64,000 nt of DNA from Microbacterium sp. RU1D (GTDB lineage: Bacteria > Actinomycetota > Actinomycetes > Actinomycetales > Microbacteriaceae), in NCBI RefSeq assembly GCF_900156435.1, contig NZ_FTPQ01000003.1, positions 248,001 through 312,000 of the forward strand. The letters are read 5' to 3'. The translations under genes and the position numbers were made by a program. Position 1 is the first letter of the stretch. Each line of letters starts with the position of its first letter. Shown piece by piece: positions 1 to 64,000 of the stretch. Under the pieces are notes generated by a model, which did no database searches, was not told the origin of the DNA, and saw only the letters and a list, made by a program, of their open reading frames with translations.

Positions 1-17
1 ACGAGGAAGTGAGCATC

Positions 18-1577
18 ATGTCATTCGAGATCTCTCGTCGCACGTTGTTGCAGGGCGCAGGAGCCGGGGCCTTCGGCCTTGCTCTCACCGCCGCTGGCCC
101 CGCGGCGGCTCGCGCCGACACCGTGTCGCAGCGTGCCGTTTACCACATGACCCCGCCGACGGCCTGGCTCTGCGATCCGCAGCGCCCGATCGTCTCGGGC
201 GGCCAGTATCAGCTTTACTACCTGCACTCGAACATCAACAACGGTCCGGGCGGGTGGGATCACGCGACCACCGACGGTGTGAGCTTCACGCATCACGGCA
301 CCGTGATGCCGATTTCGGGGGGCGTGCCCGTTTGGTCGGGCTGCCTCGTCGTCGACACGGCCAATACGGCGGGCTTCGGTGCCGGTGCGGTGATCGCGCT
401 CGCCACGCGTCCCACGAACAACGTCCGCAAGTACCAGGAGCAGTACCTGTACTGGTCGACCGACGGCGGGTTCAGCTTCACGATGCTGCCCGACCCCGTG
501 CTCGTCAACAACGACGGCCGCACCGCGCAAACCCCCGCCGAGATCGACAACGCCGAGTGGTGCCGTGACCCGAAGGTGCACTGGGACGCAGGACGCAACG
601 AATGGGTCCTGATCCTCGGACGCGCGCGATACGCCGGCATCTACACGTCGCCCGACCTGCGGAACTGGACGTGGCGGAGCAACTTCGACTACCCGAATCA
701 CGATCTCGGCGGTATCGAATGCCCCGACATCTTCCAGATGACCGCCGGCGACGGCACATCGCATTGGGTGATCGGGGCGAGCATGGACGCGTACGGTGTC
801 GGCCTCCCGATGACCTACGCGTACTGGACGGGCACGTGGAACGGCACGCACTTCCTCGCGGACGACCTCACCCCCCAGTGGCTGGACTGGGGATGGGACT
901 GGTACGCCGCGGTGACGTGGCCGAGCATCGAGGCACCCAACACCCGTCGCCTCGCGATCGCGTGGATGAACAACTGGAAGTACGCCGCACGAAACGTCCC
1001 CACCGACGCGACCGACGGCTACAACGGTCAGAACTCCATCGTCCGGGAGCTCCGTCTCGAGCACCAGCCAGACGGCCGATACACGCTGCTGAGCAGTCCG
1101 ATTTCGACATTGGCTACGCACGCTACGTCGACCGTGACCCTGCCCGACCGCACGGTCAACGGCAGCACCGTCCTCCCCTGGAGCGGACGAGCGTACGAAC
1201 TCGAACTCGATATCGCGTGGACCAACGCCACGAACGTCGGCGTCTCGGTGGGGCGCTCAGCGGACGGGTCCCGACACACCAACATCGGCAAGTACGGCTC
1301 CGACCTCTACGTCGACCGAGCGCCGTCGGATCGCAGCGGGTACTCCCTCGTCCCGTACACGCGTGCCGCGGCCCCGATCGATCCGGCCGCTCGCTCGGTC
1401 CACCTGCGGATCTTCGTCGACCGGCAGAGCGTCGAGGTGTTCGTCAACGCCGGCCACACGGTGCTCTCGCAGCAGGTCCACTTCCTGGACACGGACACCG
1501 GCATCTCGTTCTATTCGGACGGGGGTTCGGCCACCTTCACCGGCATCACGATCCGCGAGTTCGCGACCCCCGTGTGA
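18..1577 (+). CDS. lftA: Tat-exported GH32 enzyme, probable levan fructotransferase
   Basis: GH32 five-bladed propeller plus beta-sandwich protein, 519 aa. It starts with a twin-arginine signal (SRRTLLQG, residues 6-13) and a hydrophobic stretch ending near AARA, so it should act outside the cell. The catalytic triad is present: nucleophile D53 in WLCDPQRP, R183-D184-P185, and acid/base E234-C235. The WLCDPQRP form of the usual WMNDPNG box, and the overall sequence, match what I remember of Arthrobacter levan fructotransferase (EC 4.2.2.16), which converts levan to difructose dianhydride IV; this was recalled, not searched. ATG at 18 is preferred over GTG at 9 because GAGG at 3-6 leaves too short a gap for GTG. 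An exo-levanase or levanbiohydrolase is the alternative product specificity. Its own promoter lies outside the window. Confidence 0.82.
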   Translation: MSFEISRRTLLQGAGAGAFGLALTAAGPAAARADTVSQRAVYHMTPPTAWLCDPQRPIVSGGQYQLYYLHSNINNGPGGWDHATTDGVSFTHHGTVMPISGGVPVWSGCLVVDTANTAGFGAGAVIALATRPTNNVRKYQEQYLYWSTDGGFSFTMLPDPVLVNNDGRTAQTPAEIDNAEWCRDPKVHWDAGRNEWVLILGRARYAGIYTSPDLRNWTWRSNFDYPNHDLGGIECPDIFQMTAGDGTSHWVIGASMDAYGVGLPMTYAYWTGTWNGTHFLADDLTPQWLDWGWDWYAAVTWPSIEAPNTRRLAIAWMNNWKYAARNVPTDATDGYNGQNSIVRELRLEHQPDGRYTLLSSPISTLATHATSTVTLPDRTVNGSTVLPWSGRAYELELDIAWTNATNVGVSVGRSADGSRHTNIGKYGSDLYVDRAPSDRSGYSLVPYTRAAAPIDPAARSVHLRIFVDRQSVEVFVNAGHTVLSQQVHFLDTDTGISFYSDGGSATFTGITIREFATPV

Positions 1578-1582
1578 GCAGC

Positions 1583-1621
1583 GGCGCCGCGGGACTACGG
1601 CCCCAGAGGTTCCGCGGCGCC
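1583..1621 (+). terminator. Hairpin after lftA
   Basis: Perfect 10-bp inverted repeat, GGCGCCGCGG at 1583-1592 and CCGCGGCGCC at 1612-1621, five bases after the lftA stop. There is no T-run, as is common for actinobacterial terminators. It separates lftA from the LacI gene transcriptionally. Confidence 0.55.
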
Positions 1622-1863
1622 TGCCCACCCATAGCCGAAACGCTCAAGCTGAGAGTGCTGCGTCTCCACGTCCCCGGCATGGACAAGGCTTCGACGAGCC
1701 ACCTCGCATCTGATTGTCACCGAGCATCGGAACCGTGCATCGCGGGGGCGTCTTCGAGCTGCCGCTGACCAGCGATGGCGTCAGCCGGCGGCAGGGAGGT
1801 GGGCCTGGCGGACCGCGACGCATCTACGCCAGCGAGATGCGTAGCGGTATAGAACATATGAAG
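1622..1863. other. Non-coding stretch with one inverted repeat
   Basis: No credible gene is seen here. The one clear structure is an 8-bp inverted repeat, ACGCATCT at 1818-1825 and AGATGCGT at 1835-1842 with a 9-nt spacer, ending about 21 bp upstream of the -35 box of the LacI promoter. It could be an activator or repressor site, or the end of the lftA transcript. Confidence 0.4.
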
Positions 1864-1892
1864 TTGACGGCCCTTCTGTCGCGCGTTAGTAT
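1864..1892 (+). promoter_or_regulatory. Sigma70-type promoter of the lacI gene
   Basis: TTGACG (1864-1869), a 17-bp spacer, then TAGTAT (1887-1892): near-consensus for a housekeeping sigma factor and unusually good for such GC-rich DNA. Transcription would start near 1899, leaving a leader of about 25 nt to the LacI start at 1925. Because the importer operon follows lacI by 73 bp without an obvious second promoter, it may drive the whole locus. Confidence 0.75.
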
Positions 1893-1924
1893 CCGGTGAA
1901 TCGCGCTACGTTAATGAGAGTTGA

Positions 1925-2926
1925 ATGTCGATGGAGACAAGAAAGCCCGTCACAATGAGCGATCTCGCTCGTGACCTCGGCATTTCACGCTCCGCCGTTT
2001 CTTTCGCGCTAAACAACGAGTCGCAGGTCTCGCGGGAGACGCGTGAACGCGTCATCGCCAAGGCGGCCGAACTCGGCTACCGGCCCAACGCCGGAGCACG
2101 AGCTCTGGCCGGCCAGAAGACCGACCTCTTCGGCCTTGTGACAGACATCGTCTCGACTCCTTTTGGCGGCGATCTGATCGCGGGCGCCCAGGAGTGGTTC
2201 TGGAGCCACGGGAAGTCGCTCCTGATCGCGGGAACCAGCACGCCCGAGCGTCCCGACGCGCGGTCGATCGAGATGATGCTCGAACACCGGGTGGGTGGCA
2301 TCCTTCTCGCGACCACCTGGAACCGCGCAATCGAGCTCCCCTCGTCCCTCGCGCACGTCCCCGTTGTGCTGGTGCACTGCTTCGACGCGCGCGGCGAGCG
2401 CCCGTCCGTCCTGCCCGACGAGGTCGAGGGCGGTCGAGCTGCAGCGCAGATGCTCATCGACGCGGGGCGGCGACGCATCGCGATGATCAACCTGCCGCCC
2501 GACATGGTGGCCGCGCGCGGCCGCCGTCACGGGTTCGAGGATGCTCTGACGAACGCAGGCATCGAGGCCGATCGAGACCTCATCGTCACGAGTGGCCCGG
2601 AAGCCGATTCGGCCTATCTTGCTGCGCACGACCTCCTTTCTCGACACGAGGTCGATGGCGTGTTCTGCGCGAACGACCGTATCGCCATGGGAACGTACGA
2701 CGCCGCGCGCGACCTTGGCCTCGCGATCCCGCGCGACCTCGCCGTCGTCGGGTTCGACAACCAGGAGATCATCGCTTCCTATCTCCGTCCTGCCCTCTCC
2801 ACGGTCGCGCTTCCCTTCCGGGAGATGGGCCGCCGCGGGGCAGAGCTTCTCACCCGGACCCACGACGGCGACCATCTCGAGCAGATCGTCGTCCCGTGCC
2901 CGCCCATCGTCCGAGATTCGGTGTAA
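1925..2926 (+). CDS. LacI-family transcriptional regulator
   Basis: 333 aa. The N-terminal LacI helix-turn-helix (about residues 11-60: TMSDLARDLGISRSAVSFAL, then the NAGARALAG hinge) precedes a periplasmic-binding-protein-like effector domain containing GVFCANDRIAMG and VVGFDN. It sits between the exported levan enzyme and the importer operon, so it is the likely local repressor, with a fructose-containing sugar or phosphate as probable inducer (inferred). GAGAG at 1916-1920 is close to ATG 1925; ATG 1931 is an equally good start on spacing. I could not identify its operator with confidence. Confidence 0.9.
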   Translation: MSMETRKPVTMSDLARDLGISRSAVSFALNNESQVSRETRERVIAKAAELGYRPNAGARALAGQKTDLFGLVTDIVSTPFGGDLIAGAQEWFWSHGKSLLIAGTSTPERPDARSIEMMLEHRVGGILLATTWNRAIELPSSLAHVPVVLVHCFDARGERPSVLPDEVEGGRAAAQMLIDAGRRRIAMINLPPDMVAARGRRHGFEDALTNAGIEADRDLIVTSGPEADSAYLAAHDLLSRHEVDGVFCANDRIAMGTYDAARDLGLAIPRDLAVVGFDNQEIIASYLRPALSTVALPFREMGRRGAELLTRTHDGDHLEQIVVPCPPIVRDSV

Positions 2927-2999
2927 TCCGAGCTCGGCTCCAGACGGCGGCCCGACGCCGCCTCGCCCTGCACAGCCTGTTCAATGTCGAAAGGAAATC

Positions 3000-4667
3000 A
3001 TGTCCCGCACACCTCTGCGTCGTTTCTGGCGCGCGTTAGTTGCCACTGCGGCGGTGGCAACCCTGGCCGGTTCGCTGTCCGCGTGTGCCCCGGGAGGCGG
3101 TGAGAACACCGACGGCCAGATCCTCCGGGTCGCCTCCATCGGAAACGCCTCCTTCACTCGGAACTTCAATCCCTTCTCGCCGACGGCACTCGACATGTCC
3201 AAGCGCGCGGTCTACGAGCCGCTCATGGTGGCCAACCTGGCCAAGGGTGAGATCGTGCCCTGGCTGGCGAAGAACTACGAGTGGAGCGCCGACGGGCTCA
3301 CGCTGACCTTCACCCTCAACGACGGGACCACGTGGTCCGACGGCAAGCCCCTGACCGCCGCCGACGTCGTGTACACGTTCGACCTCTCGCGCAAGGTCCT
3401 CGGCGACGCGACCTACGACTACGTCGGATCCGCCTCTGCGCCGGACGACACGACGGTCGAATTCTCCTTCACGCGGCCGTATACCCCGGGACTGTACGAA
3501 CTGGGCGGAATGCTCGTCGTTCCGCAGCACGTCTGGGAGACGGTGGACGACCCCTCGACGTACCAGAACCCTGACCCCGTCGGGTCCGGGCCGTTCACGC
3601 AGGTCGCGAACTTCTCGGCGCAGTCGTACGACCTTATGCGCAACCCGAACTACTGGCAGAAGGACAAGGCCGACTACGGCGGCATCCGCGTGATCGCCTA
3701 CGGCGGCAACGACGCGGCGAACATCGCGGCCATCAACGGCGATATCGACTTCGGCCTGGGCTTCATCCAGGACATCCAGAAGACGTACGTCGACGTCGAC
3801 CCGGAGCACCGCGGCTACTGGTTCCCCGCGGTGGGATCCACCATTTCGCTCAGCCTCAACACTACGCAGGCGCCGTACGACGACGTCAACCTCCGCAAGG
3901 CCGTCAGCATGGGCATCGACCGCGACGCCGTGGCGAAGAAGGGGATGAGCGGCTACACGCACCCCTCCGACTGCACCGGCCTCAGCGACGCGTACGACTC
4001 GTGGCGTGACCAGAGCGTCGTGGCATCCTGCGACTGGACGACCTACGACGTCACCGCCGCCAACGCCCTGCTCGACGCGTCGGGCTACCCGCGCGGAGCG
4101 GACGGCATGCGCACGACCCCGGCAGGCACACCTCTGACGTTCAACATCGGAGTCGGATCGGCCTCCACCGACTGGATCGCGGTCGCCCAGGTCATCTCCG
4201 ACGACATGAAGGATCTCGGCATCAGCGCACCGCTGCGCGTGCAGGACTGGTCGCAGATCAATCAGGAGCTTTTCGGCGGCACCTACACCGGCAACATCGC
4301 CTGGAGCGCGGCCGGCGTCACGCCGTACGAGTTCTACCGCAGCCAGATGTCGTGCAAGACGGTCAAGCCGGTGGGCGAGGAAGCGACACAGAACTTCCAC
4401 CGCTTCTGCAGCGAGAAGGCGGACCAGCTACTGGACCAGTTCGCTGCCGCGACCGACGAGGCCGCGCAGCACGACATCATGAACCAGCTGCAGGCCGTGT
4501 ACTCCGAGACGGCGCCGCAGGTCCCGCTGTTCCCCGGGCCGGAGTGGGGTGCGTACAACAGCACCAACTTCGTCGGGTGGCCGAGCGAGGACGACCCCTA
4601 CGCCACGCTCTCCCCGAGCGGGTCGAGCACCGTACTCGTCCTGACCACCATTCACCCGCGCGGCTGA
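3000..4667 (+). CDS. ABC importer substrate-binding lipoprotein (SBP family 5)
   Basis: 555 aa. Signal peptide with lipobox LSAC (26-29), so lipid-anchored at C29 outside the membrane. The body is a family 5 solute-binding protein (oligopeptide/nickel/oligosaccharide class), with the typical stretches EPLMVANLAKGEIVPWLAKN and LTAADVVYTF. The start is set by the strong ribosome site GAAAGGAAA just before ATG 3000. Some family members bind oligosaccharides, and its place between the levan enzyme and cytoplasmic fructan hydrolases suggests it captures a levan product such as DFA IV or short levan oligomers (inferred). It is followed by a strong hairpin, a common arrangement that lets the SBP be made in excess over the permeases. 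Confidence 0.9.
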   Translation: MSRTPLRRFWRALVATAAVATLAGSLSACAPGGGENTDGQILRVASIGNASFTRNFNPFSPTALDMSKRAVYEPLMVANLAKGEIVPWLAKNYEWSADGLTLTFTLNDGTTWSDGKPLTAADVVYTFDLSRKVLGDATYDYVGSASAPDDTTVEFSFTRPYTPGLYELGGMLVVPQHVWETVDDPSTYQNPDPVGSGPFTQVANFSAQSYDLMRNPNYWQKDKADYGGIRVIAYGGNDAANIAAINGDIDFGLGFIQDIQKTYVDVDPEHRGYWFPAVGSTISLSLNTTQAPYDDVNLRKAVSMGIDRDAVAKKGMSGYTHPSDCTGLSDAYDSWRDQSVVASCDWTTYDVTAANALLDASGYPRGADGMRTTPAGTPLTFNIGVGSASTDWIAVAQVISDDMKDLGISAPLRVQDWSQINQELFGGTYTGNIAWSAAGVTPYEFYRSQMSCKTVKPVGEEATQNFHRFCSEKADQLLDQFAAATDEAAQHDIMNQLQAVYSETAPQVPLFPGPEWGAYNSTNFVGWPSEDDPYATLSPSGSSTVLVLTTIHPRG

Positions 4668-4673
4668 GGGAAA

Positions 4674-4702
4674 GGGGGAGCGGGGTTCCGCCCCGCTCCC
4701 CC
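4674..4702 (+). terminator. Strong intra-operon hairpin after the SBP gene
   Basis: Perfect 12-bp stem (4674-4685 with 4691-4702) and a 5-nt loop, six bases after the SBP stop and 31 bases before the next start. No T-tract follows. It probably acts as a partial terminator or as a 3' stabiliser that raises SBP mRNA above the downstream operon. Confidence 0.65.
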
Positions 4703-4733
4703 GCTTCCTCGCCTCCCCCGGACGAAAGCGATC

Positions 4734-6134
4734 ATGCAACGCTTCTTCAAGCCCGATCACGCTCGCGTGGGCGACACCATCCCGTACTTCCACGACGGCG
4801 TGTTCCACGTGTTCTACCTCAAGCGTTACGCGGACGACACCCACGACCGTATCCAGACGGACTGGTGGCATCTGACGACCACCGACTTCGTCGCCTTCGA
4901 CGAAGTCGGCACGGCAGTCCGCCGTGGCGGACCGGACGACGCGGACTACTCCGCCGCGACCGGCAGCGTCATCCGCATCGGCGACACCTTCTTCGCCTAC
5001 TCCACCGGATTCGCGCGGGAGCCGCTGTCGGAGGGAGCCCGACATCAGACGATCCTCCGTTGGCGCAGCCCCGACCTGCTCACGTGGGAGAAGGACCAGG
5101 ACTTCGCGCTCGTCGCCGACACCGAGCGCTACGACGCGAATGAATGGCGTGACCCGTCCGTGTTCCACGACGCCGAGGCCGGCGTCTACCGGATGCTCGT
5201 GGCCGGCGAGCTCAGGGACGGACCGGCCCACCGCCGCGGCGCGACCGTTCAGGCGACCTCGGTGAACGGTCTGGACTGGGAGATCGGCGATCCGCTGTGG
5301 GCGCCGGGCCTCTTCTCGGCGCACGAGTGCCCCGACCTCTTCCGGATCGGCGAGTACTGGTACCTCGTCTACTCCACACTCACGGACCGCACCGTCACCC
5401 GCTATCGCATGGCATCCTCCCTCGACGGTCCGTGGCTCGCCCCCGACGACGACGAGCTGGACGGACTGGGGCTGTACGCGGCGAAGACCGTGACCGACGG
5501 AACCACCCGCTATCTCGTGGGGTGGTGCCCGAACGCCACCGGCGGTGTCGACGGCGCCTCGTGGCTGTGGGGTGGCAACCTCATCGTCCACGAACTGCAC
5601 CAGCTCGCGGACGGCCGTCTCGCGGTCCGCCAGAACGCAGCGGCCCGGGCTGTGCTCGAGCGATCCACCGACGGCCCCGCGGTCGAATTCGCGGGAGCAC
5701 GAGTCGGGTCCGCGTACGGCTACGCCACGCACACACTCGCGACCATGCCGCACGCCGGGTTCGCAGACCTCACCCTGGACCCGGATGCCAAGGTTTTCGG
5801 CCTGGAACTCCGCACCGATAACGAGCGCGCCCACGGCTATCGCGTCTCGTTCGAACCCGCGCTGCGGCGATTCCGCATCGACCGCATCGACCGGTTCGGC
5901 GCCGACGCACCGTACGACAACCGCCCGCTGGACCTCCCCGCCGGGCCTCTCCGCCTCGCCCTCGAGTTCGATGGCGAGATCACCGTCGTCTACGTCAACG
6001 GACTCGTCGCCGCGACGCTGCGCGGTTACGACCTCCAGGGGAGCCAGCTCGGCGTCTTCGTCGAAGAGGGCGCCGTGGTCGTCGAATCCGGCTCCGTCCA
6101 TCCCCTGCAGCAGACCCCGAAGGAAGACCGATGA
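4734..6134 (+). CDS. Cytoplasmic GH32-like protein, divergent N-terminus
   Basis: 466 aa, no signal peptide. GH32 signatures are visible but the first is degenerate: the nucleophile box reads RVGDTIPYFHDG (D14) instead of WMNDPNG; R139-D140-P141 and acid/base E198-C199 are intact. After about residue 300 there is a C-terminal beta-sandwich. All three acidic residues are kept, so it is probably active on a beta-fructofuranoside, but the substrate is not predictable. It overlaps the GH172 gene by 4 bp (ATGA), so the two are probably translated in a coupled way and may act on the same imported sugar. GH43/68-clan relatives are an alternative family assignment. Confidence 0.78.
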   Translation: MQRFFKPDHARVGDTIPYFHDGVFHVFYLKRYADDTHDRIQTDWWHLTTTDFVAFDEVGTAVRRGGPDDADYSAATGSVIRIGDTFFAYSTGFAREPLSEGARHQTILRWRSPDLLTWEKDQDFALVADTERYDANEWRDPSVFHDAEAGVYRMLVAGELRDGPAHRRGATVQATSVNGLDWEIGDPLWAPGLFSAHECPDLFRIGEYWYLVYSTLTDRTVTRYRMASSLDGPWLAPDDDELDGLGLYAAKTVTDGTTRYLVGWCPNATGGVDGASWLWGGNLIVHELHQLADGRLAVRQNAAARAVLERSTDGPAVEFAGARVGSAYGYATHTLATMPHAGFADLTLDPDAKVFGLELRTDNERAHGYRVSFEPALRRFRIDRIDRFGADAPYDNRPLDLPAGPLRLALEFDGEITVVYVNGLVAATLRGYDLQGSQLGVFVEEGAVVVESGSVHPLQQTPKEDR

Positions 6135-7240
6135 CCGCCCCCTCCTGGCTGACGACTGCGCACGCCGACCTCGCGTCGGGAACGCGCTCCCGTTCATTCA
6201 CCGCCGAGAACCCCCGCGCCGAGGTCGGCGCCGGTGGGCGCTCGGCATCCATCCTCGGACCGACCCGAAAGGGGAGCCCGTGCATCACGCTGCCCGCGGG
6301 CGAGACGGTGACGCTCGCCGACGCTGCGGGTGCGGGAGAGATCCGTCACATCTGGTGCACCGTGTCCGATCACACCGAGGCGGTCGGATTCGTGCTGCGC
6401 GACCTCGTCCTGCGCATGTACTGGGACGGGTCCGATGTCCCCGCCGTCGAAGTCCCCCTCGGCGACTTCTTCTGCAACGGCAACGGGCAGCGCAGCCTCG
6501 TGACATCCGAGGTCGTGCTCGTCGCCCCGACCAGCGGGATGAACGCGTACTTCGCGATGCCGTTCTCCGACGGCGCTCGCATCACCATCGAGAATCAGCA
6601 CCCTCGCGACGTCGAAGGGTTCTTCTACCAGATCGACTATCTCGAGCGTCCGTCTGCCGCCGACGTCGGTGATCTGCGGTTCCACGCGCAGTTCCGGCGC
6701 GAGAACCCGACGACGATCGCTGAGGACTACACGCTCCTCGATGGCGTGGAGGGGCGAGGGGTCTTTCTCGGCTCGTACCTGTCGATCGTCGCGCTCGAGC
6801 GCTACTGGTGGGGCGAAGGCGAGATGAAGTTCTTCCTCGACGGCGACACCGACCTCCCCACTATCTGCGGCACGGGGACGGAGGACTATTACGGCGGAGC
6901 GTGGGCCTTCCAGGACCGCCTCTCGAACGAGGTCGAACCCGAGGTGCTGACCTACAGCGCCCCCTACGTCGGCTACCCGACCTACCTCACGCGCGATACG
7001 TCGAAGCAGGCGGTCTACGCCACGGCCATGGCGCCGCTGCACGGGATGTACCGCTGGCACCTGCCCGACCCCATCTACTTCCACGAGAACCTGCGTGTGA
7101 CGCTCCAGCAGATCGGGCAGGTCGGCCCCGACCTCGTGGAGCGGGCCGACGACGTTTCCTCCGTCGCCTACTGGTATCAGGACACCCCCGTCGGCACCGG
7201 CCGGTCCTTCCCGACCCGCTCCGAGCGCGCACCCCGTTAG
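6131..7240 (+). CDS. GH172 (DUF2961) protein, putative difructose dianhydride or fructofuranoside hydrolase
   Basis: 369 aa, no signal peptide. Family hallmarks are GEIRHIWCTV (69-78), YWDGSDVPAVEVPLGDFF (97-114), GEGEMKFFLDGD (228-239) and CGTGTEDYYGGAW (246-258). DUF2961 became GH172 when a Bifidobacterium member was shown to make and hydrolyse difructose dianhydride I; E231 and E251 here fall in the segments where, from memory, the two catalytic glutamates lie. The location inside an operon with GH32 enzymes and an importer supports a role on an imported difructose. Caution: characterised GH172 enzymes act on alpha-D-fructofuranosides or alpha-D-arabinofuranosides, while DFA IV is beta-linked, so the exact substrate is open. 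Confidence 0.82.
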   Translation: MTAPSWLTTAHADLASGTRSRSFTAENPRAEVGAGGRSASILGPTRKGSPCITLPAGETVTLADAAGAGEIRHIWCTVSDHTEAVGFVLRDLVLRMYWDGSDVPAVEVPLGDFFCNGNGQRSLVTSEVVLVAPTSGMNAYFAMPFSDGARITIENQHPRDVEGFFYQIDYLERPSAADVGDLRFHAQFRRENPTTIAEDYTLLDGVEGRGVFLGSYLSIVALERYWWGEGEMKFFLDGDTDLPTICGTGTEDYYGGAWAFQDRLSNEVEPEVLTYSAPYVGYPTYLTRDTSKQAVYATAMAPLHGMYRWHLPDPIYFHENLRVTLQQIGQVGPDLVERADDVSSVAYWYQDTPVGTGRSFPTRSERAPR

Positions 7241-7251
7241 GAGCGATCGAC

Positions 7252-8229
7252 ATGGCCTTCGTTCTCCGCCGACTGGGGTACTACCTCATCGCCTTCTGGG
7301 CGTCGCTGACCATCAACTTCCTGCTTCCCCGGCTGATCCCGGGCGACCCGGTCGGGCGCATGCTCGGCCAGATGCAGGGGTCGGTGACCGACGAACAGGT
7401 GCAGCAGTTCCGCCACCTGTTCGGCCTCGACGACCGCCCCATCCTGCTGCAGTACGTGCAGTACATCGGCGACGTCTTCACCGGCAACCTCGGACTGTCG
7501 ATCTCGCAGTTCCCGACGCCGGTCTCGCAGGTGATCGGAAATCAGCTGGGGTGGACCGTGCTCCTCGGCGGAACCGCGCTGATCATTGCCGTGGTCGCCG
7601 GCAATCTCCTCGGCATCTGGGCGGCCTGGCGACGAGGCGGGGTCCTGGACAACGTGTTCCCGCCGCTCCTGGTGTTCATCGGCTCCTTCCCCTACTTCTT
7701 CATCGCAATGATCGCGCTGTACCTGTTCGCGGTGGTCATGAAGTGGTTCCCGGTCGGGCAGGCCTTCACCCTGGGCAGGACGCCGTCCTTCAGCTTCCCG
7801 TTCATCGGTGACGTGCTGTGGCACTTGGTCCTGCCCGCCGGCACGATCGTCGCCATCTCGATCGGGGGCTGGATGCTCGGGATGCGCAACACAATGATCG
7901 CCACCTCCGCCGAGGACTACATCACGATGGCGCGCGCGAAAGGGCTGCGCGAGGGGCGCATCATGTACCGCTACGCCGCCCGCAACGCGATGCTCCCCTC
8001 GGTGACGTCGTTCGGAATGTCGATCGGATTCGTCGTCGGCGGCGCACTGCTGACCGAGGTGGTGTTCGCGTACCCCGGCATCGGCTACCAGCTGCTCCGC
8101 GCCGTGCAGGCCCTGGACTACCCGCTGATGCAGGGCATCTTCCTGACTCTCACGGCGGCCGTCCTGGTCGCCAACTTCCTGATCGACATCGTCTACGTGC
8201 GCCTCGACCCGCGCGTGCGAGTGAGGTGA
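7252..8229 (+). CDS. ABC importer permease 1 (DppB/OppB type)
   Basis: 325 aa integral membrane protein, about six membrane segments, of the binding-protein-dependent transport family that pairs with family 5 SBPs. The N-terminal signature FLLPRLIPGDP and the cytoplasmic EAA loop (EDYITMARAKGL) that docks on the ATPase are present. ATG 7252 follows GGAGCG 11 bp after the GH172 stop. It forms the membrane channel with the next permease. Confidence 0.93.
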   Translation: MAFVLRRLGYYLIAFWASLTINFLLPRLIPGDPVGRMLGQMQGSVTDEQVQQFRHLFGLDDRPILLQYVQYIGDVFTGNLGLSISQFPTPVSQVIGNQLGWTVLLGGTALIIAVVAGNLLGIWAAWRRGGVLDNVFPPLLVFIGSFPYFFIAMIALYLFAVVMKWFPVGQAFTLGRTPSFSFPFIGDVLWHLVLPAGTIVAISIGGWMLGMRNTMIATSAEDYITMARAKGLREGRIMYRYAARNAMLPSVTSFGMSIGFVVGGALLTEVVFAYPGIGYQLLRAVQALDYPLMQGIFLTLTAAVLVANFLIDIVYVRLDPRVRVR

Positions 8230-8232
8230 CCC

Positions 8233-9174
8233 ATGTCTCTGCAGAATTCCGGCTCGACTCTCGTCTCCACCGACACCATGTCGCGGCCCGGCGTGCCCGT
8301 ACGCACGCCCGTCTTCCGCGACCACTTCGTCGCCAGGCTCCTCCGCGACCGTCGCGCTCTGATCGGGATCATCATCCTGGTCGTGTTCGTCGCGGTCGCC
8401 CTGGCCGCTCCCCTGCTCGCCCCCGGCAGTCCGCGTGATGCCGTCGCCGACGGATCCGAAGCGCCCTCCGCGGCGCACCTGCTCGGGACCACACAGAAGG
8501 GCGAAGATGTCTTCGCGCTCCTCATCTGGGGGGCGCGCAGTTCCCTCGGGATCGGCTTCACCGTCGGGGCGCTCGCCACGATCGTGGGGCTCCTCGTCGG
8601 CCTCGCCTCGGCGTTCTTCGGCCGCGTCATCGACGACCTGCTCTCGGTCGTGACCAACATCTTCCTGCTGATCCCGGGTCTCCCGCTCCTGATCATCCTG
8701 GCGGCGTTCCTCCCCGCGGGCCCCGGCACAATCGTGCTGGTCCTCGTGGCCACCGGATGGGCGGGCTCGGCCCGTGTCATCCGCTCACAGGCCCTGTCCC
8801 TCCGGGGGAAGGACTACGTGGATGCCGCCGTGGTCACCGGCGAGCGCCCGGTGACGATCATGCTGCGCGAGATGCTCCCGAACATGGCATCCATCGTCAT
8901 GAGCACCTTCCTCGCCTGCGTGATCTTCGGCATCGGCGCACAGGCGGGGCTCGAGTTCCTCGGCCTCGGCGACGTCTCGGCCGTCAGCTGGGGCACCAAC
9001 CTCTACTGGTCGAGCATCGAAGGATCCATGATCCGGGGCACCTGGTGGACGTTCCTGCCGTCGGGCGTCGCGATCGCGCTCGTGGCGTTCTCGCTCGCGC
9101 TCGTCAACTACGCCGTCGACGAGATCACGAATCCCCGCCTGGTGTCGCGCAAGAAGAAGGGTCGCAACAAGTGA
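8233..9174 (+). CDS. ABC importer permease 2 (DppC/OppC type)
   Basis: 313 aa. N-terminal cytoplasmic tail, then about six membrane segments; OppC-type N-terminal module (LIGIIILVVFVAVALAAPLL) followed by the transport domain with EAA-like loop GKDYVDAAVVTG. It starts 3 bp after the first permease and overlaps the ATPase gene by 4 bp (GTGA), so the transporter genes are translated as a unit. Confidence 0.93.
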   Translation: MSLQNSGSTLVSTDTMSRPGVPVRTPVFRDHFVARLLRDRRALIGIIILVVFVAVALAAPLLAPGSPRDAVADGSEAPSAAHLLGTTQKGEDVFALLIWGARSSLGIGFTVGALATIVGLLVGLASAFFGRVIDDLLSVVTNIFLLIPGLPLLIILAAFLPAGPGTIVLVLVATGWAGSARVIRSQALSLRGKDYVDAAVVTGERPVTIMLREMLPNMASIVMSTFLACVIFGIGAQAGLEFLGLGDVSAVSWGTNLYWSSIEGSMIRGTWWTFLPSGVAIALVAFSLALVNYAVDEITNPRLVSRKKKGRNK

Positions 9175-10982
9175 ACACGATCGAGCAGCCCGCGGCGGTG
9201 CCCGGGCGCGGCGAACGGGGCGAGATCGTCCTCGAGGTGCAGAACCTCACCATCGCCTACGAGACCGCGGGCGACCCCGTCATCGCCGTCGACGACGTCT
9301 CCTTCACGATCCGCCGCGGCGAGACCTTCGGGTTGGCCGGCGAGTCCGGGAGCGGCAAGAGCACGATCGCGAACGCGATCCTGCAACTGCTCGGCGGCAA
9401 CGGCAGCATCGTCGGCGGTTCGATCCGTTGCGGAGACACCGACGTCAGCGCGCTGTCCGGGGAACAGCTGCGCATGTTCCGATGGAGCGACGTGTCGATG
9501 GTCTTCCAGAGCGCGATGAATTCCCTCAACCCCGTCCTCACGATCGGGGAACAGATTGTCGACGTTCTGATCACGCACCGAGACTTGTCACGATCGGCAG
9601 CACGCTCTCGAGCGCGCGAACTGTTGGAGCTGGTGGGCATCGACCCGGATCGCGTGACGGCTTTCCCGCACCAGTTGTCGGGCGGCATGCGGCAGAGGGC
9701 GGTGATTGCAATAGCCCTCGCGCTGGAACCGTCGCTGCTGATCATGGACGAGCCCACGACGGCTCTCGACGTCGTGGTGCAGCAGGAGATCATCCATGAG
9801 ATCACGCAGCTGCAGGCACGCCTGGGCTTCGCGATCCTCTTCATCACTCATGACCTCTCGCTCATGGTGGAGATCACCAAGAACCTTGGCGTCATGCGCA
9901 ACGGCAGGCTCCTGGAGATCGGGCCCTCCCGTGAGATCTACGCCAACCCTCAGCACGAGTACACGCGCCGCCTCATCGAGGCGTTCCCCCCGATCCGCTC
10001 ACGGTCGGTCGTCGACGACGCAGATGCCGAGGAGGAGTCCCCGTTCGGGGAGCCGGTGGTCGTGCTCGAAGACGTCACCAAGGTCTTCACCCAGGGCTCA
10101 CTGTTCCGCCGTCGCACCACGACCGCGGTCGACCGGGCGTCGCTGACGCTGCACAGCGGCGAGATCATGGCGCTGGTCGGCGAATCGGGCAGCGGGAAGA
10201 GCACGATCGCGCGCATCCTGGCGCGGCTGGAGAGCCCCACGTCGGGTCGCATCCTCGTCGATGGCCGCGACGTGCTCCGGGACGAGCCCCGGCGAGCGTC
10301 TCGTCGTTACCGCGGCACCGTTCAGATGGTGTTCCAGGACCCGTTCGGCTCCCTCAACCCCACTAAACGCATCAGCCACTTCCTTGAGCGTCCCCTCGCG
10401 ATCTACCTTCACGACCTGACGTCGGACCAACGCAGGGCCGCCGCCCGCGAGCTGATGGAATCCGTCGAGCTGTCGCCCGCTCTGCTGGAGCGCTACCCGC
10501 ACGAACTGTCGGGTGGCCAGCGCCAGCGCGTCGCGGTCGCCCGCGCTCTAGCGGTGAACCCCAAGGTGATCCTCGCGGACGAGCCGACGTCCATGCTGGA
10601 CGTGTCCGTGCGGATGGGCGTTCTGCTGCTCCTCAAGCGTCTGCGCGACGAACGCGGGATCTCGATCCTGTACATCACGCACGACCTCGCCTCCGCCCGG
10701 TTCGTGGCGGACAGCACCGTCGTCATGCTGCGCGGCGGCCTCGTCGAAGGAGGTCCCAGCGCCCAAGTCATGGATCACCCGCGACACCCATACACACGGC
10801 TGCTGCTCTCGGCCGCACCCGACCCGACGCGCGCCGTGCCCTTCGACCGCGTGGAGCGAGCCGACGCCCGGGCCGAGATCTCCGCGATCGTCGAGCGGCG
10901 CGCCGCGGCCGAGGCCCGTAGCGATCGACGCTTCGTGTCGGCCCGGCACTGGATCAGCCCCGACGGGCTCGCCGACGCGTGA
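9171..10982 (+). CDS. Double ABC ATPase (fused DppD-DppF type)
   Basis: 603 aa with two complete nucleotide-binding domains in one chain. Domain 1 has Walker A GESGSGKS (57-64), signature LSGGMRQR and Walker B LLIMDEP; domain 2 has Walker A GESGSGKS (337-344), LSGGQRQR and VILADEP. Each domain ends with an oligopeptide-transporter C-terminal motif (HEYTRRLIEAFPPI, HPYTRLLLSAAP). This fused form replaces the usual pair of separate ATPases and completes the importer. The GTG start at 9171 lies within the previous stop overlap. Confidence 0.93.
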   Translation: MNTIEQPAAVPGRGERGEIVLEVQNLTIAYETAGDPVIAVDDVSFTIRRGETFGLAGESGSGKSTIANAILQLLGGNGSIVGGSIRCGDTDVSALSGEQLRMFRWSDVSMVFQSAMNSLNPVLTIGEQIVDVLITHRDLSRSAARSRARELLELVGIDPDRVTAFPHQLSGGMRQRAVIAIALALEPSLLIMDEPTTALDVVVQQEIIHEITQLQARLGFAILFITHDLSLMVEITKNLGVMRNGRLLEIGPSREIYANPQHEYTRRLIEAFPPIRSRSVVDDADAEEESPFGEPVVVLEDVTKVFTQGSLFRRRTTTAVDRASLTLHSGEIMALVGESGSGKSTIARILARLESPTSGRILVDGRDVLRDEPRRASRRYRGTVQMVFQDPFGSLNPTKRISHFLERPLAIYLHDLTSDQRRAAARELMESVELSPALLERYPHELSGGQRQRVAVARALAVNPKVILADEPTSMLDVSVRMGVLLLLKRLRDERGISILYITHDLASARFVADSTVVMLRGGLVEGGPSAQVMDHPRHPYTRLLLSAAPDPTRAVPFDRVERADARAEISAIVERRAAAEARSDRRFVSARHWISPDGLADA

Positions 10983-11040
10983 CCACCGACCCGCCCCTTC
11001 ACATCGACCTCGCGCCCTCGCGCGAACACAGGAGAACCCC

Positions 11041-12453
11041 GTGACGACCGAGATCTCGCCCGCGTCCGTCGTGCCGACGACGCGTCCCGTCGTGCATTTC
11101 GCACCTCAGCGCAACTGGATGAACGACCCCAACGGTCTGGTCTTTCACGACGGCGTCTACCACCTCTTCTTCCAGTACAACCCGCACGGGACGCAGTGGG
11201 GGAACATGAGCTGGGGCCATGCCACGAGCATCGATCTCGTGACCTGGACGGAGCACCCGGTGGCGCTCCTCTTCGACGATGACGCCCAGATCTTCTCCGG
11301 GTCGGTGGTCTGCGACGAGGACAACAGCTCGGGTCTCGGCGAGGCCGGTCGAGCGCCGCTCGTCGCGTTGTACACCGCCGCCGCACCGGACGGTCAGGCG
11401 CAGGCCCTCGCCTGGAGCAGCGACGGCGGAGCCACCTGGACGAAGCACGGGGTGGTCCTCGATCGCGGCACGGCGGACTTCCGCGACCCCAAGGTCCTCC
11501 GCGTCGACGACCACTGGGTGATGATCACGGTCGAGGCCGTAGACCGTCAGATGCACCTGTTCCGTTCGCGCGACCTCCTTCACTGGCATCCGCTTTCGGT
11601 CTTCGGACCGCAGGGTCCGACCGACGGGATCTGGGAGTGCCCCGACCTGTTCCGCGTCGGCGACGAATGGGTGATCACGCTGTCGGTCAACCCCGGGCAC
11701 CCCGCCGGGGGCTCGGGGATGCTCGCCTTCATCGGCGACTTCGACGGGGTGACGTTCACCGCTGATCGGTGGCAATGGCTCGACCACGGCCCCGACTACT
11801 ACGCCGGGGTGACGTTCAGCGGTCTGGACGAGCGCGTCATGATCGCCTGGCTCAACAACTGGGCGTACGCCCACGACCTCCCGGACGCCCCGTGGCGCGG
11901 GAGCATGGCGCTCCCCCGCACGATCGGCCTGCGCGAGGGCCGCGTCGTGCAGACGCCCGCGGTCGCCCCCCTCGAGATCATTCGGTTCGAGGCGACGGAC
12001 ATAGACGTCCCCTCGACGGGAGAGGTCATCCCCTCCCACGCGGTGGCGACGGCGGCACGCCTGCGTCTTCGGATCGGAGCAGGCTCCGGGCGCGTCACTC
12101 TGCGATGGGCGACCGCCGCCGCGGAGGGCACGACGGTGGTGGAGCTCACGCACACCGGAGACGAGCTGCTCCTCGAACGCCACGACATGGCGGGCGGGGC
12201 GAAGAACACTGCGTTCCCGTCCTCCGCACGCGCCACGCTCCCACCGGACGCCCCGGGCGCTCGAGACCTCGACGTGTGGATCGACGCCAACTCCATCGAG
12301 GTGTTCGCAGCCGGAGGCGCGGTGACTCTGAGTCTCCTGACGCTCGCCGACTACGGCGATGCGCCGATCATCATCGTCGCCGACGGGGCTCCCACGCGTC
12401 TGGAACACGTGAGTGTCACCGAACTGACCGCCGAGGGAGGTTTCCGTGTCTGA
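11041..12453 (+). CDS. Cytoplasmic GH32 beta-fructosidase (exo-levanase/sucrase type)
   Basis: 470 aa, no signal peptide. Textbook GH32: nucleophile D29 in NWMNDPNG, SGS at 86-88, R148-D149-P150, acid/base E199-C200, plus a C-terminal beta-sandwich ending near SIEVFAAGG. It should release fructose from the non-reducing end of short fructans, levanbiose or sucrose inside the cell. GTG 11041 follows AGGAGAACCCC. It lies 58 bp after the ATPase and overlaps the kinase gene by 8 bp, coupling sugar splitting to phosphorylation. Confidence 0.9.
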   Translation: MTTEISPASVVPTTRPVVHFAPQRNWMNDPNGLVFHDGVYHLFFQYNPHGTQWGNMSWGHATSIDLVTWTEHPVALLFDDDAQIFSGSVVCDEDNSSGLGEAGRAPLVALYTAAAPDGQAQALAWSSDGGATWTKHGVVLDRGTADFRDPKVLRVDDHWVMITVEAVDRQMHLFRSRDLLHWHPLSVFGPQGPTDGIWECPDLFRVGDEWVITLSVNPGHPAGGSGMLAFIGDFDGVTFTADRWQWLDHGPDYYAGVTFSGLDERVMIAWLNNWAYAHDLPDAPWRGSMALPRTIGLREGRVVQTPAVAPLEIIRFEATDIDVPSTGEVIPSHAVATAARLRLRIGAGSGRVTLRWATAAAEGTTVVELTHTGDELLLERHDMAGGAKNTAFPSSARATLPPDAPGARDLDVWIDANSIEVFAAGGAVTLSLLTLADYGDAPIIIVADGAPTRLEHVSVTELTAEGGFRV

Positions 12454-13348
12454 TCCCGACGTGCTGGTGATCGGCGAGGCGCTGGTCGACATCGTGGATG
12501 CGAGCGGCGCCGAGGTCGAGCACGTCGGCGGGAGCCCCGCCAATGTCGCGCTCGGCCTCGGGCGACGGGGACGCTCCGTCGCGCTCCTCACCCGGCTGGG
12601 CCAAGACGCGCGGTCGGACCTGATCGTCCGACACCTCCGGGAGTCGCACGTCGACGTCCTGCCGGACTCCTTTGGCGCCCGCGCGGCCTCTACCGCACGC
12701 GCCACGCTCGCAGCCGACGGCTCAGCCTCCTACCGCTTCGACATCGAGTGGGACCTGCCCGCCATCGTCCCGGACCTCAACCCCGCCCTGGTGCACACGG
12801 GCTCGCTGGCGCTGTTTCTCGACCCCGGCGCGTCGGAACTCGACCGTTTCCTCGACGGTCTTCGGGCGCCGGTGATCTCGGTCGACCCGAACATTCGCCC
12901 CGCGCTGCTGCCCGACCACGCGGTGGCGCTCCGGCGGTTCGAGGCGCTCGCGGCGCGGGCGACGCTCGTGAAGATGAGCGACGAGGATGCCGCGTGGCTC
13001 TACCCGGAGCTCTCCCTCGACGAGGCACTGCGCCGAACGCGTGCCGTCGGTGCGCGTCTGGCGGTCGGCACGCGCGGGGCGCACGGCGCGATCCTCCTCG
13101 GACCGTCTTCACGTGTCGAGATCGCCGGCGTCACCACTTCCGTCGCCGACACCATCGGCGCCGGCGACACGTTCATGGCATCCCTCATCGACGACTATCT
13201 CGCCTCGACGGGCGAGCTCGACGCGACGCTTCTCCGAGTCCTCGGCACCCGCGCCGCCACCGCCGCCGCGCTCACCGTCTCGCGCCCCGGCGCCGACCTT
13301 CCGTGGGCTGCGGAACTCGGCACCACGGGCCGGTCTGCATCCCTCTGA
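12446..13348 (+). CDS. PfkB-family carbohydrate kinase, probable fructokinase
   Basis: 300 aa ribokinase-fold kinase. It opens with VLVIGEALVDI, has the substrate-side GGSPANVALGLGRRG, and the C-terminal PfkB signature DTIGAGDTF with catalytic base D241. Fructokinases and ribokinases share this layout; the GH32 context makes ATP-dependent conversion of fructose to fructose 6-phosphate the natural role, feeding glycolysis. Strong ribosome site GGGAGG directly before GTG 12446; 8-bp overlap with the preceding GH32 gene. Confidence 0.88.
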   Translation: MSDPDVLVIGEALVDIVDASGAEVEHVGGSPANVALGLGRRGRSVALLTRLGQDARSDLIVRHLRESHVDVLPDSFGARAASTARATLAADGSASYRFDIEWDLPAIVPDLNPALVHTGSLALFLDPGASELDRFLDGLRAPVISVDPNIRPALLPDHAVALRRFEALAARATLVKMSDEDAAWLYPELSLDEALRRTRAVGARLAVGTRGAHGAILLGPSSRVEIAGVTTSVADTIGAGDTFMASLIDDYLASTGELDATLLRVLGTRAATAAALTVSRPGADLPWAAELGTTGRSASL

Positions 13349-13382
13349 CGCGCCCGAACCTCGCCCGCGAAAGGACGACCCC

Positions 13383-14867
13383 ATGCGCCCGACTTACCAC
13401 TTCAGCGTGCCGGACAACTGGAAGAACGACCCCCAGCGGCCGATCTACCTCGACGGCGAATACCACTACTACTACCTCTACAACGCCGACTACATCGCAG
13501 GGCGCATCGGCACCTCCTGGCGTCGGGCGACGACCCGCGACCACGTCACGTTCCAGGACCGCGGTGTCGCCGTACCGAAGTCCGGCGTGAACGGCGACTG
13601 CTGGTCGGGATGCCTCGTGGTCGACGACCGCAACACGGCCGGTTTCGGCGCGGGGGCGGTGGTCGCCCTGATCACCCAGGCTCCGGGAGGCGTGCAGGGC
13701 CAATACCTCTGGTACTCCACCGACGGCGGCGCGACGTTCGCGTCGGCCGGCGATGATCCGGTGCTGGCCAACCCCGGTGTGCCCGATTTCCGCGACCCCA
13801 AGGTGATCTGGGACACCGATCGCGATCGGTGGTTCATGGTGAACGCCGAGGGCTTCGAGTTGGGGTTCTACGTATCGACCGATCTACGGACGTGGACGGA
13901 GGTGGGGCGTTTCGAGCGCACGGACATCGGCCTGCTGGAATGCCCCGACATCTTCCGCATGACCGCTGACGATGGAACGCGCCATTGGATTCTCGCGACC
14001 AGCGCGAACGGCAAGGACCGGGGCCTCCCTGCCACCTACGCGTACTGGACCGGTGACTTCGACGGCGAATCCTTCCTCCCCGACCGCACCGAACCGGAAT
14101 GGCTGGACTACGGCTTCGACTTCTACGGCGCGGTGACCTATCCGCACCACGACGACGAGGGGCGCGAGACCGACACGCTCCGCCATGCATTGGGGTGGGC
14201 GAACTTCTGGGATTACCCGCATAACACCCCGACCCTTGTCACCGATGGGTACAACGGAGACGACATGATCGTCCGCGATGTGAGACTGGTCGCCGACGCG
14301 GGCGTGTACTTCCTCGCCTCGACACCCACTGCCGCACTCGACGACTACGCCGGCGATACGCGAGTGCTCGGCGATGTCGAAGTGGCCGACGTCTTCGACC
14401 TCGACATCGAGTCCCTCGCCGCGGACATCAGGTGCGAGATCACCTGGGATGCCGAGACTGCTCCCCGCGCCGTCGGGTTCGAAATCTGCAGAGCACGCCA
14501 GGGGGGCCGGTTCGTCCGCGCGGGCCTATCCCTGGAGGACGCCTACGTTTACGTCGACCGACGCAACACGATCAGCCCATCGGGCGGTGAGACGCGGACG
14601 TCGGTCGATTTCGGGTCTAGCGCAACACCGGTCCGAATCCTCATCGACCAGACGAGTGTCGAGGTCTTCTTCGGACAGGGAAGGGTAGTCCACTCGCACC
14701 GCGTGTTCCCTCTCAAGGGCGACACTCATCTTCGGCTGTACGCACAGGGAGGGCGCGCGGTCTTCCGCAACCTGACGGTGCGTAGTCTCCGCGTCGACGA
14801 GATTGCGGCGACGTCAGATATAGTCGAGCCTCCGAAGACCCCTCGGGCCTCGTCCGAGCTCCAGTAA
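13383..14867 (+). CDS. Cytoplasmic GH32 protein of the levan fructotransferase-like subgroup
   Basis: 494 aa, no signal peptide. Its first box is NWKNDPQRPIYLDG (nucleophile D16), clearly closer to the exported lftA product (WLCDPQRP, shared WSGCLVVD and NTAGFGAGAV) than to canonical GH32 enzymes. R137-D138-P139 and E186-C187 complete the triad. It looks like an intracellular paralogue of the levan fructotransferase, perhaps a levanbiose- or DFA-releasing or -cleaving enzyme (inferred). Start at ATG 13383, 34 bp after the kinase stop with an AAAGGA ribosome site. It is the last intact gene of the locus, ending 17 bp from a decayed gene on the other strand. Confidence 0.85.
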   Translation: MRPTYHFSVPDNWKNDPQRPIYLDGEYHYYYLYNADYIAGRIGTSWRRATTRDHVTFQDRGVAVPKSGVNGDCWSGCLVVDDRNTAGFGAGAVVALITQAPGGVQGQYLWYSTDGGATFASAGDDPVLANPGVPDFRDPKVIWDTDRDRWFMVNAEGFELGFYVSTDLRTWTEVGRFERTDIGLLECPDIFRMTADDGTRHWILATSANGKDRGLPATYAYWTGDFDGESFLPDRTEPEWLDYGFDFYGAVTYPHHDDEGRETDTLRHALGWANFWDYPHNTPTLVTDGYNGDDMIVRDVRLVADAGVYFLASTPTAALDDYAGDTRVLGDVEVADVFDLDIESLAADIRCEITWDAETAPRAVGFEICRARQGGRFVRAGLSLEDAYVYVDRRNTISPSGGETRTSVDFGSSATPVRILIDQTSVEVFFGQGRVVHSHRVFPLKGDTHLRLYAQGGRAVFRNLTVRSLRVDEIAATSDIVEPPKTPRASSELQ

Positions 14868-14883
14868 GTAAGGGTCGCCCGTT

Positions 14884-15634
14884 TCACCGCGCCACCAGGG
14901 TGGTCTCGAAACTGTACCTGTCGGGCCGGTAGCAATGTTGCCCGACTTCTACCGGGCGGCCGGCGTCATCGTATGCCACGCGTTCCATCGTCAGGAGCGG
15001 ACTCCCCCGGTCCACATCTAGCAAACTGCTTTCATCCCCGTGCGCGCGGCGGCCTCCAATCTTCTGGTTCGCCACGCGGCAGCCGAGAATCGTGCCGATC
15101 AGCTCGAGAGCCAGAGCCGCCGTCCACAACGGCAGCTGCCACGCGTGCGGCAACACGGCGCCGACGATCCAGAGCGCGCCGCCGACGACGGTCCACCCGA
15201 GGATCAGAGCGAAAGAGTGCGCGACCCGCCGATCGTGACGGAGGGTCGCCCACACGATGAATCCCGTGCGCCCGATCTGGAGAACGACGTACGAGATCGC
15301 GACCGCCCACGCTCGATCACCGAAGGCCTCCGCGATCGAGACGCTCATCACCAGCGCGACGAAGCCCAACGCGACGACCGCTCCACGCAAGGGGAGCGTC
15401 ACCGGGTCGAGCCAGTTGGTCACCCAGGTGGTCGACACCCACGCCCACCACAGTGCGCACACCATGATGATGCCCTCGAAGGCGCCGAGCGGAGTCTGAT
15501 TCGAAGAGATAGGCGAACAACTGCATCAGCGCGAGAACGAACATGAGATCGAAGAAGAGCTCGACGTACGTCACCCGATCCGCGCGCGACGAGTCCATGG
15601 GGCGCAACACGTCGCGGGTCATCCCGAATGCCAT
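14884..15634 (-). pseudogene. Chimeric remnant: frameshifted LtrA fused to a GntR/UTRA tail
   Basis: Two unrelated gene fragments are joined. From 15634 the strand encodes the start of a low-temperature-requirement A (LtrA) membrane protein (TYVELFFDLMFVLALMQLF). Near 15500 the frame shifts and LtrA sequence continues (TPLGAFEGII, then WWAWVSTTWVTNWLDP, then membrane segments). Near residue 124 of that second frame (about 15090) it changes without a stop into the C-terminal part of a GntR-family UTRA domain (SSLLDVDRGSPLLTMERVAY, then YRPDRYSFETTLVAR), ending at 14884. Full LtrA proteins are about 400 aa, so its second half is missing, as are the regulator's DNA-binding and most of its effector domain. 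A deletion between two minus-strand genes plus one indel explains it. Confidence 0.75.
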
Positions 15635-15703
15635 GCCCCATGCTCACATCGACGCGTCGGACACACGCGGATCATCGAGCCCACGTGTCACGCGCCGACC
15701 GCG

Positions 15704-16344
15704 TCACCCGCCCGGGCAGTCGCACGTCCCGCCGCTGGCGCGCTGGCACGGCAGCGACGGATAGTCCTCGGCGGTCACCGTGCGTCGCGCGTCGAGACCG
15801 TCGATCGACTGCGGCTCCCCGTACCGCGAGTAGTCGATGACGTCGGCGACGTCGGCGACGTCGGCGACGTCGGCGAGACCGTGGCAGGCGCCGTCGGTGC
15901 AGTCGGAGGCGAGGGTGTGGATCTTCCGCTCGCCGGCCGGGAAGCGCAGCTCGAAGCAGACCGCCGCGCTGCGCTGGTCGGAGAAGAAGCCGCCGCCCGT
16001 CTCGACCCCCGGCCGACGTCGCGAGGACCAGAGACGTCCCGTCAGCGGATGCCGAGAGCCCGAGGAGCTTGTACGACCCCCCGGCCGGCACGAAGGCGGG
16101 GTCGACGTACGCGGGCCGGACGTCAGAGACGAATCCGATCCGGGTGATCGCGGCCTCCGGATCGGAAACGATGTCGGCGCGGTAGGGCCAGAAGGTGTCC
16201 TGTGTCCTGTGCCCTGTCCACCGAGCGCGCGAGGGCGTCCTGCAACTCCGTCTCCGGCGATGGCATCACCCCGCACCCCGTCGCCAGCAGCGCAGACATG
16301 CCGATGGCCACCGAACCGATACCTCGTCGTGCTCCCCCGTGCAT
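15704..16344 (-). pseudogene. Broken lipoprotein gene, two frameshifts
   Basis: Coding sense runs through three frames. Frame 1, from ATG 16344, gives a lipoprotein signal (SALLATGC) and LQDALARSVDRAQDT. Near 16200 a 7-bp tandem duplication (GTGTCCT twice on the plus strand) shifts the frame; removing one copy gives continuous AQDTFWPYRADIVSDPEAA. Near 16010 a run of five Gs should be four; correcting it links LVLATSAG to VETGGGFFSDQRSAAVCFEL. The last frame ends CDCPGG at 15704. The repaired product would be a secreted lipoprotein of about 210 aa with paired cysteines and no family I recognise. Sequencing error cannot be excluded for the G-run. Confidence 0.72.
15839..15874 (+). repeat. Four tandem 9-bp repeats
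   Basis: GACGTCGGC four times head to tail, inside the broken lipoprotein gene, where on the minus strand it encodes Ala-Asp-Val repeats. In-frame codon repeat, prone to slippage. Confidence 0.9.
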
Positions 16345-16406
16345 GCGGGTCAGTGTGCAGCATCCCGCACCACCGCACCGGCATGCGGCGAGCGCCGCGG
16401 CATCCG

Positions 16407-17354
16407 TCAGCCCTCGTCGAGCAACTCCACGCCGAATTCGGCGACGACCGCGCGCACCTCGCCGAGGTAGCGCTGCGCCTGCTCGGTGAGCGGGATCGCG
16501 GTGCGCCCGATCCAGCCGATCTCGATCTGCTCGTCGACGTCGAGGGGCACCGCGACGATCTCGGGGTCGAGGTCGTCACTGATGATGCCGGTCGAGATCG
16601 TGTAGCCCCCGAGGCCGATCATGAGGTTGAAGATGGTCGCGCGGTCGGACACGCGGATCTCTTGGCGACTCGACAGGGTCGAGAGGATCTCCTCGGCGAA
16701 GTAGAAGGAGTTGTTCGCGCCCTGGTCGAAAGTCAGGCGGGGAAGGTCGACGAGGTCGTCGAGCGTCGCGCGCGAGCGGGATGCCAGGGGGTTCCGGCGG
16801 GACACGAAGATGTGCGGTGCCGCGACGAACAGGGGATGGAAGGCCAGCCCGGAGTCGCGCAGCAGCTTGTCGAGCACGTCGCGGTTGAAGTCGTTGCGGA
16901 AGAGGATGCCGAGCTCGCTGCGGAGGGTGCGGACGTCTTCGATGATGTCGAAGGTGCGAGTCTCGCGCAGGGAGAACTCGTACTCCGCGGCATCCGAGGC
17001 GTTCACCATGCGCACGAACGCGTCGACGACGAAGGAGTAATGCTGCGCCGACACACCCAGCAGGCGCCGGGAGGGCGGCCGCCCGAGGTACCGCTGCTCG
17101 AGCAGCTCCGCCTGTTCCACCACCTGGCGGGCGTAGCCGAGGAACTCCACGCCGTCGTTGGTGAGCGTGACGCCGCGAGCCGAGCGGGTGAGCAGGTCGC
17201 GACCGACGCGCGTCTCGAGGTCCTTCATGGCGGCCGACAGGGTGGGCTGCGCGACGTAGAGCAGGTCGGCGGCGGCGGAGATGGATCCTTCGGCCGCGAC
17301 CTCGATGAAGTACTGCAACTGCTGCAGAGTGATCCCGCTCGGACGTTTTGCCAT
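16407..17354 (-). CDS. LysR-family transcriptional regulator
   Basis: 315 aa. N-terminal winged helix (LQQLQYFIEVAAEGSISAAA, then QPTLSAAMKDLE), then a LysR substrate-binding domain. It is divergent from mesX-mesD across 119 bp, the classic LysR arrangement, so it probably controls the methionine synthase operon and itself, perhaps in response to a methionine-pathway metabolite (inferred). Its -10-like box sits exactly 6 nt before the ATG, suggesting a leaderless mRNA. Confidence 0.92.
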   Translation of the reverse strand: MAKRPSGITLQQLQYFIEVAAEGSISAAADLLYVAQPTLSAAMKDLETRVGRDLLTRSARGVTLTNDGVEFLGYARQVVEQAELLEQRYLGRPPSRRLLGVSAQHYSFVVDAFVRMVNASDAAEYEFSLRETRTFDIIEDVRTLRSELGILFRNDFNRDVLDKLLRDSGLAFHPLFVAAPHIFVSRRNPLASRSRATLDDLVDLPRLTFDQGANNSFYFAEEILSTLSSRQEIRVSDRATIFNLMIGLGGYTISTGIISDDLDPEIVAVPLDVDEQIEIGWIGRTAIPLTEQAQRYLGEVRAVVAEFGVELLDEG

Positions 17355-17360
17355 AGGTCG

Positions 17361-17379
17361 AGGCTATAGCGCCGCATAG
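17361..17379 (-). promoter_or_regulatory. lysR -10 box overlapping a candidate LysR operator
   Basis: On the minus strand TAGCCT (17366-17361) lies 6 nt from the lysR ATG. Overlapping it, CTATAGCGCCGCATAG (17364-17379) is an imperfect palindrome with CTAT/ATAG arms, close to the usual T-N11-A layout. Binding here would repress lysR and could activate mesX. Confidence 0.45.
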
Positions 17380-17473
17380 ACGGCGGGAATTACCCGATGA
17401 CCGAAGCCGAGACACAGGATGGGAGCACCACCACCCGCGGGCCCCTCCGGCCCCCGCACCCGATTGGCCCGTC

Positions 17474-18457
17474 ATGGCGAACGACATCACGTTCAGCATC
17501 ACCACCACCCGTTTCGACGAGGACTACGCACCCGCCGAGTCCTCGCGCGTCACGACGAACTTCGCCAACCTGGCGCGCGGCGCGGGCCGTCAGGAGAACC
17601 TCCGCAACGCCCTGTCGATGATGAACCACCGACTGAACGAACTGGTGCAGGCGGACGCCGACCGCTATCGCGTGGAGCTCGACATCGTCTCGGTGCACCT
17701 GCGCTTCGAAGACGGGGCGGATGACGAGGAGTTCCCCGTGATCGAGGTGCTCGACGTGAGCATCGTCGACACCCGCAGCGGCGAGCGCCACCGCGGCATC
17801 GTCGGCAACAATTTCTCCTCCTACTTGCGCGACTACGACTTCAGCGTGGTCCTGCCGGCGGCCAACGCCGGCGGCACCGGTTTCACGGTGCCCGAGGACT
17901 TCGGCATCCTGCACGGGAAGATCTTCCAGCACTTCCTCGACTCCGACGCGTACCGTGAGCGGTTCGCGCAGGCACCCGTGATCTGCATCAGCGTGTCGAC
18001 CAGCCGCACCTATCGGCGCACGGGTGTCGTGCACCCCGTGCTCGGCGTCGAGTACGAGCAGGACTCGTTCTCGCTCACCGACGAGTACTTCGGGCGCATG
18101 GGCCTGCGGGTGCGATACTTCATGCCGCGCGGCAGTGTGGCTCCGCTGGCGTTCTACTTCCGCGACGACCTCACCGCGGAGTACTCCGACCTGCAGCTGG
18201 CGGGCACCATCGCGACGATGGAGACGTTCCAGAAGATCTACCGGCCAGAGATCTACAACGCCATCAGCCCCGCGGGCGAGGTGTATCGCCCGACGCTCGA
18301 CGAGCCCGAGTTCGTCCGCACCGGCATCGACTACGACCGCGAGGAGCGCAGCCGGCTCGCCGTGACGCAGGGCCGCTACGCCGAAGAGCACTTCGTGAAG
18401 CCCCACCGTCACATCCTCGACGCGTGGGCCGCCGATTACGCCGCACCCGTTCGATGA
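17474..18457 (+). CDS. mesX: MesX (DUF1852) partner of the methionine synthase
   Basis: 327 aa DUF1852 protein. In other bacteria this family always travels with a short MetE-like enzyme, MesD, and is required, with oxygen, for its folate-independent methionine synthesis. Here it overlaps the MesD gene by 4 bp (ATGA). I recognise it from family-typical segments (FSITTTRFDEDY, RQENLRNALSMMNHRLNEL, IVGNNFSSYLRDYDFSVVLP) and this gene pairing. No signal peptide or membrane segment; cytoplasmic. The biochemical role of MesX is unclear; an oxygenase making a methyl donor is one proposal. Confidence 0.88.
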   Translation: MANDITFSITTTRFDEDYAPAESSRVTTNFANLARGAGRQENLRNALSMMNHRLNELVQADADRYRVELDIVSVHLRFEDGADDEEFPVIEVLDVSIVDTRSGERHRGIVGNNFSSYLRDYDFSVVLPAANAGGTGFTVPEDFGILHGKIFQHFLDSDAYRERFAQAPVICISVSTSRTYRRTGVVHPVLGVEYEQDSFSLTDEYFGRMGLRVRYFMPRGSVAPLAFYFRDDLTAEYSDLQLAGTIATMETFQKIYRPEIYNAISPAGEVYRPTLDEPEFVRTGIDYDREERSRLAVTQGRYAEEHFVKPHRHILDAWAADYAAPVR

Positions 18458-19506
18458 CCGCCGAAGGATCCGCCACCGTGACCACTGTCCTGCCCACCTC
18501 GACCGTCGGCAGCCTCCCCAAGCCCGCCTGGCTCGCCAAGCCCGAGGTGCTCTGGTCGCCGTGGGAGCTCGAGGGCGACGTGCTCGTCGAGGGCAAGCAC
18601 GACGCACTGCGCGCCGCGGTGCAGGAGCAGGAGCGCCGCGGCCTCGACATCATCAGCGACGGCGAGCAGACGCGTCAGCACTTCGTGACCACGTTCATCG
18701 AGAACCTCGACGGCGTCGACTTCGAGAACCGCGAGACCGTGCGTATCCGCAACCGCTACGACGCGAGCGTGCCCACGGTCGTGGGCGCCGTCAGCCGCCG
18801 CGGTCCGGTGTTCGTCGAGGATGCCGCCTTCCTCCGCGCGCAGACCGACCGGCCGATCAAATGGGCGCTGCCCGGCCCCATGACGATGATCGACACGCTC
18901 TCCGACCGCTACTACGGCAGCCGCGAGAAGCTCGCGTGGGAGTTCGCGACGATCCTCAACCAGGAAGCGCGCGAGCTCGAGGCCGCGGGCGTCGACATCG
19001 TCCAGTTCGACGAGCCGGCCTTCAACGTGTTCTTCGACGAGATGAAGGATTGGGGCGTCGCGGCCCTCGAGCGCGCGGCGGAGGGCCTGCGCGCCGAGAC
19101 GGCCGTGCACATCTGCTACGGCTACGGCATCAAGGCGAACACCGATTGGAAGGCCACCCTCGGCTCCGAGTGGCGCCAGTACGAGGAGTCGTTCCCCCTG
19201 CTGCAGCGCTCGAGCATCGACATCGTCTCGCTCGAGAGCCACCACTCGAACGTGCCGATCGAGCTCGTCGAACTCGTCCGCGGCAAGAAGGTCATGCTCG
19301 GCGCCCTCGACGTCGCCAGCGAGCGCATCGAGACGCCCGAAGAGGTCGCCGACACCCTCCGCCGCGCTCTTCGATTCGTGGATGCCGACAAGCTCATCCC
19401 GAGCTCGAACTGCGGAATGGCGCCGCTCCCGCGTCACGTCGCCTACGACAAGGTGAGCGCCCTGACCGCGGGGGCCGCCCTGCTGCGCGAAGAACTCGCC
19501 GGCTGA
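18454..19506 (+). CDS. mesD: MesD-type core methionine synthase
   Basis: 350 aa from ATG 18454. It corresponds to the C-terminal catalytic half of cobalamin-independent methionine synthase (MetE) without the N-terminal folate-binding half: TVGSLPKP at the start, ISDGEQTR, VQFDEPAF, HICYGYG and the late zinc-ligand segment SSNCGMAP are visible. Such core enzymes methylate homocysteine without methyl-tetrahydrofolate; the MesD group depends on MesX encoded just upstream. A GTG at 18478, preceded by GAAGGA, is an alternative start that would remove eight residues. Followed by a good terminator hairpin. Confidence 0.88.
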   Translation: MTAEGSATVTTVLPTSTVGSLPKPAWLAKPEVLWSPWELEGDVLVEGKHDALRAAVQEQERRGLDIISDGEQTRQHFVTTFIENLDGVDFENRETVRIRNRYDASVPTVVGAVSRRGPVFVEDAAFLRAQTDRPIKWALPGPMTMIDTLSDRYYGSREKLAWEFATILNQEARELEAAGVDIVQFDEPAFNVFFDEMKDWGVAALERAAEGLRAETAVHICYGYGIKANTDWKATLGSEWRQYEESFPLLQRSSIDIVSLESHHSNVPIELVELVRGKKVMLGALDVASERIETPEEVADTLRRALRFVDADKLIPSSNCGMAPLPRHVAYDKVSALTAGAALLREELAG

Positions 19507-19514
19507 CGCCGGAA

Positions 19515-19547
19515 GCGGGCCGGAAACACCGCGGTGTGCCGGCCCGC
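19515..19547 (+). terminator. Hairpin after mesD
   Basis: GCGGGCCGG (19515-19523) pairs with CCGGCCCGC (19539-19547); the loop contains a further self-complementary ACACCGCGGTGT. Placed 9 bp after the mesD stop. The remaining DNA to 19728 shows no gene. Confidence 0.65.
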
Positions 19548-19728
19548 CTCGCTGGCGGCTCGATCCAGCCTGTGGGTCCAGGACGAGTCGGCGGTCAGGC
19601 TCTGGCCCCGTCGTCGCAAGGCAAAGCGGACGATTCGCGGCCACTCGGCACGCGGGAGTGATCCCGCCGCAACGCGGATCGCTATGGGAGAGTCGAATCA
19701 CGCCGACCCCCTCCCGAGGAGCAGTTCC

Positions 19729-20769
19729 ATGCCCATCGCCGCCGATGACCCCCGCCTCGTCTCGCCCTTCGAGGCCGCCGCGACCCGCTACGACGACGTG
19801 CCGTTCCAGCGCGCCGGCGCCAGCGGCATCCCCCTCCCCCGTGTCTCGCTCGGCCTGTGGCAGAACTTCGGCACGGCCCGCACGCTCGACTCTCAGCGGG
19901 AGATTCTGCTCCACGCGGTCGATCGCGGCATCGTGCACATCGACCTCGCCAACAACTACGGCCCGCCCTACGGCGCCGCCGAGACCACCTTCGGCACCGT
20001 GCTGGACAGCGATCTGCGGCGCTACCGCGACGAGCTGTTCCTGTCGACGAAGGCCGGCTACGACATGTGGCCCGGGCCCTATGGCGACGGCGGCTCGCGC
20101 AAGTACCTGATGCGCTCCCTCGAGCAGAGCCTCACCCGCATGCGCACCGACTACGTCGACGTGTTCTACTCGCACCGCGTCGACCCCGAGACGCCCATCG
20201 AGGAGACCGTGCACGCCCTCGCCGACATCGTGCGCAGCGGCAAGGCGCTCTACGTCGGCATCTCGAACTATCCCGCCGACCTCACCCGTCGCGCCCACGA
20301 GCTGCTCGCCGCCGAAGGTGTACGCCTGTTCATCCACCAGCCGCGCTACTCGCTCTTCGATCGCACCCCCGAGGCGGAGCTGTTCCCTGTGCTGCGCGAG
20401 CTGGCCGTGGGCAGCGCCGTGTTCTCCCCTCTCGCCCAGGGCCTGTTGACGGCGAAGTACCTCGACGGCACCGTGCCCGCCGATTCGCGGGCGGCCGACA
20501 GCCGGTTCCTCGACGCCTCGGCGCTCACCGACGACTACCTCGAGCGCATCCGCGGCATCGACGGCGTGGCCCGCGAGGCCGGACTGTCGATCCCGCAACT
20601 CGCCGTCGCGTGGGTGCTGCGCGACCCGGTCGTCACCACCGCGATCATCGGCGCCTCGCGCACCGGCCAGATCGACGACGCCGTCGCGGCGAGCACGACG
20701 CCGCTGTCCGACGACATCATCGCGGCGCTCGAGCCGTTCGCCGCGGGCGTGGGCGAACGCTTCGCCTGA
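19729..20769 (+). CDS. Aldo/keto reductase (YghZ-like)
   Basis: 346 aa TIM-barrel NADPH oxidoreductase. Near the N-terminus LPRVSLGLWQNFG and IVHIDLANNYGPPYGAAE (catalytic Asp and Tyr), then the conserved Lys in LFLSTKAGYD and the His in DVFYSHRVD; C-terminal cofactor segment TTAIIGASRTGQID. It resembles the Kv-beta/YghZ subgroup that reduces small aldehydes such as L-glyceraldehyde 3-phosphate. ATG 19729 is chosen for its GAGGAG ribosome site eight bases upstream. Substrate and pathway are not evident from the neighbours. Confidence 0.88.
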   Translation: MPIAADDPRLVSPFEAAATRYDDVPFQRAGASGIPLPRVSLGLWQNFGTARTLDSQREILLHAVDRGIVHIDLANNYGPPYGAAETTFGTVLDSDLRRYRDELFLSTKAGYDMWPGPYGDGGSRKYLMRSLEQSLTRMRTDYVDVFYSHRVDPETPIEETVHALADIVRSGKALYVGISNYPADLTRRAHELLAAEGVRLFIHQPRYSLFDRTPEAELFPVLRELAVGSAVFSPLAQGLLTAKYLDGTVPADSRAADSRFLDASALTDDYLERIRGIDGVAREAGLSIPQLAVAWVLRDPVVTTAIIGASRTGQIDDAVAASTTPLSDDIIAALEPFAAGVGERFA

Positions 20770-20867
20770 GCCCGGACAGCACACCGCCGACCGGGGCGCA
20801 AGTGGCATGGCATCCCTCCCTCCGTCGCGTTTGCTGGAGGTTCAGCGGACAGAAGGAGGCAGGCGCT

Positions 20868-21053
20868 ATGGGCGTTGCACGATGGATCGGAACCGGGGCC
20901 GTGGGACTGGCGGGAGCGGTGCTCGCACGGACGGCGATCGGCCGCGCGGTGGCCGCGGGAACGGTGGCTTACCGCGTGTGGACCGACCCGAAGGTGCAGA
21001 AGGTGCGTCGCCGGGTGGTGTCGAAGCTCGCCAAGCAGCGCCGGGCGCGCTGA
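20868..21053 (+). CDS. Small basic hypothetical protein
   Basis: 61 aa. A weakly hydrophobic glycine/alanine-rich N-terminal half (GTGAVGLAGAVLARTAIGRA) and a strongly basic C-terminus (VQKVRRRVVSKLAKQRRAR). An excellent ribosome site, AGAAGGAGG at 20851-20859, supports ATG 20868. Possibly a small membrane-associated protein. No family recognised. Confidence 0.65.
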   Translation: MGVARWIGTGAVGLAGAVLARTAIGRAVAAGTVAYRVWTDPKVQKVRRRVVSKLAKQRRAR

Positions 21054-21059
21054 CGCGGG

Positions 21060-21758
21060 TCACCTCCCGGGCACGACCCCGAGGATGACGCACGCGACCC
21101 CCGCGACGGCGAGGACGACCGCGTAGAGCATGCGGTGATCGGCATCGATCATGCGCACGTAGACGTGGTTCACCCGTGCCGCCGTCGTGGGGAACCGCGA
21201 CCAGGCCGTCGCGAGGAGCACGAACGGTGCGGCCAGGGCGACGAGGAACACCGCGTACGCCAGCCATCGCAGCAGGGGGTGGTCGCTCACCCCGTCGGCC
21301 ACCCGGCCCGTCATGTACATGATCGGCAGCGTCGTGAATCCGACGATCGAGCAGCTGACCCCGAGCACGTACGAGCTCCAGCCGTGAGCGTGCGCCGACG
21401 GGGCCTTGCGGTGCGGCATCCGCCCGGGTGTGCGCATCCTCCACAGGCCCATCGCGAGTGCTCCGACGAGGAAGACCGCTCCGGCGGCGAGGTCGACGCG
21501 GCGATCGAGCACCGCATCCGTGGTTCGTCGCTCCGCGGCCGTGACGAACTCGGTCGGGTCGACGCTCTGCAGCACGAGGTAGAGCACGGTCGCGCCGGTC
21601 GCCAGCCCCGCAACCATCCACCCGACCCGGGCGGCCACCCGGGTGTTCTGGGCGAGGGCATCGGCCGTGGCGGCGTAGAGCGCGGGGTTCAGTCCCAGCG
21701 TCACCCCCAGGCCGACCATCGTCGTCAACGCCGCCGTCCAGCGGGCGAGGTCGTCCAC
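21060..21758 (-). CDS. Multi-pass membrane protein, possibly GAP/LysE-like
   Basis: 232 aa with about six hydrophobic segments. The pattern of a short first segment (MVGLGVTLGLNPALYAATADAL), a central charged loop and three C-terminal helices resembles the GAP/Sap-type and LysE-type transporter superfamily, but I see no diagnostic motif. GTG 21758 is preceded by GAGGAG. It converges with the small protein upstream. Function unassigned. Confidence 0.6.
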   Translation of the reverse strand: MDDLARWTAALTTMVGLGVTLGLNPALYAATADALAQNTRVAARVGWMVAGLATGATVLYLVLQSVDPTEFVTAAERRTTDAVLDRRVDLAAGAVFLVGALAMGLWRMRTPGRMPHRKAPSAHAHGWSSYVLGVSCSIVGFTTLPIMYMTGRVADGVSDHPLLRWLAYAVFLVALAAPFVLLATAWSRFPTTAARVNHVYVRMIDADHRMLYAVVLAVAGVACVILGVVPGR

Positions 21759-21831
21759 GTCGCGGGCTCCTCTCGGCGGGCCGGGCCCTGGTGTCGCACG
21801 GACATGTGGTCACATCGTAGCGAGGCGCGTG

Positions 21832-22320
21832 TCAGCGGCCGTGGGATGCGCCCCCGCCGTCGACGGGCAGCGGCGAGAGCGGCTTGGTGACCCCGAAGGC
21901 GAACGTGGTGTCGATCGAGGAGAGCGAGGGGATCGCCCGGAGGTGCTCGCGCAGGAGACGTTCGTACGCCTCGAAGGTGGGCGTGACGATCCGAACGAGG
22001 TAATCCCAGTCGCCAGCGAGCAGGTGGGCCTCGACGATCGACGGGATCGCGCGCAGGCGCTCCTCCACGGCATCCACCGTCGCCCCCTCGTGCGACGCCA
22101 ACCGCAGGCGCACGAAGGCGGTGATCTCGAGGTCGACGGCTTTCGGCGACACGACGGCCCGGTAGCCGGAGATCACACCCGCGTCTTCGAGTCGACGCAC
22201 GCGCCGCAGACACGGCGAGGGCGACAGCCCCACCCGATCGGCGAGCTCTTGATTCGTGAGGCGTCCGTTGCGTTGCAGTTCGGTCAGAATGAGACGATCG
22301 ATCGCATCGAGAGCTTCCAC
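21832..22320 (-). CDS. Lrp/AsnC-family transcriptional regulator
   Basis: 162 aa. N-terminal AsnC winged helix (LDAIDRLILTELQRNGRLTN, then VGLSPSPCLRRVRRLEDAGV) and a C-terminal RAM ligand-binding domain (HLLAGDWDYLVRIVTP). Such proteins sense amino acids and form octamers. It is divergent from an EamA exporter gene, and a perfect palindrome lies against its GTG start, so it probably represses itself and controls the exporter in response to an amino acid (inferred). Confidence 0.92.
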   Translation of the reverse strand: MEALDAIDRLILTELQRNGRLTNQELADRVGLSPSPCLRRVRRLEDAGVISGYRAVVSPKAVDLEITAFVRLRLASHEGATVDAVEERLRAIPSIVEAHLLAGDWDYLVRIVTPTFEAYERLLREHLRAIPSLSSIDTTFAFGVTKPLSPLPVDGGGASHGR

Positions 22321-22337
22321 GTGGCAGATTCTGCCAC
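22321..22337. promoter_or_regulatory. Perfect 17-bp palindrome, probable Lrp operator
   Basis: GTGGCAGATTCTGCCAC: two perfect 8-bp arms around one base, directly adjoining the Lrp start codon. On the minus strand it includes a -10-like CAGAAT seven bases before the GTG, with TTGCTT 18 bp further upstream, so bound Lrp would block its own promoter. It also lies 65 bp upstream of the exporter gene. Confidence 0.7.
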
Positions 22338-22401
22338 TCACGTGACGATCAAAGCAATCTTCGCAATCCTGTGCTGTGCCAGCTTTTCTACGCTCGAGGC
22401 T

Positions 22402-23337
22402 GTGACGACGTTCACCCTCCCCCGCCCCACCGCCGTGACCCGCCGGACGATGGTCGGGATCGCCGCCGTCGCCGCGGTGGTCTGCCTGTGGTCGTCCTTC
22501 GCGTTGTCGACCCGGGCGCTCGAGGCGACGGGAATGGGTGTCGGGGATGCCGCCATCGTGCGCTTCGGCGTCCCCGCCCTCGCGCTGTCGCCCTGGATCC
22601 CCCGAACCCTCCGCCGCCTCCGCGGCGAGCGCGGGACGGTGATCGCTCTCGTGCTGCTCGCGGGTCTGCCGCACTTCCTGCTGTTCGCGTGGGGAGCCCA
22701 CCTCACCTCGGCCGCGCTCACCGGGCTGCTCGTGCCCAGCACGGTGCCCCTCTTCGTCACCGCGCTGCTGTTCCTGCATCGGCGCGCGACGGTGTCGAGG
22801 CCCCGACTCCTCGCCCTCGCGGCGATCATCGCCGGGGTCGCTGCGAGCGCCTTCTTGATCGGCGGCACCGGGGCCGTGGATGCCGGGGGCATCGCGGTCC
22901 TGCTCGCGGCCGGTCTCGTCTGGGCGGCGTACACGGTCGGGCTGGCGCGCACGCGATTGGACCCGGTCGGGGTCATCGCGCTCGTCTCCGTCGTCTCGCT
23001 CCTCGCCGCGGTCGCTCTCGCCGCCACCGGCGTGATGCCCTCGCAGCTGTTCGAGGGAACCGTCGACGCACCCGCATGGGCGGCTTACGCGCTGGTGCAG
23101 GGCGTCGGGACGGGGCTGCTCTCGACCGCGTGCTACGTCGTCGCGGTGAAGAACCTCGGTAGCAGCATCCCGGCGGCGGCCGGTGCGCTGAGTCCGGTCC
23201 TCACGGCGCTGGTGGCCGTCCCCCTGCTGGGCGAGCACCTCACCGCCGGACTCGTCGTGGCGCTGGTCTTGATCGTGTCGGGTGTCGCCGGCTTCGCTCT
23301 CGCGCCTTCCCGCCGCCTGGCCACGGCGCCTTCCTGA
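22402..23337 (+). CDS. EamA/DMT-family transporter
   Basis: 311 aa with about ten membrane segments in two EamA repeats (around residues 15-140 and 150-300); late signature AAAGALSPVLTALVAVPLLGEHL. DMT family proteins mostly export amino acids or related metabolites. The adjacent divergent Lrp regulator supports an amino-acid exporter (inferred). GTG 22402 is chosen; ATG 22450 would cut into the first membrane segment. Confidence 0.88.
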   Translation: MTTFTLPRPTAVTRRTMVGIAAVAAVVCLWSSFALSTRALEATGMGVGDAAIVRFGVPALALSPWIPRTLRRLRGERGTVIALVLLAGLPHFLLFAWGAHLTSAALTGLLVPSTVPLFVTALLFLHRRATVSRPRLLALAAIIAGVAASAFLIGGTGAVDAGGIAVLLAAGLVWAAYTVGLARTRLDPVGVIALVSVVSLLAAVALAATGVMPSQLFEGTVDAPAWAAYALVQGVGTGLLSTACYVVAVKNLGSSIPAAAGALSPVLTALVAVPLLGEHLTAGLVVALVLIVSGVAGFALAPSRRLATAPS

Positions 23338-23433
23338 TCGCGCCCGCATCGCGGCATCCATCCGATCACCCGACCGCTCCGAAGAAGGGATGAGGCAGGG
23401 TCGCGCGTGCGCGGCACCGGAAACGAGGATGCC

Positions 23434-25020
23434 ATGACCACCGACACCGCGGCACGCACCGCCGACACCCCGAAGGTGCGCCGCCCGCACGCCTGGATCT
23501 GGGCGGCCCTGGCCGGGATCGTGTCCGCGGCGACCCTCTTGGCCATCGCCGAGTTGTTCGCCGCCCTCGTCGCCCGCTCGGCAAGCCCGGTGCTCGCGGT
23601 CGGCTCCTTCATCGTCGACATCGTCCCGCGCCCGCTGAAGGAGCTCGCGATCACGCTGTTCGGCGAGACCGACAAGATCGCGCTCCTCGTGGGCGTCGGC
23701 CTCGGTGCCGCCGTCGCCGCCGCGGTGGCCGGCGTGCTGCAGTACCGGTTCCGTCCGGTCGGCGCCGTGCTCCTCGGCATCGGTGGCGTCCTCGCCACCG
23801 CCGCCATCATCACGCGCGCCGGCGCCGGTGCCCTGGCGTGGCTGCCGCCGGTGCTGGGCACGATCGGCGGCGTCGTCGTGCTCATCCTCACCATCGCGCG
23901 CCTGAAGCGCTGGGTCGCCGCGGCCGAGGACCGCGACGTCGAGGGTCTGCGCGCCGGTCGCCGCCAGTTCCTGCTGCTCACCGGACTGACCGCGGTCGGG
24001 GCGGTCGTCGTGGGCGTCGGATCGCGCATCCTGAACGCCACGACCTCCTCGGTCGCCGCGGCGCGCGACGCCCTGCGCCTGCCCGCGCCGCAGACCACGG
24101 TCACCGTGCCCGAGGGCGCGAACTGGGAGATCGACGGGCTGAGCCCGATCATCACACCCAACAGCGACTTCTACCGTGTGGACACCGCTCTGACGGTCCC
24201 CAACGTCGACCCCACGACGTGGCGCCTGCAGATCGACGGCATGGTCGACACCCCCGTCGAGCTCAGCTTCGACGACCTCGTGAACATGGGCCTGAACGAG
24301 TACGGCGTCACCCTGACCTGCGTCTCGAACGAGGTCGGCGGCGACCTCGTCGGCAACGCCATCTGGACGGGCGTCCCGATCCGCGACGTGCTGCGCATGG
24401 CGGGCGTCCAATCGGATGCCGACATGGTGCTCTCCGAGAGCGTCGACGGGTACACGGCATCCACTCCCCTCGGTGCGCTGACCGATGACAACCTCGACGC
24501 GATCTTCGCGGTCGCGATGAACGGGGAGCCCCTTCCGTTCGAGCATGGTTTCCCGGTGCGCATGGTGGTGCCGGGTCTCTACGGCTACGTCTCGGCGACG
24601 AAGTGGGTCACGAAGCTCACGGTCACCCGCTTCGACAAGGACGAGGCGTACTGGACGCCCCGCGGCTACGCGGCGCAGGCTCCGATCAAGCTGTCGTCGC
24701 GCGTGGACACGCCCAAGATCGGCGCACCCGTGCCGGCCGGCACCGTCGTGATCGCCGGTATGGCCTGGGCACAGCCCGTGGGCGTGCAGAAGGTCGAGGT
24801 GCAGATCGACAACGGCGACTGGCAGGAGACGCAGCTGTCGACGCCGATCAACGATCAGTCGTGGGTGCAGTGGCGCCTCGAGTGGGCCGCCGAGGCCGGC
24901 AGCCACTACATCGCCGTTCGCGCCACCGACAAGCAGGGCAACCTGCAGATCCAGGAGCAGGCGCCGATCGCACCCGACGGGTCGAGCGGCTGGCAGCGCA
25001 CGCTCGTGACAGTCTCGTGA
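23434..25020 (+). CDS. Membrane-anchored molybdopterin-dependent oxidoreductase (sulfite oxidase fold)
   Basis: 528 aa. Residues 20-165 hold four or so membrane segments; after a further segment near 185-200 the rest is a sulfite-oxidase-type molybdenum cofactor domain (from about 225) and a C-terminal Mo-co dimerisation domain (from about 410). The likely molybdenum ligand is C296 in VTLTCVSNEVGG. The catalytic part would face outward. This membrane-plus-SUOX layout is common in actinobacteria; the substrate is unknown, with sulfite or protein methionine sulfoxide as possibilities. No cytochrome partner is adjacent. Confidence 0.85.
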   Translation: MTTDTAARTADTPKVRRPHAWIWAALAGIVSAATLLAIAELFAALVARSASPVLAVGSFIVDIVPRPLKELAITLFGETDKIALLVGVGLGAAVAAAVAGVLQYRFRPVGAVLLGIGGVLATAAIITRAGAGALAWLPPVLGTIGGVVVLILTIARLKRWVAAAEDRDVEGLRAGRRQFLLLTGLTAVGAVVVGVGSRILNATTSSVAAARDALRLPAPQTTVTVPEGANWEIDGLSPIITPNSDFYRVDTALTVPNVDPTTWRLQIDGMVDTPVELSFDDLVNMGLNEYGVTLTCVSNEVGGDLVGNAIWTGVPIRDVLRMAGVQSDADMVLSESVDGYTASTPLGALTDDNLDAIFAVAMNGEPLPFEHGFPVRMVVPGLYGYVSATKWVTKLTVTRFDKDEAYWTPRGYAAQAPIKLSSRVDTPKIGAPVPAGTVVIAGMAWAQPVGVQKVEVQIDNGDWQETQLSTPINDQSWVQWRLEWAAEAGSHYIAVRATDKQGNLQIQEQAPIAPDGSSGWQRTLVTVS

Positions 25021-25128
25021 CCCGGGCGGTCGGTCGACGCCGCGTTGTCAATCGCTGTTCATCGAGGTCGGGTCACGGGATGATCGACGTATGCCTTCAG
25101 CAAGCATCCCGAACCCCGACAGCCTCGC

Positions 25129-26256
25129 ATGAGCTCCGTGCCGGATGAGCCGCCGACCCTCCCCGAGGCGCCCGGCGTCGACCCCGCCCACCCCTTGACG
25201 AGTATCCGCCGCTCTATCCCGCGCGACTGGGACGAGCAGGTGGACCTCTTCGCGATCGTCAAGCTCGACAGCGGTGGCTTCGTGCGGGGGTGGAACCTCG
25301 GCGCCGAGCGCATCAAGGGCTACACCGAGGACGAGATCCTCGGGTCGCACTTCTCGCGCTTCTACCGCGAAGAGGCGCGTCGGCGCGGCGTGCCCGACCA
25401 ACTGCTCGCCGCGGCGCAACGCGACGGCCATGTCGAGGACACGGGCTGGCGCGTGCGCAGTGACGGCTCGGAGTTCTGGGCTCGCGTCACCATCTCGGCC
25501 ATCCGGAGCGATCAGGGGCAGGTGCTCGGTTTCGTCAAGATCGTGCGCGACCTCACCGGCGAGAAGCAGGCGGCCGATGAGCGGGCCGCGTTGCAGCGGA
25601 CCTTCGCCCACGACCTGCTCTCCCCCGTTACCGCGCTCCGCGGGTATCTGGACCTCATCGCCGAGGAGATGCCGCCGGACCACCGCCTGCTGCGCCTCGC
25701 GGGCGAAGCGTCCGATCACATCGTGGCGATGGCCCAGACGCTCATGTCCGACGTCGACTCGGCGAGCGAGCGCGGTCGGCGCCACGCCACCCTCGACCTC
25801 GTCGCGCGCGGCGCCGTCGCCCTCGTGCTCCCGGGCGATCTCGGCCGCGTGCGATTCGGGACCATGGATGCCGTCCCGGTGCGAGCCGACGTGCTGGGGC
25901 TGCGACGCGCGATCGCGAACGTCCTCGAGAACGCCGCGAAATACTCCGACGACATCATCGACATCGCCACGTTCGAAACCGACGAGGGCGCCGCGGTCCG
26001 CGTACGCGACCACGGTCGCGGCATCCATCCCGACGATCTCGCGACGATCGTCGAGGAGGGCCGCCGGGGGCGCTTCGCGGTCGACACGGACGGCGGACGG
26101 GGGATCGGACTCTCGAGCGTGCGGCGGATCGTCTCCGCGCACGGCGGCTCGATGCGCATCAGCAGCACGCCGGGCGACGGCACCACGGTGACGGTGACGA
26201 TCCCCCGGGCCGACGACGAAGACGTGCCCGCCGCCGGCGCGGTCTCAGTCGGTTGA
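25129..26256 (+). CDS. PAS-domain sensor histidine kinase
   Basis: 375 aa, no membrane segment, so a cytoplasmic sensor. PAS domain around residues 35-145 (GWNLGAERIKGYTEDEILG is typical), then a HisKA segment with phospho-acceptor H161 in FAHDLLSPVTALRGYL, and an HATPase domain with N-box NVLENAAKYSDD, G1 DHGRGI and G2 GGRGIGLSSVRRIV. No response regulator lies next to it, so it is an orphan. It converges with and overlaps pncA by 12 bp. Confidence 0.9.
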   Translation: MSSVPDEPPTLPEAPGVDPAHPLTSIRRSIPRDWDEQVDLFAIVKLDSGGFVRGWNLGAERIKGYTEDEILGSHFSRFYREEARRRGVPDQLLAAAQRDGHVEDTGWRVRSDGSEFWARVTISAIRSDQGQVLGFVKIVRDLTGEKQAADERAALQRTFAHDLLSPVTALRGYLDLIAEEMPPDHRLLRLAGEASDHIVAMAQTLMSDVDSASERGRRHATLDLVARGAVALVLPGDLGRVRFGTMDAVPVRADVLGLRRAIANVLENAAKYSDDIIDIATFETDEGAAVRVRDHGRGIHPDDLATIVEEGRRGRFAVDTDGGRGIGLSSVRRIVSAHGGSMRISSTPGDGTTVTVTIPRADDEDVPAAGAVSVG

Positions 26257-26823
26257 GCGGGCCAGGACCGCGCCGGCCGCCTCGATCTCGCGCAACGCCG
26301 CGGCACTCGAGTCCGGGTGGACCCCGGCGATCAGGTCGGTGAGCACACGCACGTCGCGGCCCGCCGCCACCGCATCCAGACTCGACGCTCGCACGCAGTA
26401 GTCGGTCGCGATGCCGACGATGTCGATGTCGCGGATGCCGTGGGCCTCGAGGATCTGCGCGGCCGTCTCGCCGTCATCGGACACGCCCTCGAAGAGCGAG
26501 TACGCGGGCTTGCCCTGCCCCTTCTTGAGGTGGTGGGTGACCCGCGTGGTGTCGAACACCTCGTCGTAGTCGGCGCCGTAGGTGCCGCCGACGCAGTGCA
26601 CGGGCCAGGTGTCGACGAAATCGGGGGTGGGAGAGAAGTGCCCGCCGTTGTCGTCGTCGCCGTGATGCCAGTCGCGGGAGGCCACCACGACCGCGTAGTC
26701 GTCGGCGTGCGCGTCGAGGTAGCGCGAGATGCGGGCGGCGACCTCGTCGCCTCCCTCGACGCCCAGCGCCCCGCGCTCGGTGAAGTCGTTCTGGACGTCG
26801 ACGATGAACAGGGCCCGGCTCAT
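26245..26823 (-). CDS. pncA: Nicotinamidase
   Basis: 192 aa isochorismatase-fold hydrolase converting nicotinamide to nicotinate for NAD salvage. Catalytic triad visible: D9 (FIVDVQNDF), K100 or K101 (THHLKKGQGK) and C143 (GIATDYCVRAS); metal site in DWH and GHF (51-63). The cis-peptide region GIAT precedes the cysteine. A -10-like box sits six bases before ATG 26823. Confidence 0.93.
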   Translation of the reverse strand: MSRALFIVDVQNDFTERGALGVEGGDEVAARISRYLDAHADDYAVVVASRDWHHGDDDNGGHFSPTPDFVDTWPVHCVGGTYGADYDEVFDTTRVTHHLKKGQGKPAYSLFEGVSDDGETAAQILEAHGIRDIDIVGIATDYCVRASSLDAVAAGRDVRVLTDLIAGVHPDSSAAALREIEAAGAVLARSTD

Positions 26824-26829
26824 GGGACG

Positions 26830-26835
26830 AGCCTA
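26830..26835 (-). promoter_or_regulatory. Leaderless-type -10 box of pncA
   Basis: TAGGCT on the minus strand with exactly six bases (26829-26824) before the ATG, putting the transcription start at or next to the A of the start codon. No ribosome site is present. Confidence 0.55.
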
Positions 26836-26917
26836 CGCGTGCCGGACGACTCCGCGCCGTTCGGCTCCGCGGCGACGTCCTCCACGGATGCTGCGCAGGT
26901 CTGCGCCGGGGATCGTC

Positions 26918-27313
26918 TCAGCCGCGCACGAACAGCAGCACGATCGAGGCCGCGAAGGCGACGACGCCCAGGGTGAGGACGCCGGCGGCGAGCAGGGAGA
27001 CGAAGCGCACCACGGGCGAGGAGCGGGTGAGCCGCATGCGATGCGCGACCCCGCGGCGGTAGAAGATGTCGACCATGTCGGCCGAACCGATCTTCGCGTC
27101 GTCGTGCGCCGACAGCGGAGCCTCGTTGACGCCGCCTCGATCGTCGAACCACCGGACGACGCGGCCGCCGTCCACGCTCTCGACCACGGCCCTCGTCGGC
27201 ATCCATGTGCCGTCGAGCAGCAACAGGAACACCGCCGCGAACGCGAGGAGCAACCCGCCGCCCAGACCCACCCACGTGAAGATCTCGATGAGGGCATCGA
27301 GGGCGTTCGACAC
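26918..27313 (-). CDS. Small membrane protein with two transmembrane segments
   Basis: 131 aa. Hydrophobic segments at about 10-33 and 103-128 flank a soluble middle (TRAVVESVDGGRVVRWFDDR, then MVDIFYRRG). GTG 27313 has AGGAGCACCC upstream. A TAGGCT -10-like box near 27365-27370 could start its mRNA. No family recognised. Confidence 0.7.
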   Translation of the reverse strand: MSNALDALIEIFTWVGLGGGLLLAFAAVFLLLLDGTWMPTRAVVESVDGGRVVRWFDDRGGVNEAPLSAHDDAKIGSADMVDIFYRRGVAHRMRLTRSSPVVRFVSLLAAGVLTLGVVAFAASIVLLFVRG

Positions 27314-27550
27314 GGGTGCTCCTGCGGGCTGACGACACGTCTCGCAATCGCGGAACGGTTCTGTTCAGCCTATCGGGATGCCGCGAATGAACCCTTGCCG
27401 GCTCGGGCGTCGGGCCCCGGGTCCGCGCGGCGCTGACTCGTGGGTTCGCTGCCGTCCGTCACACAGCTGGCCCGTGGATTCGGACGCACGCTGGGTGCTG
27501 GCGGGGCACTCGGCTACCCCGAGGATGCCGTCCGCCCCGCGGACGGAAGA

Positions 27551-27585
27551 AAGGCCCCCACCCGGTGGAAGCGGGTGGGGGCCTT
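27551..27585 (-). terminator. Intrinsic terminator of tRNA-Thr
   Basis: Perfect 14-bp stem (27572-27585 with 27551-27564) and a 7-nt loop, followed on the minus strand by TTCTTCC. It begins five bases after the tRNA 3' end. The rest of 27314-27550 contains no gene. Confidence 0.85.
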
Positions 27586-27589
27586 CGGA

Positions 27590-27661
27590 GCCGCCTAAGG
27601 GAATCGAACCCTTGACCTATTCATTACGAGTGAATCGCTCTGCCGTCTGAGCTAAGGCGGC
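27590..27661 (-). tRNA. tRNA-Thr(CGU)
   Basis: 72 nt cloverleaf on the minus strand: acceptor GCCGCCT/AGGCGGC, D arm GCTC/GAGC, anticodon stem ATTCA/TGAAT with loop CTCGTAA (anticodon CGT, reads ACG), T arm AAGGG-TTCGATT-CCCTT. CCA is not encoded. A TAAGAT box about 33 nt upstream may be the -10. Confidence 0.95.
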
Positions 27662-27726
27662 ATGTGCGCGCTGTCGCGTGCACGATCATCGATCTTACAT
27701 GCTCCAGCGGCCCGTGCGGTACGCGG

Positions 27727-28398
27727 TCAGTAATCGCCGCTCGCGGAACGGTCGGCGAGGATGTCGCGGCTCGACGACAGGCCCAGTCGGGAGGCGCCCG
27801 CGGCGATCATCTCCTCGGCGGCGGCACGCGTACGAACGCCCCCGGACGCCTTCACCGCGGCGCGGTCTCCGACCGTGCGCTTCATCAGCTGCACCGCGTG
27901 GACGGTGGCGCCGCCCGCGGGGTGGAAGCCCGTCGACGTCTTGACGAAGTCGGCTCCCGCGGCCACAGCGGCCTCGCACACGGCGACGATGGCGTCATCG
28001 GACAGCGCAGCGGACTCGATGATGACCTTCAGGACGGTCGGCGCCGGCGCCGCGGTGCGGACGGCGCGGACCTCGGCCTCGACGATGTCGTAGCGTCCCT
28101 CGATGGCGGCTCCGATGTCGATGACCATGTCGATCTCGTGCGCGCCCTGCGCCACCGACAGCGCCGCCTCGGCGGCCTTCACCTCGGCGTGGTGCTTGCC
28201 GCTCGGGAAGCCGCACACGACGGCCAGCTTCAGCCCCTCGGGCAGCTCGACCGGCAGGAACGAGGGCGACAGGCACACGCTGTAGGTGCCGAGTTCGGCG
28301 CCCTCCGCGATGACGCGCTCCACGTCGGCGCGGGTGGCCTCGGGCTTGAGCAGGGTGTGGTCGATGTAGCTCGCCAGGTCGGCGATGGGCGCGGTCAT
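27727..28398 (-). CDS. deoC: Deoxyribose-phosphate aldolase
   Basis: 223 aa class I aldolase that splits 2-deoxyribose 5-phosphate into glyceraldehyde 3-phosphate and acetaldehyde in deoxynucleoside breakdown. Family markers: [11 protein letters not shown] (12-22), HEIDMVID (88-95, active-site D90) and Schiff-base K153 in DFVKTSTGF, then the second lysine in [13 protein letters not shown] 28398 has GAGGAG upstream. No other deo genes are nearby. Confidence 0.95.
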
Positions 28399-28454
28399 AG
28401 GGGTCTCCTCGGGATGTGACGGATCAAGCGTAGGCGCACGCGGGCGCCTCGGCG

Positions 28455-29996
28455 CTACTCGCAGCGCAGGTCGGGGGCGGGAACGGTGTCGTCGATGAGG
28501 TAGTCGTCGACGGCTGTGTTCACGCAGTCGTCGCCCTTGTTGTAAGCGAGGTGCCCCTCGCCCACGTAGGTGACCAGCACGCCCTGGGAGAGCTGGTCGG
28601 CGAGCGCCTGGGCTTCGGCGTAAGGCGTGGCCGGGTCACCCGTGGTGCCCAGCACGAGGATCGGCGGCGACCCCGGGGCCGTGATGGCGGCGGGTCGGCC
28701 GGTGGGCGAGGCCGGCCAGGCTGCGCACGCGTCGGGACCGACCCAGTACGGCGCGACGACGGGGGCCTTCTGCGCGAGCTCCTGCTCGATCGCCGTCTCG
28801 TCGGCGTCGTCCTCGCGGGGGTAGTCGACGCAGTTGTAGGCGCGCAGGGCCTGCATGGTGTTGTCGGTGTACTGCCCGTCGACCCGACCGTTGTAGAAGT
28901 CGGCGAGTTGGAAGGCGACAGAGGCGTCGCCGTTCTGCACGTCGGCGAGGGCCACGCGAAGGTACGGCCAGTTCTGATCGCTGTAGAGCGCGGCGACGAT
29001 GGCCGTGAGCAGGGTGTCGGCGCCGAGGAGGCGCCCGTCGGGAGCTGCGAGCGGGCGCGAGTCGGCGCGGGCCAGCATGGAGGCCACATCGTCCATCGCG
29101 TCGTCGACCGACCCGGAGAACGGGCACTCCGAGGTCCGCAGGCAGTCGGCCATGAAGGCGCGCAACGCGTTCTCGAAGCCGACGGCCTGCGCGATGCCGC
29201 TCTCGCTCGAGGCGAGGCTCGGGTCGATGCCGCCGTCCAGCACCATGCGCCCGACGCGTTCCGGGAACAGCCCGGCGTACGTCGCGCCCAGCAGGGAGCC
29301 GTAGGAGAAGCCGAGGTAGTTCAGCTTCTCGTCGCCGAGCACGGCGCGCAGCAGGTCCATGTCGCGTGCGGCGTTCTCCGTGGAGATGTAGGGCAGGATG
29401 CCGTCGCTCCCCGCCTCGCACGCCTTCGCGAAACCAGCCTGTCGCTGCTCGAGGGCGGCGTTGCGCTCGTCGCTCCCGCGCGCTCCGGGCGGGACGTCGT
29501 AGAGGTAGGCATCCATCCCCGCAGCGTCGTAGCAGGACACCGCCGTCGACTGTCCGACCCCGCGTGGATCGAACCCGACGACGTCAAACGACCGGGTGAG
29601 CGCCTCGTCGGCGACCAACGACAGCGAGTCGCGGACCGTGTCGACCCCGCTCACGCCCGGACCTCCCGGATTGGTCAGCAGCGACCCGAGGGGCTCGCCC
29701 GACGTTGCGCGATGGCGGACGACAGCGAGCTGGAGCTCGCCCGCCGAGGGGTCGGAGTAGTCGCGCGGCGCGGTGACCGTCGTGCAGTCGAACCCGGCGC
29801 TCCCGCACGCCGTCCAGGTCAAGGTCTGCCCGTAATAGGGCAGCAGAGCGGCTTCGACGCCCTGCGTCTGCGGGGCGAGCGAGCGGCCGCCGTCGGGGGC
29901 CATGGGCGGGATCTGCGCGTAGAGGCAGCCCGTCAGCGCGAGAACGACACCCGCGAGTCCCGCGACCACCGCGGTCAGGCGCCGGCGCACGCTCAC
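28455..29996 (-). CDS. Secreted alpha/beta-hydrolase lipoprotein (tripeptidyl-aminopeptidase-like)
   Basis: 513 aa. Lipoprotein signal with lipobox LTGC (C24). Alpha/beta hydrolase domain with oxyanion stretch [20 protein letters not shown] and nucleophile elbow [20 protein letters not shown]; the TAP-like C-terminal domain holds the late Asp and the His of GEGHLAYN. It resembles Streptomyces tripeptidyl aminopeptidase and its exported relatives that trim peptides. The GTG start at 29996 overlaps the holB stop by 4 bp, an odd pairing of a secreted hydrolase with a replication gene, though common in this family of bacteria. Confidence 0.9.
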
Positions 29997-31171
29997 GGTG
30001 CGGACCCGTTCGCCACGGTAATCATGAGGCTCTCCAGCGCGAGCAGCGGCGCGGCGTTCTGTTCGAGGTTGCGACGGGTCATCGAGATGCGGTCGAGCAC
30101 GCCGAGGGTGCGCGCGGGCGTCCACTGCGTGGCCAGCGCTCGGAGGGCGTCGAGACGCTCGACGTTGACCAGGTCGGCCTCGCGTCCGTACTGGACCATC
30201 ACGACGTCGCGGAACAGCGACTGGAGGTCGGTGAGGACGCGGTCGATCCCGTCGCGCAGGCTCCGGGTGGCTCGCCGCTTCTGGTCGTCTTCGAGCGCGT
30301 TCACCTGTCCTCGTACCGACGGGGGCACGGCGGCCCCCTCGGCCACGCCGAGCATGCGGAGAAGGGCCCGACGCTCTTCTTCGTCGCGAGTGGCGGTGAG
30401 CGCCTTGGCGTCGTCGGTGGCCAGACGCACGATCCGTCCGGCGACCTCGACGGCGTCGCCGATCCCCCGCACGGCCAGCACCGCCGCGAGGGTCTCGGCG
30501 CGGCGGGCACGCGCGTCGTCGTCGGTGGCGAGGCGCTGAGCCATGCCGATGTGCCGCTGTGCATGGCGCGCCGACTCTTCGGCCACGTCGGGCGTGACCC
30601 CGGTGCGCTCCACGATCAGGCCGGCGACGTCGGCGACGGAGGGTTCGCGCAGCCGGAGGACGCGGACGCGCGAGCGGATCGTGGGGAGAAGGTCGGCGTC
30701 GCTCGGTGCGCACAGCACCCAGACGGTCTTCTCCGGCGGCTCTTCCAACGCTTTCAGCAGTACGTTCGACGTGCGCTCGGCCATGCGGTCGGCATCCTCG
30801 ACGACGATCACACGGTGTCGGCCGAGCGACGGGGCGAAGGAGGCGCGCTCGACGAGACGACGCGCCTCGTCGATGCGGATGACGACCTGCTCCGTGCGCA
30901 GAGCCGTGAGGTCGGGATGGGTGCGCGCGAGCACCTGATGCTGCGCCCGTTCGTCGCCCGGGTCGGCGATGAGCGCCGCTGCGAAGGCATAGGCGAGGGT
31001 GGAACGACCCGAGCCGGGCGGGCCGGTGATGAGCCACGCGTGGGCGAGCGCCGAGGGGTCGGATGCCGCGTTGCGCAGCGTCGCGACGGCCTCGTCCTGG
31101 CCCCATACGGCGTCCCACGGGAAGGGGGCCGCGTCGGCGGCCCGCGAAGACGGCTCGAGCGCGACGGACAT
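29993..31171 (-). CDS. holB: DNA polymerase III delta-prime subunit
   Basis: 392 aa AAA+ clamp-loader subunit. WDAVWGQDEAVATLRNA and HAWLITGPPGSGRST open the domain; the P-loop has Arg where an active ATPase has Lys, expected because delta-prime does not hydrolyse ATP. The sensor-like segment LLKALEEPPEKTVWVL is present. It sits between tmk and the lipoprotein hydrolase, the usual tmk-holB order of actinobacteria. Start ATG 31171, with a -10-like TAGGGT seven bases upstream. Confidence 0.92.
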   Translation of the reverse strand: MSVALEPSSRAADAAPFPWDAVWGQDEAVATLRNAASDPSALAHAWLITGPPGSGRSTLAYAFAAALIADPGDERAQHQVLARTHPDLTALRTEQVVIRIDEARRLVERASFAPSLGRHRVIVVEDADRMAERTSNVLLKALEEPPEKTVWVLCAPSDADLLPTIRSRVRVLRLREPSVADVAGLIVERTGVTPDVAEESARHAQRHIGMAQRLATDDDARARRAETLAAVLAVRGIGDAVEVAGRIVRLATDDAKALTATRDEEERRALLRMLGVAEGAAVPPSVRGQVNALEDDQKRRATRSLRDGIDRVLTDLQSLFRDVVMVQYGREADLVNVERLDALRALATQWTPARTLGVLDRISMTRRNLEQNAAPLLALESLMITVANGSAP

Positions 31172-31178
31172 GCGTTCC

Positions 31179-31184
31179 ACCCTA
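31179..31184 (-). promoter_or_regulatory. Leaderless-type -10 box of holB
   Basis: TAGGGT on the minus strand, seven bases before the holB ATG. This gives holB a possible start of its own inside the topA-tmk-holB group. Confidence 0.4.
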
Positions 31185-31236
31185 ATCCCGGGGTCGGACA
31201 GCGCTGCTGGGCATCGACTGTCGGTGTCGCCCCGCC

Positions 31237-31911
31237 TCAGCGCAGGCGCGCCGCAACGGCATCCCGCACCCGCTCCGCGAGGATCTCGGGCGCTTGGGTC
31301 GCGTCGAGAACGACGAAGCGCCCCGGCTCTCGCCGCGCGAGGTCGAGGAAGCCTGCCCGCACGCGCGCGTGGAAGTCGCTCTTCTCGGCTTCGAGCCGGT
31401 CGAAGGGCTTGTCGTCGGCGTCCAGCCGTTGACGCGCCGCCGCCGGATCGAGGTCGAGCAGCACGGTGAGGTCGGGCAGCAGGCCCCCCGTCGCCCAGAG
31501 CGACAACGCGCGCACGTCGTCGGCATCGAGCACGCGACCAGCCCCCTGGTAGGCGACCGACGAGTCGAGGTAACGGTCCTGGATGACGACATCGCCGCGG
31601 GCGATGGCCGGCTGTACGACGGTCTCCACGTGATGAGCGCGATCGGCGGCATACAACAGGGCCTCGGCGCGCGCGGCGATGTGACCGCGGTGGTGCAGCA
31701 CGATCTCGCGGATCCGCGCGCCCACCTCGGTGCCCCCGGGCTCGCGCGTGCGCACGACGTCGCGGCCCTGGGCGACGAGCCACTCCTCGAGCATCGACGC
31801 CTGGGTCGTCTTGCCCGCCCCGTCTCCACCTTCGAAGGTGACGAACAGACCGGGGCCCCCGGCCGATGCCGCCCGAGGGGCATGCAGCGGCCGGGGCTCG
31901 AGGCCGGTCAC
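31237..31911 (-). CDS. tmk: Thymidylate kinase
   Basis: 224 aa. Phosphorylates dTMP to dTDP. P-loop FEGGDGAGKTTQ, DR(E/Y) box TREPGGT, VIQDRYLDSSVAYQGAGR with the dTMP-binding DRY motif, and a lid region near DFHARVRAGF. A proline/alanine-rich extension of about 20 residues precedes the core. GTG 31911 overlaps the topA stop by 4 bp, so tmk is translated with topA. Confidence 0.94.
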   Translation of the reverse strand: MTGLEPRPLHAPRAASAGGPGLFVTFEGGDGAGKTTQASMLEEWLVAQGRDVVRTREPGGTEVGARIREIVLHHRGHIAARAEALLYAADRAHHVETVVQPAIARGDVVIQDRYLDSSVAYQGAGRVLDADDVRALSLWATGGLLPDLTVLLDLDPAAARQRLDADDKPFDRLEAEKSDFHARVRAGFLDLARREPGRFVVLDATQAPEILAERVRDAVAARLR

Positions 31912-34853
31912 GAGTTCGTCGCCGGGGCCTTGCGGGTGGTCGAGGTCGTCTTGGCCGCCGTGGTCTTGGCTGCGGCTGCGGTCGTCTTCGTCGCTGCGGT
32001 CTTGGCTGCGGTCGTCTTCGCTGCTGCGGTCTTGGTCGCTGCGGTCTTTGCAGCGGTCGTCTTCGCTGCTGCGGTCTTGGTCGCCGTGGTCTTCGCCGCG
32101 GTCGACTTCGCAGCGGTCGTCTTCGCTGCAGCCGTCTTGGCCGCCGTCGTCTTGGTCGCCGTCGTCTTGGCCGCGGCCGTCTTCCGGGCCGCGGTCGCCT
32201 TCTTGGGCGCGGGGCCCTTGGCGCGCTTGTCGGCGATCAGTTCGACCGCGCGCTCGAACGTGATCTCCATCGCGTTCTCACCACGGGGAACGGTGGCGTT
32301 CGTCTCTCCGTCGGTGACGTAGGGCCCGAAGCGGCCGTCCTTCAGCTTGATCGGTTTGCCGCTGACCGGGTCGGCGTCGAATTCCTTCAACGCGCTCGAC
32401 GCTCGACGCGCACCGTACTTCGGCTCGGCGTACTTCGCGAGCGCCTCTTCGAGCGTGATGTCGAAGATCTGCTGCTCGTTGTCGAGGGAACGCGAGTCGG
32501 TCCCCTTCTTCAGGTAGGGCCCGAAACGACCGTTCTGCGCGGTGATCTCATCGCCGGTCGCCGGGTCGGCGCCCACGACGCGCGGAAGCGAGAGCAGCTG
32601 CAGGGCCGCATCAAGCTCGATCGTGTCGACCGACATCGACCGGAAGAGCGACGCCGTGCGCGGCTTCGGGGCCGCCTCCTTCTTCGCGCCCCGCTTCTTC
32701 GGAGCGTCGACGACTTCGCCCGTGGATTGATCGACCTCGTCGGGCTCCTCGGCGTCGACCTCCTGCACGTAGGGCCCGAAGCGGCCGTCCTTCACGACGA
32801 CGAGCTTGCCGTTCTCGGGGTTCTCCCCCAGCACGCGGTCGCCGGCGACGGGCGCATCGATTAGCTCCTGCGCCTTCTCGGGAGTGAGCTCGTCGGGCGC
32901 GAGGTCTTCGGGGATGTTCACGATGCGCGGCTTCGCGTCGGCATCCGCCGTCGGGTCGGTGACCTCGAGGTAGGGGCCGTACTTGCCGAACCGCAGCGTG
33001 GCGGTGTCGGTGATCCGCGTCGAATTGAGCTCGCGCGCGTCGATCTCCCCGAGGTTGTCGACGATGTGCCGCAGACCGACCTGCTTGTCGGAACCGAAGT
33101 AGAAGGACTTCAACCACTCGGTGCGGCGCTGCTCGCCGCGGGCGATGGCGTCGAGATCGTCCTCCAGCGCGGCGGTGAAGTCGTAGTCGACCAGGTCGGC
33201 GAAGTGCTCCTCGAGCAGCCGCACGACGCTGAAGGCGAGCCAGCTCGGGACGAGCGCTTGCCCTCGCTTGGTGACGTACCCACGGTCGAGGATGACGCCG
33301 ATGATGCTCGCGAAGGTCGACGGGCGACCGATGCCCTTCTCTTCCAGCGCCTTGACCAGGCTCGCCTCCGTGTAGCGGGGCTTGGGGGAGGTGCTGTGAC
33401 CCTTCGGCTCCACGTCGCTCATCGCGAGGTCGTCGCCCACGGCGACAGCGGGCAACGACTGGTCCGCGTCGTCGTCGTTGCGCTTCTCGTCTGCTCCCTC
33501 TTCATACGCCTCGAGGAAGCCCTTGAAGGTATAGACGGTTCCGGATGCCGTGAACTCGGCGACCTGCGCCGCCGCCTGCACCGTCAGGGTGACGGTCGTC
33601 GTCTCGTACTTGGCATCCGACATCTGGCTGGCGACGGTGCGCTTCCAGATGAGGTCGTAGAGCTTCTGCTCGTCGCGGTCGAGCGATGAGGCGAGCGAGG
33701 CCGGGGTGCGGAAGGTGTCGCCCGACGGGCGGATGGCCTCGTGCGCCTCCTGCGCGTTCTTCGACTTGCTCTTATAGACGCGGGGATTGGCCGGCACGGC
33801 CTTGTCGCCGTACAGGGCCACCGCCTGCGCGCGGGCCGCCGAGATGGCCTGCCCGGACAATGCCACCGAGTCGGTTCGCATATAGGTGATGAAGCCCTTC
33901 TCGTACAGACGCTGAGCGACGCCCATGGCGTGCTTCGCGCTCATCGAGAGCTTGCGTCCGGCCTCCTGCTGCATGGTGGAGGTCGTGAACGGGGCGCGGG
34001 GGCTGCGAGTACCCGGCTTCGCCTCGACCTTGGCGACCGAGGCTCGACCTGCGGCGGTGATCGCGTCGGCCAGTGCGCGGGCGGCGGCCTCGTCGAGGAC
34101 GACGACGGCCTTCTTGAGCCGGCCGTTGTCGTCGTAGTCGCCACCGCGCGCGATGGGCGCCCCGTCGAGGCGGTTCAGACGCGTGGTGAACGATGAGCCC
34201 GACTGCGAGGCGAGCGCTTCGACGTCCCAGTACGACGCCGACACGAAGGCCATGCGCTCGCGCTCGCGCTCGACGACCATGCGGGTGGCGGCGGACTGTA
34301 CGCGGCCGGCGCTGAGCGCCGTGCCCTCGCGACCCGAGCCGACCTTGCGCCACAGCACCGGCGAGACATCCCAGCCGTACAGACGGTCGAGGACGCGGCG
34401 CGTCTCCTGTGCGTCGACGAGGGAGACGTCGAGGTCGCGTGTGTGCTCCGCGGCATCGCGGATGGCGTCCTTCGTGATCTCGTGGAAGATCATGCGGCGG
34501 ACGGGGACCTTGGGCTTGAGGACCTCGAGCAGGTGCCACGCGATGGCTTCGCCCTCGCGGTCACCATCAGTGGCGAGCAGGACTTCGTCGGCGGTCTTCA
34601 GGGCGCGCTTGAGCTCGGCGACCGTCTTCGTCTTGCGGTCGTTGACCACGTAGAAGGGGTCGAAGTCGTTCTCGACGTCGATGGAGTACTTGCCGTACGC
34701 CGCCTTCTTGTCGGCCGGGATCTCCTTCTTCGACGCCAGGTCGCGGATATGACCGACCGAACTGAGCACCTCGTAGTCGTCGCCGAGGTATCCCTGGATC
34801 GACTTCATCTTCGTCGGGGACTCGACGATGACGAGCTTCTTTCCGTTTGCCAC
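31908..34853 (-). CDS. topA: DNA topoisomerase I
   Basis: 981 aa type IA topoisomerase that relaxes negative supercoils. N-terminal TOPRIM domain (LVIVESPTKMKSI, ATDGDREGEAIAWH), catalytic Y324 in ITYMRTDS, then several C-terminal repeat modules of the FGPY type (GPYV, GPYL) that replace zinc fingers as in other actinobacteria. The final 100 or so residues (encoded at about 31911-32210) are almost only Lys, Ala and Thr in KTxAAKT-like repeats, a histone-like DNA-binding tail. GTG 34853 has GAAAGGA upstream. Confidence 0.95.
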   Translation of the reverse strand: MANGKKLVIVESPTKMKSIQGYLGDDYEVLSSVGHIRDLASKKEIPADKKAAYGKYSIDVENDFDPFYVVNDRKTKTVAELKRALKTADEVLLATDGDREGEAIAWHLLEVLKPKVPVRRMIFHEITKDAIRDAAEHTRDLDVSLVDAQETRRVLDRLYGWDVSPVLWRKVGSGREGTALSAGRVQSAATRMVVERERERMAFVSASYWDVEALASQSGSSFTTRLNRLDGAPIARGGDYDDNGRLKKAVVVLDEAAARALADAITAAGRASVAKVEAKPGTRSPRAPFTTSTMQQEAGRKLSMSAKHAMGVAQRLYEKGFITYMRTDSVALSGQAISAARAQAVALYGDKAVPANPRVYKSKSKNAQEAHEAIRPSGDTFRTPASLASSLDRDEQKLYDLIWKRTVASQMSDAKYETTTVTLTVQAAAQVAEFTASGTVYTFKGFLEAYEEGADEKRNDDDADQSLPAVAVGDDLAMSDVEPKGHSTSPKPRYTEASLVKALEEKGIGRPSTFASIIGVILDRGYVTKRGQALVPSWLAFSVVRLLEEHFADLVDYDFTAALEDDLDAIARGEQRRTEWLKSFYFGSDKQVGLRHIVDNLGEIDARELNSTRITDTATLRFGKYGPYLEVTDPTADADAKPRIVNIPEDLAPDELTPEKAQELIDAPVAGDRVLGENPENGKLVVVKDGRFGPYVQEVDAEEPDEVDQSTGEVVDAPKKRGAKKEAAPKPRTASLFRSMSVDTIELDAALQLLSLPRVVGADPATGDEITAQNGRFGPYLKKGTDSRSLDNEQQIFDITLEEALAKYAEPKYGARRASSALKEFDADPVSGKPIKLKDGRFGPYVTDGETNATVPRGENAMEITFERAVELIADKRAKGPAPKKATAARKTAAAKTTATKTTAAKTAAAKTTAAKSTAAKTTATKTAAAKTTAAKTAATKTAAAKTTAAKTAATKTTAAAAKTTAAKTTSTTRKAPATNS

Positions 34854-34913
34854 TGGGGTCCTTTCTTCGATGCACACCATACACACGCCTCCCTGTTCGG
34901 GTTCCGGGAGGTC

Positions 34914-35243
34914 TCACGGGCTCGAGACATCGGGAGGTCCGGCTCGCGAGCGCGCATCGAGGGGAACTCCACCGTACGCCCCGGCGACGGTGACCGTGGC
35001 GATGAGGCCGTCGAGACGACATTCCGTCAGCTCCCACCCCGCCGCGACCGTCACTCGGGCCGCCGCGTCGCACGGATAGCCCGGCACCGCACCGCTGACC
35101 GTGTCGGCCGCCGCCAGCGCCGCCGCATCCGCTGTTCCCGCGACCCGTCGTGCGGTGACCGCCGCGCCGCCGACCGCGTCGAGCGCAACGGTCATCGCGG
35201 CGACCACCGCGACGACGCCGACGGTCGTCACGCTCCCCGCCAT
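34914..35243 (-). CDS. TadG-like pilus assembly protein
   Basis: 109 aa. One N-terminal hydrophobic segment (SVTTVGVVAVVAAMTVALDA) followed by RRVAGTADAAALAAADTVSG, the typical start of the short TadG/Rv3654c-like proteins at the end of actinobacterial Tad operons. ATG 35243 overlaps the TadE stop by one base; an ATG at 35267 is an alternative. Probably a membrane-anchored minor pilus or assembly component. Confidence 0.75.
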   Translation of the reverse strand: MAGSVTTVGVVAVVAAMTVALDAVGGAAVTARRVAGTADAAALAAADTVSGAVPGYPCDAAARVTVAAGWELTECRLDGLIATVTVAGAYGGVPLDARSRAGPPDVSSP

Positions 35244-35608
35244 CACCTGCCGCCGTCGAGGGCGCATGCCCGCGCCGCAGCGGGCGAGATCGGCAGAGCG
35301 ATCGGCAGAGCGCGCGTCGCGGACGTCGATACGCACACGAGACCGTCGCCGCGTGTCACCGTCAACGACCCGCCGGCGGCGGCGAGAGCGGCCGCCGCCC
35401 CAGCGTCGTCTCCGCGGCCGAGGAGTCGCGCCCCCTCGGTCGCCGCATGCTGCAGACGCACCGTCGTGAGGGCTGTGCCGAGCACTCCCACCCCCAGCGT
35501 CAGCACGATCAGCACAGCCGGGAGGGTGACCGCGAACTCCGCGGCGACCGCTCCGCGCTCCCCCAGGCGAGGGAGTGCGGAGGCGCCGGGCCGGCCGCGC
35601 GTTCTCAT
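35243..35608 (-). CDS. TadE-like pseudopilin
   Basis: 121 aa. GERGAVAAEFAVTLPAVLIVL (near residues 16-36) is the TadE motif: a prepilin-type Gly/Glu region followed by one membrane helix, then a small extracytoplasmic domain. Overlaps both neighbours by a few bases, so it is translationally coupled within the Tad operon. Confidence 0.85.
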   Translation of the reverse strand: MRTRGRPGASALPRLGERGAVAAEFAVTLPAVLIVLTLGVGVLGTALTTVRLQHAATEGARLLGRGDDAGAAAALAAAGGSLTVTRGDGLVCVSTSATRALPIALPISPAAARACALDGGR

Positions 35609-35841
35609 TGCACCGTCAGGGCGCGGCGGACGAGGTCGGTCAGGATGCCGCGCACCTCATCGCTGCGCATGATCATGACGAGCAGCCCGGCGAAAGCGAC
35701 CGCCGCCATCGTGGCGACGGCGTACTCGGCGGTGGCGGCACCGCGCTCGTCGAGCAGCAGCCGCCGCGCGCGGGCGCCGGTGAGCAGGGGGAACGTCGAG
35801 GCGTCGGGTGCGAAGAGGCGACGGGGGTCGAGGTCGGACAT
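35605..35841 (-). CDS. Flp-like pilin (DUF4244)
   Basis: 78 aa. After a basic leader comes DERGAATAEYAVATMAAVAF, matching the Flp pilin core where a prepilin peptidase cuts after the Gly and the mature Glu+5 follows, then one hydrophobic helix. It would be the main pilus subunit. Strong ribosome site AGAAGGAGA before ATG 35841. No prepilin peptidase gene is in the window. Confidence 0.82.
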   Translation of the reverse strand: MSDLDPRRLFAPDASTFPLLTGARARRLLLDERGAATAEYAVATMAAVAFAGLLVMIMRSDEVRGILTDLVRRALTVQ

Positions 35842-35858
35842 GGGTTCTCCTTCTTATC

Positions 35859-35962
35859 GGGGTCGGGGTCGGGGTCGGGGTCGGGGACGAGGACGGGGTC
35901 AGGGACGGAGGGCGAGGGTCGGATTCAGGGGTCGGAGACGAGGACGGGGTCAGGGACGGAGG
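35859..35962. repeat. GGGGTC tandem repeat and 26-bp direct repeat in the Tad operon
   Basis: Four tandem GGGGTC hexamers at 35859-35882, then an identical 26-bp unit at 35886-35911 and again at 35937-35962. They fill most of the 183 bp between the T2SSF-type gene and the pilin gene, just upstream of the pilin ribosome site. The G-runs could form a quadruplex in the plus strand. Confidence 0.85.
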
Positions 35963-36024
35963 TCGAGCGTCTGAGGTCGGGACGGGGTCCGGAGCCTGAG
36001 GTCCGTGGCGATCGGACGGATCCG

Positions 36025-36897
36025 TCAGGGCATGACGCCGGAGCGGAGCAGGCCCAGCACGATCGGTGCGACGGCGAGCAGGAGGAACGCGGGCAGTGTG
36101 CACACGCCCAGGGGGATGAGCAGGCGTGTCCCCAGACGCGCCGCCGCCGCACGCCCGTCGGTGCGAGCGCGGTGGCGAGACGCCCAGGCGTCGGCGCGGA
36201 GGAGCTCCGCGGCGGGAACGCCGGCGCGCAGCGCCAGATCGAGGGTCGCGTCGACGGCGTGCGATTCGGATTCGTCGGGGCCGCACGCCCGGCGCGCGAT
36301 CACCTCCCGCGCCCGCTCGGGAGAGGCCCCCGCCGAGAGCGCGACCGCCCAGAGTTCCGCTTCCAGTCCGGGGACCGTCGCGGGCGGACGAGCGGCTCGG
36401 GCCAGTCGCCGTGACCAGATGCGCCCCGCGCCGATCAGGACGACCCCGCCCGCCAGGCACGCGCGGCCGATCGGATCGCCGAGCAGCACGCCTGCGGAGT
36501 CGGCGCCGAGAAGCGCGCCCATGGGTATCCCCGCCGCGGGCAGCCAGCCGAGCAGGCGCGCCGTGGCGAGCGGTTCCGCCATGGCGACGCGCACCTCGGA
36601 TGCCACCTCAGCCGCGTCGCGCAGACCCCCCGCCACGGAACGGAGGGTCTCCGCCAGCGGAGCGCCCGTCTCGACGGCCACGCTGTAGACGGCGGCGATA
36701 TCGCCCCAGGCGCCGCCCGCTGCGGTCAGGACCGTGCCGACATCGCCGCCCCTCTCGGCCGCGACGGCCGCACCTCGCAGTGCGGGATCGCCGCTGGTCG
36801 CGAGATGCCGCCACGCGCGTGCGGGAGAGGCTCCCCCGCCGAGCAGTACGGCGAGCCGCACCACCGTCGCGTAGGGGTCGGCCCGCGAAGCCGTCAC
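36025..36897 (-). CDS. Tad inner-membrane platform protein, probable TadB-TadC fusion
   Basis: 290 aa with two type II secretion F-like modules: residues about 10-155 (GGGASPARAWRHLA to two membrane helices, TadB-like C-terminal half) and about 165-290 (LEAELWAVALSAGASPERA, VDATLDLALRAGVPAAELL, and a final membrane helix, TadC-like). Usual Tad loci carry TadB and TadC as two genes of similar length each, so this looks like a shortened fusion. GTG 36897 overlaps the TadA stop by 4 bp. Confidence 0.72.
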   Translation of the reverse strand: MTASRADPYATVVRLAVLLGGGASPARAWRHLATSGDPALRGAAVAAERGGDVGTVLTAAGGAWGDIAAVYSVAVETGAPLAETLRSVAGGLRDAAEVASEVRVAMAEPLATARLLGWLPAAGIPMGALLGADSAGVLLGDPIGRACLAGGVVLIGAGRIWSRRLARAARPPATVPGLEAELWAVALSAGASPERAREVIARRACGPDESESHAVDATLDLALRAGVPAAELLRADAWASRHRARTDGRAAAARLGTRLLIPLGVCTLPAFLLLAVAPIVLGLLRSGVMP

Positions 36898-37907
36898 GAC
36901 CACTCCTCGGCATCGATCGCGAGTCGGCCGCCGCGCAGTACAGGGCGCCCCCACGCGGCGACGCGGCGCCGACCGCCCGAGCGCTCGACGTGGACCACCG
37001 CACCGACGGCGCTCACCACCTGCCGCGCCGTGGTCACGGCATCCATTCCGGAAAGGGCACCGAGCGCTTCCAGCCGCGTCGCGACGTCGACGAGGCTGCT
37101 CGCATGCAGCGTGCCGGCACCTCCGTCGTGCCCCGTGTTCAGGGCCAAGAGGAGCTCCCGCAGCTCCTCGCCGCGGCACTCACCCAGGATCAGGCGGTCG
37201 GGTCGCATGCGGAGAGCCTCGCGCAGCAGTCGCGCGAGCGGGATCGCGCCCGCTCCCTCGATGTTCGCCTGCCGCGCCTCGAGCGAAACATGATGCGGAT
37301 GACACGGACGCAGTTCGGCGACCTCTTCGATGGTGATGATGCGCTCGCCCACCGGGACGTGGGCCAACAGGGCGGACAGAAGAGTGGTCTTGCCCGCGCC
37401 GGTCGAACCCGTGATGAGCACGTTCACGCGACGACGCACGAAGTCCTCAATGCGCTCGCGCTGACGGGACGACAGCATTCCCGTGCGCGCCAGTGCCGAC
37501 AGGTCGGGAGCCTCCCACCGCGGGACGCGAACGGAGATGCTCGTGCCGCTGGTCGCCACGGGCGCGAGCACCGCGTGCACCCGGATGCCGCGCTCGAGGC
37601 GCACGTCGACGCAGGGCGACGCGTCGTCGAGATGCCGTCCGCCTCGGGCGATGAGCCTCACCGCGAGACGGCGCACCTCGCTCTCGCTCGCCCGCCACGA
37701 CGCCACGCGCTCGATCCCGGCACCCCGGTCGACGAAGAGACCATGCTCGCCGTTGACGAAGAGGTCGGTGACGAGCGGGTCGTCGAGGAACGGGCGCAGG
37801 AACGCCACCGCCGCGTCTTCGTCGACGGCGCGCCGATCCGGATCGCTGTCTGCGATGGGGCGGCGTTCCGCCTCGACGGACGATGCGGGGAGGGCGAGGG
37901 ATGCCAT
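36894..37907 (-). CDS. tadA: TadA/CpaF pilus assembly ATPase
   Basis: 337 aa secretion ATPase that powers Flp pilus assembly. Walker A GSTGAGKTT, the Asp-box IITIEEVAEL, Walker B RLILGECRGEE and His-box NTGHDGGAGTLHASS are all present. First gene of the operon; the CpaE/Ssd-type partner that usually precedes it is absent. ATG 37907 is tentative: ATG 37958 adds 17 residues, and neither has a good ribosome site. Confidence 0.88.
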   Translation of the reverse strand: MASLALPASSVEAERRPIADSDPDRRAVDEDAAVAFLRPFLDDPLVTDLFVNGEHGLFVDRGAGIERVASWRASESEVRRLAVRLIARGGRHLDDASPCVDVRLERGIRVHAVLAPVATSGTSISVRVPRWEAPDLSALARTGMLSSRQRERIEDFVRRRVNVLITGSTGAGKTTLLSALLAHVPVGERIITIEEVAELRPCHPHHVSLEARQANIEGAGAIPLARLLREALRMRPDRLILGECRGEELRELLLALNTGHDGGAGTLHASSLVDVATRLEALGALSGMDAVTTARQVVSAVGAVVHVERSGGRRRVAAWGRPVLRGGRLAIDAEEWS

Positions 37908-38313
37908 GACCACGACGGTAGGGAGAGGGCCGACGCGGCGCCGGGCGCGAACCGGCATCCGTGGACAGCAGTCCGGATCGCACGTGTGGGGAGGAAGGGC
38001 GAAGAGGCCCGGAAAAAGAAGGGGGCGGCATCCCTACAGTGGGGGGCGAGGGATGCCGCCGCGCGCCGGAGGAAAATTGGGGGGCTCCCCCCGACGCGAG
38101 TGCCGGAAGCGATGTTCGGGCGTCTTCAGCGTACGCGCGCCATTGATTCGGGCCAACTCCCACGACCTATTCATCGCGATATATCACCTGTTTCCCGGGC
38201 GACGCCGATGCCAACTATCGGAGGTGGCTCGCGACCGGAGCGCTCGATAGCGTGACCCGGGTAGAACGCCGCGCACCGACGCGGGCGTGACGTGAACGCG
38301 AAGGAGCGCCGCG
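37908..38313. other. Divergent intergenic region between tadA and acsA
   Basis: No gene seen. It contains a perfect 12-bp inverted repeat, GGCGGCATCCCT at 38024-38035 with AGGGATGCCGCC at 38049-38060 (13-nt loop), and a compact GGGGGG-CT-CCCCCC at 38079-38092. Neither is at the end of a visible gene, so they may be leader structures of the tad mRNA or the end of an unannotated RNA. AT-richer DNA at 38141-38185 probably holds the acsA promoter. The acsA ribosome site AAGGAG is at 38301-38306. Confidence 0.5.
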
Positions 38314-40281
<1,968 letters not shown>

Positions 40282-40289
40282 CACCCGCC

Positions 40290-40323
40290 GGCCGGGGATG
40301 CCGCTCTCGCGGCGTCCCCGGCC
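40290..40323 (+). terminator. Terminator hairpin of acsA
   Basis: 15-bp stem (40290-40304 with 40309-40323) with a single wobble position and a 4-nt loop, nine bases after the acsA stop. Confidence 0.7.
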
Positions 40324-40355
40324 TGTCGCGCCGACGCACGTTCCACGATGACGAA

Positions 40356-40388
40356 GGGGCCGCGAACGGTCATCCCGTTCACGGCCCC
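40356..40388 (-). terminator. Terminator hairpin of the RidA gene
   Basis: 14-bp stem (40375-40388 with 40356-40369) with one G-U pair when read on the minus strand, followed by TTCGTC. Faces the acsA terminator, separating the convergent units. Confidence 0.7.
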
Positions 40389-40403
40389 CTCGCGTCCACG
40401 TCG

Positions 40404-40871
40404 TCAGGCGACGGTGAAGACCACCTCGACCTCGACCGGGCTGTCCAGGGGCAGCACCGGCACGCCGACCGCCGATCGCGCGTGCGCGCCGGCCTCGCCG
40501 AACACCTCGCCGAGGAATTCGCTCGCGCCGTTGATGACACCCGGCTGCCCGGTGAAGTCGGGGACGGATGCCACGAACCCGGTCAGCTTGAGCACACCGG
40601 TGAGGTTGTCGACGCCGCCGACGAGGGCCGCCGCGGCCGCGATCGCGTTCAGCGCGCACTGACGCGCGTAGCCCTTGGCATCCGTCTGGGTCACCAGACC
40701 CTCGGACTCGCCGACCTTGCCGGTCGCGGGGAGCACCCCCTGCACCATCGGCAGCTGCCCCGAGGTGTACACGAGGTCGCCGTGGCGCTTCGCAGGGATG
40801 TACGACGCCACCGGCGGGACGACCGCGGGGACCTCGACGCCGAGGGCGGCCAGGCGCTCGGAGACGCTCAC
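40404..40871 (-). CDS. RidA-family protein (YjgF-like, long subgroup)
   Basis: 155 aa, longer than classical RidA (about 130), matching the subgroup that starts ERLAALGVEVP and PPVASYIPA. GDLVYTSGQLPM is the family core. Classical RidA enzymes deaminate reactive enamines from PLP enzymes; the role of this subgroup is less sure. GTG 40871 overlaps the upstream small gene by 4 bp. Confidence 0.88.
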   Translation of the reverse strand: MSVSERLAALGVEVPAVVPPVASYIPAKRHGDLVYTSGQLPMVQGVLPATGKVGESEGLVTQTDAKGYARQCALNAIAAAAALVGGVDNLTGVLKLTGFVASVPDFTGQPGVINGASEFLGEVFGEAGAHARSAVGVPVLPLDSPVEVEVVFTVA

Positions 40872-41086
40872 TGCTGGCCCTCGAACTGCTTGGCGGCGGT
40901 CTCGGCGGCACCCAGGCCGGCGTTCGCGGCGCCTCCGCCGGTAGGACGCTTGAAGTACGCGACGAGTCCGCCCTCGGGACCGGTCACCACCTGCACGAGC
41001 TCCCACCCCTGCTTGCCCCAGTTGTTGAGGATCGCGGCGGTGTTGTGGATCAGCAGCGGCGTGGTGAGGTATTCCCACGTGGTCAT
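40868..41086 (-). CDS. DUF4177-like small protein
   Basis: 72 aa. WEYLTTPLLIHNTAAILNNWGKQGWELVQVV is the short beta-alpha-beta core of DUF4177-type proteins, followed by GGLVAYFKRP and an Ala/Gly-rich tail. Coupled to the RidA gene by a GTGA overlap, an arrangement that suggests a shared role. Function unknown. Confidence 0.8.
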   Translation of the reverse strand: MTTWEYLTTPLLIHNTAAILNNWGKQGWELVQVVTGPEGGLVAYFKRPTGGGAANAGLGAAETAAKQFEGQQ

Positions 41087-41190
41087 TCGGAGCTCCCGGC
41101 GGTGGGTCGGCGCGCGTGGATCTCGCGCGCGGGGACGGATACGTACGCGCGCGAGCGCACGCCTTCGAGGCATCGCCCAGCAACGTCGCT

Positions 41191-41196
41191 TAGCAT
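41191..41196 (+). promoter_or_regulatory. Leaderless-type -10 box of the PBP gene
   Basis: TAGCAT seven bases before ATG 41204; no ribosome site is seen between them. Confidence 0.45.
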
Positions 41197-41203
41197 CAAC
41201 CCT

Positions 41204-43906
41204 ATGCCCGAGAACAAACGAACGGCTAGCGGCGCCCTCGGCGGCATCGTCGGCCTCGTCGGCCTGAGCGCGGTCGCCGGACTCCTGGTCACCGCCGCCG
41301 TGACGCCGGCCATCGCCGTCTCCGGCGCCGCGGCCTCCAGCGCCATCACGATCTTCGACAAGATGCCGAGCTACCTGCAGCCCGACGAGCTCATGCAGCC
41401 GACGACGCTGATAGCCGGCGACCAGGTGCTGGCGAAGTTCTTCGACCAGAACCGCTCACCCGTCACGTTCGACCAGGTCTCTCCGGTCATGTACGACGCC
41501 GTGCTGTCGTCGGAGGACCCCCGCTACTACCAGCACGGTGGCGTCGACCTCATCGGAACGGCGCGCGCCCTGCTCAGCAACGCCTCGGGCGGCGAGACCC
41601 AGGGTGGATCCTCGATCAGCCAGCAGTACGTGAAGAACGTGCTCGTCCAGCGCTGCGAGCGCGACGCGAAGGCCGTCGAGGCGACCGACACGCAGCCGGC
41701 CATGACACGCGACGAGGCGCTGCAGAAGTGCGCCCTCGAGGCGATCCAGTCCGACGGCGCCGCGGGCTACCAGCGCAAGCTCCAGGAGATGCGCTACGCC
41801 GTGCAGCTCGAGAAGGAGTACACGAAGGACCAGATCCTCCTCGGCTACCTCAACATCGCCAACTTCGGTGGCGTCACGTACGGCATCGACGCCGCGGCGA
41901 AGCGCTACTTCAACGTCCCCGCCTCGCAGCTGAACGTCGGGCAGGCCGCGGTGCTGGCGGGAATGGTGCAGAACCCCAACCGCTTCCGCATCGACATCCC
42001 CGAGGGCTCGATCAACGACGGCACGACCGCGTGGAACAAGGCGCCCGACGGCTCGATCGACGACGTCGACCAGGGGACCATCCAGGCGCTGTACACGCTG
42101 CGCGACAACGGCGAGATCACGCAGGAGCAGCTCGTCAACGCCGCCGACGGCTACAGCGAGACGAAGGGCCGCCAGCTCTACGTGCTCAGCCGCATGGAGG
42201 CTGACGGCAAGATCACGCACGAACAGTACGTGCAGTTCGCGATCGAGCCGATCAGCCCGTCGATCACCTCGACCGACCAGGGCTGCGCCGCTTCCGCCGC
42301 TCCGTATTTCTGCCAGTACGTCGTCTCGACGATCCTGAACGACCCCGCCTTCGGCGAAGAGACCGACGACCGCGTGCGAGCGCTGCGCCAGGACGGTCTG
42401 ACCATCCAGACCACGCTGGACTGGCGTGTTCAGGATGCCGCGCAGAATGCCATGAGCGAGTACGCGCCCCAGAGCTACGACGGCATCAAGTTCGGCTCGA
42501 CCGCGGTGAATCTGGAAGCCAAGACCGGCCGGGTTCTCGCCATCGCGCAGAACACGAAGTTCACGCAGGACGCCTCGCTCGCTCAATCGGATCCCACCTA
42601 CAACTCGGTGGTGTTCGCCGGTGACATCAACAACGGCGGCTCGATCGGGTTCAGCGCCGGGTCGACGTTCAAGCTGTTCACCCTCGTCGACTGGCTCGAG
42701 AAGGGGCACTCCCTCAACGAAACGTTGAACGGCACGCTGGGGCCGGTTCCGAATATGACGAACTCCTGCACAGGGAACTACGTCAACCCCAATAAAAAAG
42801 ACGTCATCAACAACTTCGCCAATGACCGCGGTTACGTCGGCACGCCTCTGCGGTTCACGAGGGACTCGTTGAACACCGGATACCTGCAGATGGCATCGGA
42901 ACTCGACCTTTGCGACATCGCCAAGACCGCGGCGAAGCTCGGTGTCACTCGCGGCGACGGGACGCCCATCGAAATGAAGTTCCCGAACAACGTCATCGGT
43001 GACGACAACGTCTCGCCCATCGCGATGGCCGCCGCGTACGCCACGGTCGCCAACGGCGGAACCCTCTGCCAGCCGAAGGTCATCGACAAGGTCACCGCCA
43101 GCGACGGTTCCGAGCGGGCGATCCCCGAGCGCACCTGTTCCGCCGCGCTCACGCCCGAGATCGCCGCGACCGCCGCTTACGCCCTGCAGGGCGTCATGTC
43201 CAGTGGAGGAACGGGCGCCCGCGCGAACCCCGGCGACGGCACTCCCATGGCGGGCAAGACCGGGACGCACGAGGGCCACGAGACCTGGATGATCGAGTCC
43301 TCGACCAACACCACGACGGCCGTCTGGGTTGGGAACTACACCGGAACGGTCGACTTGTTCCGCAAGTACTACAACGGTCTGCAGCTCGCCGACATCCGGT
43401 ACCCGTTGGCTCGCGACATTCAGAGCGCATCGAACGAGTTCTACGGAGGCGACCGCTTCCCGGATCCGGCCTCGGATCTGCTGCGCACGAAGCAGGCCGA
43501 CCTGCCGAACGTCGTCGGGCAGACGATCGACAGCGCGCGCTCCACCCTCCAGAACGCCGGCTTCCGCGTCTCGGTGGGCGACCCGATCGATTCCGAGCTG
43601 GGCAACGACCGCGTCGCGGCGCAGAACCCCGGCGGCGGCTCGGCGGCCGTGGGTTCCGTCATCACCCTGAGCCCTGGTAACGGGCAGGGCGGCACGGTTC
43701 CCGACGTCGCTGGCCAGCCGGTCAGCTCGGCTCGCGCGGCCATGCTGTCGGCGGGTTACGGCACCGTCTCCATCGGTGGGTGCTCCAAGGACGAGAAGGC
43801 TCCCGCCGAGGGGCAGGTCGTCTCGACCAACCCGCCCGGCGGCACCTCGGCGCCCAAGAGCACCAACATCGCGCTGACCATCATCGCGAAGGACTGCCCC
43901 TCGTGA
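41204..43906 (+). CDS. Class A penicillin-binding protein with two PASTA domains
   Basis: 900 aa bifunctional peptidoglycan synthase. One N-terminal membrane segment (about 10-45); GT51 transglycosylase with catalytic Glu in SSEDPRYYQHGG and GGSSISQQYVKN; transpeptidase with S487 in the STFK motif, SLN in RDSLNTGYLQ and K685 in GKTGTHEG. Two PASTA domains follow (about 765-830 and 832-898: LPNVVGQTIDSAR, VPDVAGQPVSSAR), which bind muropeptides. It resembles PonA-type PBPs of actinobacteria. Its stop overlaps the metallophosphoesterase start. Confidence 0.94.
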   Translation: MPENKRTASGALGGIVGLVGLSAVAGLLVTAAVTPAIAVSGAAASSAITIFDKMPSYLQPDELMQPTTLIAGDQVLAKFFDQNRSPVTFDQVSPVMYDAVLSSEDPRYYQHGGVDLIGTARALLSNASGGETQGGSSISQQYVKNVLVQRCERDAKAVEATDTQPAMTRDEALQKCALEAIQSDGAAGYQRKLQEMRYAVQLEKEYTKDQILLGYLNIANFGGVTYGIDAAAKRYFNVPASQLNVGQAAVLAGMVQNPNRFRIDIPEGSINDGTTAWNKAPDGSIDDVDQGTIQALYTLRDNGEITQEQLVNAADGYSETKGRQLYVLSRMEADGKITHEQYVQFAIEPISPSITSTDQGCAASAAPYFCQYVVSTILNDPAFGEETDDRVRALRQDGLTIQTTLDWRVQDAAQNAMSEYAPQSYDGIKFGSTAVNLEAKTGRVLAIAQNTKFTQDASLAQSDPTYNSVVFAGDINNGGSIGFSAGSTFKLFTLVDWLEKGHSLNETLNGTLGPVPNMTNSCTGNYVNPNKKDVINNFANDRGYVGTPLRFTRDSLNTGYLQMASELDLCDIAKTAAKLGVTRGDGTPIEMKFPNNVIGDDNVSPIAMAAAYATVANGGTLCQPKVIDKVTASDGSERAIPERTCSAALTPEIAATAAYALQGVMSSGGTGARANPGDGTPMAGKTGTHEGHETWMIESSTNTTTAVWVGNYTGTVDLFRKYYNGLQLADIRYPLARDIQSASNEFYGGDRFPDPASDLLRTKQADLPNVVGQTIDSARSTLQNAGFRVSVGDPIDSELGNDRVAAQNPGGGSAAVGSVITLSPGNGQGGTVPDVAGQPVSSARAAMLSAGYGTVSIGGCSKDEKAPAEGQVVSTNPPGGTSAPKSTNIALTIIAKDCPS

Positions 43907-44826
43907 CCGGTCCCCTGGTGAAGGCCGCCCTCGCGCCCCTCGGGGTCGCGGGGGCGGCCGCCGTCGGGGCGGCCGTTTGGGGAATGGGCGTCGAGCGCTA
44001 CCTCTTCACCGTGCGCTACCACGCCGTTCGCGTGCTCCCCAAGGGGGCGGAGCCCATTCGCATCCTGCATGTCTCCGACGCGCACATGGCGCCGTGGCAG
44101 CACCGCAAGCAGGAGTGGATGGCCAGACTGGCCGAGCTCTCGCCCGATCTCGTCGTCAACACCGGCGACAACCTGGGCCATCGCGACGGCCTCACCGGAA
44201 TCCGTGCCGCCTTCGCTCCCCTGCGCGGCGTCCCGGGCCTCGTCGTCCACGGCTCGAACGACTTTCAGGAGCCGGCTCCCCGCAACCCGTTGCGCTACTT
44301 CCTGGGCCCCTCCGGCAACCTCCCCGCGCACAAGCACCTCGACGTCGATGCGCTCGACCGGTTCTTCACCGACGACCTCGGGTGGAGCGTGCTCGACGAC
44401 ACGGCGGTGTCGCTGGAGGTGAAGGGGCTCCGTCTCACGGCGTTCGGCGTGAACGACGCCCACCGCAACTGGGACAAGCCCGACCTCATCCCCCCGGTCC
44501 TCGAGTCCCTGCCGGATGCCGACCTCACTCTCGGCGTCATGCACGCGCCCTACCGCCGAACCCTCGACACCTTCGTCGGCCTCGGCGCCGACGTGCTGCT
44601 GGCCGGCCATACGCACGGCGGGCAAGTGCGCGTGCCGTTCAGCGGGAAGGCGCTCGTGTCGAACTGCGACCTCCCGCTCGACCAGGCGCGCGGTCTGAGC
44701 GCGTGGGCAGCGGAGGGTCGTTCCGTGCCGCTGAACGTCAGCGCGGGACTCGGACACTCGATCTACGCGCCGGTGCGTTTCGCCTGTCGCCCGGAGGCGA
44801 GCCTGCTCACGCTTCTCCCGCGCTAA
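43903..44826 (+). CDS. Membrane-anchored metallophosphoesterase
   Basis: 307 aa. An N-terminal hydrophobic segment then a calcineurin-like domain: HVSDAHM (first metal Asp and His), VNTGDNLG, HGSND, GVMHAP and GHTHGGQV. YkuE/YaeI-like proteins of this type act on phosphodiesters such as lipid phosphates. GTG 43903 overlaps the PBP stop by 4 bp, a conserved-looking PBP-phosphoesterase pair that suggests an envelope role. Confidence 0.88.
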   Translation: MTGPLVKAALAPLGVAGAAAVGAAVWGMGVERYLFTVRYHAVRVLPKGAEPIRILHVSDAHMAPWQHRKQEWMARLAELSPDLVVNTGDNLGHRDGLTGIRAAFAPLRGVPGLVVHGSNDFQEPAPRNPLRYFLGPSGNLPAHKHLDVDALDRFFTDDLGWSVLDDTAVSLEVKGLRLTAFGVNDAHRNWDKPDLIPPVLESLPDADLTLGVMHAPYRRTLDTFVGLGADVLLAGHTHGGQVRVPFSGKALVSNCDLPLDQARGLSAWAAEGRSVPLNVSAGLGHSIYAPVRFACRPEASLLTLLPR

Positions 44827-44843
44827 CCGCTCCTCCCCACCGC

Positions 44844-44881
44844 GAGAAGGGATCGATCCATCCACGGATCGGTCCCTTCTC
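44844..44881 (+). terminator. Terminator hairpin after the metallophosphoesterase gene
   Basis: 16-bp stem (44844-44859 with 44866-44881), one U-G pair, 6-nt loop. Eighteen bases after the stop, ending the PBP-phosphoesterase operon. Confidence 0.75.
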
Positions 44882-44940
44882 CGCATGCGCCGGCAGGCGG
44901 ATGACCGACGATCGAACTCCTCGATCGAAGGGAACCACTC

Positions 44941-46431
44941 ATGCACCATCCTCCTCCACCGACACGTCGCATCCCCGCGGCCCTCGTCCTCCTCACGGTC
45001 CTCGTCGGCACCCTCGTCGCCGCACCCGCGGCTCAGGCCGCCGATCGCGGCACGGGCTTCGGGACGTGGGCACCCCTCTCGCGCACCGGATGGCACGGGT
45101 CCATGCGGGTGGGCGACACCCACACGTACTGCATCCACCCGGGTCTTCCCGTAGCGACCGACGCGACGACCGATCACGGCACCTCCAGCGACGTGAACGG
45201 ACTCACCCCGCAGCAGCTCGTGTCGATCAACCATCTGGTGACCACGTACGGGCAGACCGACGACCCTGTGCAGGCCGCGAGCGTCGCGTGGGCCGTCAAA
45301 GCCATCGTCGACCGTCCGACCACGCTGCACTCCTGGGGATATGAGGGCGACGATCTCGCCGGGGCGATCGACTACATCATGCGGCGCGCCAGCCCAGAGA
45401 ACAGCCGCGCGATCCAGGAGCGGACGGCGCAATATCTCGCCGAGGCCGAGGCCGTTCAGGTTCCGCGGATCGGTGGTTCCCTCGCTCTCACGACGGACGC
45501 CGACGACCCCACGCACGGCAGCGTGAGCGTCGATGTCGACCCCGACGCGACCGGAACGCTCCAGCTCGAGAACGCGATCTTCACCGACACCGGAACGACC
45601 GCTCGCGAGAACGTCCACGTCGGCGACACGTACGCGATCACGGCTCCCGCGTCGGCATCCGACGATGGCCGTCCGTACGTCGTGCACGTCACGGGGTCGT
45701 TCGCGGTTCACGCGGCCGCCGTTCGCCTGTTCACGACCCCCGGACAGCAGGAGAGCGCCGGTCCCGCCGAGCCCACGCGGTTCGAGCTGTCGACACAGGA
45801 TGCCACGCCCCGGCCCGTGCGGTTCTCCCCACGCATCGAGACCACAGCGCGCATCGCGGCGGGACGGTTCATCGACGAGGTGACGGTCTCGCCGCAGGAC
45901 GGCGTCTGGCCGCGCCGCAGCGACGGGTCGTTCGTCTCGGTCACCGCGACTGCGGACGTCTATCGCACGGGGGCGTGGCCGGCCGAAGCCGACGAGGTCC
46001 CAGGGAATCTCACACCCCTCGCCCACCTGAGCCTCACCACCGACCCCTCCGTCGGGGCCGGAACCTACACGGTGCAGAGTCCCGAGCTCCCCGGGCCGGG
46101 CGTCTACACCGCCGTCTGGCGCATCGAGCGCGACGCCCAGGAGTCGGCCACCGCGCCGCACCTGCCCGTCGGGTATCGGTGGACGGAGCGATTCGCGTCG
46201 CCCTCGCAGACGGAGCAGGTGGCTCCGCCCGCACCGACGGCGACGCCCGTTCCGGCACCCCCGCCGGCCGCCGGCGCGCCGGTGCCTCCGCCGGCCGCGA
46301 TCGCGTCCCTGGCGGCAACCGGCTCCTCCGCGGCGGCGGTCCCGGCCCTGGCGGGAACGGCGATGACGGTCGCCGGGCTCGGCGCGGTGCTGTGGGCGGT
46401 CGCGCGCCGTCGTCGAACTCTGCGCATCTGA
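44941..46431 (+). CDS. Surface protein with LAATG sortase signal
   Basis: 496 aa. Signal peptide (about 1-34, cut near AAQAA). The N-terminal part has DTHTYCIHPGLP and VAWAVKAIVD, reminiscent of thioester/adhesin-type domains of Gram-positive surface proteins, but I cannot confirm an internal thioester. A beta-rich middle, then a Pro/Ala-rich spacer (PAPTATPVPAPPPAAGAPVP), and a C-terminal LAATG (near 459), hydrophobic helix and RRRRTLRI tail. LAxTG is the class E sortase motif of high-GC Gram-positives. No sortase gene is in the window. Confidence 0.82.
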   Translation: MHHPPPPTRRIPAALVLLTVLVGTLVAAPAAQAADRGTGFGTWAPLSRTGWHGSMRVGDTHTYCIHPGLPVATDATTDHGTSSDVNGLTPQQLVSINHLVTTYGQTDDPVQAASVAWAVKAIVDRPTTLHSWGYEGDDLAGAIDYIMRRASPENSRAIQERTAQYLAEAEAVQVPRIGGSLALTTDADDPTHGSVSVDVDPDATGTLQLENAIFTDTGTTARENVHVGDTYAITAPASASDDGRPYVVHVTGSFAVHAAAVRLFTTPGQQESAGPAEPTRFELSTQDATPRPVRFSPRIETTARIAAGRFIDEVTVSPQDGVWPRRSDGSFVSVTATADVYRTGAWPAEADEVPGNLTPLAHLSLTTDPSVGAGTYTVQSPELPGPGVYTAVWRIERDAQESATAPHLPVGYRWTERFASPSQTEQVAPPAPTATPVPAPPPAAGAPVPPPAAIASLAATGSSAAAVPALAGTAMTVAGLGAVLWAVARRRRTLRI

Positions 46432-46575
46432 CGCCCCCGGGTGGCGGCCCGCCCATGACGGGCCGCCGCCCGCCCCGGGACGCCCGATCGAGCCCGTGAG
46501 CACGGCGGCGGCGCGCCCGGTGTCTCGCGTGGTTCGGAGCATGGCCCGCGGCAGGGTAGACTTTTCAAGTTGCAA

Positions 46576-46652
46576 CGGGGTGTGGCGCAGCTTGGTAGCG
46601 CGCGTCGTTCGGGACGACGAGGCCGCAGGTTCAAATCCTGTCACCCCGACCA
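46576..46652 (+). tRNA. tRNA-Pro(CGG)
   Basis: 77 nt including encoded CCA: acceptor CGGGGTG/CACCCCG, anticodon stem CGTCG/CGACG with loop TTCGGGA (anticodon CGG, reads CCG), T arm CAGG-TTCAAAT-CCTG. A -10-like TAGACT lies 13 bp upstream. Confidence 0.95.
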
Positions 46653-46663
46653 TCGCATCATCG

Positions 46664-46700
46664 AGAAGGGCTTCCGCTCAGCGGGGGCCCTTCTTCTTTT
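46664..46700 (+). terminator. Intrinsic terminator of tRNA-Pro
   Basis: AGAAGGGC (46664-46671) pairs with GCCCTTCT (46687-46694), with an inner CCGC/GCGG stem, followed by TCTTTT. Begins 11 bases after the tRNA. Confidence 0.85.
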
Positions 46701-46990
46701 CCTCGGGCTGCCCATCGCCCTGCGCCGGCACATTGCCCGCCCCGGCCGATTCGTCGCCTCGCGCCGGCCATCGCCCCCCACCCGGCCCATCACCCCGACC
46801 CAGCACGGCGCAGGGGCCAGCCAGCGCGGCAGCGGCGATTCGCACCGCGAGAGCTCTTCGCCGCGGTTCCGCGCCTCGCTCCCGATGGACGCCGATCGAG
46901 CAGCTGCACGCTCTGGACGCAGGATCGGGCACACGGCGAGGTCTCGCCGTCGTCGGGCCACGGCGCATCGTCCGCGTGCCCCTACGAGAA
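46701..46990. other. Non-coding spacer
   Basis: Between the tRNA-Pro terminator and the convergent terminator of the peptidase gene I see no convincing gene: open frames here lack ribosome sites and have no recognisable product. Confidence 0.5.
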
Positions 46991-47034
46991 AGCGCCCCCG
47001 GAGCCTTCCGAAACGGGAAGGCGCCGGGGGCGCT
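46991..47034 (-). terminator. Terminator hairpin of the surface peptidase gene
   Basis: Long two-part stem: AGCGCCCCCGG (46991-47001) with CCGGGGGCGCT (47024-47034), and inner GCCTTCC/GGAAGGC. Fourteen bases after the peptidase stop on the minus strand, followed by TTCTCG. Confidence 0.75.
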
Positions 47035-47047
47035 GACTCAGGGGTGC

Positions 47048-49087
47048 TTATCGCGTGCTGCGGCGCACCTTGCGGTAACCGAGGGCGCCGAAGCCACCCA
47101 GCATGAGGGCGAACGCGCCCCATGCGAGGGGGGCGACGTCACCCATACCGGTGTTGGCGAGTCCGCCGCCGTTGCCGCCACCGTTGCCGCCGCCGGGGTT
47201 TCCACCCGGAGCGGGGGTGCCGCTGGGCGAAGGCGCCGGGGCGGGTGCGGCCGTGACCGAGAAGCTCACCGACGCGGAGCTCGAGACACCGTCGACCGTC
47301 TGCGTGGCGACCACGGCATAGTCACCGGCGGCCAGGGCGTCCTTCAGCACGACCGACCACTTACCGTCCTTGACGACAGTCTCGCCGACCTTCGCGTCGT
47401 TGATCGTCACCGTGATGTCGGCGCCGGTGAGGCCCGTGCCCGAGATCGCGGTGGGAACAGCGGCGCCGGTGTACGACTCTCCGTCCTGGATGCCGGTGAT
47501 GACCGGAGCCGAGGGGGCGACGGTGAACTCGACGGTGGCCGCGGCCGACGTCTCACCGTCGCGGGCCTGGGTGGCGGTGACCTTGTACTGGCCGATGCTG
47601 AGATCGGTCCCGACGGACCAGTTGCCGTCGGCGCCGACCTTCGCGGTGCCCTTGACGTCGCCCGCCAGGGTCACGGTGGCGCCGGCGAGGCCGGTGCCCG
47701 AGATCGCGGTGAGCTCGTTCTCGATCGTCGAGCCGTTGGCGGGGCTCGTGATGACCGGGGCCTCCGCCTTGACCCGCACCGACGCGTCGACCGTGGCCGA
47801 GGTGTTGTAGCCGCTGACCGAGGTGAGCGAGAACGAGTAGGTGCCGAGCTTGTCGGGAGCGGCGAAGCTCCAGTTGCCCGAACCGTCGACGGTCACGTCG
47901 AAGGCGTCGCCGTTCGAGGGCTTCACCTTCAGCGTGGTGCCCACCTGAGCGGTACCGGAGATGGCGCCGCCGACGCCCACCGTGCCGCCGTCGGCGGGGG
48001 TGACGAGCGAAGGAGCGTTGATCTTCAGCGCGACGGTGTAGCCGTCGGTCTGAGCGAGACCGGCCTGGAGGTCGGCGGCCCACAGGAGGTCGCCGTCCTG
48101 GCTGCCACCGGAGACGACGCCCACCGCGGTGCCGCCCTGGAAGACGGCTCCACCCGAGTCGCCTTCCTGGACGATCCGCGAGTCGCTCTCGATCGCGAAG
48201 CCGTACACCCAGCGGAAGGTCTCGTCGGGCTTGCTGATCTTCGACCAACCCTGCACTGCGGTCACCGTGCCGGTGGTGAGCCCGGTGGTGCGGCCCGACT
48301 TGGAGGCGGGCTGGCCGACCTGGGCAGAACCCACGGCGGTGACGTCGGTGGTCGACTTCGAGAGGTCGTCACTGGAAGCCGTGGTCCAGTCGGTGATCTC
48401 GGGGTGCAGGTCGAGCGCGTCGTTGGTGATGTCGATGGTCGCGATATCGACCGAAGTCACGTCACCCTCGGAGCCCTCGGTGCTGCCAGGACCACCGAAC
48501 TGCGTGAACGCGAGCGTTCCGAGTTCGTCCGTCACCTTGGCGGTGGTGTTGTCCCCCGCTCCACCACCGGCGGGGTCGCCCGAGGGCAGCGTCAGGAAGC
48601 TGCGCGAGAAGAGCCCGTCTTCGTTGCAGTGACCGGCAGTGATGACGGCCGGGTCGCCCTGGGGGCTCCACCCCGTGAATCCGATCGAGCAGAGACCACC
48701 GGGGCCCGGGTTCGCGGGGTCGGTCGAGAAGTACCCGGCGCCGGCGACGACATCGGTCTCGGCCAGCGCCTTGATGGGGCTGTCGATGACCTTCACGTGG
48801 ACGTTCGACTTCGACTCGACGAAAGTCTTCGCCTCGCCCTGCAGAGCTGCCTCATCGGCGGTGGCGTAGACGACGACGTTGCCGTTTCCGTCCTTCGCGA
48901 CGGCCTGAACCTGCTCATTGCTGCTCAGCAGCTGCTTGGCGGTGGCGTCGAATTCGGCGCCCGACGTGGGCGCGACCGACTGGTCGTCACCGGCGAAGGC
49001 GACCGCGGGGGCCAGCAAGCCGGACGCGGTGAGCGCGAGAGCGGCGGACGCGCCGGCCCACCCCATACGCTTCATGTTTCGTGTCAT
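47048..49087 (-). CDS. Surface-anchored S1-family serine peptidase with Ig-like repeats
   Basis: 679 aa. Signal peptide (about 1-32), a prodomain-like segment, then a chymotrypsin/streptogrisin-type domain with H153 (ITAGHC), D214 (SVDIATI) and S311 (QEGDSGGAVF). From about residue 358 come three bacterial Ig-like modules (PSLVTPADGGTV, PVITSPANGSTI, PVITGIQDGESY), a Pro/Gly spacer (PAPSPSGTPAPGG, then GGGNGGG) and a C-terminal LANTG, hydrophobic helix and RKVRRSTR tail for sortase anchoring. Probably a wall-attached protease or, given the display modules, an adhesin-like hydrolase. Confidence 0.9.
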   Translation of the reverse strand: MTRNMKRMGWAGASAALALTASGLLAPAVAFAGDDQSVAPTSGAEFDATAKQLLSSNEQVQAVAKDGNGNVVVYATADEAALQGEAKTFVESKSNVHVKVIDSPIKALAETDVVAGAGYFSTDPANPGPGGLCSIGFTGWSPQGDPAVITAGHCNEDGLFSRSFLTLPSGDPAGGGAGDNTTAKVTDELGTLAFTQFGGPGSTEGSEGDVTSVDIATIDITNDALDLHPEITDWTTASSDDLSKSTTDVTAVGSAQVGQPASKSGRTTGLTTGTVTAVQGWSKISKPDETFRWVYGFAIESDSRIVQEGDSGGAVFQGGTAVGVVSGGSQDGDLLWAADLQAGLAQTDGYTVALKINAPSLVTPADGGTVGVGGAISGTAQVGTTLKVKPSNGDAFDVTVDGSGNWSFAAPDKLGTYSFSLTSVSGYNTSATVDASVRVKAEAPVITSPANGSTIENELTAISGTGLAGATVTLAGDVKGTAKVGADGNWSVGTDLSIGQYKVTATQARDGETSAAATVEFTVAPSAPVITGIQDGESYTGAAVPTAISGTGLTGADITVTINDAKVGETVVKDGKWSVVLKDALAAGDYAVVATQTVDGVSSSASVSFSVTAAPAPAPSPSGTPAPGGNPGGGNGGGNGGGLANTGMGDVAPLAWGAFALMLGGFGALGYRKVRRSTR

Positions 49088-49246
49088 CGTCTCATCTCAT
49101 GTCGTTGATGGAAAAACGCACCATGAGCAGGACAGGAACCGTTGACAGGGCCCCCACCCATCTCTCAGCGTCGCGGTTCACCCTATGACAACCTGAACAT
49201 TGGGTAAGAACATTTTTCGCATTCCGTCAAAGATGAGGAGAGTCTC

Positions 49247-49603
49247 ATGATCGGCAGGTGGGTCGCCATGACGGCGGTTGCATTCATAGGCATGGGAGTC
49301 ATCGGTCGCAGCCCGCGATCCGCGCCCGCCTTCACAGGCGAACAATGGGCGGGAACGGGCGACGAACATCTCGTCCTGAATGACGGGGAAGTGCGCGGCA
49401 GCGACGGGTGCAATGGCATCCTGGGCTCCTATTCCGTCGACGGGGATCGGCTTTCCTTCTCTCTCGGGATCAGCACGTTGAAAGCATGCCTCGGCGTAGA
49501 CACCTGGCTGCGCCGCATTCGATCGGCCGAGATCTCGGGCGACACGATGACGGTCTTCGACCGCGACGGTGCACAGATCGGCACCCTGTTGCGCCGGGCC
49601 TGA
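49247..49603 (+). CDS. META-domain (HslJ-like) secreted protein
   Basis: 118 aa. A hydrophobic N-terminus (RWVAMTAVAFIGMGVIG) precedes a META domain: LNDGEVRGSDGCNGILGSYS and STLKACLGVDTWL. In Gram-negatives HslJ relatives are envelope stress proteins; here the role is unknown. The start has GAGGAG six bases upstream. Adjacent DNA at 49190-49245 is notably AT-rich and probably contains its promoter. Confidence 0.8.
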   Translation: MIGRWVAMTAVAFIGMGVIGRSPRSAPAFTGEQWAGTGDEHLVLNDGEVRGSDGCNGILGSYSVDGDRLSFSLGISTLKACLGVDTWLRRIRSAEISGDTMTVFDRDGAQIGTLLRRA

Positions 49604-49758
49604 GCTCGCGGCTTCGCCCGCTCCCGGCCGCTCCCCGAGCGACAGGCGTCCGGCGCGGCCCCCCGTAGAATCGAGGTCGATCGCGCGGCATTCCCGGATG
49701 CCGGTCGACAGCCGCCCGCGCACCCCCGTGCGCACGACGACCCCTTCCTAGGAGCCCC

Positions 49759-50538
49759 GTGTCCGACGCCACGCCCCGCCTCGTCGCCTTCGACCTCGAC
49801 GACACCCTCGCCCCGTCGAAGTCGGCCATCGACCCTCGGATCGGCGAACTCCTGCTGGCACTGGCCGAGCGTGTCGAGGTCGCCATCATCTCCGGCGGGC
49901 AGCTGCAGCAGTTCCGCAGCCAGGTCGTCGAGCGGCTGCCCGAAGCAGCGCCAGAACTCCTCTCGCGGTTCCACCTCATGCCGACCTGCGGCACGCAGTA
50001 CTACCGCCTCACCCCCGCCGGCGTCGAGACCGTGTACGCGCACTCCCTCACCGACGACGAGAAGAAGCGCGCCCTGTCGGCCGTGCGCGAAGAGGCCGAG
50101 CGCCTCGGCCTGTGGGAGGCCGAGCCCTGGGGCGACATCCTCGAAGACCGCGGTTCGCAGATCACCTTCTCCGCCCTCGGCCAGTCGGCCCCGCTCGACG
50201 CGAAGATGGCGTGGGACCCGACGGGCGAGAAGAAGAACAACCTCCGCGAGGCCGTCGCCGCGCGCATCCCCGACCTCGAAGTCCGCTCCGGCGGCTCGAC
50301 CTCCGTGGACATCACCCACCGCGGCATCGACAAGGCCTACGGCATGGGCAAGCTCGCGGAAGCGACCGGCATCCCCCTCGACGACATGCTCTTCGTCGGC
50401 GACCGGCTCGACCCCGACGGCAACGACTACCCGGTCCTCGCCATGGGTGTGACCTGCCAGGCCGTGCACGGCTGGGAGGACACCGCGGCGTTCCTCGAGC
50501 AGCTCATCCCCACGCTCCCGGAGCGCGCTCAGGCCTGA
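49759..50538 (+). CDS. HAD-superfamily phosphatase (type IIB cap)
   Basis: 259 aa. Motif I VAFDLDDTLAPSK (nucleophile Asp), motif II IISGGQ, Lys near DAKMAWDPTG, and motif IV GDRLDPDGNDYPV; the cap between motifs II and III is of the IIB kind seen in phosphomannomutases and sugar phosphatases. Substrate probably a sugar phosphate. GTG 49759 follows TAGGAGCCCC. A TAGAAT box near 49668 may be its -10. Confidence 0.85.
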   Translation: MSDATPRLVAFDLDDTLAPSKSAIDPRIGELLLALAERVEVAIISGGQLQQFRSQVVERLPEAAPELLSRFHLMPTCGTQYYRLTPAGVETVYAHSLTDDEKKRALSAVREEAERLGLWEAEPWGDILEDRGSQITFSALGQSAPLDAKMAWDPTGEKKNNLREAVAARIPDLEVRSGGSTSVDITHRGIDKAYGMGKLAEATGIPLDDMLFVGDRLDPDGNDYPVLAMGVTCQAVHGWEDTAAFLEQLIPTLPERAQA

Positions 50539-50559
50539 GGTCGGGCCCGCGCCGCGACG

Positions 50560-51381
50560 TCAGAGGATCTTGCCGATCGGTTCGCGTTTTTCGGCCTGGA
50601 ACCGGTCCTCGGTCCGGCCGTACGCCCAGTATCCCGAGAGGGACACCTGGTTACGTTCGAGCCCCCAACGGGTGAAAACGATGTCGCGCAAGGCCTTCAT
50701 CGCCTCACGCTCGCCGTGCGCGAAAACCTGCCCTCGTCCGTCGAGCGGATGCCACGCCGCCACCGCCTCGGCCAGCACGGGCGTGGCGCCGGCGGGCGCC
50801 TCACCGCGGTGCACCCACGTCAGAAGGACCCCGGGCGGCGCGGTGAGCGGGAGCTGCTCCTCAGCGCTCTGCACCTCGAGGAACGCCGCGCCCACGGCAT
50901 CCGGAGCGAGGGCCTCGAGCGCAGCCGCGATCGCGGGGAGCGCGGACTCGTCGCCCGCGAACAGGTGCCAATCGGCCGACGGGTCGGGGGCGTACCCCCC
51001 ACCGGGTGACGAGACCACGAGCCGATCGCCCGGCTGGGCGTGCGCCGCCCAGGGCCCGGCGAGGCCCTCGTCACCGTGCACGACGAAGTCGATCGAGAGT
51101 TCGTCTCCGTCGACGGAGCGCACCGTGTACGTCCGCGTCACGGGCAGGTCCTCAGGCGCCAGCGTCTCGCGTAACGTCGCCAGGTCGTAGGGCGGCTCGA
51201 GACCCAGCTCGGGCTTGGCGAATGAGATCTTGACGTACGCGTCGGTGTGCGGGCTCTCGCGGAACGCGGCCAGATCGGCGCCGCGGGCGCGCACGCGCAC
51301 GAGGTGCGGGCTGAGGCATTCCGTCGCCACGACGTGGAGGACGTGCTGCGGGCGCGGCGGGCGGGCGGGGCGATCGGTCAC
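50560..51381 (-). CDS. Siderophore-interacting protein (NAD(P)H/FAD ferric reductase)
   Basis: 273 aa SIP-family flavoprotein. FAD-binding RTYTVRSVDGDELSIDFVVHG, then GDRLVVSSPGG, and a C-terminal NAD(P)H module (WHLFAGDESALPAIAAALE, GRGQVFAHGEREAMKALR). These enzymes reduce ferric siderophores in the cytoplasm to free the iron. No siderophore transporter is adjacent. GTG 51381 is preceded by GAGAGGAACCCC; separated by 10 bp from the regulator gene upstream. Confidence 0.92.
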   Translation of the reverse strand: MTDRPARPPRPQHVLHVVATECLSPHLVRVRARGADLAAFRESPHTDAYVKISFAKPELGLEPPYDLATLRETLAPEDLPVTRTYTVRSVDGDELSIDFVVHGDEGLAGPWAAHAQPGDRLVVSSPGGGYAPDPSADWHLFAGDESALPAIAAALEALAPDAVGAAFLEVQSAEEQLPLTAPPGVLLTWVHRGEAPAGATPVLAEAVAAWHPLDGRGQVFAHGEREAMKALRDIVFTRWGLERNQVSLSGYWAYGRTEDRFQAEKREPIGKIL

Positions 51382-51391
51382 GGGGTTCCTC

Positions 51392-52165
51392 TCAAGTGGT
51401 CGTCGACGCGCGCACGGCGGCGCGCACGGCGTCGCCGACCGCGTCGTCCGCGGTGTCGGAGGGGCTCAGAGCCTGCGCCACCTCGGTGTAGTAGTCGGTG
51501 ATGTGCGAGCGCGTACGCTCACGCGCGCTGTCGGCGTCACCGCGCGACACGGCGTCGACGATGCGCCGATGCTCGTGGCGGAGTCGGTCGGCGGTGGTCT
51601 CCCAGGAGTCCAGACGAGCGGCTCCCGCCTGCGTGTAGGCCTCGATCGAGCTGCGCAGCCCCGCCATCATCGCCGAGACGACGGCGTTGCCCGAGGTCTC
51701 GGCGAGCGCCTGGTGGAAGCGCGCGTCGAGGGCGAGGAAGTCCGCGGGGGCGAGGCTCTCGGCATCCATCGCATCGAGGATGCCGACGATCTCGCTCAGA
51801 TCCGCGTCTGAGCGAGCGAGCCGCTCGGCGACGTCGCACTCGAGCACGACGCGCGTGCGCACCACATCGCTCAGGGGGAAACCGTTCGCCGCCACCTGCA
51901 GGCGCAGGAACGCCGCGAGTCCCCCGCGCGGCGTGGTCACGATCATCGCCCCCGCCGAGGGGCCGGAGCCGGTCGCGGTGCGTACCACCCCGAGCACCTC
52001 GAGCACCCGCACGGCCTCCCGCACGCTGGAGCGTCCGACGCCCAACTGCGCGGCGAGTTCCCGCTCGGGCGTCAGGCGATCACCCGGCCCGAGGCGGCCG
52101 TCGCGCAGATCGCTCTCGATGCGCTCGAGCACGACCTGCCAGGCCCGCGGTGCGCTTTCGGGCAT
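51392..52165 (-). CDS. FadR-type GntR regulator (FCD domain)
   Basis: 257 aa. GntR winged helix (LGPGDRLTPERELAAQLGVG, then RSSVREAVRVLEVLG) and an all-helical FCD effector domain with the metal-binding pattern (LDARFHQALAET, RHEHRRIVDAV). FCD regulators sense small organic acids. It is the gene before the siderophore protein gene and likely co-transcribed with it, so iron reductase control is possible; no metabolic operon typical of FadR/LldR is next to it. Confidence 0.9.
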   Translation of the reverse strand: MPESAPRAWQVVLERIESDLRDGRLGPGDRLTPERELAAQLGVGRSSVREAVRVLEVLGVVRTATGSGPSAGAMIVTTPRGGLAAFLRLQVAANGFPLSDVVRTRVVLECDVAERLARSDADLSEIVGILDAMDAESLAPADFLALDARFHQALAETSGNAVVSAMMAGLRSSIEAYTQAGAARLDSWETTADRLRHEHRRIVDAVSRGDADSARERTRSHITDYYTEVAQALSPSDTADDAVGDAVRAAVRASTTT

Positions 52166-52193
52166 GAGGTTCCCCCTTCACCCGACGCGACAG

Positions 52194-52208
52194 TGTGGCC
52201 GGACCACA
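52194..52208. promoter_or_regulatory. Candidate GntR/FCD operator
   Basis: TGTGG-CCGGA-CCACA, perfect 5-bp arms, 29 bp upstream of the regulator start and 20 bp from the galE stop. It matches the TGGT/ACCA style of FadR-subfamily sites and probably serves autoregulation. Confidence 0.6.
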
Positions 52209-52227
52209 TCACCCTACGCGCGCGAGG

Positions 52228-53256
52228 TCACTCCGAGGCGGCCGTCGCGTAGCCAGCGGGGTTCGTCGTCTGCCAATTCCAGTAGTCGCGGCAGGCGTCG
52301 TCGATCTCGAACCGCGTGCGCCAGCCGAGGACGTCGGCGGCCTTCGTCGGGTCGCAGTACGTCGCCGCCACATCGCCGGGACGACGCGCGAGCATCTTCT
52401 TCGGCAGCTCGCGGCCCACGGCCTTCTCGAAGGAGGCCACGAGCTCGAGGACGCTGACAGGCCGCCCCGTGCCGAGGTTGAACACCTGGTGGCCGGGCTG
52501 CGCCTGCTCGAGGGCGGCGACGTGCCCCTCGGCGAGGTCGACGACGTGGATGTAGTCGCGCAGGCCCGTGCCGTCGGGGGTGTCGTAATCGTTGCCGAAG
52601 ACGCCGATCTCGTCGAGCGTGCCGATCGCGACGCGGGAGACGAACGGCATCAGGTTGTTCGGGATGCCGGCCGGGTCCTCGCCGATGAGGCCCGACGCGT
52701 GCGCGCCGACCGGGTTGAAGTAGCGCAGAACGGTGACGTTGAGCTCGGGGTTCACCCGCGCCACGTCCGCCAGGACGACCTCGTTCATGCGCTTGGACTT
52801 GCTGTACGCGTTCGACAGGTCGATGCTCGTGGTCGACTCCTCCGTGAACGGCAGGTCGGCCGGGTCGGAATAGACCGTGCCGGTGCTCGAGAAGACGAAC
52901 GAGCGGATGCCGCGGGCGATACCGACCTTCAACAGGGCGAACGTCGTGTCGAGGTTGTTGGAGTAGTACTCCAGAGGCTTCTGCGTGCTTTCCCCCACGG
53001 CCTTGAAGGCCGCCAGGTGGATGATCGCGTCGATCGGCCCGTGCTCGTCGAAGACGGCCGTGACCACCGCCTCGTCGGCGGCGTCGCCGACGACCAGGGG
53101 CGCGGGCTTGCCGGTGATGCGTTCGACGCGCTCGGCGGCGACCGCGTGGGTGCCGGAGAGGTCGTCGAGCAGGACGACGTCGTGGCCGGCCTCGAGGAGG
53201 GCGACGGCCGTGTGGGTTCCGATGTAACCGGCACCGCCGGCGAGGAGGACGCGCAT
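52228..53256 (-). CDS. galE: UDP-glucose 4-epimerase
   Basis: 342 aa short-chain-dehydrogenase-fold epimerase interconverting UDP-glucose and UDP-galactose. NAD-binding GGAGYIG (7-13), S123-S124-T125 and catalytic Y151/K155 (YSKSK), then LRYFNPVGAHASG and GTGLRDYIHVVDLAEGH. Stands alone. A -10-like box lies six bases before its ATG, although GGAGGC in that gap might also work as a ribosome site. Confidence 0.96.
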   Translation of the reverse strand: MRVLLAGGAGYIGTHTAVALLEAGHDVVLLDDLSGTHAVAAERVERITGKPAPLVVGDAADEAVVTAVFDEHGPIDAIIHLAAFKAVGESTQKPLEYYSNNLDTTFALLKVGIARGIRSFVFSSTGTVYSDPADLPFTEESTTSIDLSNAYSKSKRMNEVVLADVARVNPELNVTVLRYFNPVGAHASGLIGEDPAGIPNNLMPFVSRVAIGTLDEIGVFGNDYDTPDGTGLRDYIHVVDLAEGHVAALEQAQPGHQVFNLGTGRPVSVLELVASFEKAVGRELPKKMLARRPGDVAATYCDPTKAADVLGWRTRFEIDDACRDYWNWQTTNPAGYATAASE

Positions 53257-53262
53257 GCCTCC

Positions 53263-53268
53263 AGGCTA
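53263..53268 (-). promoter_or_regulatory. -10 box six bases before galE
   Basis: TAGCCT on the minus strand; the six bases to the ATG are GGAGGC. Leaderless-type geometry, with the caveat noted for galE. Confidence 0.5.
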
Positions 53269-53332
53269 TCGCTCGGCGCAGACACGCCCGCGCCGCAGGG
53301 TGGCGCCGCGCGGACCGGGTACGCCGGGTGCG

Positions 53333-53938
53333 TCAGCGACCGTCGAGCCGGCCGCCGGACTCGCGCAGGTAGCAGGCCGCGCACATCGACTCGTAGGTGA
53401 CCTCACCGGCGATCTGACCCTCGTCGATCGCGACCTGGTCGCCATCGAACACGAACCGCCCGCCCACCAGCCGCGCGTTGAAGATCGCCTTGCGGCCGCA
53501 CCGGCAGATGGTCTTCAGCTCCTCGAGGCTGTGCGCGATCTCCATGAGGCGCGCCGAGCCCGGGAACGCCTCGGTGCGGAAGTCCGTGCGGATCCCATAC
53601 GCCAGCACCGGGATGCCGTCGAGCACGGCGATGCGCAGCAGGTCGTCGACCTGGCCCGCGGTGAAGAACTGCGCCTCATCGACCAGGAGACAGGCCACCG
53701 GGGCGTGACCGGCCGAGGCGTGGAAGATCTCGCGCAGATCGTCGTCGCCGCCGACGAGAAAGTCGACCCGCCGGGTCACGCCGAGACGACTGTCGATCTG
53801 GTCGGCACCCTTGGTGTCGATCTCGGGCTTGGCCAGCAGCACGCGCTGTCCGCGCTCCTCATAGTTGTACGCCGCCTGCAGCAGCGCGGTGGACTTCCCG
53901 GAGTTCATCGCGCCGTAGCGGAAGTACAGCTTCGCCAC
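53333..53938 (-). CDS. tdk: Thymidine kinase
   Basis: 201 aa type II thymidine kinase for pyrimidine salvage. P-loop YGAMNSGKST, LLVDEAQFF (catalytic Glu), and a zinc site with CRCGRKA and CAACY. GTG 53938 follows TGAGG; longer starts would run into mqo, which ends eight bases upstream. Confidence 0.94.
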   Translation of the reverse strand: MAKLYFRYGAMNSGKSTALLQAAYNYEERGQRVLLAKPEIDTKGADQIDSRLGVTRRVDFLVGGDDDLREIFHASAGHAPVACLLVDEAQFFTAGQVDDLLRIAVLDGIPVLAYGIRTDFRTEAFPGSARLMEIAHSLEELKTICRCGRKAIFNARLVGGRFVFDGDQVAIDEGQIAGEVTYESMCAACYLRESGGRLDGR

Positions 53939-53945
53939 GCGGGCC

Positions 53946-55418
53946 TCAGGGGTTGATCGCGAGGGCGCGAGCCGTGGCATCCAGCTCTCTGCGAGCAGCC
54001 TCGGGGTGGGTGTTGAGCGACTCTCCGTAGCTGGGGATGAGGTCGCGCAGGCGCGGCTCCCACTGCGGCATCCGCTCGGGGAAGCACGTCTTGATGAGGC
54101 CGAGCATGATCGACACGGCCGTCGAGGCGCCCGGGGACGCGCCCAGGAGCCCGGCGATCGAGTGGTCGGCGGAGGTGACGACCTCGGTGCCGAACTGCAG
54201 CACGCCGCCCTTGTCCTTATCGCGCTTCATGACCTGGGCGCGCTGACCGGCGTCGAGCAGCTCCCAGTCCTCGTCTTTGGCCGTCGGCATGAAGTCGCGC
54301 AGGCTGTCGACCTTCTTCGCGTGGGTCTTCAGCAGCTCGCTGATGAGGTACTTGATGAGGCTCGGGTTGTCGACGGCGACCTTCAGCATGGGGCCGATGT
54401 TGTGCGGACGCACCTGCGTGACGATGTCGAGCATCGAGCCGTTCTTGAGGAACTTCGGGCTGAAGGTCGCGAACGGTCCGAACAGCAGCGAGGACTCGCC
54501 GTCGATGACGCGCGTGTCCAGGTGCGGGACCGACATGGGCGGCGCGCCGACCGAGGCTTGGGAGTAGACCTTGGCGCGGTGCTTCGACACGATGTCGGGG
54601 TTGGAGGTCTTGAGCCACTGCCCTCCGATGGGGAAGACGCCGTAGCCCTTGATCTCGGGGATGCCGGAGCGCTGCAGGAGCTTCAGCGCCCACCCGCCCG
54701 CGCCGACGAACACGAACTTCGCGTTGATGGAGCCGGGAGTGCCGCCGATCACGTGGCGGTAGGAAACCTCCCACGAGCCGTCCTTCTGCTTCTTCAGCTT
54801 CTTGACGTCGTGGTTGGTGACGACCTCGACGCCCTTCTCGCGCAGGTTCGCGAAGAGCTGCCGCGTGAGCGAGCCGAAGTCGACGTCGGTGCCGGCGGGG
54901 ACGCGCGTCGCCGCGAAGGGCTCGCCCTTGCGACGCTTCTGCATGAGCAGCGGCGCCCACTGGTTGATGACGCGCGAGTCCTCGCTGTATTCGATACCCG
55001 CGAACAGCGGCTGCTGCTTGAGGACCTCGTAGCGCTTGCGGAGGAAGGCCACGTCCTTTTCGCCCCGGACGAAGGTCATGTGCGGGGTCGCGTTGATGAA
55101 CGTCGACGGCTCGTCGAGCACGCCCTCCGCCACGAGCGACGCCCACAGCTGACGGCTCTGCTGGAACTGCTCGTTGATCGCCACCGCCTTGGCGGGGTCG
55201 ATGGAGCCGTCCTTGCCCTCGGGCGTGTAGTTCAGCTCGCACAGCGCCGCGTGGCCGGTGCCGGCGTTGTTCCACGCGTTGGAGCTCTCCTGCGCGACGT
55301 CACTCAAGCGCTCCAGCACAGCGATCTTCAGATCGGGCTGGAGGTCTTTGAGCAGCGTGCCGAGAGTGGCGGACATGATGCCGCCACCGATGAGGAGAAC
55401 ATCGACGTTTTCAGTCAC
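53946..55418 (-). CDS. mqo: Malate:quinone oxidoreductase
   Basis: 490 aa FAD enzyme oxidising malate to oxaloacetate and passing electrons to quinone at the membrane. N-terminal FAD motif LLIGGGIMSATLG, then SSNAWNNAGTGHAALCELNYTP split by conserved residues, and the late SPGASTAVSIML. Common in this group as a TCA step. The GTG start at 55418 has TAGAAT exactly six bases upstream, and a long inverted repeat lies just beyond it. Confidence 0.95.
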   Translation of the reverse strand: MTENVDVLLIGGGIMSATLGTLLKDLQPDLKIAVLERLSDVAQESSNAWNNAGTGHAALCELNYTPEGKDGSIDPAKAVAINEQFQQSRQLWASLVAEGVLDEPSTFINATPHMTFVRGEKDVAFLRKRYEVLKQQPLFAGIEYSEDSRVINQWAPLLMQKRRKGEPFAATRVPAGTDVDFGSLTRQLFANLREKGVEVVTNHDVKKLKKQKDGSWEVSYRHVIGGTPGSINAKFVFVGAGGWALKLLQRSGIPEIKGYGVFPIGGQWLKTSNPDIVSKHRAKVYSQASVGAPPMSVPHLDTRVIDGESSLLFGPFATFSPKFLKNGSMLDIVTQVRPHNIGPMLKVAVDNPSLIKYLISELLKTHAKKVDSLRDFMPTAKDEDWELLDAGQRAQVMKRDKDKGGVLQFGTEVVTSADHSIAGLLGASPGASTAVSIMLGLIKTCFPERMPQWEPRLRDLIPSYGESLNTHPEAARRELDATARALAINP

Positions 55419-55424
55419 CCGTCG

Positions 55425-55430
55425 ATTCTA
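55425..55430 (-). promoter_or_regulatory. Leaderless-type -10 box of mqo
   Basis: TAGAAT, a near-consensus -10, with six bases (55424-55419) before GTG. Transcription should begin at the start codon itself. Confidence 0.6.
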
Positions 55431-55443
55431 GGTGCGGGCCGTG

Positions 55444-55490
55444 AGGTGTCTCGACATCGAGAGATCGGTCCCTTCGATGTCGAGACACCT
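55444..55490. promoter_or_regulatory. 17-bp perfect inverted repeat between asd and mqo
   Basis: 55444-55460 is the exact reverse complement of 55474-55490, with a 13-nt spacer. Each arm carries a short palindrome of the TCTCGA-N2-TCGAGA kind (complete at 55449-55462). It may be the terminator of asd, but it also lies 14 bp upstream of the mqo -10, where paired operators would be expected. Confidence 0.65.
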
Positions 55491-55530
55491 GGCATCCGGC
55501 ACCCGGATGCCGTGGCCTCAGGCCGCGGCG

Positions 55531-56652
<1,122 letters not shown>

Positions 56653-56797
56653 TCAGGGTAGCGCGGGCAGCGGTGGGGTGACCGACGGCGGCGAGGGCAA
56701 GCAGGAAGTTTGACGGTCAGGCGTCGATGGACGGCCGGATCCGGTCGGTGAAAGCGGGGACGACCGGAAAACTCCTGTCGCGGATGCGGCGTAGACC

Positions 56798-56826
56798 GCG
56801 CCCGCGCCCTTCAGCGAAGCGGGCGC
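56798..56826 (-). terminator. Hairpin immediately after lysC
   Basis: GCGGGCGC/GCGCCCGC pairing (56819-56826 with 56798-56805), beginning at the base after the lysC stop. It would end or attenuate the lysC message before asd. The remaining DNA up to 56601 shows no gene. Confidence 0.5.
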
Positions 56827-58113
56827 TCAGCGACCGGTGCCGGCGTGGACGGTCGCCTCGGCATCGCCGTCGAGCCCGTACGCCGTGTGCACGAGGCGCG
56901 CGGCCTCGGCGAGATCGACGCCGCGCACGACCACCGAGATGCGGATCTCGGAGGTGGAGATCATCTCGATGTTGACGCCGGCCATGCTGAGCGCCTCGAA
57001 CAGCGTCGCCGAAACGCCCGAGTGCGTGCGCATACCCGCGCCGACGACGGAGAGCTTGCCGATCTGGTCGTCGTGCACGAGGCTCTCGAACCCGACCTCG
57101 GCCTGCTCGCCGGCCAGCGCCTTCAGCGCCGTCGTGGCATCCGTCTTCGGGAGCGTGAACGAGATGTCGGTGCGGCCGGTGGCGGCGGCCGAGACGTTCT
57201 GCACGATCATGTCGACGTTGGCGCCGGACTTGGCGACGATCTTGAAGATGTCGGCGGCCTTGCCGGGAACGTCGGGCACGCCGATGACGGTGATCTTCGC
57301 CTGGCTGAGATCGGTGGCGACGCCGGCGACGATGGGCTCTTCCATGGTGGCTCCCTCGGGGACGAGCGGGGATTTCTTCGAGGCGTCGAGCACCCAGGTG
57401 CCCTCGCTCGCGCTGAACGTGGAACGCGCGTGGATCAGCACGCCGTGACGACGGGCGTACTCGACCGCGCGGATGTAGAGGACCTTCGCGCCGTTGGCGG
57501 CGAGCTCGAGCATCTCCTCGCTGCCGACCCGGCCGAGCTTGCGCGCGAGCGGGACGACGCGGGGGTCGGCGGTGAAGATGCCGTCGACGTCGCTGTAGAT
57601 TTCGCACACATCCGCCTCGAGGGCTGCGGCGAGCGCGACGGCGGTCGTGTCCGACCCGCCGCGGCCGAGCGTCGTGATGTCGCGGGTGTCGCGGTTGAAG
57701 CCCTGGAAGCCGGCCACGATGACGATCGCGCCCTCGTCGAGCGCCTCGCGAAGCCGCACCGGGGTGACGTCGACGATGCGAGCGGCGCCGTGCGTGGCAT
57801 CCGTGATCATTCCGGCCTGGCTGCCGGTGAAGGAACGGGCCTCGAAGCCCATCGAGTGGATCGCCATCGCCAGCAGCGCCATCGAGATGCGCTCGCCGCT
57901 GGACAGCAGCATGTCGAGCTCGCGGGGCGCGGGGATCGGGGCGACCTGGCCAGCGAGGTCGAGGAGCTCGTCGGTGGTGTCACCCATGGCGCTGACGGCG
58001 ACGACGACCTCGTGGCCGGCGCGGCGGGTGTCGACGATGCGCTTGGCGACGCGCTTGATGCTCTCGGCGTCGGCGACGGAGGAACCGCCGTACTTCTGGA
58101 CGATCAGAGCCAT
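56827..58113 (-). CDS. lysC: Aspartate kinase
   Basis: 428 aa. First step of the aspartate pathway. Starts with [15 protein letters not shown], has [14 protein letters not shown] and [15 protein letters not shown], and a C-terminal pair of ACT domains ([38 protein letters not shown]) for lysine/threonine feedback. Length and layout match actinobacterial LysC. A -10-like TAGGAT lies about 70 bp upstream; it is divergent from a threonine/serine exporter gene. Confidence 0.95.
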
Positions 58114-58181
58114 GAAGGAACTCCCGGAGGGGTCGTGCGTCGGGATGCCACGACGGGGCGCTCGTGCCGCACCCGAGCATC

Positions 58182-58254
58182 ATCCTAGAGGCGCGCGCAT
58201 ACCGCCTCCGCCATGCGCGACCGCACCGGACGCCCCCGTGGTCGCGGTTAGGAT
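58182..58254. promoter_or_regulatory. Back-to-back -10 boxes for lysC and the thrE-like gene
   Basis: TAGGAT occurs on the minus strand at 58187-58182 (towards lysC) and on the plus strand at 58249-58254 (towards the exporter). No good -35 is seen for either. The shared 62-bp region could allow joint control of synthesis and export. Confidence 0.45.
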
Positions 58255-58290
58255 CGACGGGTTCCACCCCCTCCCCCCTGGAGCCTTCGG

Positions 58291-59688
58291 ATGCCGCTCA
58301 CCCCCGGCCACTGGCTGTCGTCGCTGCGGCGCCTCGTGCACACCGACGACGCATCGTCGCTCGACACGACGCTGCTGACCGTGATCGACGAGGCCCTGGC
58401 CACGCGCATCCTGGACCTCGCCATCCGCATCGGCGAGACGATGCTGGTCGTCGGCGCCCCGGCCAACGAGGTCACACTGACGATCGTGCGCGTGTGCGGC
58501 GCGTACGGCCTGGATCCGGTCCACGTCGACGTGACCTACAACTCGATCACCATCGCGCACAGCCGCCCGGGTGCCTCGCATCCCACGACCCTTCTGCGCG
58601 TCGTGCGGGGATCGGTACCCGACCACGCGAAGCTGCAGCGCCTGCAGGCGCTCGTCACCGAGATCACGGGCGGCCTCTCCCTCGACGACGCCGTCTCCCG
58701 CTGCCGCGCCATCCGGCGCCTGCCGTTCCGCTACCGCCCGGCCATCGTGATCGCCTCCCAGGCCACCCTCGCCGCCGGGGTCGCGATCATGTTCGGCGCG
58801 AACTGGCTGGCGCTCGTGCTGTCGTTCATTGCCGCGGCGATGGCCGCGACGACGCAGCACGTCATGGCCCGCGCGCGGGTGCCGTACTTCTTCGCGCAGA
58901 TCGCCGGCGGGTTCGTCCTCACCGTCGTCGCCGCGCTGTCGCCGCTGCTGCGGTACACCGGCCTGGACGCGGCCGCCGCGATCCGGCCGTCGGTGATCGT
59001 GGCATCCGGGATCGTGCTCATGCTCGCCGGCCTCACGGTCGTCGGCGCGGCACAGGATGCCATCGACGGCTTCGCTCTGACGGCTACGGGGCGCATCCTC
59101 GAACTCACGACGCAGACGCTGGGCGTGGTGCTGGGGATCCTGGCGGGCCTTGAGACGGTACGGGTGATCGGGCTCGGGATGTCGCCACCCTCGAACGCCC
59201 TCCCCCTCGGACCCGTCGTGCTGCAGTTCGTCGGTGCCGCGGTGATCGCCGTCGCCGTCGCGGTGTTCAACGGGGCCGGGGCGCGCATCATCCTCGTCAG
59301 CGCTGCACTGAGCCTCGTGGCATGGGCGGGCTACGTCGCCGCGACCGGGCTCGGGTTCGAGGTCGCGGCTGCGAGCGGGGTGGGGGCGTTCGTCGGCAGC
59401 TTCGTCGGCATCGTGGTCGCCTACCGTCTGCACGTGCCGTCGGTGGCCATCACCACGGCTGCGATCCTCCCGCTCGTCCCCGGTGCTGCCGTGTTCCGCG
59501 GGTTGCTCGGCATCGTCGAGTCAGGTGACGACCCGGCCGTGCTCATGACCGGCGTGACCACCCTTGCGGGAGCGGCGACCATCGGCATCGCGCTCGCGGT
59601 CGGCGCTTCGCTCGGCATCTACCTCGGGCAGCCGGTGCGGGCCACGCTGTCGAGCGTGACGCGGGTGCGGGCCCGGGCTCGGGGATAG
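58291..59688 (+). CDS. thrE: ThrE-family threonine/serine exporter
   Basis: 465 aa. N-terminal cytoplasmic domain with the ThrE-type stretch LAIRIGETMLVVGAPANEV and VTYNSITIAH, then about ten membrane segments. ThrE exports threonine and serine by proton motive force. Placement divergent to lysC, the entry enzyme of threonine synthesis, fits. ATG 58291 has CTGGAG upstream. Confidence 0.88.
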   Translation: MPLTPGHWLSSLRRLVHTDDASSLDTTLLTVIDEALATRILDLAIRIGETMLVVGAPANEVTLTIVRVCGAYGLDPVHVDVTYNSITIAHSRPGASHPTTLLRVVRGSVPDHAKLQRLQALVTEITGGLSLDDAVSRCRAIRRLPFRYRPAIVIASQATLAAGVAIMFGANWLALVLSFIAAAMAATTQHVMARARVPYFFAQIAGGFVLTVVAALSPLLRYTGLDAAAAIRPSVIVASGIVLMLAGLTVVGAAQDAIDGFALTATGRILELTTQTLGVVLGILAGLETVRVIGLGMSPPSNALPLGPVVLQFVGAAVIAVAVAVFNGAGARIILVSAALSLVAWAGYVAATGLGFEVAAASGVGAFVGSFVGIVVAYRLHVPSVAITTAAILPLVPGAAVFRGLLGIVESGDDPAVLMTGVTTLAGAATIGIALAVGASLGIYLGQPVRATLSSVTRVRARARG

Positions 59689-59772
59689 CAGCCGGGCCGT
59701 CGGACGCCGCGGTGCGTCCACCGGCACGTGGGGCCGGCACGCGGGCGTCGCGGTGCGGGCGCGGGAGTGTCG

Positions 59773-60366
59773 TCAGAGCGTGCGGCGTCCCTCGAAGGCA
59801 CGGCCGAGGGTCACTTCGTCGGCGTACTCGAGGTCGCCGCCGACGGGCAGACCGGATGCGAGCCGTGTGACGCGGATCTCGAGGGTGTGCAGCAGGCGGC
59901 TCAGGTAGGTGGCCGTCGCCTCGCCCTCGAGGTTGGGGTTGGTGGCCAGGATGACCTCCTGCACGGTGCCGTCGGCGAGGCGCTGCATGAGCTGCGTGAC
60001 CCGCAGGTCGTCGGGACCGATGCCCGCGATCGGGCTGATGGCCCCGCCGAGCACGTGGTACAGACCGCGGAACTCCCGCGTGCGTTCGATCGCCGCGACA
60101 TCCTTGGCGTCCTCGACGACGCAGATGAGGGCCGCGTTGCGACGGGGATCGCGACAGATGGAGCACCGCTCCTGCTCGGAGACGTTGCCGCAGATCTCAC
60201 AGAACTTGACCTTGTCGCGGATCTCGCCGAGCAGCGTCGACAGGCGCGAGACGTCGAACGACGGCGACTGCAGGATGTGGAACGCGATGCGCTGGGCCGA
60301 CTTCGGCCCGATGCCGGGCAAGCGCCCGAACTCGTCGATCAGATCTTGGACGATGCCGTCGTACAT
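59773..60366 (-). CDS. recR: Recombination protein RecR
   Basis: 197 aa, standard length. Helix-hairpin-helix start ([19 protein letters not shown]), four-cysteine zinc finger ([18 protein letters not shown]), TOPRIM domain ([18 protein letters not shown]) and C-terminal Walker-B-like end. Acts with RecO/RecF in gap repair. Its start overlaps the dnaX stop by one base, the classical dnaX-recR pair; the small protein YbaB usually between them is missing here. Confidence 0.95.
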
Positions 60367-63329
60367 CAGCTGAACCTCGTCGGGGGCTCGTAGGGTTCGT
60401 CGCGGACGTAGGTGGCACCGAGCATCTGGCGCACCACGGCTTCGCCGTACCGCTGCACGCCGCCGCGGAGCGGAGCCATGCGGGGCACGACGACGGGCGG
60501 CAGCGGGGCTTCGGTCTCGTCTGCGGGCGGGATGACGTCGTCATCGTCGACCTCATCGGGCGCGGGCACCGACGGCGCGACCTCGCGCGGAGGCAGCACC
60601 ACGCCGGCGTGCGGTGCGGTCGCCACGGGTTCGACGACCGCGTCGTCGGGCTCGTCGTCGACGGCCAGGGCGGTGGGCGCTCCCCCGTCGGACGACGGGA
60701 TGGGGGCCACGGCCCACTCGGTCACCGACGAGGCGTAGGGCGCCGAGGTGGACGCGGTGCGCGCACCGGATGCCGGCGGAACGGGGCCCCGGGCGCTTCC
60801 CGGTCCGGATGACGGGGCGTCTGCCGGCCGGCGCTGCGAACCGCCCGGACCGCCGTCGCCGTCGAGGCGCGCGAGGTACTTCACGCGGATGCCGAGGACC
60901 GCCTGGATCGCCTGGCGCAGGTCTTCGCTCGGGCCGCCTTCGGGGGTGCGCGTCTTGAACGCCGTGAGGTCGGCCGCGGTGCGGAAGGCGAGCGTGAGCA
61001 CGTCGGCGTCGAACGCGACGACGGTGGCCGTGGACACGGTCAGCCACGACGACCTGCTGACAACCTCGAGCTGACCGAGCACCTCGGGCCACGCGTCGCG
61101 CACGTGACCGAGCTCGATCGGGCCGACGGGGATCGCGGGCGGGGTCGGGGCGACCGGCTCAAGGGGTGAGGGGTCGTCGTCAGGGGCGCTCGCGACCGAC
61201 GATGCGGGCGAGGTCGTGCGGCCGGAGGCGGGGGCGTCGGGCGCGGACGGGGAGGTCGACTCCGGCGTCTCGGGAACGTCGGACCTCCCGCTCGGCGTGG
61301 CCGAGGACGCCGCCTCGGCGGTGGCGGCCGGATCGGACGGAGCGCTCAGGACGTCCGGGGCGGACGGAGCGCTCGCGACGTCCGGGGCGCTCGCCTTCGA
61401 CGGGCGACTTGCCTCGGACGGGCGTGCGGGCGCAGCCGAAGAGACCGGAGCGGAGGCGGCGCTCGACGCGGGCTCGCGAGCCGGCGCCTCGCTCGACGGC
61501 GTTGCGGCGTTCGCCGGTGCGCGGCCCTCCACCGGGACGTCACCGCTGCTCGCCGAGGAGGGAGCCGACGCGGCAGCGCCCTCGCGGGACGGTGCACCCT
61601 GCGCTGCGGATCGCGGCGCGTCAGGTCGCGGTGTCGCCGAGACCTCGGTACCCGGCGTCGGGGCCGTGTCGAAGGGGTGCGCCTCGTCGTCGTCGAAGGG
61701 CGGCGGTGCGTCGTCGTCGGTGAACGGCGGCGGTGCATCGTCGTCGGCGGGACGAGCGCGCTCGGGGCCGGCGGGCATCCCCGACGCGGGCGCGGACTGC
61801 GCCGGAGCGCTCGACGCGACCTTCGGTGCAGCGCCCGACGACGCCACGGTCGGTCCCGCCGCGGGCGACGCGACGGTCGGTGCAGCGACCGGTGATGCCG
61901 TAGCGGGCGCCGCCGCACCGGGCGACGCCACCGTCGGCGACGCGACCGGCGAGGTCGCGGTCGGGGCGGCGACGCCGGGGGCGGCGATGCGCGGCGCACC
62001 GGGCGATGCGATCGCGGGCGATCCGGCAGCGGGGGCGGCGACGCGCGGCGCGGTCGGCGCCGACCCTCCGTCGCGCGGCGCAGTGACGCCGAGTGCGGCG
62101 ATGTCGGAGGCGGGTGAGGCCGGACGCCCCGTCGCGGGGGCGGCGGCGGCCGAGGCTGCTCCGTGCGCGACGTCGAGGTCGTGGGCAGTCGCCGGAGCAG
62201 TGCCCTGCGCGACGCCGGCGTGGGTGAGCACGCGTGCCACGAGAAGCTCGAGCTGCAGACGCGGGGAGGTGGCCCCGGTCATCTCGTCGAGCGCGGCGAC
62301 CACGAGGTCGGCGGTGCGCGACAGGCGGTGCACGCCGAAGGCGGTGGCCTGGCGGGCCATGCGCTCGAGCTCGTCGTCGGGTACCCCGCGCAGCACGGCC
62401 GAAGCACCGGCGCCCGTGGCGGCCACGACGATCAGGTCGCGCAACCGCTCGAGCAGGTCGTCGACGAAGCGCCGGGGGTCCTGCCCCGTCTGCACGACGC
62501 GGTCGACCGCGGCGAAGGCCCCTCCCCCGTCGCCGGCGGCGAACGCGTCGACGACCTCGTCGAGGAGCTCGGAGTGGGTGTAGCCCAGGAGTGCGACGGC
62601 CCGCTCGTAGCGCACGAGGACGTGCCCCTCGGCATCCGCGTCGCTTCCGGCGATGAGCTGGTCAAGCAGCGACAGCGTGTCGCGGGGCGACCCCCCGCCG
62701 GCGCGCACGACGAGGGGGAGCACTCCGGCCTCGACGCCGACGCCCTCGCTCTCGCAGAGCTCCTGCACGTACTCGAGCATCGCCGCGGGCGGCACCAGCC
62801 GGAACGGGTAATGATGCGTGCGCGAGCGGATCGTGCCGAGCACCTTCTCGGGCTCGGTGGTCGCGAAGATGAACTTCACGTGCGCCGGAGGCTCTTCGAC
62901 GAGCTTGAGCAGGGCGTTGAAGCCCTGCTGCGTGACCATGTGGGCCTCGTCGAGGATGAAGATCTTGAAGCGGTCGCGGGCGGGGGCGAAGATCGCCCGC
63001 TCGCGGAGGTCGCGTGCGTCATCGACGCCGTTGTGGCTGGCCGCGTCGATCTCGACCACGTCGAGCGAGCCGCCACCGCCGCGTCCGAGCTCGACGCAGC
63101 TGTCGCACACGCCGCACGGGGTGTCGGTGGGGCCGGCCGCGCAGTTGAGGCAGCGGGCCAGAATGCGCGCTGACGTGGTCTTTCCGCAGCCGCGCGGACC
63201 CGAGAACAGATACGCGTGACCCACGCGGTCGCTGCGCAGGGCGGTCATGAGCGGCTCGGTCACCTGCGACTGCCCGATCATCTCGCCGAACGCCTCGGGG
63301 CGGTATCGGCGGTACAGGGCTGTCGTCAC
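60366..63329 (-). CDS. dnaX: DNA polymerase III gamma/tau subunit
   Basis: 987 aa, long for the family. Clamp-loader ATPase: [17 protein letters not shown], Walker [10 protein letters not shown] (44-52), zinc cysteines near 60-78, DEAH-like ILDEAHMV and the sensor RD in [14 protein letters not shown]. After about residue 380 comes a 450-residue Pro/Ala/Ser-rich, repeat-like linker with motifs of the VASPxAAxP type and DDDAPPPF acidic repeats, then a tau-type C-terminal domain (from about 745). GTG 63329 has a -10-like box six bases upstream. Confidence 0.95.
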
Positions 63330-63335
63330 CCCACC

Positions 63336-63341
63336 AGCCTA
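63336..63341 (-). promoter_or_regulatory. Leaderless-type -10 box of dnaX
   Basis: TAGGCT on the minus strand with six bases, 63335-63330, before GTG. No separate ribosome site. Confidence 0.55.
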
Positions 63342-63440
63342 CGGCGTCCCTCCGACATCGCTCCCGTGAGCGCACGACGCTGCAGCCCGGGCGCACCTCA
63401 GTGGTCCCCGACGACCACCGGAATCCCCGTCGCCGAACGC

Positions 63441-63478
63441 CGAACGCGGCGACACCCCGGGGGATGCCGCCGCGTTCG
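63441..63478 (-). terminator. Terminator hairpin of the GH65 gene
   Basis: 10-bp stem (63469-63478 with 63441-63450); the loop holds a further CCCCGGGG. It lies eight bases after the GH65 stop on the minus strand. Confidence 0.7.
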
Positions 63479-63485
63479 AGGAGGG

Positions 63486-64000
63486 TCAGAAGCCGCCGTC
63501 GAGGCCCACCGCGATGGGCGACTCGTCGTCGCTCACGATCGGGATCGCCGCGGTGACGATCGGCACCGACGCCGACAGCAGCGTGCCGTCCTCGCGCACC
63601 GAGCCCTCGAGCTGGCGGATCGACGGACGACCCGGACGCACCGGCCCCTGGCCGTGCAGCGCGACGCGGACGGTCTCGCCCGGCGCCACCGTGTATTCCA
63701 CGTCACGCACCGCGAAGGCGACCGAGCCGCCCTCTCCCCCGGCGCGCAGCGTCAGCGCGGTCGCGGTGAGGGTGACGTCGAGGCGCGTACCGTGCCAGTG
63801 CAGCACGTACGACAGTTCGGGCCAATCGGCGGGCAGGCGCGGATCGAAGGTCAACCTGCCGAAGTGGTCGCGCATGCCGCCGAAGCCGCTCACCAGCGCG
63901 GTCCACACCCCGCCGGCCGAGGCCACGTGCACGCCGTCGGACGCGTTGTGGTGCAGGTCGCCGAGGTCGACGAACGCGGCCTGGCGGAAGTACTCCAGCG
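63486..64000 (-). CDS. GH65 disaccharide phosphorylase, C-terminal part (cut by window end)
   Basis: The last 170 or so residues of a glycoside hydrolase family 65 protein (maltose/trehalose/kojibiose phosphorylase type). The segment LGDLHHNASDGVHVASAGGV followed by GGMRDHFGRLTFDPRLP is the typical end of the alpha/alpha-barrel, and the small beta-sandwich follows (LDVTLTATALTLRAGGEGG). The catalytic acid and phosphate-binding residues lie upstream, outside the window, so substrate cannot be judged. Confidence 0.85.
   Translation of the reverse strand, partial: LEYFRQAAFVDLGDLHHNASDGVHVASAGGVWTALVSGFGGMRDHFGRLTFDPRLPADWPELSYVLHWHGTRLDVTLTATALTLRAGGEGGSVAFAVRDVEYTVAPGETVRVALHGQGPVRPGRPSIRQLEGSVREDGTLLSASVPIVTAAIPIVSDDESPIAVGLDGGF

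Follow-up and report, generated by a model that had tools for sequence, protein, structure and literature searches.

Gene content of the locus

The window, that is the whole 64,000-nucleotide stretch of Microbacterium sp. RU1D DNA that was analysed, contains a GH172 gene within an Opp-type transporter operon. All features with window coordinates are on the forward strand, and signal peptides and the lipobox were called by eye. A LacI-family regulator (1925..2926), recognised by a profile match and by its same position in relatives, is followed by an SBP_bac_5 (Opp-type) substrate-binding lipoprotein (3000..4667), which has a profile match and a lipobox and whose best named solved match is the chitin-oligosaccharide-binding protein 1zty (246.6 bits). 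The next gene encodes GH32x (4734..6134), a 'VGD'-type GH32 protein of 466 amino acids that has kept the VGD, RDP and ECPD motifs. It overlaps the GH172 gene (6131..7240) by 4 bp, ATGA. This overlap, pointed out in an earlier sequence-only reading, is kept in all five of the orthologous operons examined. The two Opp-type permeases (7252..8229 and 8233..9174) have orthologues found by phmmer and take their family name from gene order. The ABC ATPase (9171..10982) is a single 603 amino acid frame that matches two separate ATPase genes in Micrococcaceae relatives.

Beyond these are an exo-type beta-fructofuranosidase-like GH32 gene (11041..12453), with no signal peptide seen, a fructokinase-like PfkB sugar kinase (12446..13348; 96 bits, where the NCBIfam cut-off is 450) and an endolevanase LevB1-like GH32 gene (13383..14867; 446 bits to 9h8i). 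The LevB-like protein is without the Tat-like leader that its counterparts in loci L002 and L003 carry, and it is probably cytosolic in Microbacterium sp. RU1D. In the window, four GH32 genes and the fructokinase-like kinase lie within 8 kb. The closest solved relative of GH32x is the GH32 endo-levanase BT1760 (best match 6r3r, 154 bits, then 6r3u, 151 bits), and the nucleophile is likewise the Asp of the VGD motif (PMC6560043). BT1760 has a signal peptide, whereas none was seen in GH32x.

Fold and catalytic residues of the GH172 protein

The GH172 gene has an ATG start and encodes 369 amino acids. Membership of this family, claimed before from the sequence, is confirmed by a match to PF11175 (DUF2961) of 284 bits (E 8.5e-85, Pfam cut-off 27), by the solved chains 8ic8 (263 bits), 4kq7 (166 bits), 8ah3 (139 bits) and 7v1v (126 bits), all of which are DUF2961/GH172, and by an AF2 model with a pLDDT of 91.3. 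For 4kq7 the assignment comes from PMC8605356 and the structural comparison made here. The model aligns with 8ic8 at a Z of 45.5 (rmsd 2.0 over 341 residues, 42% identity), with 4kq7 at 38.5, and with both 8ah3 and 7v1v at 37.8. The fold predicted by the model is a double jelly-roll.

Among these chains, 8ic8 is ExoMA1, the exo-alpha-D-arabinofuranosidase of Microbacterium arabinogalactanolyticum (PMC10509167), which is the closest solved relative and is of similar length. The 7v1v chain is alphaFFase1 (BBDE_2040), the difructose dianhydride (DFA) I synthase/hydrolase of Bifidobacterium dentium (PMC8605356). In the literature searched, GH172 enzymes are described as alpha-fructofuranosidase/DFA I hydrolase and as alpha-D-arabinofuranosidase.

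The predicted catalytic pair is intact, with E229 as the acid/base, aligned with E270 of alphaFFase1, and E251 as the nucleophile, aligned with E291. E251 had been picked out correctly in the sequence-only reading; its second residue, E231, aligns instead with N272 of alphaFFase1, so that a mutation of E231 would leave the predicted acid/base untouched. The alignment places W226, D252, W258, A259 and F165 in the predicted -1 subsite, and W226, E229, E251 and D252 are invariant across the 34 aligned rows. The family, the predicted fold, the catalytic pair and the W/E/E/D/W of the -1 subsite are all shared with alphaFFase1. However, alphaFFase1 matches the protein at only 126 bits, its Tyr187 and Gly299 are replaced by Phe and Ala, and the residues aligned with its calcium ligands Asn31, Asp33 and Asn272 differ. 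No signal peptide was seen in the GH172 protein and a cytosolic location seems likely; ExoMA1 has likewise been described as intracellular (PMC10509167).

A third GH172 clade

On alignment and tree evidence, the protein belongs to a third, uncharacterised GH172 clade, the signature of which is Phe165, a small residue at position 259 and no counterpart of the alphaFFase1 +1 subsite. In the multiple alignment, position 259 is Ala in this protein and Ala, Ser or Gly in all 32 clade rows, whereas the ExoMA1-type rows have Asn (7 of 8) or Asp (1 of 8). The small residue is not exclusive to the clade, as Gly is found in five outside rows and Cys in one. In ExoMA1 this Asn, Asn253, blocks the hydroxymethyl group of fructose, while Gly299 of alphaFFase1 admits it (PMC10509167); Ala259 aligns with Gly299 and is small, yet it is not Gly. 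Phe165 likewise replaces the Tyr of ExoMA1-type rows. The +1 residues E85 and K147, required in alphaFFase1 for inulobiose, fall in gaps of the multiple alignment, although a pairwise alignment puts V131 at Lys147. The operon group and the ExoMA1-type group are separate in the tree, each with support of 100/100. The ExoMA1-type rows were assigned by motif and identity, and the tree does not include 8ic8.

The gene neighbourhoods of the two groups were also compared. A GH32 gene is found within 9.5 kb in 13 of the 55 third-clade loci (one of these, L088, being doubtful) and in none of 19 ExoMA1-type loci; these counts come from non-independent loci and are given without a claim of significance. 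The count of 55 leaves out short contigs (such as L020, L023, L029, L045-L047, L049 and L053) and the duplicate L005, and some of its loci have flanks shorter than 9.5 kb. Four of the 19 ExoMA1-type loci (G694, G525, G536 and G433) were placed by identity alone, and the 19 do not include the matches in G341 and G220, nor the second GH172 found in G187. GH183 is absent from all five operon genomes, including that of Microbacterium sp. RU1D, which has no PF13810 match, and is present in four of seven ExoMA1-type genomes.

It is unlikely that the protein is an ExoMA1-like alpha-D-arabinofuranosidase lying by chance in a fructan operon. ExoMA1 is its best match in both sequence and structure, and alphaFFase1 cuts alpha-D-arabinofuranosides too (PMC8605356), so that such an activity is likely in vitro. 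For this reason the refutation offered in the sequence-only reading, activity on alpha-arabinofuranosides with none on any fructose disaccharide, would be a weak one. A D-arabinan role is disfavoured by residue 259, where Ala replaces Asn253, by the separate tree groups, and by the absence of GH183 from a genome in which the gene is surrounded by fructan enzymes. The earlier preference for a fructoside over an arabinan is thus upheld by the small residue and by the GH183 result.

Of the 101 Bifidobacterium genomes, 40 have a GH172 gene. Of the five stretches fetched from this genus, one (L295) is of the alphaFFase1 type; the GH32 beside it belongs to the WINDPNG type, in contrast to the VGD type found here.

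The levan fructotransferase module

At the start of the window (9..1577) is a levan fructotransferase (LFT) gene of the DFA IV-forming type. The protein has a Tat-like leader and is a close relative of the GH32 LFT of Paenarthrobacter (Arthrobacter) ureafaciens (4fff/4ffg), with 900 bits to 4fff. The gene is 4.6 kb upstream of the GH172 gene. By gene order in relatives, LFT belongs to a separate conserved module, most of which lies upstream of the window. Sugar-ABC/LacI genes adjoin LFT in 24 of the 26 genomes with an LFT of at least 67% identity, and in 23 of the 26 loci it is beside a distinctive VGD-type GH32 gene, GH32x2 (G000:C4:240829-242295). These counts are of full-length matches and exclude G696, where the match (69%) covers residues 29-234 only. 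The closest solved relative of GH32x2 is also BT1760 (139-141 bits), and again no signal peptide was seen. The LFT-like and endolevanase-like genes support a fructan setting, but LFT, judged by gene order, is not a member of the GH172 operon.

The levan setting had led to DFA IV being suggested as a GH172 substrate; on this view the enzyme would act inside the cell after the secreted LFT. Besides the 4.6 kb spacing, a GH172 gene is found about 13 kb from LFT in G431, and in G360 one lies at about 35 kb from an LFT of 56% identity. Nevertheless, co-occurrence and anomer make this role very improbable. Both linkages of DFA IV are beta, so it offers no alpha bond (PMC8605356, PMC6245366), and the GH172 enzymes that have been characterised are alpha-specific (PMC8605356, PMC10115798). 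Only three of the 26 LFT genomes have a GH172 anywhere; none was found at E 1e-30 in the other 23, or in 25 of 29 when three genomes with LFT at 55-56% identity (G042, G360 and G623) are added. Conversely, LFT at 67% identity or more is absent from four of the five genomes with the GH172 operon, which therefore has no need of it, and the conserved partners of LFT, including its GH32, are different. GH32x2 is a better candidate for the DFA IV hydrolase. The literature searched gave the DFA IV-forming enzyme and no gene for the hydrolase. Both GH32x and GH32x2 may act on small imported sugars.

Distribution of the GH32x-GH172 pair

Of 30 Opp loci, 5 have the pair between the substrate-binding protein and permease 1, and the other 25 lack it. 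This suggests that the two genes were added to an older operon in a lineage-specific way, by insertion here rather than losses elsewhere. LevB is found in three of the five pair-bearing loci and was not seen in G221 or G301, where the link to levan is consequently weaker. Twenty LevB-type matches were fetched; those in G482, G499, G516 and G498 were not. The genomes compared sample their families (398 and 295), and gene content is that of phmmer matches to proteins of the window and of the own genome, to which genes without a homologue among the queries are invisible. The counts make no use of greedy gene calls, which take antisense frames in GC-rich loci.

That most Opp operons do without GH172 could mean that the enzyme is for salvage, reopening dead-end cyclic or alpha-linked by-products from the processing of levan oligosaccharides by intracellular GH32 enzymes, and the leaderless LevB-like protein would fit with this. 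GH32 enzymes are beta-retaining, however, and their by-products should be beta rather than alpha. In addition, LevB keeps its leader in L002 and L003, both of which bear the pair. The salvage role is therefore improbable.

Sister GH172 genes accompany a CUT1 transporter and LacI, with no GH32 recognised by the queries used, so the clade can serve a pathway with a single enzyme. GH32x and GH172 could accordingly act on different sugars brought in by the same transporter, GH172 being for a plant or microbial metabolite that is an alpha-fructofuranoside or alpha-arabinofuranoside. The 4 bp overlap of the two genes in every one of the five operons argues for one common pathway, and separate substrates are considered rather unlikely.

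Proposed function

The reading preferred here, with about an even chance of being correct, is that the GH172 protein works in the cytosol as an anomer-retaining alpha-D-fructofuranosidase, paired with GH32x on a small imported fructose sugar. The Opp-type transporter of this levan-oligosaccharide operon would import the sugar, a disaccharide or a dianhydride. GH172 would cleave the alpha-D-fructofuranosyl bond, for example by opening a difructose dianhydride, with E229 as acid/base and E251 as nucleophile; GH32x and the neighbouring exo-type GH32 would then cleave the beta bond that is left, and the resulting fructose would be phosphorylated by the PfkB kinase. We infer both the order of these reactions and the GH172 substrate.

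This reading is based on the GH172 family, predicted fold and catalytic residues, on the small residue 259 where the Asn of ExoMA1 excludes fructose, on the nearby GH32 and kinase genes together with the lack of GH183, on the GH32 association seen in the clade but not in ExoMA1-type loci, and on the position of the pair within the Opp operon. In B. dentium the alphaFFase1 operon is built on the same plan, with LacI, GH32, GH172 and an ABC transporter (PMC8605356), although that transporter is of the CUT1 type. Against it, the whole chain is nearer to the D-arabinofuranosidase ExoMA1 than to alphaFFase1, E85 and K147 are without counterparts, residue 259 is also small outside the clade, 42 of the 55 clade loci have no GH32 nearby by the queries used, and LevB is missing from two of the five pair loci.

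DFA I is a doubtful substrate, since it is reported not to have been degraded by any of five Blautia strains, including B. hansenii JCM 14655 (PMC11538131), and another B. hansenii strain carries a third-clade GH172 (L015). No gene that would make an alpha-linked dianhydride was identified in the own genome. In the search for GH91, the family of inulin fructotransferase and DFA III hydrolase, PF12708 had no match there and none in the genome of Blautia hansenii, the intended positive control, which leaves the search without a valid one; two weak hits of PF13229 to the own genome lie in frames unlike GH91 on inspection.

Three-stage fructan pathways through a dianhydride include that of inulin and DFA III in Arthrobacter, and one of inulin and DFA I has been proposed for Streptomyces davawensis (PMC8605356). 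The present locus resembles these in that leaderless hydrolases and ABC genes for uptake are present alongside a fructotransferase that carries an export leader. It differs in that the fructotransferase is levan-type, with its own CUT1 module and GH32x2, and GH172 is in the neighbouring Opp module. It is tentatively suggested, at low confidence, that the third clade has a new GH172 specificity. Its enzymes would hydrolyse, or reversibly form, a levan-type dianhydride in which one bond is alpha-fructofuranosyl; examples are DFA V (1,2':2,6') and the alpha,beta isomer of DFA IV that would arise from levanbiose. GH32x would finish the product, and GH32x2 would act alongside as the DFA IV hydrolase. 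For DFA V, no forming enzyme had been characterised as of 2008, according to PMC6245366. If GH32x2 is indeed the DFA IV hydrolase, it would complete the levan-DFA IV pathway. For GH172, the locus presents a third clade that can be recognised by its sequence signature, together with a partner enzyme in a defined setting where function can be tested.

The GH172 protein and its catalytic residues

The 369 amino acid product of the forward-strand gene at 6131..7240 matches PF11175 (DUF2961, the GH172 family) at 284 bits against a cut-off of 27, and is the single PF11175 match in its own genome. Solved chains matching the protein are 8ic8 (263 bits), which is ExoMA1, an exo-alpha-D-arabinofuranosidase of Microbacterium arabinogalactanolyticum, 4kq7, 8ah3 and 7v1v (126 bits), which is alphaFFase1, the DFA I synthase/hydrolase of Bifidobacterium dentium. 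The predicted structure (pLDDT 91.3) aligns with 8ic8 at Z 45.5 and with 7v1v at Z 37.8; the matches ranking next below the GH172 chains are viral coat proteins (Z of 13.0 or less). Profile and predicted fold thus bear out the family assignment of the sequence-only reading, which had also picked E231 and E251 for mutation. In pairwise and multiple alignments, the latter using the alphaFFase1-type protein L295 with numbering matched at W267, E251 aligns with the alphaFFase1 nucleophile E291, E229 with E270 and E231 with N272. The predicted nucleophile is E251, one of those two residues, and the predicted acid/base is E229 rather than E231. W226, E229, E251 and D252 are invariant across 34 GH172 sequences.

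The GH172 operon

The operon comprises LacI, SBP_bac_5, the VGD-type GH32 gene GH32x (4734..6134), GH172, two permeases, an ATPase and an exo-GH32. It is found in the window, Microbacterium stercoris, Microbacterium sp. APC 3901, Rathayibacter sp. Leaf185 (G301) and genome G221. The 4 bp ATGA overlap of GH32x with the GH172 start, already noted in the window, is kept in all five. The match of the operon SBP to the chitin-oligosaccharide-binding protein 1zty (246.6 bits) fits a sugar importer. The ABC ATPase at 9171..10982 is a single 603 amino acid frame; two ATPase genes occupy this place in Micrococcaceae relatives.

In 20 fetched Micrococcaceae loci, picked by presence of a LevB-like endolevanase, the Opp order is LacI, SBP, Perm1, Perm2, ATPases and LevB, with an SBP-Perm1 gap of at most 147 bp and neither GH32x nor GH172 in any of the 20. 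The operon SBP is present in 8 of 398 Microbacteriaceae genomes, the GH32x/GH172 pair being present in three (the own genome, G221 and G301) and absent from five (G392, G384, G076, G339 and G397); LevB is in two of these five pair-less stretches. Since the pair is present in 5 and absent from 25 of 30 Opp loci, it is read as a roughly 2.5 kb insertion in an operon for levan oligosaccharides. The levan link is weaker in G221 and G301, where no LevB was seen. The Opp operon of G397, which lacks GH172, has a VGD-type GH32 gene and a LacI gene next to it in divergent orientation.

By eye, a Tat-like leader is present on LevB in 16 of the 20 Micrococcaceae loci (L243, L249 and L255 are unclear, and in L260 the leader is in frame and lacks a usual start codon), as well as in M. 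stercoris and strain APC 3901. The LevB-like enzyme of the window (13383..14867, start ATG 13383) has no Tat-like leader and is probably cytosolic here.

The levan fructotransferase module and DFA IV

The gene at 9..1577, at the start of the window, matches 4fff, a levan fructotransferase, at 900 bits. Enzymes of this type convert levan to DFA IV. Its module, mostly upstream of the window, contains in order GH32x2 (a second VGD-type GH32), SBP_bac_1, two permeases, LacI, exo-GH32 and the fructotransferase; the genome has seven GH32 matches, six within one cluster. Full-length orthologues of at least 67% identity were found in 13 of the 398 Microbacteriaceae genomes and in the same number of the 295 Micrococcaceae genomes. 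In the other GH172 operon carriers, the top-scoring fructotransferase match has an identity of 44% (M. stercoris), 46% (APC 3901), 33% (G301) or 35% (G221). Of the 26 fructotransferase stretches, 24 have SBP, permease and LacI genes next to the fructotransferase and 23 have GH32x2 there; in the three without it the contig stops before GH32x2 could appear (L158), matches are weak only (L156), or there is no match and the contig ends 3.8 kb beyond (L157).

GH172 (E 1e-30) is found anywhere in the genome in only 3 of these 26 (own, G120 and G431). Lowering the fructotransferase cut-off to 55% adds G042, G360 and G623, with GH172 in G360 alone. As described in PMC8605356 and PMC6245366, DFA IV is di-beta-fructofuranose 2,6':6,2' and therefore has no alpha bond. 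Characterised GH172 enzymes cleave alpha-D-fructofuranosides or alpha-D-arabinofuranosides, according to PMC8605356, PMC10115798 and PMC10509167. Bond type and co-occurrence both speak against the earlier proposal that GH172 perhaps hydrolyses DFA IV, and this substrate is judged unlikely. One Micrococcaceae genome carries a same-clade GH172 with its own CUT1 genes (L227, G431:C1:953900-973000, and L226) approximately 13 kb from a levan fructotransferase.

GH32x2 (outside the window at G000:C4:240829-242295, L092:4829-6295), which so regularly accompanies the fructotransferase, is the obvious gene to propose as DFA IV hydrolase. It is BT1760-like (139–141 bits), with no signal peptide seen by eye. 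A search of literature listings, largely of open-access papers, found no gene for a DFA IV hydrolase. In four Bifidobacterium loci (L025, L035, L040 and L041) and one of Clostridiales (L042), there are GH32 genes, most like GH32x2, at 3–5 kb from a clade GH172 and on the opposite strand.

Active-site signature and probable function

PMC10509167 describes alphaFFase1 Gly299 as giving the fructose hydroxymethyl group room, a space occupied by Asn253 in ExoMA1. The window GH172 has Ala259 at this position. In a 47-row alignment, all 32 rows of its clade have a small residue here (Ala 18, Ser 13, Gly 1) and Phe165, which is Tyr in other rows. ExoMA1-type rows have Asn (7/8) or Asp (1/8), although this comparison is partly circular, the label having been set by lower identity and motifs near position 259. 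L295 has Gly, and six further rows have Gly (5) or Cys (1), therefore a small residue is not clade-specific. The tree lends the division independent support: the five operon proteins and the ExoMA1-type proteins form separate groups, each at 100/100. The 32-row clade sits on a fork of 84/93, below strong support, and several rows outside it are on long branches. The +1 residues Glu85 and Lys147, required by alphaFFase1 for inulobiose according to PMC8605356, are without a counterpart in the window GH172. The -1 site thus seems suited to fructose, but the leaving-group side is new.

Residue 259 makes a role in D-arabinan breakdown less likely, and so does the distribution of GH183 (PF13810), which is in none of the five operon genomes as against 4 of 7 ExoMA1-type genomes. 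Of 55 clade loci, 13 (one of them doubtful) have a GH32 close to GH172, as against none of 19 ExoMA1-type loci. There is also evidence against a pathway simply copied from alphaFFase1: the +1 subsite is lost, 42 of the 55 clade loci have no GH32 nearby, and none of five Blautia strains, one of them B. hansenii, degraded DFA I as reported in PMC11538131, though a different B. hansenii strain has a clade GH172 (L015). Given the alpha specificity of the characterised members of the family, the GH32 neighbours, and DFA IV and D-arabinan being disfavoured, we take GH172 as a probable cytosolic alpha-D-fructofuranosidase, and infer that it and GH32x may act on one imported sugar, a fructose disaccharide or dianhydride. 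Family, fold and operon logic all have precedents; as far as could be seen, the clade, active-site signature, Opp context and coupled VGD-type GH32 are new variants.
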